Below are positions 1 to 64,000 of a stretch of DNA of 64,000 nt, one piece after another. Under the pieces are notes generated by a model, which saw only the letters and a list, made by a program, of their open reading frames with translations, was not told where the DNA came from and ran no database searches. The position numbers and the translations under genes were made by a program. Every line of letters starts with the position of its first letter. Position 1 is the first letter of the stretch. Origin of the DNA: Mya arenaria. Taxonomy: Eukaryota > Mollusca > Bivalvia > Myida > Myidae. Where the stretch lies: the NCBI RefSeq assembly GCF_026914265.1, contig NC_069124.1:12913723-12977722 (forward strand), written 5' to 3'.

Positions 1-3000
1 TCTGCTGGTACAGATAACCTGTGGGAGCTGGTTGCCGTGGAGACTGGCCTGGATGATTCCATGTTGTCATCTAACTACAGCAAGGGAATTATGCATGTCA
101 AGCATCTTGTCAAATTTACCTCAGTAAGTAGATTTAGCATCCTGAATAATTTTACCTCATTAGTCGATAAAGCGTCCTGAACAAGTTTTTTTGTTGGATA
201 TCAGTGACATAAGTCAAAAAAATCATTGGGTGTTTATATGATACCAAAAGGTGATGGTAAAATCTTGACTGCGCCAGTCTTTTCTAAAAAGTTTAAATGA
301 AGCATGTCCCTCTCTGTGAGGGTGCAATCTGGTTCAATCAAGTTAGCATTAATGAGGGTATGATTTTCACATAGCTGGAATATGTTCATTTAAATTAAAA
401 ATCTTATCTTCTTGATTGAGATACAGATTTTCATCAAGCCACACATTTTTGCCTCTAGTATATACCAATACTAAACACATGAACTGTATTTGTTTTATCT
501 TTCAAAAAGCGGCCCAGCAAGTCCAGAGCAAGAAAAAGGGTACTACACCTTGAGGCTTTAACCCTTAAACACTTGAGAGATGCTCACTCTTTCCTAATTT
601 GTTTTCCTCATTTTTCAGTCTGAAGCCCAGGAGTTGGAGATGTCCCGTCTCACCAAAACGGTGGTTGGGGTGGGAAAGGGGTCACGAGAGGATCGCCTGA
701 AGCATGCAGCCGACCTCCATCTCCAAGCAGGCAACCTGCAGCGATACTGTGAACTCACGGTGGAACTCGGGCAGTGGGAAAGGGCACTAGCAGTCGCTCC
801 AGGAGTCTCACATGGGTACTGGAAGAGTCTGTGTAATAGGTAACTGTGCTTTTGCAGTAAATTTTGCTTTTGATGCATGAAATGTAAGACCTTTGCATGT
901 ATTGTGTAAGGAGTATGTTTACTGGTATGTTTAAGATTCTTCATTGCTTGTTCTGTCTGGATTCTGGAAGACTTTTAAGCTGGGCAAATTTCCCTAATTC
1001 AATCAATGGTCAGTACAATAACCATAATACCCATCAGTGTAAATTGAAAATGTTGATGTCTTTAATACAGATATTCTGAGTGCCTCGTCCAGGAGGAGAG
1101 TGACCTTGCCCCTGTGTTTTGCACCGCCTCTGGGGCCATACAGACCCTGGTGAACTTCTACCAGGTGCGGGGCCAGATGCAAGAGGCTGTGCTAGCCACC
1201 CAGGTAGCATGTGAGGGGTCGAGCAATATCGACAGGACTGAGGTTAAGGGTCAGACAAGTAACGGGCTTGAACCTTCAAAGGAACAGCAGCAGTAAGTAG
1301 CTTAATTCCTAATTTGCATACCTGTTTTATATTTGAGCTGATAAAATATCATTTTTAAGAAATATTAGCAACGTACATTTAGATATGAACATTAAATGTA
1401 AAAGGGACTCGTTCACAAATAGGGGTTTTCCTGTAATATGGGAATACATGTGTAAATAATGTATTGTTTCTTCACTGAATATTGTTTATATATACTATAT
1501 TGTTGCATGTAGGTTGGTACACAGTGCAGTTAAGGCATGGTCAGAGTGGTACTTGTGGAATGGGGACCCAGTGTCTGCTGCCTGCTGTCTTCTGGCAGTC
1601 AGTGACCATCAGGTATGTCACATTGGTTAATTGTGTACATTGGGACATGTACATAGAATTTATAAAAGTTTAAACTGGATCGTTAGTCTAGTAAGGGAGA
1701 ATTTTTAAAAAAAAAATTGCTGTTAACATTGTGTTAACATCAAACATTGTTATGTTAATGTTTATTTTAACTTGCCAAATTGTGTGTCTCGGCTTTAGAG
1801 TCATCTCAATGTAATAGAATATCATTGATACATTAAAAGGTGTAGCCTTCTGAAAGATAACATACTTTTATAGTCATTCTACATTACAGGGAGCCATGAG
1901 CAGACTTCTTCAAGGTAATGAGCTGGAGCTTGCTGTTGCTATGGGAACAGTTCTGGGCGGGGTTGACAGTCTTCTGCATACAGCCATAGAGTTGTTGTCA
2001 AGGCGATGTGAACGCCTGGGCAAGTGGTACCTTGCTATTGACCTTCTTTTACGCGTGCCAGACAGTAAGAGACTGCTGGCCATGTGTTGTGCACGATGCT
2101 CTGGATCAGAGGAAGAACGGAATACTCTTTATCAGAGGGTGAGTAGACTTATATAATTATGTACTAAAAGGTAAACAGTATCATGTGACTTCTAAGCACA
2201 CATTTTTTGTGTTTTAGGGGTTTTTAAGAAATAATGTGTGAAAGAAATGAAAGATGCCTACTGATATGTTTACCGTAAAATGGGTACATAATGATTTTTT
2301 GTTTTGCCTGCTGACACTTAGAGCTTACTTTGTCCATCCCCATCTATGCCATTGTCGGCTTCAAACATCTGTACTTGATCAATAGCTTTGCATTCATTGA
2401 GGTAGAATCTTCAAACCTTGTATTCCCATTCTCATGGTCAGTAGATGACCTCTATATGTGTTGGTCAAAGGTCAATAACCATGGTGACCTTTACTGGAAA
2501 CATGATGGGTACTCCTGACAGGCCACAAATACAATTCCGGATTTTAAGTCTTGAGTGCTTACGGTAGCTCTTTTTTTGCAAAATTTCGTCTTTTTCATGC
2601 AGTAAGTTGTAAAAGACATCAAAAATAATATTACATCTTACACAATGTGTGTACTCCATTCGTACATGTATTTTAGGCAGTATAACATTTCCATCGTATT
2701 CCAGGCCCAGCTGCCATGTGTTGATGAGTGCCTGCAGGAGGCTCAGAGGTTAAAGCGACAATCTGACATGTTCGAGTGTGTAATGTACTACCTTCTGTCT
2801 CAGTCTCCTGAACTGGGACTCGACCTTGGGGTCGACTTTGTTCACAGTGAGTGGTTGAAATTTTTACTATGAATATTTAGTATGTGAATTGTTTCATACT
2901 TGCGATAAAGTATAACATATTAACATATACCCAACAGAGGTTGTTTGTATTGTTTAAATAAATAATAGTATGGAAGAGTTAGATTAAGATTATCTTGGAT

Positions 3001-5399
3001 TAAGATACAATGAAACAAAGGAGTGCATTTATACCTCATGTACATATACTGGTTTTAGGCCTGATCTTTAAAAGAAGTAGAAATTATAAGAAACATCAAT
3101 ATTTTTCAATGGCAGAATTAAGAGTCTTTTAAAAGTGTGATATCTTTTTTCCAGAGCAGATGAAAGGTGATGGCTGGACAGCTGATACAGTGTTCCCTAT
3201 GCTACAACTACTAGGTTGTGTCAGGACAGAAGTACTTCAAACTCACAGGTATGGACATTTAGTAGCATTTAAAATATAAATGGTTAAAATCATGTTATTA
3301 AGAAAAGTTTATGTTTGAATAAGGTATTTATTTGGAGTAATATATAATGTTTTAATAAAAATCTTGCATGGCTAGTGAAGGTTATAATGTGGTATTTTAG
3401 CACTGATCAAATTCTTAGTATGGTACAAGTTTAAAAAAACACGCACAAAAAATGTGTCAAGGTACGCTTAGTATCATTGTTTGTATTGTTTCTAGGAAAA
3501 AGTGTGAGTTGTTGTCATACAGTTTCTACATTGGAGCGTTGATGGCAATCAGGCGGGAATACCACTCAATAGTTGGAGCTCTCTTCAAATTCACACTGTT
3601 AGTAGTTTTCTTTCCTTAGGCTTAGCATGTATAGAAAATGAAATACCAAACTGTATTATAATAGATTATAAGTATCTATCATGTGTTTCCGGTACGGATA
3701 GAAAAATCTGACCCAAGTGCACGTGCTTAAGCCGGTAACGAGGCTTGTTGAGTTACTGGCCACACAGCGTGCCCAAGGTTTGGATTTTTCGATCCGGAAC
3801 GGAAAAACATGATTGATATTTTTTTGGCATATCTAAAATTATCAATTTGTGGAAAAATGACGTAGAAAACGATTTTTTGTACAATTCACTAAAAAGCATG
3901 TGCGACGTTGTTTACTGATGTCACGTTTTTTACGATGATTTATTTTCAAATTCAATTAAAAGTCACGCATACATATATATTTGATTGCGCTTTATTGGTA
4001 TTGCATAATATACTTTTCATAAACAATATAATAAAAGATATAAGAAGTAGCGCATTGTTGCGCGTGACTCATCTTTTATGGGGGGTGTGAGATGGGGTTT
4101 TCCAGCACTGGTCACATGACCAGAAACACACGGTATGCAAGAAAAATTCATGTAGGAGCGCCTGTCATGACAGATTATATATGGTTCCCCTTTCCTGTAA
4201 TTCTCCATGCTATATTTCAGGGGTATGTTGGCTAGTGCTGGAAGTGTTGAATTTGCTGTACCTCATGAAAAGATTGCTTCCCAGTATGCTGCTTGGCAGG
4301 CAGCCTATAATAACAGGCAAAGGTATGTAGTCTGCAGCCTTTAACAACAGGTATGGGTACATATCTGCGGCCTGTTACAATAGTCATAGGTACATATCTG
4401 TGGGCCTGTAACAACAGGTTTAAATACATGTCTGTGGCTTTTTGCCAAAGGTATGGGTACGTATCTGCAGCGTTAAATACAGTAGATTGCTTTTTTGGTG
4501 AGGGCCTTTTTTGGTATTGTTTGGTTTGGGTCCAATTTGTGAGGCCATTATCTGATGAACTGAAAGTGACTCTTAATTGAATATTTTGCAAAGTTTTTAA
4601 TTTGTGACATGATCGATTGGCGAACAATCAACAAATGGTACATCGGAGAATCTGCCATTTATGGTCATTTTTTAGTCTCCTTGTAAATTCTATAATGTTT
4701 CAGTTGTAATATTATTTTATCTTTTTTAACCATCAAAAATAAAGTCATATTCTAAACTATGGTAATTTCTGCTACTTCAGAGACAAGATTGCTGTAGACA
4801 GAATCCCCACTGACCTGAAGAGTGTGTATGATACTCTGTTACATAGGGCGGGCACAGAGACAAGCCCCGCCCACATTGGAGGGATGGGTGTGGCATCTGC
4901 TCATCTCCCCTCACACTCTGACATTCACCTGTCATGCCTTACACAGTCTCGCATTCAGGTAAAATTGAAAATTTCTTTCAAATGATTTGTGATTTTATAT
5001 ACATGTAACTGTTGTAAGTTATTACTAGTAAGAACTTATATCAGTCACTTGCCATGGTTCTGTAAGTCTGCTGGCAATAGTAAAATACAAGATTATTATT
5101 TCAAGTGAATTTCATATACACTAATAAATTGTAACGCAATTCTAAAAGATGTTAAAAAAAAGCATTAAAACTGATGAAAGCCATGGTTATACAATTCCTT
5201 TATAATGAATGATGATGGTAACTTTTGTATAACTGCAATTGTTATCTTGGCTTTATGATTTTCGAATGTTATTTTTCAGGGTCTTCCATACTTCCTTGAG
5301 GATTGCAAATCCACAGTGTCGCACAGTGAGGCCCTTATGTGGGCCAAGGTGTGCCCCTTCTCTCCACTTGCTACTGGTGCCAGAATGAACCCTTTCTGA
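1..5399 (+). CDS. WDR17: WDR17 C-terminal half (WD repeat-containing protein 17), 5' end outside window
   Basis: Eleven exons join in phase: <1-123, 619-839, 1071-1292, 1513-1612, 1890-2138, 2705-2846, 3155-3248, 3496-3597, 4221-4322, 4781-4958 and 5280-5399 (TGA), giving 550 residues. All introns are GT-AG. The product follows the alpha-helical, TPR-like C-terminal region of vertebrate WDR17, which lies after the WD40 propellers (upstream of this window). Shared blocks include SEAQELEMSR near residue 42, LQRYCELTVELGQWERALAVAPGV, a GNELELAV segment, LPSHSDIHLSCLT, and the terminal block EALMWAKVCPFSP ending in ARMNPF. The family resembles intraflagellar-transport WD proteins, but its function is poorly known. 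Two of its exon edges have been amplified into tandem arrays (4299-4475 and 5329-6190). The family call is very secure. Exon ends are inferred by eye. Confidence 0.93.
3679..3812. mobile_element. Short inverted-repeat element (MITE-like) in a WDR17 intron
   Basis: About 30-bp imperfect terminal inverted repeats: the left end reads TCATGTGTTTCCGGTACGG and the right end is its near reverse complement ending in AAAAACATGA. A related copy lies at about 22978-23067. No coding capacity. The superfamily is unknown. Confidence 0.6.
4299..4475 (+). repeat. 33-34-bp tandem array seeded by a WDR17 exon end and splice donor
   Basis: The last bases of the WDR17 exon ending at 4322, plus its donor, form the first of about five units that continue into the intron. 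Each unit starts GCAGCC or GTGGCC-like, carries an AACAACAG or similar block, then GTATGGGTACATATCT. Several units therefore keep a donor-like AG|GTATGG. Use of the second one would bring an in-frame TAA almost at once, so the first donor is the one consistent with the protein. Confidence 0.8.
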
Positions 5400-6190
5400 A
5401 AACACAGTAAGGCTCTGGTGTAGGCCACAGTTTGGTCCTTCATCCCTGTAGCTACTGGGAAAAGAATGAGTCCTAATTGTACAGTGGGGTTATGATATTA
5501 GCCAAAGTCTGCCCTTCTATCCTCTATGTATTGGGCGAAAATTAACCTCTTAAATCCTTGGTGAGGTAGTCATGTGAGTCATGGTCTGCCCCTCTCCACT
5601 CTAGCAACTGGTGCCATAATTAACCCTTTCTCAGTCTCTAGTGAGGCCCTTATCTGGGTTAAGGTATGCCTTTCTTCCTTCTAGCAACTTGTGCCAGAAA
5701 AAACACCTCTAGTTTCCCTGTTGTCAAAAGTCTAGCCCTTCTTTCCTCTTGCTACTGGGCCAGCATGAATCCCTTCTGAATTAACAATGAGGCTCAAAAT
5801 AATATGTGGGCAAAGGGGTGCCCCTTTCTCCATTTATAGTAACTTGTACTAGGATGAACCCCTTCTGAATACACATCAAACCCTAAAAGTGTAGCCAAAG
5901 GTGTGACCTTTCTTTAATCTATCTACTGTGGCCAAAATGAGCCTCTTGTGAATCAACATTGAGGCTCTTACATTGATCAACATATGCTCATTCTCCCTCT
6001 GCCCTCTGCTCTAGGTTCTGGGGCCAGAATGAATTCCGTGCATGCCCTTGTGTAGGTCAAGAGTTGCCATTTCTCCCTTCCAGCTACTGGACATCTAAAT
6101 ATAAAGTGAGGCCTTGATGTGGATAATGCTTTTGGGATCAGAATTAACCCATGTTAAGGACCAATTGTGAGCCAAAGTTTGCCTCTTATC
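5329..6190 (+). repeat. About 12 decayed 75-85-bp tandem copies of the WDR17 stop exon in the 3' region
   Basis: The first unit is the coding tail itself, GAGGCCCTTATGTGGGCC through the stop codon. After it come copies starting near 5408, 5484, 5561, 5640, 5708, 5787, 5878, 5960, 6042, 6106 and 6155. Each keeps versions of GTGAGGCCCTTATGTGGGCC, a TGCCCCTTCTC-like block, CTACTGGTGCCAGAATGAACC and a short tail. Divergence is substantial, so the array is old. The units are probably in the 3' UTR or just beyond it and are not needed for the protein. Confidence 0.85.
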
Positions 6191-6790
6191 CAAGAGGGGC
6201 CACCTTATCTCAGATACTTTGTATCATTTGTTTTAGCGTGCCAAAGCACTAAATATTTGCTTTGATATTAGCATTTATTAAGTTATTATTGCAAAATTTA
6301 CTAATACAGCCATCAAATGAACAATGTTGCTAGTGTTTTCCTGAAGATGGTCTGTATAGTTATCAACTTCGCCAATCTTTACAAATTAGTGCTGAATTGT
6401 GTAAGTGTTGTTTCTTTCTTTCCTGTTGTTTAAACTAATTGATGTTGATTTTAATCTTGTCTTTTGGCAAGTTTTGCAGTTTTGAAATCATGTGTTCAGA
6501 TTACTTTGTTATATCTACTCAAATACACATCATTGTTTTATAAACATATAACTTATAAGTGAATATAAAAGTTAAAGAATGTTCATTGATATAAAAATAT
6601 TTTATTGCCTTTTTTCTTTCAACATGATCGGATTTACAACAATGATATAGAGTATACAAAAAGCAAATGGGTTGGAGAAGAATGTTAAAGATTTGTGTTA
6701 TTTTGTAAAAGATACATGTTTATCTGTGTTGTGATCAACCACATTATACTCACCAATTGAATAGTGTAGATATAGTCTCTGTATGCACAA

Positions 6791-7112
6791 AAGTTTGATT
6801 GGAATGAACTCCTTCTTTGGTGTCATATGACCTGTAAAACAAAAAAGTGACATTTAACCTAAAAAAGAATATATATTTTTTTTCAGATTTATCAAAGGGG
6901 TCACTCCTACCAACGATCTAGCATAAACTATCTGGTATTTAGGCATTTCTAGATTTTTTGACATTGTTATACTGCAGTAGTTCATACTTATTTTATGCTA
7001 GTTAGTTGGTGACACCTGAAGATTTTTTTTTAAATGTTTCAGGTTAAATGCCACTTACATATGTTTTGCATGTCATATGACACCAAAGAAGGAGTTCATT
7101 CCCATCAAACTA
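6791..7112. mobile_element. Palindromic MITE-like element downstream of WDR17
   Basis: Long inverted repeats: the left arm AAGTTTGATTGGAATGAACT continues through a TCCTTCTTTGGTGTCATATG block, and the right arm carries its reverse complement, ending in ATCAAACT. The arms are about 70 bp. No open reading frame. Family not recognised. Confidence 0.65.
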
Positions 7113-7439
7113 CTGTGTCTTAATGTCTTAGGATTCTTGTATCATTGATTTCCCTTCCATTTACATTCGTTGTATTTGTTATTTGTTTTTTTACCGCCTT
7201 TGTTCAATGATTCTCATTATGTTTACACCAAGGCCAATTTTAACAGAACAATGTATTCCGTCCAATTCCACTGTGATATAGATTATAAATACACTCAATA
7301 TATGTCTGGTTGTTTCTCATTTGCATAATAAGTGTATATTAATATTGTTTGTTTAAAGTTTTGTTAAATTGAATATTTGTTACTTTTTTGTAATTTTAAT
7401 ACTGCTAGTAAAATAGTTTTAAAAATGTGTGTTACTTTG

Positions 7440-8180
7440 TTATTTTCAATGAATGTTTATAATTAAGAAGTCCACTGGTTATATAAATAAGTTAATAAAG
7501 GGAATGTTTATTATAAGGTGCTCCACTGGTTAAAAGACATTAAGTAGTAAAGAGAATGTTTATGATAATGAAGTCCTGTGACTGGTTATAGTCATTAATT
7601 AATAAAGAGAATGTTCATGATAATGAAGTCCTGTGACTGCTTGTAGTCATTAATTAATAAAGAGAATGTTCATGATAATGAAGTCCTGTGACTGGTTATA
7701 GTCATTAATTAATAAAGAGAATGTTCATGATAATGAAGTCCTGTGACTGGTTATAGTCATTAATTAATAAAGAGAATGTTCATGATAATGAAGTCCTGTG
7801 ACTGGTTATAGTCATTAATTAATAAAGAGAATGTTCATGATAATGAAGTCCTGTGACTGGTTATAGTCATTAATTAATAAAGAGAATGTTTATTAATGAA
7901 GTCCACTGGTAAAAGTCATTAATCGATAAAGAGAATGTTTATTGATGAAGTCCACTGGTAAAAGTCATTAATCGATAAAGAGAATGTTTATTGATGAAGT
8001 CCACTGGTAAAAGTCATTAATCGATAAAGAGAATGTTTATTATAAAATGGTCCACGGGTTATAAGACATCAAGTAAATAAGGGAATATTTATAAGAATGT
8101 AGTCCACTGCAGGTTATAGACGTTCATTAATAAATGATTATAATAAATTGGCCCACTGGTAATAAGACAAAGTAATGAAG
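7440..8180 (+). repeat. Tandem array with 55-bp and 49-bp units between WDR17 and MIF
   Basis: The 55-bp unit (AAGTCCTGTGACTGGTTATA, then GTCATTAATTAATAAAGAGA, then an AATGTTCATGATAATG-type block) repeats with starts at 7626, 7681, 7736, 7791 and 7846. A related 49-bp form with GTCCACTGG follows at 7901, 7950 and 7999. Degenerate units flank both ends. The 55-bp units each contain AATAAAG; the 49-bp units have GATAAAG instead. Confidence 0.9.
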
Positions 8181-8468
8181 GGAACTGTAAATACTACAAA
8201 TTGATTATCATTGTAACTATAAGTGAACTATTCTGTTTTTAAATTGTCTACATGTGATCGGTTTCTCAATCGTCTATTTCCGTAACTATTCGTAATGCTA
8301 TGGCGGGTCAATGTCATCCGTGCAAGGTCGAACTATTCATAATCTATTTATAGCGCAAAATGTCTTATCTGCAAAGAGAAAGTAGATTACAAAGTCGAAG
8401 GTTAAAGCCACATCTACTTGTTGTCTTTCGTATTTGTGGTTTAATACAGAAACGGGAAGGAATTAAAG

Positions 8469-10256
8469 ATGCCTTTATGTTACATATATACAAACCTGAA
8501 AAGTGAGGAGCTGGCGGATACTCTAGAGGAACAGTTGACAGTCTGTGTGTCTAAAACGCTCGGCAAACCAAGAGAAGTCAGTTTGTTTTAGTTTTATGCT
8601 AATTAGGTTGTTCGATTATGTATTATATAAAGCTGATATGAATCATTCTAGTCCTTAGATAGGCTTTAAAGAAATTTACACCTAAATTAAATATTGTACG
8701 CCACAAAAAGACCTGAAAGTCGGTATTGATCTGGGTTACTCGTATTCGTTTGATTTAATAACAGTTCAGTGAGTTTACTCGAGCCATTGATGTTTCGAAT
8801 TTCCACGTGTAAGTGAGTACCTGTTAATGTCATTCAACAGGGTCTTAAACTGGAACGGCTGTTATTTTTTCTGGTATACAAATATGGCTGAAATGCGAGA
8901 TAAATGGAACGAATATAGTACATGCATCTGAATCCTATTCGACTGGAAAACGAGCACAGTGAATGGTCAAAACCTTAAGCCCGTTGATATTGGACAAGGA
9001 ATGCAAATGATCGCAGAAGGATTATTAAGCTGTTCTTGACAATTTAATAGTTAATGTCACGGACCTTACATCATTAAATGAGACGTGAGGGTCGTCCCAG
9101 AGGTAGTGTGTTTGAATAGTGTGTACGTTGATAGTGTTGGATTTGTGCTCATGTACATGTTCCCTTACAGCGAATCTCGGTGCTGGTGTTCCCAGGGACC
9201 CGGATGATGTTTCAAGGTTCCGAGAATAAGGGAATTATTTGCCAGATCCGCTCTATCGATGTGTTTGACGAGAGCCGGAACCCAGCGTACTTCCCACCCA
9301 TCATGGAAGTCCTCACCACCGCCTCCGGGCTCGACGCCAAAAGGTGAGTGTTTTTAAAGACCTAAGATACAGCGGTCAGTTTTAATAAAGATCTTAGTGG
9401 ATTTTTTTCTTTGTCGAATTAAGTCGTAAACTGAAATTATCTTTATGTTATAAATTTGTTATTTTGCTACATAATTGAGTGAACTTTAAGCTGCACTCTC
9501 ACAGATTTTACGTTTTTACAACTTTTTTTCTTTTTTTTCCTTGGAAAGATGAACTTTTTGCGTAAATATCTGCAAACCAATGATAAAAGAATGCTGACAA
9601 AAGATCAGAGCACAGATTTGCATATTTCCTTTCGAAAATTAATGTTTTATGGCTTAAACCATTACTAACGGTTTAAGAAAAATGCATAAAACATGATTTT
9701 TTGGACTTATATATGAAATTCTGCGATCTAATTTTTTGTCAGCAGTCTTCTATCACTAGTTCCCATGGATTTTCGCGAAAATTGGCTCGTTCCAAGACAA
9801 AAAAAAAATAAAAAAAAGTTCTCAAAACGTTAAATTTGTGAGAGTGCAGCTTTAAGCCAGTTTTAAAATGAACACATCGTTGGGGGGAAATTGTCTTGCC
9901 ATTTGTGACCTTAACGTAATATTATTGAAGTTACGATCCTTAAAAACGGATCCCGTCTTTACATTTTTTTGCAGACAGATTAGTTGATCATGTGTATAAA
10001 ATAAAAGTGTGCGGTTGTAATATGATCAGGGATTTGTAAATATTCCGAAACGGTTGTTGGGGTTGGCTCAGGAGGTCTGTTCATTAAAGGTGTTGCAAGA
10101 ATTCTTTTCATATGGAAACGCATAAACGTGGTACATAGGGCTAGAACACATTTTGTAAACCTGTAGATAAAACATACAATGCATGTGTGTGTTTTTTTCA
10201 GGATCACAATCGAATTAGTGGATCTACCGGCACACATGGTCAAGACGGGAAAATGA
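8469..10256 (+). CDS. MIF: MIF / D-dopachrome tautomerase family protein
   Basis: Three exons, 8469-8576, 9171-9343 and 10202-10256 (TGA), encode 111 residues; human MIF has 115. The exon sizes and phases (36 codons, then 173 nt) match the vertebrate MIF gene layout. The start is fixed by Met-Pro: Pro2 becomes the N-terminal proline used as catalytic base in tautomerase members. The GKP segment near residues 31-34 contains the Lys32 equivalent. The middle exon has the VLVFPGTRM strand and RSIDVFDES, where MIF has HSIG. The CXXC oxidoreductase motif of human MIF is not kept (ICQI). The C-terminus ends in HMVKTGK without the human YYDMN segment, so tautomerase activity is uncertain. The protein is small, with no signal peptide, as is usual for secreted MIFs. 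An AATAAA lies 27 bp after the stop. Confidence 0.88.
9490..9850. mobile_element. MITE, GCTGCACTCTCACAG family, copy 1 (MIF intron 2)
   Basis: Terminal inverted repeats begin GCTGCACTCTCACAG and end in the matching CTGTGAGAGTGCAGC-like sequence. It is flanked on both sides by TTTAA (9485-9489 and 9851-9855). The interior is also imperfectly palindromic. Related copies lie at 17085-17389 and 58267-58471. Confidence 0.8.
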
Positions 10257-10282
10257 AAGAACAAGCTTTGTAGCCTCTTGTC

Positions 10283-10288
10283 AATAAA
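10283..10288 (+). terminator. Poly(A) signal of the MIF gene
   Basis: AATAAA lies 27 bp downstream of the MIF stop codon and just before the MITE at 10306. It is the first canonical signal after the gene. Confidence 0.55.
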
Positions 10289-10305
10289 TCGATCGTTTCC
10301 GATAT

Positions 10306-10791
10306 CAGTGTGTGTATACCACGTGATAAATTACGTCATATATGCTACGTCGGAAGGCAACATTTTGCTTAAAATGAACACTTAAAACAAAGATAACTTT
10401 TGTTTTACAACACCAATTTAAATAAAACAAAGGGCAGTCTATGTCGCTTAAAGAGCCCCGCCTTCGTTTTATTACTGGAGTTTGTTAAGGTGATTAGTTT
10501 CATCAAACACTTTGACAAACCTGATTCCAAAATAATGTTTTGGCAGTGCTCCGTCAGAGGGCCGTATTGTGAAAAGGTTTGTCGAAGTGTTTAAAGAAAC
10601 TAAACTCTCAATCAAACTCTGGTAAAAGACCGAAGGCGGGGCTCTGTAAGCGGCGTAGACTGCGCTATGTTTCATTTAAAATGGTGAAGAAACAGTGACG
10701 TTATCTTTGTTTAAAGTCTTCTTTCGAAGCAAAATGTTGCCTTACGACGTAGCATTTATGACGCAATTTATCACGTGGTATACACACACTG
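10306..10791. mobile_element. 486-bp MITE with long terminal inverted repeats, copy 1
   Basis: Begins CAGTGTGTGTATACCACGTG and ends with the reverse complement, CACGTGGTATACACACACTG; the TIRs are about 70 bp. It is flanked by GATAT (10301-10305 and 10792-10796), consistent with a 5-bp target duplication. The interior is also inverted around an AAAGAGCCCCGCCTTC / GAAGGCGGGGCTCT pair. No transposase. Copy 2 is at 12176-12652. Confidence 0.75.
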
Positions 10792-11332
10792 GATATTACT
10801 TTGATGATACATCTATAACTCCATTGTCTTGCAATAGTGTGTTCTAATGTAATACGTAAATATGTATATAAGTATATGTGACTTGAATTAATTTCCCCCG
10901 ACAATGTTCAGGCACAGCATTGTAATCAAGAACAATACCTAGGTGAAGATATAGGGCGTACTTGAATGGGCATCACATGCATGCTGTGTGTCTGAAACGC
11001 ATAAACTTTAACATGTATTTATAAGTAATATTTTATAATTCATAAATTCATGTTGCCATGGCTAATTACCCATTATACGAATGAGTGTACGTGTATTGTT
11101 ACTCAATGTTACTCAGGAGATGACACATTTGATAACTTGATCCATTTCCCTGTCATTATTATCAACTTACTTGGTGTACTTGTTCAATTAATAAAATATA
11201 GACATTTGAAACCAGCGCCTTGACTCTCAAAAACTTTAAACACGGTTTTACGGTGATATTTATTTTTTGAAATTATTCAGGTTTTTAGTACCACCATAAT
11301 AAATCATATTGAATATGAATTATTACATAGCT

Positions 11333-11338
11333 TTTATT
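11333..11338 (-). terminator. Poly(A) signal of the alpha-galactosidase gene
   Basis: TTTATT on the + strand (AATAAA on the coding strand), about 44 bp past the stop codon. Confidence 0.5.
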
Positions 11339-11381
11339 TAATACATTTAAGAACAATTTAAATACAGTACTAAACCCATGC

Positions 11382-15346
<3,965 letters not shown>

Positions 15347-16557
15347 CTTTATTCCGGTATCACGTATACAGTCTATCCAACACTTGCAGTATTTTGCGTT
15401 GTGTATGTGGGTTTTCCGGTAAGTTTTTACCTTAAATCTTCATATACAAATAGTTAATGCATAGAAGGTATAGAAGGCAATTGCGTGTATACATAAATGT
15501 ATTAATGATCTCTCTAGATCTTATAAAAACTAGTACACGCTTTTATTGTCAAGTATGTGTATCATATGACCACGCCAGCACAAACTGAAAAGATACGTTA
15601 TCGGACATCATGTTGCAGCGATTGAAATATAATCTCAGTTCTTAAGTCGATTATGTACCATGTTTTCAGCGAACCATGTGACCCCTCAGCAGTGTGTGTA
15701 CAATATACACATTCACTAAAATCATCCTTTCTTGTGTGACAAATGCGCTCTTAATCGATTTGCATGGAATCAAGAAATGGGACTGCATTGTGCTCAATTT
15801 TCATTAGCGGTACATTTCCTGAATTCTTGATAAGTGATGGAAAATAATACTTAAATCTTATTTCATACTGACTGTACAATGTATTCGAGACCTAATCGAT
15901 TTTGCAAAATTTAATCGATTACAGTCAATTAATTGACCGTAAATCTTGCAATCCATTACAGTCGATAATATAAACTATTACTTCATGCCTGGTTACTCTA
16001 TGACCAGACCAGCGAACGTATGTTGATGATTTTGTTTGTGTCAACGTGCATCGCTCGTGCACTTTAAGTACATGTTAGAGTTATTTTTTTAGCTCGCTCT
16101 AATTTCTGTAGATCGTCAGATTTGTAGAGTTATGCCCCATGACGGTCAGCTGAGGAAAATGGAAGAGTGCTTATATTCTCCATTCGGAGCTTCTCGGCCA
16201 TTTCTATCGAAAATACCCTCGGATATAATATGATGGACGTTTAAAAAATCAGATATGGGTACACTTTACGTCCGCTGAGAGTAGATCGTGTAGTAATTTA
16301 AATTAGCAGTTAAACTTAATGACTTAACTCTTTCGAAACTTAATTATGTTTGCAATAATACACTTCACTGGCTAACTAAGATCAACAAAAACAAAACTAC
16401 TTCTACTGACTTACAGGCATACATCCGAGGTTGTTTTCGACAAAAATTGGCCGAGGTGTTCCGAGTGTGTATTCTAATTATAAAATGCCACGACAACGAC
16501 GAAAACGAAAACAGAAAAGAAATGAAAAAAGAAAATGTTTTATTTCGATAGTTTTTC
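15347..16557. other. Spacer between GLA and the PASK fragment
   Basis: The segment upstream of GLA should hold that gene's promoter, but no convincing TATA, Inr or other site can be singled out. No coding exon, RNA gene or clear repeat boundary was found. The sequence is unique-looking and AT-rich. Confidence 0.5.
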
Positions 16558-16779
16558 TCAACCCGTTGCATATATAAATAGAATATTCCCAGCAACCTCC
16601 TCGTTGACGTATTCAATATGATCATTGTTGTCACTATCGGTATCCATTTCGTCAATTCTTCCGACCTCAAAAATGTCACCACCGCCTCCGACATCATCAT
16701 CCTCGGAAGTGGCACCATCATCATCGTCGTCGGCATCAGATCCATTGCTCTCGTCCTTGGTACCATCATCAATCTCGTC

Positions 16780-16781
16780 TG

Positions 16782-16827
<46 letters not shown>

Positions 16828-16845
16828 GACATCATCATCATTAGC
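16780..16845. repeat. (ATC)n / (GAT)n trinucleotide tract in the acidic exon
   Basis: A run of about 17 ATC triplets reads as poly-Asp on the - strand in one frame, poly-Met in a second and poly-Ser or Ile in the others. It is the core of the acidic tail of the PASK fragment. Confidence 0.9.
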
Positions 16846-17084
16846 AACTGTAGCAACTGTAGCAATATAGCAGTATCATTAACATCGTCATAGTCGTCAT
16901 CATCTTTATCATCAGCATCGTCGTCGTCGTCGTCGCCCCCAGCATCATCATCTTCGAATGCTGTTAAAACAATAAAATAGTACAGAAGAGAGAAATATTT
17001 AGACTTGGACACCTACTACAAAGTATCATGCCATAGAGAGGTCTGTCGACATCTAAGACACGGCTTTATTGTGTGCAATTAAAA

Positions 17085-17389
17085 GCTGCACTCTCACAGT
17101 TTTTGCCATAATCCATGGAAACCAGTTAAATAAGACTGCTGACAAAAAATTAGATCGCAGATTTTTATATTTAAGTTCCAAAAATGATGTTTTATGCATT
17201 TTTCTTAAACCGTTAGTAACGGTTTAAGCCATAAAACTTAAATTTTCGAAAAGAAATATGAAAAACTACGATCTGATTTTTTGTCAGCTATCTTATATCA
17301 TTGGTGTTCAGATATTTACGCAAAAATTGGCTTTTTCCCAGAAAAAAAATAAAAAAGTTGTAAAAACGGTATTTCTGTGAGAGTGCAGC
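17085..17389. mobile_element. MITE, GCTGCACTCTCACAG family, copy 2
   Basis: TIRs GCTGCACTCTCACAG and the inverse CTGTGAGAGTGCAGC. The interior pairs around AAACCGTTAGTAACGGTTT, as in the MIF-intron copy. Flanks are TTAAAA-like (left) and TTTAAA (right). It sits in the intron between exon B of the PASK fragment and the acidic exon. Confidence 0.8.
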
Positions 17390-17708
17390 TTTAAATATCT
17401 GCTAGACGAATGCAATCATAATAGTATTATTATTTGTTTAATGATCATTTACCTTTTTTCTTGCAGTACTACTAGTATTTCTTGTGTTGTATTTGAACCA
17501 TTTAACAGACATAAACCGGGTACAGAATCAACTATTACTTGTTTTAGTGCTCGCTCGAAAGTCTTTTAACTAGCCAGGGTGGAAAATGTGGATAGTCTGT
17601 ATCTATTCTATAGGCACTCCATGGACACGCATATTAACACTTAACTGATAATAATACTTACGAGTATATACGTCTCCCCACTGATACCCCTCCAGATCAA
17701 TTGTCATG

Positions 17709-17759
17709 GTCACCCATTTATCGGTGACCATTTGGTCACCCATTTATCGGTGACCATTT
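17709..17759. repeat. 26-bp tandem duplication inside PASK fragment exon B
   Basis: GGTCACCCATTTATCGGTGA and the following CCATTT are repeated head to tail. Because 26 is not a multiple of three, it changes the reading frame just after the conserved VTDKWVT block. Confidence 0.9.
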
Positions 17760-17949
17760 CATTGGTGGACAGTCTCTTGGTTGGTTGAGGATCCATACAC
17801 CTCTCAAGGAAGGATACAAGCTCTGTACAATCAGAAGGTTAAATTCACAAGGATTTGGTTTCAAGTTTATCTTCTAGAATAAGTTACATTACACAGACGC
17901 AATATCAAGAAGTATCAGTGTGGTTTAGTCCTGTTAAGAATCAGTATTG

Positions 17950-19320
17950 CTTCATTCACAGTCTTGTATTGTCAGTACGGCTTTGTTCTAAGTATTGTAG
18001 TGTCAGTATGGCTTTGTTCACAGTCTTGTAGTGTCAGTATGGCTTTGCCCACAGTATTGCAGTGTCACTCTAGCTTTGTTCACAGTCCTGTAGTGTCAGT
18101 AAGGCTTTGTCCACAGTCTTGTAGTGTCAGTATGGCTTTGTTCACAGTCTTGTAGTGTCAGTACGGCTTTGTTCACAGTCTTGTAGTGTCAGTATGGCTT
18201 TGTTCACAGTCTTGTAGTGTCAGTATGGCTTTGTTCACAGTCCTGATGTGTCAGTATGGCTTTGTCCACAGTCTTGTAGTGACAGTATGGCTTTGTTCAC
18301 AGTCTTGTATTGTCAGTATGGATTTGTCCACAGTATTGTCGTGTCAGTATGGCTTTGTTCACAGTCTTGTAGTGTCAGTATGGCTTTGTTCACAGTCTTG
18401 TATTGTCAGTATGGATTTGTCCACAGTATTGTCGTGTCAGTATGGCTTTGTTCACAGTCTTGTAGTGTCAGTATGGCTTTGTCCACAGTCTTGTAGTGTC
18501 AGTATGGCTTTGTTCACAGTCTTGTAGTGTCAGTATGGCTTTGTTCACAGTCTTGTATTGTCAGTATGGCTTTGTTCACAGTCTTGTAGTGTCAGTTCGG
18601 CTTAGTTCACAGTCCACAGTCCTGTAGTGTCAGTATGGCTTTGTTCACAGTCTTGTAGTGTCAGTAAGGCTTTGTCCACAGTCTTGTATTGTCAGTATGG
18701 CTTTGTTCACAGTCTTGTAGAGTCAGTACGGCTTTGTTCACAGTCTTGTAGTGTCATTCCGGCTTTGTTCACAGTCTTGTAGTGTCATTCCGGCTTTGTT
18801 CACAGTCTTGTAGTGTCAGTAAGGCTTTGTTCACAGTCTTGTAGAGTCAGTATGGCTTTGTCCACAGTCCTGTAGTGTCATTCCGGCTTTGTTCACAGTC
18901 TTGTAGAGTCTGTCCACAGTCTTGTAGAGTCAGTATTGCTTTGTCCACAGTCCTGTAGTGTCATTCCGGCTTTGTTCACAGTCTTGTAGAGTCTGTCCAC
19001 AGTCTTGTAGAGTCAATATGGCTTTGTCCATAGTCCTGTAGTGTCATTCCGGCTTTGTTCACAGTTTTGTAGAGTCTGTCCACAGTCTTGTAGAGTCAGT
19101 ATTGCTTTGTCCACAGTCCTGTTGTGTCATTCCGGCTTTGTTCACAGTCTTGTAGTGTCAGTAAGGCTTTGTTCACAGTCTTGTAGTGTCAGTAAGGCTT
19201 TGTTCGGTCTTGTAGTAGTAGTGTGGCTTTATACACAACCAAATAGCATCAGTATGACCTTATTTACTGTCTTGAAGTATCAATATTTATTCATTTATAG
19301 CCTTGAAGTATCAGTATGCC
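17950..19320. repeat. 31-bp minisatellite in a PASK-fragment intron
   Basis: About 44 units of roughly 31 bp, with a core of CACAGTCTTGTAGTGTCAGT then ATGGCTTTGTT. Variants include a TCATTCCGGC type and short deleted units near 18900-19080. Since 31 is not divisible by three and the unit has no stop codon in any of three frames, long spurious open frames appear. It is bounded by unique DNA on both sides, and exon A lies 195 bp to the right. Confidence 0.95.
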
Positions 19321-20175
19321 ATCTTTCAAGTATGTATAATATATATTGTTCTGTATAGTTTCATATATATTTCAAAGTGAAGATTAACGTATACCTTCTT
19401 AACACATAACTTAAGAATGATACGAAATAATTTGGGAAAACAGGCAACGGAATTTGTACAATCTGTATTTATAAACTGAAGTAGAAAGTGAGATGTATAC
19501 AACCTGTAACTTACGGCTGGAAATCGGTTTGGGTATGGACAGTGTTCCTAGTGTGTGTCTCCGGACCGCTTCGTCATTCTCGAATGGTCGGGACTTGAAC
19601 ACTAGTTCGTACAAGACAACACCGAGCATGAAGCTTTCTAGCTCTGGACCTTCGTATCTGCAATGACGAAATTAAAACATAATCATGATCAGGATTTCGC
19701 CAGAGTAGGGTTATTTCCGTATTGGTTAATGAAATATTATCCCGGCATATTTTTCAAAACACGTTTTGTAGATTATCACAAATGATTAAAATTAAACAAT
19801 TGTACAGACCCCGACCCTAAACTTTTATTGTCGCAGTGTGGATATTTTTCGTAATTTTCGAATAATCCCGCCAATTCTCAAAGACGAAATATGCCTACCT
19901 GGCTACTTTAGAGATGGAAACAATGAAACACACTTTTATTTTGGTCTTATTCTGCTATTATTCTTAGCAGAGAGTACACTATTCTATACTTCTATACTAG
20001 CAGGTCTTAATATAATATAAATATTATTTCGTGAAAAATGTAAGGAAATTCCTTGATTCAATGATAACCATGAATGATGCGATTGAATCCTACTGCAGAC
20101 GGGTATGTTTTATATATAAATGAATATTTTAAAATGATTATCATGCCTTTAGAATCCTCTGTCCCGATAGTGGTA

Positions 20176-20290
20176 GAAAACCTGGCTTGGGAGCGGAAGG
20201 TCTCAGGTTCAATCCCGGATCTTGTCATACAAACAACATTGGTACCGGTAGCTCGGCATTGGATGGGTAGTGTTTGTTCTATTTGAACTA
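20176..20290 (+). mobile_element. Possible tRNA-derived SINE fragment
   Basis: GTGGTAGAAAACCTGGCTTG resembles a Pol III A box and GGTTCAATCCC a B box about 30 bp later. It does not fold as a tRNA and lacks paired acceptor ends, so a SINE head is more likely than a tRNA gene. Confidence 0.35.
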
Positions 20291-20722
20291 AGCACTGGTT
20301 AAAAACAAGTTAGATCTATCCCTTGTATCGATGATTTACACTAGGCACATTAAAGAACAATGTGTCTTTTTAGAAATAACTATGTTATCGCACCCGTATG
20401 CCCTTGCATCTCACACTGTTTCTCCAACTCTGCTAATATCTATCTGGCGGTAATTTCTAGCTCATGTAACTAATGACATTTAACACTTTGATTAAGTTGT
20501 AATGGCGTCACGGCGGAGTCAAGCCATAATTCAGCCCATGGGTGCGGTCAGTCATACCCTTTACGGTACAAAATTAATAGCTTTCATGATTGCGTATTCA
20601 CTTTTTAAAACTTACGTTGCAAGCTTCCTTTAGTAGTGTGAACATTCCTTATGAAGTACATTTGGACGTCTAATTCTCTTGATTTTCGATGATCACACTA
20701 GTAAGTAAGTTCCAATGTATAC

Positions 20723-20870
20723 CTGTTTCGGTGACGTGTCCGGAATCGTCGGTATGTGTGCGCTAGTTGCACTGGCGGCGAACTTCTTTCTCTCTTCTAT
20801 AATACTTGTGAGTTCACCGATGGCGATTAAGAACATTTGGCCGGATGTTCCAACCACAGGTTTGTCTACA
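20723..20870 (-). CDS. Exon-like segment of unknown gene
   Basis: A 148-bp open stretch is bounded by a CTGTAG acceptor at its upstream end and a CAG|GTATAC donor. It encodes KPVVGTSGQMFLIAIGELTS, then IIEERKKFAASATSAHIPT and a SPKQ end. Its phase does not join to PASK exon A, so either an exon is missing or it belongs to another transcript. The product was not recognised. Its acceptor and first 30 or so coding bases are duplicated at about 20969-21033. Confidence 0.4.
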
Positions 20871-21110
20871 GAATTTTAAAGATAAATATTAAACTTTTTG
20901 TGATTGAAATATGTTAATTCGAAGAATATAATAAATGTAATTTGAAAAAAAAAATATGAAGAAACTTGTTATACATTTGGCCACATGTTCCAACCACAAG
21001 TTTGTCTACAGAATTTAAAAATAAATATTACACCTTTTGTTTTTGAACGAGGTTTATTTAAAGAATTTAATAAATACAATTTAGAATAGATAAATGTAAA
21101 TATCTAGAAA
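20833..21110. repeat. About 136-bp tandem duplication of an exon start and its upstream intron
   Basis: ACATTTGGCCGGATGTTCCA then ACCACAGGTTTGTCTACAG, with the flanking AT-rich intron, recurs at 20969 as ACATTTGGCCACATGTTCCA then ACCACAAGTTTGTCTACAG. Similarity continues about 70-90 bp further. Confidence 0.75.
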
Positions 21111-21679
21111 TTGGATATAAATACGTCGGTCATTTTCTTTTTCTTGTCATACTAATCAACTATACGCTTTAACATGTGTATGCATTTTGGTAATGGACAA
21201 ACCTCCATCAGTCAGTGAGGCTACTTTGTTTTTCAATGCGTTCGCAGATAGGAACATTGCTTGGCTTTATGTAGGATTTTGTTTTTACGTATAAAACAAC
21301 GATCAAAATAATTCGTCGATATGAAAGCTAAGACAAGAGCGTAATGAACCAAATGACGTTGACGTCTAGTAACGACGTCAAGTATGATCCGGAGACTCTT
21401 TATTTTTTATTTCACGTCGTCATCGAATAGTAGTGAGATATGCGTTTTTTCATGCTTTTCGGTAAAGATATGGAGTTTTATTAGCGAAATAACTACATTG
21501 AAAATATGATAATTTTAATGCAAACTAAGAACTTTTATGAACTAGAATATACTTTTAAAATCAATTGTAGTTACTTTCCATTGATCGAAGCAGAACAACC
21601 AATTTGGCCAAAAATATATTATTTTGATTTTAAACAAGAGCGGCAACTGTCACAAAATACGCCCGTCCTAATTTTAGGA

Positions 21680-21880
21680 CACCATGTCCCTTAAGTTATT
21701 TATCGGACGAGACTGATATGAGGTAGTGTCTATAATTAAAGGGTGATAACTCTTTTCATAGGGACTTAAGCGATATGGCTGGTTATGAAACATGTCAGAG
21801 ATATTATGCCCATACATATTCTGAAAATATTTTGTGTTGATTGGACAAAGGACTTTAGCACACTGGATAGGCATTTTCGT
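21680..21880. repeat. Dispersed repeat, GATAACTCTT family, copy 1
   Basis: The GGGTGATAACTCTT, AAGCGATATGGCTGGTTAT and ATTCTGA blocks match the array at 23110-23425. The rest of 20871-22066 holds only this and the duplication listed above. Confidence 0.55.
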
Positions 21881-22066
21881 TGAATTCAGCCGTGATGGAA
21901 AACTCTATCTGACACCACCCATGCCAAATGAGTCACTCGCTGTGACACAATACTTTTATTTCCTTTATAATACACTTTTTAATATGTAAGCATACTTAAG
22001 ATATTTCAATACATACAATAGATGATTTCCATTAACTTCAAAAATATAACCCTTATGCACCATGTC

Positions 22067-22352
22067 AATTGTAACCACGCCCCCCGCCCCCCAGGTCCGG
22101 GGAATACCGGGGATAGCGTTTTTACCTTTAAGGTGTCCTCGCAGTGCCGGTTGAATGCGGTGGTTTTGTCTTCGCTCAAAATATAGCGGGGAATGGGCCT
22201 TACCTAGGGTCCCTGGGGTGAGGAGGCTTTTGACGGGGATTTTACCATCAGTTCGTTCCCGCAGGGCGGAGATTTTACCCGGGGGTGGCTGGACCGCAAG
22301 TCAAAGTCCCCGCTATTCCCCGGACCTGTGGGGGGGGGGCGTGGTTACAATT
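22067..22352. mobile_element. GC-rich MITE-like inverted-repeat element
   Basis: The left end AATTGTAACCACGCCCCCC and the right end GGGGGCGTGGTTACAATT are inverted. Next inside is a second pair, GGTCCGGGGAATA / TATTCCCCGGACC. It is conspicuously GC-rich in an AT-rich setting. No coding capacity. Confidence 0.75.
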
Positions 22353-22439
22353 CACTAGTGCATTACAAAACATTATAATGAAGGAACTTCTTGACATAAG
22401 AATGGACAAGAAACGCCGCAATGCGACGAAACCAGGTTT

Positions 22440-22880
22440 TTAATGATTGACAGAAGAACTTCAGCCTTTGTCTGTTTTTAGTAACAGTGACCTTGACCCC
22501 AAATACAATCCCATTAAAGGTCTCCATAAACTCTTCCTTTATACCAAGTTTGGTCAAGATATGTGAACCCTGACTAAAGTTATTCAGTTTCAACTGTTTT
22601 CTATTTTTAGTTACAGAGACCTTGACCCTAGGGACCCCAAACGCAAGCCAATGAAAGGTCTCCATAAAATCTTCCTTTATACCAAGTTGGGTCATGATAT
22701 GTCAACCCTAACTTAAGTTATTTAGTTTCGACCGTTTTTTTATTTCGAGTAACAATGACCTTGATCTTGACCCTAGGGACCCCAAACGCAATGCCATGGA
22801 AGGTCTTCGTAAACTCTTCCTTTATACCAAGTCGGGTCAAGATATGTCAACCCTAACTAATGTTATTCAGTAGGTGAGTT
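22440..22880. repeat. About 130-bp tandem repeats with GACCTTGACCC blocks
   Basis: Three copies of a unit containing AACTCTTCCTTTATACCAAG, TGGTCAAGATATGT and a GTGACCTTGACCC-type block. The sequence is similar in style to the 60.8-63.5 kb array but is not the same unit. Confidence 0.7.
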
Positions 22881-22977
22881 TGACGCCGCCCGGCCGCCCG
22901 CCCAAACGACGACGTTCGTCATTCTAATAACCAGGTTTCACTATGTGAAAACCTGGTTAATAAAAGTTACTGCGCGT

Positions 22978-23067
22978 CATGGAAAATCCGACCCTCGGGC
23001 ACGCTACAGAGCCGGTAACTCAGCAAGCTCTCGGGTTGGACTTTTCTATCCCTACCAGAAACACATG
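22978..23067. mobile_element. Diverged copy of the 3679-3812 element
   Basis: GAGCCGGTAACTCAGCAAGC and the terminal AAACACATGA correspond to the MITE in the WDR17 intron. Confidence 0.5.
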
Positions 23068-23109
23068 ATAAATATCAGTATTCTCAAATTAATGATCAGA
23101 CAAAAATGG

Positions 23110-23425
23110 TGTTAATTCTATAATTAACGGGCGATAACTCTTGAGTGACTTGGCTGTTATTGAACTTTTCCGAGATCTTATGCCCAGACACATTCTGACT
23201 AAATTTGGCGATGATTGGACAAGACTGATTTCAGGTTATTTCTGTTATCTAAGGGTGGCGATTCTTGAGTGACTTGAGCGATATGGCTGGTTATTGAACA
23301 TGTCCGAGATATCATGAGTTCTATTATGGAAGGGAAATTTCTCTTGAGTGACTTGAGCGATATTGCTGGTTCGAGATATTGTGCGAATACACATTCTGAG
23401 GAATATTGGTGATTATTGGACAAGG
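23110..23425. repeat. About 105-bp tandem repeats, GATAACTCTT family
   Basis: Three units with TAACTCTTGAGTGACTTG, GATATGGCTGGTTATTGAAC and ACACATTCTGA blocks. Related to 21680-21880. Confidence 0.65.
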
Positions 23426-26311
23426 CCTTCTAAAGTTATGTAACATGAAACAAACTTGAAAACTTTAAAGAGGCTTATAACCAATTTTAATCCACATCTA
23501 TTTTGCTTACATGCTCGACCTGTCAATGTCAATTCAGTATATGGGGACCAGTGTAATCTGGTCAATGTATTCATGCCCAGTTTATATTTTGTTTTGTTTT
23601 AAAAAATAAAACAATCTTGCATTAACTGTTTTTATTTTGAACATGAACGCATGAATAAAAGTTTATTGGTAAAAGTTTATAAATTGAGTGTTATGAAACA
23701 CAAGTAAATAATCAACTTCACATGAGGTGCGTCCCACAGGTCGCGAGAGGGTATTTCAAAAAGGGGGGGGGGTATTAAGAGAAGTTAATTAAGATACCAA
23801 CACATCTCCAAAAATAAGCATAAAAGAAACTAAAAATGGGTTGATTCTAGTGTTTTATCGTGTTTTATACCTGGGATGTCTTACGTGATCAAACAAAAAC
23901 TTCATTTTCACTCGTAGTTTCGCCACTCATGAAAATACGCTTTTCGATTCTTTTTATCACGTTTTTCCAATAAAAAATATAACAAAAAGAACCTACCTTT
24001 CCACCTGCAGTGATGATGAGTCGAATACTCATATCTCTGTTATTAACTGATTAAGACAAAAAGGCTGATTTGTTTAACATTTTATTCATGATTTTTGTGT
24101 ACAGGAAAAACCTATTCAGTAACAGAACTTTTATTTAGTGACATGATTATACAAATATTAATAAATAGGGATACATCGAAAACCGTTAACAATTACTACT
24201 GCTAAATAAACCAGTCTAAAAAGCATTCGGATTTATCAAAAATTCAGTCAAACATGAATTTAAAAAGTGCTTATATATTAACAACTTGCCGAATGAAAAC
24301 TAAATGACAATTTATATCTACAACTAACCGGTTTAATATACATTAAACAATATTTTTGAACTGATGAGTTGTTATCAAAACTAACAGGTATTTTTATCAT
24401 TAATTTACATCGTCACAGATTGTCTGTCATCTCAAAGAACACGATGTTTCTTTCTTACAATTTATTAAATTATATAATCAATCTTGTTAGAAATCAAACT
24501 CAAACAGCAGTGATAAGATTGGATCTCATAAGAATTCATGTACATAAATCAGTAACTTGTTAAGAGCTACTACTGATCAAAAAACCTTTCGACGTACAGT
24601 CAAATAGTGAAACAGTCGAGTTATCTACAAAATGTTTGCCAATAAAACTACGTCCAAAAAAGCTGACATACAAGTAAAAAGCAGAATCCTTCCCAAAGCA
24701 ATTTTGACATACATCAAAAATCATGAAATTCATGTATTGCACAATGACGGACCCATTTAAAAGTGACATTGTTCGAAAAATAACACAAATTGAAAACAAA
24801 AAAATGTCATTTCACAGGTACAATAATGAAGGTCAATGAATTCCATGACATTAACAAAGAAACAATATAAATGTACATAAAACTTGAATTTTCATTAAAA
24901 CTGAAATCTTGTCTTGATAAAATGTGTAATCATTTGAAACTAAATTTAAAAGCATGAAACTAACAATGAATGATTTACATGCAGTCCAATTTGTACAAAT
25001 AGCTCTAGAAAAACCCAGGTATTTAGAATGTTAGAAGCATTGAGCTACAACATAGCATAGAAAACCACATTTAAGAAATAATACATCATCAAAAAGCTGG
25101 GGTTATTTCGTTATCAGGAGCGCAGAAAAAACAATGCTTTTCTAATGTTACTTTTTAAAGTAAAAAAAGGGCTCATAACTGGAGTATTTTTACCAGAGTA
25201 GCAGGCCTTACTACACATAAGCAGCTTAAGCATATTGTCTCTGCATATAATTTTATTCAAATATCTTGAACCGCCTTTCAGTAATGGTCGAGATGAATGT
25301 GTTTGAATGACGTCGATGACAACTCAACAAAGCCATCATAGTACCTCTGCATTTTTTACTTTACTAACAGTACATTTCTGTCTTGAGAAAGTCTTCACCA
25401 TGATATGCATTTTAATCTGTTTAAAGGAATCTGACCCATAAATATGTGAGTAATGGAGGCCTGGTTATTTTGGTATCATTTGAAAGATTTTGTGTGAAAA
25501 AAAGAAAACAGAACTTTTGCCTTCAATAATTGAAAATATGTCATTTGACATCAAATTTTAATTGATAAAAGCGAGCAAATATTTTTATAAACTATATTAA
25601 CGTAATATAAATAACATAACTTTGGCCATTTATTTACATATAAAAAATCAGCAAGAAAATACCCCTTCAAATGATATATATTGGCATAAAGATTTAATAT
25701 AAATACTTATGGAGCTATATCAGAGATATTTGTGTGTCGGCCACATTAAACTTACCATTACCAAGCCAAAGCTTAGATCTTACAGCATGTACTATTGCTT
25801 AAATGTGGAAAAAACAAATAATCATCTACATGTAGCTAAATATTAAAACGAGATCGGGTAACTCAAAGACCATAAAAACAACATGCCAGACATTTGCATG
25901 AATTAACAAAGGACAGGACAGGACAACATTATACATGTACATTAAAAAACAAAGATTGATATACAGCTTTGTCAATATTACAACCAGTAGTGGCAATGAA
26001 CTGATTCCATTTATCCATACAGAGCATGTAAATTGCACTCACAAATTAATTTATATAGTTTAAACCAATTTATTTTAGCTAAATTGTGAAAATCTGAATA
26101 TTTATTATTCATTTGTCCCAAACTTTTCGCTGACGATTAATTCATCATCTACAAGTGTTTTGCCCAACAGCCCAACAAGGGCATTGTCCCGTGGTCAAGC
26201 TTTATGATATACTCTAAAAACAATTTTGCATTAGCAGTAATTATTGAGAAAATATTGAGAACACATTTTAACTTAGAAAACAAATTTCAAGTAAAATAAG
26301 GCTCAATTTCT

Positions 26312-26491
26312 TAGGGCTATTCCATTAAACATATAATCCCCGGGTGGGGGGGGACTTTTAAGTTAGGCCTGCCCCCTACAGAAGTAAATTTAGCCTTTTG
26401 GGGTTCAAGTTAGTGAAAATTGACACCCACCCATATACTTTTAAAATAATTGCATCCCCCGGGGGTCATATGTTTGTCTGGAATAACCCTT
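26312..26491. mobile_element. MITE-like inverted repeat
   Basis: The left end TTAGGGCTATTCCATTAAAC and right end GTTTGTCTGGAATAACCCTTA are inverted. Inner CCCCGGG-rich pairs lie around 26339 and 26457. No coding capacity. Confidence 0.65.
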
Positions 26492-27310
26492 AGCTAAAAC
26501 CTTACAACACATGTAATTATGCACTTAAAAAGCATTGGTGATATGAAACAAGTGGATTGAATTAAAAACAATATGTTTTTTCAGTCTCAACAAGTTGATG
26601 TTTAACTATTCACTATTTGCCCAGTACATGCTAAGCCTAGGAAAGTTCACAACATTTAAAATAACTGTGTACATAACAAATCACTAAAACAACTTTTAAA
26701 AGAATACTGACAAGCTGGTTAAAAGGCATTCTTGGCAGTTTATAACTGAAGCTCTCAAAGTGGGACCTACTAACCAATGAGCTTACAATGAATAAGTCAA
26801 TAACCATTAGGTTATAATCTAAATGTTTTACATATAAAACACAACAAGCCAAAATTAAAGGAAATATATGGAAAGCAGGAGATACGATATCAAAGTACGA
26901 TGACATATCTCTCGCATTCCATATATTTACTTTAATTACGGCTTGTTGTGTTTTATAAGAAAAAATATACTTTTAATTAAACTTATTTTTTTGATGAAAT
27001 AAGATCTTTGATATAATGCTTAACGGGACTGTTCTCCGTATGATAAAATAGCGGAAAAAAAGAAAATTGTTGAAAAACTGACATAAACTTGGCATCGATG
27101 TGTACAATGCATTGAAACTTACTAACTGAAGGACCACATAGTTTACAATTTATCTAAGTTTAGCAGTTATTTCGTATTTTTCCATTAAAAAAGATTACTG
27201 GGTATGTCTACCAGGTAGAATTAATTCCTTATGCCTGATTGGCTAGTCGGTGTTATCACGTGATATTACAGAGGTAGGTGTATAGCTTAATTATGTCACC
27301 CAATTATAGA

Positions 27311-27400
27311 AAGCCTTCATAGCTCAGTAGGTACGACGCTGGACTGCAATTTCAGCGACACGGGTTCCAACCCGGTCTCCGACACCAATCTGGTGTACGG
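27311..27400 (+). mobile_element. tRNA-derived SINE head or tRNA relic
   Basis: An A-box-like TAGCTCAGTAGGTA and a B-box-like GGGTTCCAACCCG sit about 35 bp apart, as in tRNAs. The acceptor stem (GCCTTCA against TCTCCGA) does not pair, so this is not a working tRNA gene. Confidence 0.5.
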
Positions 27401-28211
27401 TCCCTTTAAAAATGAAAATTCTAAAATGTTATATAAGACCCATTTTTGCTTTTCAAGAGTTTAATAAGATGCATTTTTGGATGCCATGAAAATTATTCCA
27501 TTGATTTAGAAATTTAAATGTCAAAAGACAAAAACTAATAAAAGTCATATACTTGTATGTAACAACATATTGATCATTGTATGTTCACTGATTACTCGGC
27601 CCACTGCGTCTTTAAATGGGAAACATGCATGTTAACATTTCAGCAGTGTACGAGGGCAAGTATTTGGTGTATTCTTTTTAATTCCAATTTCTTCACTGTA
27701 ATACAGTTAACTTCACTGTAATACAGTTAACATGACCATGTACTTATTAGAATCTGTGACAATCCCAATATCAAGTTAATATAACCTTGCTGTGTAAATA
27801 ACTACTAGTAAAATACTTCTTTTCATTTGAGATGAAGACACATATAATGCCATTAGTTCTAAAATATATAATAAATAAAAACGCTGCACAGCAGGTTTTT
27901 ATCACAGATCACACTTAGTGCTGTATTATCTATAAAACATAATTTTAAAGTGAAATAACGACTTTTTTCAAGTCATGTTCAAAGATAATCCAATTGAACA
28001 TAGGTATCAAACATTCATTTTGCGCTTTCTGTTCTTTCAGTTTATTACATTCAAATTATAACTAAGCTTATGAATACCAAGTTAAAATAATTAATGTGAC
28101 CTTATCATAAAAGCAAAATTAGTTTTCCATTTTCAAGGGATAAAACAGTTCTCACAAAAAGGTATGACTAAGTACAAACAAAAGATCACACATTGCCATA
28201 AACATATTAAA

Positions 28212-28332
28212 ACCGATCGTATGCTCTGTGTTTCATTTTACAGCCTTGTATGCTCTGTGTATCATTTTACAGCCTTGATTGCTCTGTGTTTCATTTTACA
28301 GCCTTGTATGCTCTGTGTTTCATTTTACAGTT
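28212..28332 (+). repeat. About 29-bp tandem repeat, four units
   Basis: Unit GTATGCTCTGTGTTTCATTT then TACAGCCTT, repeated four times with single changes. Confidence 0.85.
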
Positions 28333-28505
28333 TCTTTGCCATTGTTTTTGAATGACTAACATTCTCATTTCTTCAAGTAACCCCATTTGTTTGAATTAAA
28401 CAAACCTCTTAAATCAAACAGAATCTGTCACTTGAAGGACATTCAAATAATTATTATCATTGTTATTAACTGTCGAAGAACATGAAGAACTGATTGGAAG
28501 AGGCA

Positions 28506-31500
28506 TTAGAAGCACCCATCGCGCCAACTTTCATCAAAGCGAGGTTTTGGTTGACTGTTCCGAACTTGTGGAGAGGGCAAACCAGATATTCTGAAAATGA
28601 TTTAGGAGCTTGCTCAAAACATTATCTACATTCTACCGTAAGATTCAATGGAATTAATTTCAATCAGCCATCAGGCCCCAATTAGTTGGCTACAGGCTTA
28701 TAATCATATTTCATTTAGCCCAATTAGTTGGCTACAGGCTTATAATCATATTTCATTTAGCCCAATTAGTTTTAACTAAAAATTGATTTTACAAAATACT
28801 TTATCATGAGTAATATACAGATAATTTTCCTATATATGTCTTAGAACTGTTCAAAATGAGTATATAAAATTGCTTTTACAAAATACTTAATCTTGTTTAT
28901 CATAAATAAAATTAATAAAAAGAAGTAAGTATATTGGTGCTGTCAGACATTTACCTTGAAAACAAAATGACAAATCATTTAGCAAAACCACATTCACGTT
29001 TGACATACAAACCTTTTAGGAGTTGTTGGTATACTTGACCGGGGTGTTGTAGACCCAGGGCGCGGTATCGACCGCTTAGGAGTGGGGAGCCCGCTCCTCT
29101 GGGGTGAGGGCCCTCTCATAGCTCTCTGCGGCTGTTTGAGCCCGCTCACACTCGGGGACGCTGGCCGGCCAAGTGGGCTCAGAGGCAATCGACTGTTAAC
29201 AAAAGGGTTATATGTAATCTTTTTAATAGAAATAACGGTTAAAATAATACCTTTGATCAATTGATACAATGAGATTACATGCCAGTTTAATAAGATGTAT
29301 GAGAAAATTATATCTATGGTAACCTTCTTTCATATTATTAAAGATGCACTCTTACTCCCAAATAAGATGTACCACAAATTAATACTTTTGTTTTAATTCA
29401 CCAAAAATGTTGAAGAAATATTGAAGAAAATGGTTCTTATGATGGATACCGCATTGAATTTCAAAGAAAGGTGCAGAAAACACAGTATTTCTACGTTTTC
29501 AGACAATAATTAATCACTGTAAATCTTTAAGCACTCACCAATCATTTGTGTGTTTCAGCCATTAAATAAATGGTTAAAATCTTGTGACCAGTACTTACTA
29601 TTTTCCATAAATGCATCATTTAGTAAGCAGTTAAAGGTTAATCACTCAAAATTTATGTTTTTATACATATGTATGTATTGATTTTAAATGAGAATGTCAC
29701 TTAAACTAAAGTTTTGCTGAGTTGCGTGCCAAAGACATTTTCATGGCTTATGTCTAATGTCTTTTTTTTTGCAAAATGTGCATGCTTACTTCTAACAAAA
29801 CTATAAAATGATAACCTAACTCTATTGTATTTTCAGCATTAAATTAAAAGCATAAATTTCAATATTTAAACTTTAATTATCACAAAGTCATAATAGTGAT
29901 GAAAAGACCTTTAAAGTGGACTCTTTCTGGGAAACCATACCTGGCATATTTGGGAGAGTCATCATTGTGAACACCATTTTCACCGTTAGAGTGATCAGTG
30001 AGGCTTGAGTCACTGTTGTGATGCTGAACACGAGGAATAAGCCTTGATACATTCGGAGCACTGCCTCGGAAGTTGGATGCACCTGGAATTTTAAGATAGC
30101 TAATATTTTTCAGATGACAGTGTAGAGAGGCTTTTATTTCCAGTCAACATCATTTTTATACATTTTTCATAAGTTTGAAAAGTTTAAATAAAATAATTGC
30201 TGGACTGTTGAGGTCAGTTTACACTGAGTTTCTGCTGTTTTTGACCCCTACCACCTGTAGCAATATATACACCGCAGTGACCATCTACCCCAATATTAAC
30301 TTAACTAAGTTGTTGGCACATGAACATTGATTGCTGGCCTTAAGGTTAGGCAAAAAGCTGTGGTCAGAACCCACTGAGTTTGTGCTGTCTCTTGAACCTC
30401 ACTGCCTGTAGCAATATATACACCGCAGTGACCATCTACCCCAATATTAACTTAACTAAGTTGTTGGCACATGAACATTGATTGCTGGCCTTAAGGTTAG
30501 GCAAAAAGCTGTGGTCAGAACCCACTGAGTTTGTGCTGTCTCTTGAACCTCACTGCCTGTAGCAATATATACACCGCAGTGACCATCTACCCCAATATTA
30601 ACTTAACTAAGTTGTTGGCACATGAACATTGATTGCTGGCCTTAAGGTTAGGCAAAAAGCTGTGGTCAGAACCCACTGAGTTTGTGCTGTCTCTTGAACC
30701 TCACTGCCTGTAGCAATATATACACCGCAGTGACCATCTACCCCAATATTAACTTAACTAAGTTGTTGGCACATGAACATTGATTGCTGGCCTTAAGGTT
30801 AGGCAAAAAGCTGTGGTCAGAACCCACTGAGTTTGTGCTGTCTCTTGAACCTCACTGCCTGTAGCAATATTTACACCAACTACTCCAATATCAACTTACT
30901 AGAGTTGTTGGCAAGTCAACGTTGGTTGTTGGCATAAAGACGGTCAGGCTGACTGCTGTGGTCTCTGAGCCCGCTGAGTTTGTACTGAACCTATGAACCT
31001 GACCGATTGCAGTAATATAAACACCCTACTACCCCATTGATAACATACCAGCGTTGTTGACATGCAGGTGTTGGTTGCTGGCATATGGACTGTCGGGTGG
31101 ACTGCTGTGGTCAGAGCCCGCTGAGTTTGTGCTGTCTCTCCGACCCTCACCCTCTGAATAACAAATAGTTCTGACTGTGATATTATGCATTAGGTTTTAA
31201 GAAGATATTAATAACTGTATTGTGGAGGTTCTGATATAGACCTTGTTAGAGAAATGACATTCCTTATCACCAGTTATATTGCCATTTCTTATTGTATTTG
31301 GCAATGCAATTTCTTATGACATTTATAATCTTTTTGCCAATTACCGTACATTGCCATTTCTTTTTGCTGATGATATTGATACTTTTTTAGCATTTTTAAA
31401 AATGAAATTTTCTTATTGTCAATGATATTACCATTTTGCATTTTTTTATGACATTTATAATCTTTTTGCCAATTACGGTACATTGCCATTTCTTTTTGCT

Positions 31501-34500
31501 GATGATATTGATACTATTTTAGCATTTTTAAAAATGAAATTTTCTTATTGTCAATGATATTACCATTTTGCATTTTTTTATGTTCACTGTATTGCTATCT
31601 TTTATTGCCAACCACATATGCCTTTCTTTTTGCCAATTGTACTTTTGATTCAACAAAGACAATTCCCTTTTGCCAATATTGCCATTTCATATTGTCATTA
31701 AACTGCTATTTCAAATTGCCAATGATATTCTTGTTGCCATTTCTTATTGAATTGAAGATTTTTTTTTCACTTTGAGAAATATTTCATTTCACATGACTAT
31801 GGCGAAGATGTCAGACAGGGGCATGTTTTATAACATACTCTATTTTACTTAATTAATTTTGATAATTTGCACTGTTAAAGCATTATAAGTCTCAAAAGGT
31901 ATAAAGAAATAAAACATTCAGTAAATCAGGCTTATAAAACATTTCTTCTCTTGATTTATAGCAATTACACAAGACATAATTAATAAGGAATGACATGCAA
32001 AGTATTGTTAATAGGAACAATAAATCATAATGCAAACAATGCAGACATAGTATGTAACAAAAAGTAGAAATAATAAAACATGTTTTCAGACTACATGCTT
32101 TAACTGATTAAAACTGAAAGCAACCGTAACCAATCTGAAATGAAAGATTGCAAATAATTAACAACCGCATGTGTAGAACATTTAAAATGGCTGTGTATTA
32201 TTAAGGTAAAATACCATCTGCACCTTTCGTGAAGAAGCTGTTGAAGGCAAATATCCCTGAGATTGTTTTTTTCTATATATAAATCATAAAACTCATAAAA
32301 ACAGTGTATTTATTAGTTATCACTGTTTGATGCAAAATCTCCATGATCATAATTGTGCCACACTCAGCCCTGATAAAACAAGAGCTGTCACAGAGACAGC
32401 GCGCTCGAATATTACGCTGCTTTTCAGTGTAAGGATTGAAAAGTTTTGGGGAAACATGGATCACTGTAAACTTAGATTAGATTTCAATGCAATACATGAT
32501 GTTTTTGCTGAGATATTAACATGAATGTGGTTACATGCAAAATTTTAACCAGAATTTTTAAGTCCAATAATTAAGGGCCATTATTTGCAAAATACAGTTA
32601 TCTAACTTGGTTATTCAAGTAGGTTGGGTGGTTGAGTACCATTGTATAAAGTCTCAATGCAATACATGAAGTAGTTGCCGAGATATTAACCTATGTGTGC
32701 TAACATGCAAAACCTTACCAGAATTTCTAGTCGCATAGTAAAGCGGCAAAAATGATATAATATAAAAGACAGAGTTATCTTTCCTGATTAATTAAAAAGG
32801 TTGAATGGTTGGGAGCCTGTGTTTAAAGTTTCAATGCAATACATGATGTATTCGAATTTCTATGTCGAATAAAAAACGGCCATAATTTGAATTTAATGCA
32901 AACTAGAGTTATCTTACTTGGTTAATTAAGTAGGTTGGATGGTTGAGTACCATTGAATAAAGTCTCAATGCAATACTTCAAGTAGTTGCTGAGATATTAA
33001 CCTATGTGTGCTTAAATGCAAAACCTTAACCAGAATTTCTAAGTCAAATAATAAAGGCCCATAATTTGCATTATATTCCAAAAAAGTGTTATCTAACTTC
33101 ATTAGTTTAGTAGGTTAGATAGTTGGGAATACATATCTAAAGTTTCAATGCAATACATGATGTATTTACTGAGATAATGACTTAAAGGTGCTTACATGCA
33201 AAACCTTAACCAAGGTGTGACGCCAACGCCGCTGACGATTGGGTGAGTAGTAAAGCTCTCCTTATATTCTTCGAATAGTCGAGCTAAAAATGTGTATTTA
33301 TTTGTTTGAAAGTCATTGATAATAAGCTGTATCCATAAGCTGTATCCATTAATAATAATAATAAATAAAAAGATATCTGAAGATATCAACTATGAGGGTT
33401 TGAAATAGTTTTGTCAGTGATTGGTTAAATACAGTGAGTCTACATGAGATTGCCCATACTCCTTGTAGCAACAGGGATCATTCCCTTTAAAATTTCTTTA
33501 TTTTTCTGAATATATTTTTGATATAATGTATAAATGAAGTGACAATGAATTGTCTGTAGCCATATTTAAATGTAAGCATTCTGGTATCATAGTATTTACT
33601 GGTATGTCGGAGACAGATTGTTGTTCTACAGTGAAAAGGATTTCTTAATTTATAGGACACCTAACTAAGTGATGTAGTAATTCCTGAATTCTGCCAAAAG
33701 TTAAAAAACAACAACATTCAATTACAAACATTTGCTAAATAAATTTGACAAATTAAATTTTATGATACCAGAAAACATTTGAACTGTAACATGCATGCAG
33801 ATTCCCATCCGAACTGGACAACAGAAACCTTACCCTCCAACCTAGCTGGGCTTGAACGATTAGAGTCTGCCGAGGACAGACTATTGGAATCGTTATATTG
33901 AGAGGCACTCGTGTTTGGAAGGGGTCGCGACCTAAACCCTGTGAGGGAGGTGGATATAGAGCCATATACCATGAAATATGTTCAAAGACATATCACCGCT
34001 TGAGAGTGGAAGAATAGAAAATTGTAAAATCTGTTCGGTTGACAAAGAGTAATAAATATAATTGTACACGCAAAACAGGCCTAGCAAAATTGTTTCCCTA
34101 ACAATCTTAAATCCATTATATAATACTAATGTTTGGTATAGCTTATGTAAAATTCTCATTCTGAGACTGTATTTTTATCATTACCTTGATAAACATTTTT
34201 TTTATTAAGTTTAAGAAAGATTTAAGTTTTGACTGCTTTTACCATGATACAGGTAGTCAAATATATTTTTAGACATAATATAGAATCATTTCAAGTTATA
34301 CAATTACAAGAATATAAAACAATAGTTTGAAAACACTATTGCAAAAACCAGTATGATGGTGAACAATCTACATGTACATGTATACACATACAACATACAT
34401 GTACATTTAAGTAAATGTTTATGTATGCTACACTAATGATTAAATTTAAATTAATTTGAAAAATGTGTCTACCATTTATTAATACATATGGTTACAAGGT

Positions 34501-37500
34501 ACAAAATTAATATGCTACATGTTGTATATAAAGAATTAGTGTAAGAATAAATATATAAAATCCTCATAAAGAATGGAAGATGACCAGTGCACCAAAGGAT
34601 TTGAGTGAACCAGTATACAGGTAAAGTATGACATTGATCGATTGTCTCTAATTCTCTATAAATCTAATTCTCTATATTTATGCATGAAATTTTGTTCAAC
34701 CAAAGAGAGAAAAGTAGGAAAACGCAAGGACGTAAAACTTTACCTCTTCTGGGTGAGGTGTGAGCCATGCTCTGTCTTAGGCTTTCTTCTTGCTGTTTTG
34801 CCATGTTCTCTATGTCCGTCACATTCTGGTGGTGAATGGCTGGCTCCTCCCCATCAACATCATCTTCTGGAGTCTCTGCGGGGCTAGGCTTGTCTCGAGA
34901 CTTTTTGGGTCGAGTAAATGTCCCAGTGTTTAACCTACTACCTATAAACATCAAAGAAACTTAAACTACAATTCCACATATTACCATGTTATTTACACAC
35001 CTTTAGATGCACTATATTATATAGCGGGTAAGCATTTCCTTTTGTAAGCTAGCAATACAATTTAGGGAGTGAACACAATAATATATGTAAGCACGAATGA
35101 AATATATACTTTTGTTGCTCACAAAGTGAAATAATCTGTGAACTTACATCAATTCTTTTTTCTGCTGATAATAATAATAATGCTTTAAAGGGATACAGAA
35201 TGACAGTTAATATTGTTTTTTTTATAAATCCCTAAATTAAATGTCTACGTATCCTCAAATTTCATAATTAAAATCATCGAATTGTGTCTCCACCATGTGC
35301 AAGCTGACATTTAATTTGATAGCGAGAGTCGGCCAAAATTTAGTCCTCAGAAGTAAAGAAACTTTTAACATTTTGGGTAAAACTTCCAAAGCAAAGGTGA
35401 AAGTTTGGAAGTTTATAATATGATTTTTTTTCATACACTTTCATGGAGTTGGTATGTTTTTATTGCAAATCATTTCATATTTCATTAGAATAGTTGTACA
35501 ATAAAGGAGAAGATCTTGACTTGAACTTCCTATCTGGGAAAAAAATTTATGGCTAGGAAGTTCATATTTCCTATTTTAATTCTTGAAAGAAGCTCTTAAT
35601 CAGCTTCATCTTTAACAACTAAACAAGATAATAGAAGCAATACATGTCATGTATTGTAGTGAATGCTGATATCATTAATATTCATCATAACCACTACAGA
35701 CCTTGCAGTCCAGGGCTGTATGCAAGGCTGGATTTGGCATGGGGTTTCATGGCGGAGGGTTTCATTATCCTTGGAGATGGGGTGTTGTCTGCAGATAAGC
35801 TCATGGCGGGACTGTTTGCTTTTGGAGGAGTCGAGTAATTATGAAATACTGGCGTGCTGCTGCTGCGACTCACTGAAAAACACCAACAAAATGATTATGC
35901 ACAAAAGGTATACTTTCACATAACATTGCAACTCCATGTTATCGTTTTAAACAAGGAAATGCAGCATGTACTGTGTAAAATCAAATATGTATCATTATTT
36001 TAGTAATTCATTCTGAAAACTCTTGATCAAGGAACAGTGATTCTTTTATGAAAATTTATTCCATTTACAGGTTGTTTTACCACAGAAGAGCCTTTAAAAA
36101 GAAAATCTTCAAAATAGGTAGAATTTTCCATTAAAATGAAAGGACATCAAAAAAGAAACTGTAAAATCTTAGTATATACTTTTTTGATAGTACATTAACT
36201 TATATCATCCAGGTTGTAAGTTGAATTACAATTGTCTATTAATAATATAAAATGGTTATTGAATATTCTTATCATTCCAAAAAATGGGACTTGTCATGTT
36301 TATTTTCCTAATAAATGGTAGTGATTGAGGAATTTTGTGCAGACTAATTGTTAATCTTGAAAAAGACTAAAGACAGAAGATAAGGGAAACAAATTATATC
36401 TGTACAAAATAATATTGTGTTTGAATGACAGGCTTAGAAGGCATTGCTAGTGTGCTTACTTCTTGCAACTTCATCCAGCTTATACTTTAGGGATTTCCGT
36501 GCAGAGGTGATATCTGGTGCGGGGCTGTCAAGGTCTTGCCTGACCCACTTGTATGGAGACATCCTGTGCTGTTGTGGCGTTAATGGCCTTGGAGAACTGT
36601 ACAACCTGCACAAGATAACAATTAAGGGTACAAGATAAATAAGTTCAAGCTGAACAAACACACACCTGTAAAGTATTTGGAGAACTCTTCAATAACACCT
36701 TGCTTGTCAAACATCAGGTACATTATAAGATGGCAAATTAGCCAATGCAAAAAAAAAAATCTGCAAAGGAGGGTGTGACAGGTAAACACAGGTTTTATAG
36801 AGTAAGTGAATTTAAACACTGCACAGGACCTTTCACAGGCTGGTACTGGTGCGCTAAAATGGTCTGTGAAAGGTACTGTGCAGTGTTTAAATTCACTTAT
36901 AAAACCAGTGTTTACCTGCTTCTGTTTTTCAAAATCTGTATCACAGGAGCGCTTGATAATCGTAAATCGTTATGATTAAACACCTGAGGCACATTAATTT
37001 TCAAATGTGAAATATTTCCAATAGGGAGAAATGAGTCTGCTATGATCGAACATCTGGGACACTTGCTATTTCTTCATTAATTAGCATGTGCTAAACATAG
37101 GTTATATTACATAATTTTAAATGACAGGTTTTTGTTTTAGCAGTGTTTGATATCATATTAATGACTCTCTTTATGACTTATGCCAATCAATATTTGAGTC
37201 AGTGTTTTTGATGCATGGTACAAATATGGATGATTGGGTATTTTAATCAACTATTTTTGGCAGTTTACACAATTTGTATTTTAATTTGATTCTTAACCAC
37301 CATCTGAATCTGAGTTTTCTTCATCAAATATAACTTATGGGAGAACATGCAAACTGAAGCAAAATACAAAACAGTAACTTTCTTCTCTTTGGTATAAATA
37401 CACCCTGATTCTTAACCAAGTAGGTATTCTGATAGCCATATCTGAATTTGAGTATCCAACTTCAGGAAAGTTGAGGTCCAAAACAAATTGACGTAATACT

Positions 37501-40500
37501 GACCTTGTGGCAATTTGGGAATATCTTTTGCATTTTAGTAGGTTTTTACCCTTTGTTTTATTGCCTGCGAATGTTTCCATGCCCTGTCATCTGTTTTATT
37601 TGATGAAACAATCAAAATTTTGTTGAAATCACAATTTATCATGGTGATTATGAATTGCCTACTGAGGGCATCTCATTGCTGTCCGTGTTAAAATATCCAT
37701 TTTGCTGATGGAAGTTATGAATTGAAATTTTACATTATATGAACCATTATTATATTCTGACTCTGAGATGAATGCAAAGTATTAAGAGACAATTTGTTGG
37801 AAAATAAGTTAGTTATGAGCTAAAAATCATAAAAAAAACATTGTCCTATATATGTGGGTTTTAACCTTTGTAAACTATGTAATGATAGCATTTATTGAGA
37901 AATTTTATAGGAATTAATGGTTGATATATAGATTTTAGTGATTATTTATATTTTTCATTCACCATTTCATGTCTTTTCATAATAATAGTGATTTTGTCTC
38001 CTTGTCCTTATTAAAAAAATCTCTACTAAGAGTGCACCAAAATGTGCCATTTGGCAGTGGAAGTTTAAAAAAATCACCAGCCTCCAAAAGTTGGAATTAT
38101 TTTCTGGGAAAGGTCCAGCTATTAAATAATAGATATTTTAAAATAAAGATCATCCGAATTTTGAGATTTCCCACTATTTATAGATGCTCTTTGTTGGATG
38201 TGTCCTCTTGGGCTCTTTGCAAGAAACAGTAGACACGCTTTCAACCTGGCAAAACCACCTCCAAATAACATTCATGTAAACTAGATCATCAATCTTAAAA
38301 TTTAAGATCTGGTTATTAAATATACCAAGTAGGATTTCAATTCAAATAAAAAAAAACCACACCAATGTTTGCAAAATTGAAACCCACAGTTTTTCTTTGG
38401 AGGAATATCTTGTACGATGTTATTGACAAGGTTAAACAGAGTGGAAAGAGTGTCTGCATGGGTTGCATAATCATCTTTAGATGAACATGATTGCCAAGAA
38501 ACAAACAAGAATTAAAGTAGATTTGTTATTGCCATACATACAGTACACTCCACGCGGAACTACCACTTTCCGTTTTCCTCGGCGGATTTTGGTCATCGCG
38601 GACACGACATCCAATTGATCATAATCCTCTTTCCTCGGCGTTTTTACTCGTTCACCCACCGAGGCTGATCAGTGGACCGTATAATTACAATCGCCGCATT
38701 ACTCGGAGGTAAAAACACCGCGAAACTCGGAGTAAAACCGATAAGAATCTCCCACTGTATCTAATTTTGTTTAATTTATTTGATATTTTTTGCTACACCC
38801 GTAATTATTTATAAAAATAATTTATTTCGCGTACCTAATTTTCGGACATACAAAGGACATCAATCGTAACTTTCACACTTACCAAGTTTCAAAGACGAAG
38901 TTTATCTATCTATCTACCTAGTCTAAAATAATAGACGTGTTATACGGGATTCTTCCAATCCCTAACGTCTAAACGGGAATGTGCAAAAAACGGGGGTGTT
39001 TTAAAAATATTGAAATTGTTTTAAGTGAAGTATTTTATGGTTGAAATTGATCATAAAGAGTTATATTCATATTTTACCATGTAAGTGAAATGTTATTTTG
39101 CACTAAACAAGCATTAAGTGCATTAAAACAAGTTGTTTACCTTTCCAATAAAACGAAAGTTGACTGACACAGACAACAATTATGCGAAGGGGAACAACTC
39201 GATACAATCGTAATAGCTCGGCCTCCTCCGACAAAGCTTCGAGATAGACCTCGTTATACAATCGTAACAACTCGGCCATGGCCGAAATGTTCCGAGCGAT
39301 TTAAAACTGTGCCCTAAAGCCTTGCAGGTGCCCTTCATGTATATATCGTTATGTTTTGACAGAATGAAATGAAAAAAAGCCGTCAAAATCATAAGTATAA
39401 GTTGGATATTTATTTTTTGTGTACGGAACTAATATAAAATAACATTATCTGGTAATATTTCTTGTTTTTATGATATTTTATAGACGCTATATGCTTTAAC
39501 CCGGAATCCTGATCGGAACAACTACCCACTTTTGACACTAAACAATTTGTACGTGAAGGATTTGCCATATCAAAAATCTAAAAAAAATCCGTCAACGTAC
39601 AATTATTTGGACTATCTATCTACCTAACCGTATACACCACTGTTGACAAGTTAATTAGTAAATACCCATCCTAAACGATGTATTGCATGTAGAAAGAGGA
39701 AGTGTGAAATATTTATTGTAGGATTAAATAAACAACAAGGGCAATCAAGGGATTAAGAAAACAAAGACATGACATTTTTGTAAAACGATCTGCCAATAAT
39801 AAAACTTGTACCACACTTGTAGACTGTAAGAAGCAATTATGTACAGTTATACCCATTGAATCATCAATAAAAGTCAACACATTCAATGATTTATAGGTAA
39901 CTAATTAATGTGATGAATTAAAGTTGAAAATGCAAAACTTAAGTTACATTCGAAAACACCACTCAGACACATTAATCCTGCATAACAATATACATGCTCT
40001 CCATGAGATCCTCGTGGGTAAAACTGTGAGTTATGTGACGTCACACAGTGTGACTGTTTGATCTGAAGCCGATAGAATGTGTTATTCATTTCAATGCATG
40101 TATAAAATGGTGTTTAATGGGATTTTAATTAACTTGATGAAGGATTTACACTTATATGCGTAATAAATAAGTTTAGAACCATTGATAACTACGGATAAAT
40201 TAATAAGTGTTAATAAGTGGTAAAAATGCAAATTAAGAAATAATGACCGAAAAATATCCACACTTACAAAGTTCTCAACACCTTCATTACTCCAATCTAA
40301 TTAAGTTCTCAACACCTTAATATAGTAAGAGAAAGATGACAATAACAAACACAAACGCACGCTATGGTATATCTTTTAATTACATAATGTGAAAAACAAC
40401 AATTGTTTGACGATGCTGATGAAAATTTACAATAATTGTTTTTAAAAAGAAACTTACTGTTCTTTGAAAAATTAATTATCTCATTATTTAATACTGTTTT

Positions 40501-42054
40501 AACAGAAGCAATGTACTGTAGTAGCTATGCACAAAACGCGGAGTTCTGCGATTAGGTCAATAAATCGATACGATCACCGGCGCTACCGGCAATAAAACCC
40601 TCCATAGAAAACGATTAACTCGGTGCAACTCGGCGAAATTTAGCGAGGAAAAAGGTTGCGTACTCAGCGGAAATCCGCGATAATTTAAAAACGCCTCCGA
40701 GTCACCGAGGAAAGTGGTAGTTCCGCGTGGAGTGTACTGTAACTGCAAAATTTGTTGTTCAATGAGTATAAGGGTACTACATAAACATGGAACATACGAT
40801 TATCTTTGGACATTACGATAACATTTGCATAATGCATATACACTAAATAATCCTTAATAACACTGAACATTTATTGAAAACTATAACAACAATAAAGTAA
40901 ATGATGTACCAACATGTATAGTTTGTGTAATATTCTCATTTTGAGACTTATCTTAATCATTATTTTGATCAACTTTTTTTTTATTAAGTTTTGGCAAGAC
41001 GTGGCAAGTGCTTGTACAGCTCTTTTCCAGGATTATATGATTGCCAAAGAAACTGATTTATTCTAAGTCCTTAGTGTTGTACGCTTGGGGTAGAAACTTC
41101 ATTTTCAATATTTTTTGCAGTGATCTTTTATCACAAGAATATTGTTGTTGTTTTTTAAAGAATCACCTTATCGCCAAAAGACCAGCTATTTTATTGAACT
41201 ACAGTGTACAGCGAGCCAATCAGAATTGTGGTATTATATCGTAATTCACTGCTAAGAAAGCGTCTGCAATGTCTTGATGATCGCGAACATTCCCGATTGA
41301 AAGCGATTGGCTTTCCCGTTTGGAACTTATTGGCGGAAATGGTCGAACCCAGCTAGTCTATTTACGGCCGTAGCCGAACGCGCTCCGGGCTATCTTCGTA
41401 AAAACCTGTAAGCGAGCACCTTGCAATGACGAATCGTTACTAAAAATAAATTGCAAAACAGATTGAGTCACTGGAATTTACTTTTGTTTTTGTTTCAACA
41501 ATTTGAAAGTCAAAGTCAGGGTTGAGGTAGGCCTATACCCCCTCTGAAATCTCAACTGATTTTCACGATTTGGAAAAGTGATCCCTGAGGACATCAAAAA
41601 TCCGCAACTTCCGTAGCAGTCTGGAAAACTTTCACCCATGTAAATATATATATTTTGCATATGACAATAGCGAACGCCAGCGGGAAACCTGCATATACAA
41701 CTGTTCAAGGGGCATTCAGGTTGACTAGTAATTTACTTACCAATTATCATCATCTTCATGTGAGGGAGAATTCACATCAATTAACTCAACAGATTCTAAA
41801 CTTTCTGTCTTCTTGGCTATATCACGTTTTTCTGAATGTTTTCTATTATTATAAAATACACTGTTATTCACAGCCGGTTTTAATACTTCATTTCCTGTTT
41901 CAATAATATTTGAGTCATTATCAGATGTGGAAAGTTTTTGTTTAGATCTCAGAACTTCATTCTGAGTCTCCAATTTCTTTACTAAGTCTTGAAGCTTTCG
42001 AACTTCAGTCTGTGGATCTATTCCACCTTCTCCTATTTCCATTATGGATGTCAT
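28506..42054 (-). CDS. SLAIN: SLAIN motif-containing microtubule plus-end protein (SLAIN1/2 orthologue), complete
   Basis: Nine exons in phase on the - strand: 42054-41741, 36605-36460, 35872-35702, 34941-34744, 33938-33834, 31153-31049, 30082-29941, 29192-29013 and 28590-28506 (TAA), 481 residues. SLAIN proteins bind ch-TOG and EB proteins and promote persistent microtubule growth. A short N-terminal coiled coil (EVRKLQDLVKKLETQNEVL, residues 16-34) is followed by the conserved DDNWLYSSP, a KSLKYKLDEVARMSRSSSTP block and NMAKQQEESLRQ. Ser/Pro-rich repeats come next, and the C-terminus SWRDGCF matches vertebrate NWRDGCY. An EB-binding SxIP motif with basic neighbours (SSIPTTPKR) lies in exon 8. 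The first Met follows from the family N-terminus. Intron 1 holds a 2.2-kb transposon. The intron after exon 6 holds decayed copies of exon 6. Confidence 0.92.
28679..28769. repeat. 42-bp perfect duplication in the last SLAIN intron
   Basis: CCCAATTAGTTGGCTACAGG then CTTATAATCATATTTCATTTAG is repeated once, with a partial third copy. This is a recent tandem duplication. Confidence 0.9.
30221..31153 (-). repeat. About 150-bp tandem array made from SLAIN exon 6, seven units
   Basis: Units begin at 30221, 30371, 30522, 30673, 30824, 30971 and 31118 (periods 147-151). The last contains the working exon 31153-31049, which reads RRDSTNSAGSDHSSPPDSPY then ASNQHLHVNNA. The middle four are nearly identical and still read RDSTNSVGSDHS, then NLKASNQ, on the - strand. 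In these copies the bases before this stretch contain an in-frame TGA after the nearest acceptor, so they are probably not spliced in. Confidence 0.88.
31290..31590. repeat. About 125-bp tandem repeat, two units plus degenerate tail
   Basis: ATGACATTTATAATCTTTTT, GCCAATTACGGTACATTGCC and GCTGATGATATTGATAC blocks are repeated, followed by a degenerate TTGCCATTTC-rich tail to about 31750. Intronic in SLAIN. Confidence 0.75.
32379..33286. mobile_element. Dispersed element with ACAAGAGC...GAGCTAAA ends and internal repeats, copy 1
   Basis: The left end is ACAAGAGCTGTCACAGAGAC then AGCGCGCTCG; the right end is CTTCGAATAGTCGAGCTAAA. Inside is a tandem unit of about 190 bp with TCAATGCAATACATGATGT and AAAACCTTAACCAG. 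The same family occurs in reverse orientation at 54681-55843. No coding capacity. The superfamily is unknown; the look is that of an abundant bivalve repeat. Confidence 0.7.
36779..36918. mobile_element. 140-bp near-perfect palindrome (MITE-like) in SLAIN intron 1
   Basis: CAGGTAAACACAGGTTTTAT through CTGCACAG and CCTTTCACAG is mirrored by CTGTGAAAGG through CTGTGCAG to ATAAAACCAGTGTTTACCTG. The arms are about 58 bp with a loop of about 20 bp. Confidence 0.8.
38541..40739. mobile_element. 2.2-kb TA-flanked DNA transposon, non-autonomous, in SLAIN intron 1
   Basis: The first 31 bp, CAGTACACTCCACGCGGAAC then TACCACTTTCC, are perfectly inverted at the right end. TA lies on each side (38539-38540 and 40740-40741). 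The CAGT start with TA target sites fits Tc1/mariner-like elements. Subterminal regions are rich in CTCGG/CCGAG words. No transposase-like protein is visible, so it was probably moved in trans. The perfect TIRs suggest fairly recent insertion. Confidence 0.8.
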
Positions 42055-44968
42055 TTCGTCGACAAAATATATAAATTAACAGATAATATTGACAAATTAC
42101 TAATTTTTATTCAGCTAAATTTGTTTTGGTTGCCATTTTGGATTCTGTGCGCATGCGTGAGCTCATTTGTCAAAACGAAAAAAAGAAAAACGGTTGCCAC
42201 ACGCTCATTCACTGAGTTATTAAACTTCAAGTAAGATAACAATTGTGTTTTAAGTAATAATGTGGGTTCAATGTCAAGGTTGAGAATTTACTGTTTATAC
42301 ACATAGCCATGTACTATTTAATATCAAGAAACAAAGCAGAAATGATAGGCCATAAATAAATAAGAGGACAGTGAAAGAATGTAAATTAGAAAAGTATTAA
42401 TCACCACAGCGACTAAAGCCGCTCCTGTTGAGCACGGCCGGTACAACCATAATAATCACCGGAGGTTTCTTACAACTCGACCCTAACCCTAGCCTTAATG
42501 GAAATAGTAAGGTTCCAAGTCTGGAGCTTGGACGATGGAGTACTTTAAGTAAATATATATTTTCGCATGACTGTATTTTTAAGCCAAAACTGTTCTTTCT
42601 TTTTTTAATATGTTAGCAGTTGATTTATTCATTATAAGCTTATCATATTTAAACTTAGTACGCTGTATGTCGTAGCGAATGTTTTTAAACATCTTATAAA
42701 GATGTTGGTTTATAAATAATTGACTTTTGGCGAATTATATAACTCGACATGCGCTCTCTCCCGTCACTTTAAAAAGCCTCAGAACAGGTTTATTTTTAAT
42801 TTATTATTAATGTAAAACTTATGAAATTACACTTACACCGACGATGGTTAGAAATAGGTATAAACTAAAGACAGAAATGTATTTTTTTTAACAAATCCAA
42901 GTGACATTTGCCTGAATTTCTCCTCATGATTTAATATTTACATCGTTAACCTCTTTGTCCTCGTGCAGAACTTATAGAATGAGTTATGCTTTTGGTTATT
43001 GAGGCTTCTTTATGTGAAGAATTGTGCTAATCTTAGCACGAAGTGCTAAATGAGAGCTATGGTGATCACACTGTATCCGTAGTCCGTCGTCAACATTTGG
43101 CTTCAAATCACGTCTTCTCTGAAACCACTTGGCCGATTTTGGACGAAAATTACTAGAAGCATTATGGCATTGGTCCCAAATGCTAAGCGGATGCCTAGCC
43201 CGCTTGTTCTTGAATACACATTAAGGGACTTGACCAGACTCCAACGCTAGGGATGAAAAAAAGGCCACCGCGAACAACTCCAAGGACGTATTGACCCGAG
43301 TCATTTAATGGGCAAGGCAGGCGTGCCCAATGGACAGGGTTAAAACAGCCATGGATAGGAATACAAAAGCCATGCACTTAACTATCAAAGCAAGGCAACG
43401 TTGCAATGAGCGCTGTGTGTCGTCCATGGACCCCGCGAAACCGGACGCTCAAGAAAAAGGCGAAGAAGAGTGTGGTTAATATCGCAAAGATACATTGATA
43501 ATATAATATATATATATATGCATATGACCAATTATAAAGTTTAAGTACAATGTTTTTAAAACTAGTTATAAAAACTCGCAGATGATGGCTGATCGGGCAG
43601 CAAGAGCTTGCCCTTGAGAGGAAGGGCTGATGACGAACCCAATGATTTATTTTTGGCAGTATAACGACTTAAAGTAAATGTAGTTAGCCAGAATATAGCA
43701 CCCCCCCCCCCCCGAATGACGGAACACTTATATCTATGCTAAGCCATATACCGTAATGATATGGTTAATAATATGTCCGAGATAACGCTATGCTGTAATT
43801 CCTTATGAATTGACGCCAGCAGATTACGGATAAAGTTATCCGCAAACGTGACCATCTTAAAATCAATAATAAAAACCATAATTAAGATTCAGACCATTCA
43901 TCACAATTGTCTGTGATGAATGCAGAATAACTAAATGCATGATCCCAGAATATCCGACTAAGCTAGCAGATAGGGGAAGGGAGATCAGTGCGCTTGAGAT
44001 CGAAAAAAGACAGCCTTAGCCTAAGGGCAGAACATTTTAGAAACGATCATTACTAAAACCAATGTATGCAAATTTAGGCGCATGCGTATAAGATACGTTT
44101 GATTTTTCAATGCATTATGGGACATTCATCATTTTGTTATCGTTGCATTTATTGGTCAGCTTTTGCAAATTTGCAATGTTTCTATTTTAACATCCAAACA
44201 GATGGCTGGTTACATATGACCTACTTGCGGATATCCGGGGGCCAAAACACTGCAGCCAGGTCAAGCTGGTTGTTTTCAAAACGTTTCAAGGAATATTTTC
44301 TGAATTTTTATTTCCAAAAGATTGCAAGATTGACTGTGATAAATGGTAAGACAACTTACGGGTGTATTATTTACTTCTGACTGATTTACTGTGAGGTTTC
44401 TATCCTACAGAGGGCTGTCAAGTCATTTTGAAGATGTTGATATTTCTTCAAAAAAACTAATTTTGTTTATATTTCTTCCCATTGATGCCGACTGTAAACA
44501 TTCATATTTCTGTCTATTTAAACCCACTAATTTCTCAGCTTATAGTATGGATTAAGTTCAACCCATGATTAATCAATAATAGGTATATATAAGGTCAGAA
44601 TTATGAGATCTGATCATCTCAAAGTGAGTGGTCTGGATAATTTCTTAACTACGTTAGCGTAAGTGTTCAAGACTATTTACCGTGGTAATGATTGCTGTTA
44701 CTGTGTTCTCGACATTCTGTAGACCTGGATTAAGCTGCAGGGTAGTGAATTTCACTTCCTAATTGGAATAAAAATTTAAACAGTCTATCTATCTCTGTTT
44801 AATCAATAATGTCATTAAAAATTACAATTGTGACAGTCCCACACTGACTGGTAATAAAAATTGCAATTGTTCGATTTTGTGGCATTATGTATTTCTTGGG
44901 GTTTGCTGTTATCGGTTTTTAGAAATTGCATAGTTTGTTATGGATTTTTCGAAGATTTGGAAATGTCA
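42055..44968. other. Spacer upstream of SLAIN
   Basis: It should hold the SLAIN promoter just right of 42054, but no core motif stands out. A truncated dispersed repeat at about 43020-43200 (GCTAATCTTAGCACGAAGTG, GATCACACTGTATCCGTAGT, CCGTCGTCAACATTTGG) resembles one common in bivalves. A 15-base C run lies near 43700. No coding exon was found. Confidence 0.5.
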
Positions 44969-44976
44969 TTTAAAAC

Positions 44977-47254
44977 GGGAGCAAGACAAATCAGCCCCTT
45001 ACCAAATCGGCCCCTAAGACATTTCGGCCCTGCCATTTCATCCCCATAATTAAAATGACTCGAGACATTTCGGCCCCTTAGTGATTTTTAACAGAGACAT
45101 TTCGGCCCCTTAATTTTATCTTATTTTTTATCTTGAGTATAAAGAAAAACATTGTAGGTCATCTTATAAATGTAAATGAGATCTGTAACTAAGTTGTAAA
45201 TAACATCTTTCAATTTACAAATAGACAAATATGTTCAGGGTTCGACACTAACCATTTTTCCAAGGGATCCCGAAGGGACACCAACATTTGAAATCAGGTG
45301 TCCCTTCATGAAATTAGGAGGCCCTTCCATTTTTTCCTTTTTTTTCATTACTTAACCTGTTTTAATAATAAATCTAACATGCACATACAGTGTCTTTTAA
45401 ACACCATATTATACATGTTTTCAACAGCATGTAATGACAAGTTAATAGTACAGTGTCAGACATATGAACCTCTGGCGATGGCAAGAGGAAGATATGGGTC
45501 TCCTAGTCAGTAGATTGGGTTCAAAAGCGGTAGAATGTCTAAGTCCCTTTTGTTTTCAGTCAAAAACAAAGATGGATACAATGTAAACAAAAGCTTGATG
45601 GTTGGTACTATTTTTAGATTTTCGTAAAATACCCATTAAATAAGTCATGGTTCAAGATCTTGTCATATGTCAGTGCTTTTGATTAAGAAACAGTTGGACT
45701 ATTACATCTGGCTTGTAAAAACTCAAGTTTATATTAAGTAGAGCCGCTGATCAATCAATCAGACTGCCCAACAGGTGTAGTGCATACTGGAAGAGCAGAC
45801 GACCGAAAAATTGTGTATGTTAATTTTTGCGCCAAAATGTCGTAAAATTTGTGATTGCAATTATAAAACTTTGGGAATTTTATTTCTATGTTGTTTCGAT
45901 CAAAGCATAAAACAAAAAATGTTGAATAGTAGGATTCCGGTATTTGTGCCGTAAATGTTAGTGTAACAACTCAAAGGTCGCATCATTAAGTCATCAAGGT
46001 TAGTAGTGTTGGCATCTTTTTTGGGCGGTTCTGACACATAAGCAAACTAATTCAACATAATTATTGTACCAATAATAAAAGTCTGTCACCTCTGACCTTG
46101 TTGATAATGTAAACAACAAAAGGGAAGTGTTAACCCGCATGAGCATTGTGAAATGACCTGTTTATTTATAGATTCATGACGTAACTATAGTCAAAAAGTC
46201 AGCCACACTTTCGCTTTAGTGTGTGCAACGTATTAATAATAATATCATTTTTGCATGCACTTTTAAGAAATTTAGGGGGACCTAAATTTATGTAATAAAT
46301 AAAAGAAACGCTATTTATTTATTGATGTTTAGCTTTTATCGGTCAAAATTTAAGTGTCCCGACGGAATACCGGACTTTGAAGTTCAGGTGTCCCTCCCGA
46401 AAAACTGGTGTCCTCGGGATCCCGGGACCCCGTTAGTGTCGAACACTGTATGCATGAAAAACATTGATATGACTGATATAAAAACTATAATTAAAATCTA
46501 AATAACTATTAACCCTGATTTTTTATATAAAATGTTAGAAAATCTAAGAAAGTTTTTATTTGTTATAACTGTTAATTATCAATTGATCATTAAAGACTTC
46601 AAAGAAAATGTGTCTTTGAACCATGCATTCTTTGCCAGGCAAACTGTAAGTGTTGTGGGTGTGAAAAAGACATTCAAAGATGTGTGAATGAATAATTGTC
46701 TTTAATTTGTTAATGTTATTTACAGTTGATTAAAGAAGATTTGAGTAATATAAACAACGGTTTTAAAATTGGGTACCATTTGATTTATGTTGGTGCCATC
46801 TACGGTGGGCGATAGGTGTTTGGTCAAGACTGATGTTAGACAATGGACATGTCATTATACATAATATTAGCAACATAGTTATGTATAATATTTAAAGATT
46901 ATTTAAAAAAAATGAAGTTTAAACATTTTTTCTTCAACTCTATTTCGTTTTATAAAAATATCTCGTGAATAAATCTTTACATGTTTTCAAGTGTACAGAT
47001 ATTTTCTTTAAATATATTTTTATCTATACCTTTTTATGCATGTATATAGCTTTGTCTATTAAAATAAAAAAATGAAATTACATGTTTTTTACTTATATTT
47101 AGAAAAAAATAATATATATATAAATAAGGGCCGAAACGTCTCGGTAATCAGGGGCCGAAACGTCTACGGGATGGGGACGATTTGGTAAGGGGCCTAAAAG
47201 GTAACCGTTTGAGCTAGGGGCCGATTTGGTAAGGGGCCGATTTGTCTGGTAGCC
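44977..47254. mobile_element. 2.3-kb hAT-like non-autonomous transposon containing a second element
   Basis: An 8-bp duplication, TTTAAAAC, flanks it exactly (44969-44976 and 47255-47262). The ends are GGGAGCAAGACAAATCAGCC and, inverted, GGCTACCAGACAAATCGGCC. Subterminal CATTTCGGCCCCT / GGGGCCGAAACGT words repeat several times at each end. An 8-bp target duplication fits hAT. No transposase is seen. A separate inverted-repeat element sits inside it. Confidence 0.8.
45236..46450. mobile_element. 1.2-kb inverted-repeat element nested in the hAT-like transposon
   Basis: It starts CAGGGTTCGACACTAACC and ends with the inverse of CAGTGTTCGACACTAACG. GGATCCCG and GGTGTCCCT pairs follow inside. CAGGG/CCCTG-type ends are typical of hAT. 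The target duplication is not clear. No transposase visible. Confidence 0.7.
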
Positions 47255-47724
47255 TTTAAAACCAGTCCATGCTCAGCATAAAGGTTCCAGAATCATTGTG
47301 CCTTATGCAGTGGTTAACTTGGTAATGTTCAGCAAAGGGAGGTAAATGTTGCATGATGTTTAACTAGTGGGGTATGCATTTTGTCATCTTCATTATACCG
47401 AATACATAGTTTAAAGATTATTCTTACTTTTAAGCGGTGTTTAACAGTTGACACATTACATCTTCATTAATTTATTACATCTGAAAGTAAAAAATGTTGA
47501 TCAGATGGACCCGAACTCCTTACTGTTTTAGTCCGACTGAGTTAAATAACATCAGCACCGACAGTTTTCACAATGTTTGCTTGTAAGGAGAAAATATCAA
47601 ACAATAACATTTTACATAACGGTCTTCACAAAGCAGTTACAACTTTTGTGCGCTAAGTTTAAACAGTTTAAAGATTTTGTATGAATTTGTTTCAATCAGA
47701 CTTTAATACATACATAATTTACAG

Positions 47725-57205
<9,481 letters not shown>

Positions 57206-57851
57206 CAGCAAAGCTCGTCAGCAGGGATCAAGCTAGGATGAAAAGAATGATCTACGCATAATGCAATACAATTCAAAGCCATTATTTCTACTTATGGTGC
57301 AAGGATAAACTGTTCTGTCAGTATCAGAATGGAGAATGTTCAATTGACACTTAGACAAAAGAAAAAACAGGGTTTGATGGCAAATCAACTCTTTCTAGTA
57401 TAGTTAAAAAATCTCTGTTTTATAACTGGGAGTAATTTTCACTTGCTTATGAGACAATAATCATCATCGCTCTTGCTTGATCATACTTGTTCATCATTCT
57501 ACACCAGTATTACCTAAAACATGTTATAGACTTTGTGGCATTATACATTGGCAGTCTATTCTCTTGACTACAGATTTTTCCAGAAGTATTTTTGTTGATG
57601 CAAAATTTAATTTAACAAATACACTTTTGGTTACACTCTGTTGTTGTTTGAGATTCTGTTTTGCCATTTGCCCTTAAAAATAAACATTTGGCCAATTGTT
57701 CAAAACCATGTCATCATTAGGGTTGTTAACTTTTAAATATTTACGGCCCTGAAAGTGTCATGGATACACTTATGATCTGCAGTATTTGTAACAAGATTTC
57801 AGGCAATGTTTCAGCTGTATGTATAAAATATTTAATGGTTAAAAGTTAACA

Positions 57852-57892
<41 letters not shown>

Positions 57893-57910
57893 ATTGTTAA
57901 CTTGAATAAA
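57206..57910 (+). other. 3' UTR of the MBTD1-like gene with candidate poly(A) signals
   Basis: AATAAA occurs at 57679-57684 and 57905-57910. A (GAT)n tract of about 13 triplets lies at 57852-57892 between them. Which signal is used cannot be told. Confidence 0.5.
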
Positions 57911-60814
57911 GTCCTGAATAATTGGCCTTATATAATTATGCATACATGTGCTGTAACAGCCAAGTGTTCAATTGTTGGTTATATAGTTATTTGTTTCCAT
58001 TGTTCTTTATATTTAATCATGAGAAGTATTTTGGTAGTTAAGTGTATGTAAGAAATGTTACTTGTCCCTGTAAAGGCAAGCTTGTTTATAATACATGTAA
58101 ATTGATCTCTGAATCCTGAGGGCACTAGAAATAGAGACCACACAAGATGGAGTTAGGTGCCAGCAGAAAGCCAGAAACCATCAGCTTTATGCTTTGGTAA
58201 CAAAACATTGTATTACATGCATGTACATCTTTAAAAGTTAAATTATGTAATTAACACAGTCTTTAAGATGCACTCTCACAGATAAGACCATTTTATCATA
58301 TATTTTTTGTCTTTGAATGAGCCAATTTTTGTGTGAATGTCAGGAAACCAGTGATACAAGACTGCTGACAAAAAATCAGATCACAGTTGTTCATATTTAC
58401 GGTGAAAAATTGATGCATTATATTGGCTCATTCCAAGACGAATCAAAACGGTCAATCTGTGAGAGTGCAGCTTTAACATAGATTTCCTGAAGAGCAAATG
58501 AAAGAAAATGGACAAGTTTGAACATATTAATGCACTGTTTTTTTCAATTCATGTACCTCTCATCAATTTAACAAAACATGAATTCTTGAACAATGAGATA
58601 CAAGTATGTTGTGTGTAGGATGTTGGCACTGAACTCTGTTGTGTGGGTAGAAAGTTTTGTAACTGTTTCTTGTTAGATGTTTTTCAAGTGATCTCATCCT
58701 ATCTACAAAAATAGATAGCTTGTAAATAGATGTATGTACACTGTATAGACAACAAATAATGTTTGTTACTTTTTCTTTAATTGCTTTTGTTTCCTGCTTA
58801 AAACTGATATGCTCTGCAACAATATTCTCATAATTTAAAGAATTGGGAAATGTTCTTTTCTCACTTAATTATCTGGAAATGACCAACAATAACCCAGTTT
58901 TATTATTGTTGTTTATGATGTTTATGTTTTTGTTTTTTTTGTTGTAGGTATTTTTTACAACTGTAGTATAATGGTGCATTTGTTCTCATATTGCATTGAT
59001 ATTCAAAGGCAGCTATCATGTGTTTATGTTCTTGTTAATGAGGCATTGTAATGACTAAGCAATCGAGGGCTTGGAGACTCACTGACATTACTCCTATTCT
59101 TTATATGGAGTTATTACTATCTTGACTGAGCCCTCAATAGAGTGCTTTTGCAGTAAAATGCTTGTCAATTGTCAATTATTGCCATAAAGACTTCTACTTG
59201 ATTGCTTCTTTGAAAGTAACTTTGTTTCTTTGAAAGTAACTTTGTTTATTTTATACATGTATATCCGAGGATAGTACTATTTACATTCTTACACTATTTT
59301 TATGATAATCACGATGATCTGATTTTCATATAGTGAAATCCAGATTAAGTTAAAAATTGGGCTGAATGAAATAAGGTACTAAAGCTAGTTATACCGTACT
59401 TTAAAACCTTCTAAAAATTGGTGCCCGAGTTCCTCGACATTTTGATTTTTGGTGTGTTATAATCTGTGTACAAATCTAACGCGATATTTTTATCACACTA
59501 AGGCAATGGACTTGTCTTTTTATGAGTAAGTTACAAAATAATTCTAAAGTTTAACAAACCCTGCATTAGTGACTTGACCTAATCCAGGCTAATTTGCTGT
59601 TCATGTCATTAGTAACCAGTGACGAAAATATCGCACACATTTTATTTGAAAGATTATAATAGCATGTAAACCTTCTTGATTTTTATTTATGATGCATGGC
59701 TTTATTGTACATGTATTACTGCACTTGTTTGGGGATACATTGCAGCATTATGTTGTTCAGTAAAAAATGTTTGTACCCCTTGCCTTCTTTGTTTGTTTTT
59801 TATTTGGTCCACTTCTCAATCCTCAACTGCCTGCCTTTTGCCCCCACAACCTGGCTTCCGCTGGTCATCACAGCGCCTGGTTGTACTTCCGTCTTCAGAA
59901 GGTCAGTCACTTGACTGTTTGGTACTACTAGATTTCCGTAGCACAGCACAGGTCTGGTTCCCCATGTAGAAGATTGAAGCTGTCATTGGTCGTGAAATTG
60001 CAAGGCCATTTTTGGGGGGATGGGGATGAAAGGGTTCTAAATGAATAAGCCAATAAAACCTTTTCCTCTTTCTCTTAAATTGTTAGCGCTATTTGATTAA
60101 AACATACCTGCTTAGGCTGCTGATGTCATGCATAATCATAATGATGAAGGCTACACACCACCTACATTGATAATGGAACGAAACCTAGCTCATTTTTTCG
60201 AAAGTTGTGTATATTGAAGCCAAGGGTTTAGTGGACTGTTCATTTGATTTACACACCAGGACTGGCTATGATATAGTGGATTCCGATTGCTATTTGCTAG
60301 CCGCAGATTTTCAAACCCACCTACAATCTAGGTGATGGGATTATTGTGACAAGTGTTGTCTTGTATTTGATAATTATGACTCTGCATGACTGATATCAAA
60401 TTTAGTGGATTTTTAAGAAGTATGTTAAATATGGGAAAACTGGTTCTTATTTAGCGTGCAGGGTTCCTTAAAAGACATGCCCAGCATGTCTCATAGGACA
60501 TTAACATTATGTAGTAGGTTGAAAAATTTAGTGAAATCATGGCACATATAGTTCTCTTTTCAACCTCTGTAGTTATTCTATAAGACCTTTCTACAATTTG
60601 TGCAAGGTGCCGATTTTTAATGGCCTGGCTTAATTATCCTCTTGGATTAGAATTATTTAAGGAGACAAAAAATGCATGAATGATTTCATTGAGAAGAGAT
60701 GCAACAAAACAAATCTTCTGTACAAACTGACCATGGATGCACTGGTGTATCCCCTAGGGTAACAGATGATATGTAATTGTTACTTCTCCAGGGTCGTTAA
60801 ATAAATATTGTATC
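57911..60814. other. Spacer downstream of the MBTD1-like gene
   Basis: AT-rich with no supported exon. It contains the MITE at 58267-58471 and a short perfect duplication, TTTCTTTGAAAGTAACTTTG-like, at 59207-59245. Confidence 0.45.
58267..58471. mobile_element. MITE, GCTGCACTCTCACAG family, copy 3
   Basis: Left end GATGCACTCTCACAGAT, right end ATCTGTGAGAGTGCAGC, flanked by TTTAA on both sides (58262-58266 and 58472-58476). Shorter than the other two copies. Confidence 0.8.
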
Positions 60815-63520
60815 TCACATTATCAATGAGTACTTCCAAGTTCCACATACCCCATCAGTTTGATTTTATGGTCCGTCAGACAACATCACACTCAAATCCG
60901 CACATACTTATGATGCAGGTTGGTCATGACCAGAAAATAGCCCCTATTGATTTTGAGATCAGTAGGTAGAAGTCCTGGTAAAAAAGCAGTTTCCGTTCAA
61001 TAACCGTAGATCCTTTGTATCAAGAAACTTCATAATTGGAATGCGTGTTGGTCATGACTAGTAGATGACCCCTATTGATTCTGAGATCAGTAGGTCAAAG
61101 TTCAAGGTGAATCGGGTTAAAAACTATGTTGTGACGACCTTGAGCTGAAAAATGGCTTCCGCTCAATAACTACAGAACGCTTTCACCTATGAAATTCATA
61201 CTAAGTATGCCAATTGGTCAACACTAGAAGATGATCCCTACTGATTTTGAGAAACAAATTTCCAAGGTCACAGGTAAAAAAAACGGCTTCTGCTCAAAAA
61301 CGCTTGCACCCAGGAACTTCATATTTGGTATACCAGTTGGTCTCGACTAGTAGATGTCCCCTAATGATTTTGATGCCAGGAGGTTAAAGGTCAAGGTCCT
61401 CAAGGGGAAAGAAGCTTTCTGCTCAGTAACTAAAGAACGCTTGCACCCAGGAACTTCATACTTGGTATGCAAGTCAGTCATGATTAGTAGATGACCCCTA
61501 CTGATGTTCAGGTCAGTAGGTCAAGGTCACAGTGCTCTTCAGGTGAAAAATAATTTGTTGGTCACCAGTCCTTATGTCACATTTAGTTACCGCTTATTAT
61601 TTGTCAGCTACCACCACACAATGGGAGAAACAAGCTCTTTTCAATAAAGCAATCTCTACTTCTCAACTAAAATGACTAGAACTTAGCTAAACCATTGTCA
61701 ACATTATTTAATTATGTTTCAAACAAAACTAGAGATTGCTTTTTTAAAATATATACTTACTGCTGTAGAGAAGAAAGTGTTGTTGATCAATCTTGGAAAA
61801 TGTAAACAAAGTTTGTATTGTACGAAGTTCCTTGGCGCCAGCGTTATTCAATTATTGATTGGAAACCATTTTTCAGCTCAAGGTCATCGTGACCTTGACC
61901 TTTGACCTACTGATCACAAAATCAATAGGGGTCATCTACATGACCAACTTGCATACCAAGTATGAAGTTCCTGGGTGCAAGCGTTCTTTAGTTACTGAGC
62001 GGTAACCATTTCTTCACCTCAAGGTCATGGTGACCTTGACCTTTGACCTACTGGTCTCAAAATCAATAGGGGCCATCTACTAGTCATGAACAACTAGCAT
62101 ACCAAGTATGAAGTTCCTGGACCCAAAGGATCTTTAGATATTGAGCGGAAACTGTTTCTTCACCTCAAGGTCATGGCGACCTTGACCTTTGACCTACTGC
62201 TCTCAAAGTCAATAGGGGTTATCTACTAGTCATGACCAACTAGCATACCAAGTATGAAGTTCCTGGGTGCAAGCGTTCTTTAGTTACTGAGCGGTAACCA
62301 TTTCTTCACCTCAAGGTCACGGTGACCTTGACCTACTGGTCTCAAAATCAATAGGAGTCATCTACTAGTCATGACCAACTAGCATACCAAGTATAAAGTT
62401 CCTGGGTACAAGCGTTCTTTAGTTATTGAGCAGAAACCATTTTTAAGCTTAAGGTCACCGCCAACATATCGTTTTTTACCTGAAGGTAACCTTGACCTTT
62501 GACCTTTTGATCTCAAAATCAATAGGGGTCATCTACTAGTCATGAACAACTAGCATACCAAGTATGAAGTTCCTGGACCCAAAAGATCTTTAGTTATTGT
62601 GCAGAAACCGTTTCTTCACTTCAAGGTCCAGGCGACCTTGACCTTTGACCTACTGATCTCAAAGTCTATAGGGGTCATCTACTAGTCATGACCAACTAGC
62701 ATACCAAGTATGAAGTTCCTGGGTGCAAGCGTTCTTCTACTAGTCATGACCAAGTAGCATACCAAGTATAAAGTTCCTGGGTACAAGTGTTCTTTAGTTA
62801 TTGAGCAGAAACCATTTTTAAGCTTAAGGTCACTGCCAACATATCGTTTTTTAGCTGATGGTAACCTTGACCTTTGGATCTCAAAATCAATAGGGGTCAT
62901 CTACTAGTCATGAACAACTAGCATACCAAGTATGAAGTTCCTGGACCCAAAGGAACTTTAGTTATTGAGCGGAAACCGTTTCTTCACCTCAAGGTCACAG
63001 CGACCTTGACCTTTGACCTAGTGGTCTCAAAATCAATAGGGGTCATCTACTAGTCATGACCAACTAGCATACCAAGTATAAAGTTCCTGGGTACAAGTGT
63101 TCTTTAGTTATTGAGCAGAAACCATTTTTAAGCTTCAGGTCACTGCCAACATATCGTTTTTTAGCTGATGGTAACCTTGACCTTTGACCTTTTGATCTCA
63201 AAATCAATAGGGGTCATCTACTAGTCATGAACAACTAGCATACCAAGTATGAAGTTCCTGGACCCAAAGGATCTTTAGTTATTTAGCGGAAACCGTTTAT
63301 TCACCTCAAGGTCACGGCGAACTTCACCTTTGACCTAGTGATCTCAAAATCAATAGGGGTCATCTACTAGTCATGACCAACTAGCATACCAAGTATAAAG
63401 TTCCTGGGTACAAGCATTCTTTAGTTATTGAGCGGAAACGAAGTGTGACGTACGGACTGACGGACGGACTGACAGACAGGGCAAAAACAATAAGTCTCCC
63501 CATGAATGGGGGAGACATAA
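60815..63520. repeat. Large inverted repeat array carrying GGTCA half-sites
   Basis: The right part (about 61870-63440) is a tandem array of about 150-170-bp units with TCAATAGGGGTCATCTACTA, AGCATACCAAGTATGAAGTT and CTCAAGGTCA...TGACCTTGACC blocks. The left part (about 60850-61560) holds the same unit in reverse orientation (GTAGATGACCCCTATTGATT), so the whole is a loose palindrome centred near 61700. The right end has CGGACTGACGGACGGACTGA then a CCCCATGAATGGGG hairpin. No coding capacity. Confidence 0.85.
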
Positions 63521-64000
63521 TAATTTGCAAAAGAATTAAAGTTCACGAGTGTATTTTGTTTTAAACGATTCCTGTATTCACATACCAGTATGTTTTTTTG
63601 CTTTCAACCAGCCATAATCAATGTTGACAATTTTATCAACTATTGATCCTGCCATGGCTTTAGCATCACACGACAGCACGGTGTCTGATTTTAATTCATC
63701 TAAGACGTCCCCAACTATCATCTCATCAAGGAGGATTCAAATAATTTGTCAAAGCGTTTGATTGAATTTTTACTACTTTTTTCATCCTCATTTCTTGACA
63801 TTTTTATACTGGGCAATCAACAGAAAGCTTTTATAGTCAAATGCTGCAATCTCCATTAATTTTCACTTTGCTTTTGGAAAAAAATTGTCAATCGTGGAAT
63901 TGATGATCTTTTTATTGACCGAGGTTAAATAAGTTGACTTAAATCGAGTTCACCAAATAGACGAAGTGAGTTTCCAATTTTTATTCTTAATTCATTTACC
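63521..64000. other. Window end; possible - strand exon
   Basis: On the - strand about 48 codons are open from about 63722 to 63580 (MIVGDVLDELKSDTVLSCDA, then KAMAGSIVDKIVNIDYGWL), with a GTATGT donor-like site near the end. No acceptor or homologue was recognised. It may be part of a gene extending past the window or chance. Confidence 0.2.

Follow-up and report, generated by a model that had tools for sequence, protein, structure and literature searches.

A tandem array of exon 6-like copies with an exact 151-bp repeat tract in an intron of a Mya arenaria SLAIN-family gene

Tandem exon duplication affects about 10% of animal genes according to a 2002 study cited in the introduction of PMC9013439. 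The account of Exonize in PMC12343006, which covers 20 eukaryotes, reports that partial, inter-boundary and intronic events occur in significantly more genes than full-exon events, and counts intronic matches as possible unannotated or degenerate (pseudo) exons. Here we analyze an array of exon copies in a SLAIN-family gene of Mya arenaria, located within a 64,000-nucleotide stretch of contig NC_069124.1 (the window). PMC7129064 describes SLAIN2 as a protein that tracks microtubule plus ends and promotes the growth of microtubules. As in the Exonize class of intronic matches (PMC12343006; also PMC9013439), sequence of a SLAIN exon recurs in the adjacent intron of the same gene and makes no exon. 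The array differs from that class, as described there, in that the copies stand head to tail and that four of them are near-identical through recent expansion. The SLAIN array is thus a degenerate, partial, intronic exon duplication with a minisatellite-like expansion on top of it.

Further systems share part of this architecture. Mutually exclusive exon arrays of the Dscam type, as presented in PMC9013439, also repeat a single exon in tandem within a gene, but the SLAIN copies are out of phase, have closed frames and offer no usable pair of splice sites. Intron gain by tandem duplication of coding sequence, as outlined in PMC2891723, likewise involves local exon duplication with splice-like motifs; in the SLAIN gene, however, no new intron is apparent in coding sequence and the copies lie wholly within an existing one. 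A search of titles and abstract openings in the literature found no description of the SLAIN exon 6 array. Intronic minisatellites or VNTRs resemble the array in their units of about 150 bp, identical neighbours, and sharp edges with a short direct repeat, whereas the starting unit of the SLAIN array overlaps a coding exon and the array is known from one assembly.

The SLAIN gene and the copies of its sixth exon

The translation of eight predicted minus-strand exons (Table 1) comprises 453 residues and matches the SLAIN motif-containing family profile PF15301 (E 1e-17; 65.2 bits against a gathering cut-off of 27). Exons were predicted from splice motifs and phase and carry our own numbering; the gene may continue past predicted exon 8. 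Exon 6 is in phase 1 at both ends, as are exons 3-5, and is in frame with exons 5 and 7. Counting shared end codons it encodes EGEGRRDSTNSAGSDHSSPPDSPYASNQHLHVNNAG, and exons 5, 6 and 7 all specify the same Ser/Asn/Asp/His-rich kind of linker. Its acceptor reads ..TTATTCAG/AGGG and its donor GCTG/GTATGT, the slash marking the splice point.

Table 1. Positions of the SLAIN exons, array units and associated repeats in the window (exons and units are on the minus strand; U, unit)
Feature	Positions	Strand	Remarks
SLAIN exon 1	42054-41741	-	predicted
SLAIN exon 2	36605-36460	-	predicted
SLAIN exon 3	35872-35702	-	predicted
SLAIN exon 4	34941-34744	-	predicted
SLAIN exon 5	33938-33834	-	predicted; working exon upstream of exon 6
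SLAIN exon 6 (U1)	31153-31049	-	predicted; working exon, 105 bp
SLAIN exon 7	30082-29941	-	predicted; next working exon downstream of the array
SLAIN exon 8	29192-29014	-	predicted; end provisional
U2	30887-31033	-	147 bp; donor-like CTA/GTAAGT retained (6.7), acceptor position without AG
U3	30736-30886	-	151 bp; same as U4-U6 except first 16 bp
U4	30585-30735	-	151 bp; acceptor-like TACAG/G (4.2), donor lost (GTTAAG, -4.8)
U5	30434-30584	-	identical to U4
U6	30283-30433	-	identical to U4
U7	30201-30282	-	partial, most decayed; first 29 bp as U4-U6, exon-like part 79% over 38 bp
Amplified tract	30254-30870	-	617 bp, exact period 151, 4.09 units; run of base i = base i+151
132-bp repeat	31305-31582		two units, 97%; intron directly upstream of exon 6; TRF
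180-bp repeat pair	32854-33212		77%; intron upstream of exon 6; TRF
32-bp array	63446-63477		one of 24 TRF loci

Seven anchors on the minus strand (31130, 30983, 30836, 30685, 30534, 30383 and 30232), spaced by 147, 147, 151, 151, 151 and 151 bp, define the array. The live exon is the first unit (U1), at the high-coordinate (5') end, and the six copies U2-U7 occupy the intron between exons 6 and 7. When exon 6 was compared with the whole window by blastn (E ≤ 0.01), only the exon itself and these six copies were returned, with E values of 5e-15 for U2 (30987-30921, 84%), 1e-11 for each of U3-U6, which match exon positions 4-50, and 4e-4 for U7; the locus is a tandem exon duplication on this evidence. 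At the protein level the tblastn match of exon 6 to the copies extends over 31 residues with 61% identity, and a core of 12 codons is retained in U3-U6 save for one residue. Scores of global alignments exceeded those of 300 mononucleotide shuffles by 10.3-13.8 SD for the pairs U1-U2, U1-U4, U2-U4 and U4-U7, and by 4.9 SD for U1-U7. Over the columns aligned to exon 6, identity is 78/105 for U2 and, depending on the alignment, 70/101 or 74/99 for U4 and 50/96 or 66/97 for U7, while U1, U2 and U4 diverge from one another by 22-34% according to the choice of columns.

An earlier sequence-only reading of this DNA had described a seven-unit array of exon fossils in a SLAIN gene, with periods of 147-151 bp, adjoining a working exon at one end. 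The profile match, the anchors, TRF and blastn agree with it on the gene, the unit number, the spacing and the adjacency, and the outer edge of exon 6 falls at the end point given by that reading. The term fossils suits the copies, but only six of the seven units are copies, U1 being live.

None of the other seven SLAIN exons gave a second blastn match in the whole window at E ≤ 0.01. Second tblastn matches to 13 residues of exon 2 (E 0.018) and 14 residues of exon 5 (E 0.032) were taken as chance. Likewise, blastn of U1, U2, U4, U7 and exon 6 against the whole window gave no convincing unit copy outside the array; the best such match (E 0.007) was a 28-bp A+T-rich piece of U7.

The flanks of the units bear on what was copied. 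Homology to the copies starts only a few bases away from the acceptor of exon 6, which itself lies in unique sequence at the edge of the array. The 30-nt upstream flank of exon 6 does not match those of U2, U3 or U4 beyond dinucleotide shuffles (p 0.39, 0.27 and 0.20), and the 107 nt upstream of the exon contain no local match to U2 (p 0.99) or U4 (p 0.32). The upstream flank of U2 does match those of U3 and U4 (p 0.001 each). Downstream of exon 6, the adjoining 44 nt match their counterparts in U2 (p 0.001), U3 (p 0.029) and U4 (p 0.027). The simplest reading would be that the copied unit comprised the exon body, from at or just inside the start of exon 6, and ended about 40 nt past the donor. 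The exon 6 acceptor was probably absent from this unit, a judgement based on 30 nt of diverged intron in which the lack of similarity could partly be decay. With a unit so delimited, the upstream neighbour of each copy would be the intron tail of the previous unit. The proposal that every unit holds a version of the exon stands for the exon body, but the copies are probably not whole exons: U2, U3 and U4 show no detectable homology to the acceptor flank, the donor of U3-U6 scores -4.8, U2 has no acceptor AG, and U7 is partial.

The position of the acceptor is also what an opposite polarity would lead one to expect, with an intronic tandem repeat arising first and its end unit gaining an acceptor to become exon 6. 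We consider this order unlikely, with a small but appreciable chance of being correct. In its favour, the repeat homology begins almost at the acceptor, in unique edge sequence, and the SLAIN profile does not speak for an ancient exon 6: the PF15301 score is 65.2 bits with the exon, 66.5 without it and 73.7 for the protein cut before it, so that the profile, not being raised by exon 6, is silent on its age. Set against this, exon 6 is open in phase over its 105 bp, shares phase 1 at both ends with exons 3-5 and encodes the linker type of exons 5 and 7, and the copies are closed in its phase. Exon 6 is likely the older element and the founder of the array.

Splice sites, phase and open frames of the copies

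Splice sites were scored with tables of consensus frequencies, by which the seven predicted acceptors of the gene reach 2.7-14.3 (3.0 for exon 6 and 2.7 for exon 7) and its seven predicted donors 5.6-9.9. The copies present an acceptor-like CAG in the intron tail that scores 1.9 in U3 and 4.2 in U4-U6, and the donor of U3-U6 is now GTTAAG, at -4.8. U2 is the reverse, with a fair donor (6.7) and an acceptor position without AG. Exon 6 is entered in phase 1, and U3-U6 are missing one base before the core. Entered at the CAG, they read SEVQETAQTQWVLTTAF..., reaching a TAG near the old donor place.

Separately, an acceptor-like GACCACAG/C lies at 31104, inside the exon 6 core, and scores 5.1 compared with 3.0 for the exon's own acceptor; this site recurs in U3-U6 at 30810, 30659, 30508 and 30357 with a score of 4.6.

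To the coding potential of the copies we applied an enumeration of single cassettes of 24-250 nt between 31040 and 30100, which covers inclusion of single copies with exons 6 and 7 at their predicted ends. At realistic thresholds (acceptor at least 2.5, donor at least 5.5) there are 16 such cassettes, every one with a stop, so that 0/16 are in frame and open. Lenient thresholds (acceptor at least -3, donor at least 0) yield four in-frame open cassettes out of 297, all of which are a single 27-nt piece read in a frame other than that of STNSVGSDHS. Among single cassettes, then, there is no alternative exon that keeps the frame free of stops by way of the duplicated peptide. The sequence-only reading had noted a readable STNSVGSDHS frame in the central units and had proposed that a spliced-in copy would add a Ser-rich repeat. 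The frame is real as an open stretch of 37 codons in U3-U6, but it is bounded by a TGA directly upstream and a TAG, and does not match the splice phase. The second proposal fails: the wrong phase, the stops, the lost donor and the absence of any open realistic cassette indicate that, in the present sequence, a Ser-rich repeat would be unreachable by simple inclusion of a copy.

These observations speak against the possibility that the copies serve SLAIN as alternative exons, whether mutually exclusive or additive, which we regard as the most improbable of the alternatives. It could draw on the 12-codon core retained in U3-U6, on the tblastn match and on the symmetry of exon 6, which is such that a clean extra copy would preserve the frame. 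The base missing before the core nevertheless puts the phase wrong, in-frame TGA and TAG codons are present, the donor is lost, and single cassettes of this kind are contradicted by the sequence.

The stops themselves could be the point if the copies were poison or decoy exons, with splice-like sites that compete with exon 6 or 7 and whose inclusion leads to a stop and decay of the message. All 16 realistic cassettes would serve this end, the acceptor-like site of U4-U6 outscores the acceptors of both exons 6 and 7, and the 966 bp between these exons hold eight acceptor-like sites of at least 4, where about 4.6 are expected from the minus-strand density in the window of 4.8 acceptor-like sites per kb. 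However, the eight sites are not independent, being of just two types that recur with the unit; U3-U6 no longer have the donor of the unit, and the decay of U2 and U4 is even. We judge such a role very improbable. A slightly fainter prospect still is that the array provides decoy splice sites as a tunable bank, in which unit number sets the frequency of clean joining between exons 6 and 7. The level of a microtubule regulator would then be controlled by a relic of variable length.

Recent amplification and conservation within the units

The central part of the array is strikingly uniform. Base i equals base i+151 without a break from 30254 to 30719, 466 consecutive positions; U4, U5 and U6 agree at all 151 positions, and U3 differs from them at 8/151 positions, all in its first 16 bp. 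The resulting tract carries the same 13-mer, ATATTGCTACAGG, at both ends as a direct repeat, and TRF reports a 151-bp array at 30222-30877 with 4.4 copies and 98% matches. Head-to-tail units with an exact period over 617 bp make this a minisatellite-like tract, and they bear out the later homogenisation that had been proposed for the four central units. By the rule of three, 0 differences at 466 positions place the divergence of neighbouring units below about 0.65%, compared with 22-34% among U1, U2 and U4. This disparity points to two episodes, in which an old duplication followed by decay would have preceded a much later, recent expansion.

We infer that the array probably originated by partial tandem duplication of exon 6, decayed, and then underwent a minisatellite-like expansion to leave a non-coding intronic relic. 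In this sequence of events, a local tandem duplication would have copied most of exon 6 together with its donor and the first 40 or so nucleotides of the next intron, probably without the acceptor. The copies, placed in the intron downstream of exon 6 with no in-frame read-through, would then have decayed, until one decayed unit flanked by the 13-bp direct repeat was amplified to four near-identical units, presumably by unequal exchange or slippage. The present array would be a minisatellite-like relic removed with the intron.

Only the last of these steps is touched by the possibility that the number of identical units is an artefact of assembly, a reading compatible with the relic origin and one to which we give little credence. 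It draws some support from the presence, within just 617 bp, of three letter-identical units and a fourth that is almost the same, but a tract of this length is short for long reads, and U2, the first 16 bp of U3 and U7 are all distinct, so that the copies stand at any count.

Three points count against the relic origin: the acceptor-like site of U4-U6, stronger than that of exon 6 as given above; the short, diverged 30-nt stretch behind the missing acceptor homology, which could reflect decay; and the pattern of matches within the units. Conserved blocks were assessed by permutation in six unit sets at widths of 20, 30 and 40, with p values uncorrected throughout. Matches are clustered between U1 and U4 (p 0.029, 0.0026 and 0.0008) and in the four-way set (p 0.07, 0.003 and 0.006), clustering between U1 and U2 is weak or borderline (p 0.09, 0.06 and 0.08), and U2 versus U4, both of them lineages that lack a working frame, has no conserved block (p 0.91, 0.90 and 0.99). 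The sets U4-U7 (p 0.0002-0.0016) and U2-U4-U7 (p 0.04-0.09) have their best block at the unit start, because U7 is identical there to U4-U6 through homogenisation. When U1 was compared with the state common to U2 and U4, there were 0 differences at 38 core positions and 13 at the 67 elsewhere (Fisher 0.0036, for a block picked after inspection); 6/13 shared differences fall at third codon positions (p 0.24).

A conserved core as a sign of function in the copies was rejected, since the clustering present in U1-U4 and the four-way set is absent from U2-U4 (p 0.90-0.99). By three-point branch estimates, change in U1 is indistinguishable from change in the stem that U2 and U4 share. The core pattern is accounted for by constraint on the live exon, given an early split between U2 and U4 following the first duplication; it would also fit gene conversion from that exon or the past use of a copy.

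On the preferred origin as a decayed partial duplication, the array illustrates a route by which a partial exon duplication may decay and a unit of it be amplified between short direct repeats into an intronic repeat, and it is a reminder that a peptide may look readable within a repeat and yet be out of reach of splicing. It would otherwise be an ordinary by-product of local tandem duplication.

Other repeats and a second gene in the window

TRF returned 36 rows in the window, which merge by hand into 24 array loci covering 6,873 of the 64,000 bases. Six arrays in the 64 kb, that of SLAIN included, have periods of at least 100 bp, and two of these, the 132-bp and 180-bp repeats of Table 1, are situated upstream of exon 6 at no more than 2.1 kb from it. 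If six 150-bp seeds are placed at random, the probability that at least one overlaps one of the eight SLAIN exons by at least 50 bp is 0.157, counting SLAIN exons only, so that an exon caught up in an array is no great surprise.

At 17941-19237 a 31-bp unit is repeated in tandem about 43 times, with an 83-bp higher-order period at 18828-19159, and a large composite tandem array at 61820-63439 combines TRF periods of 146, 58, 368 and 317 bp, with motifs that we take to resemble those of bivalve genomes. A second gene, on the plus strand at 48000-50204, encodes an FCS-type zinc finger (PF21319, 3e-10) and an MBT repeat (PF02820, 7e-11) and is presumably L3MBTL- or SFMBT-like.
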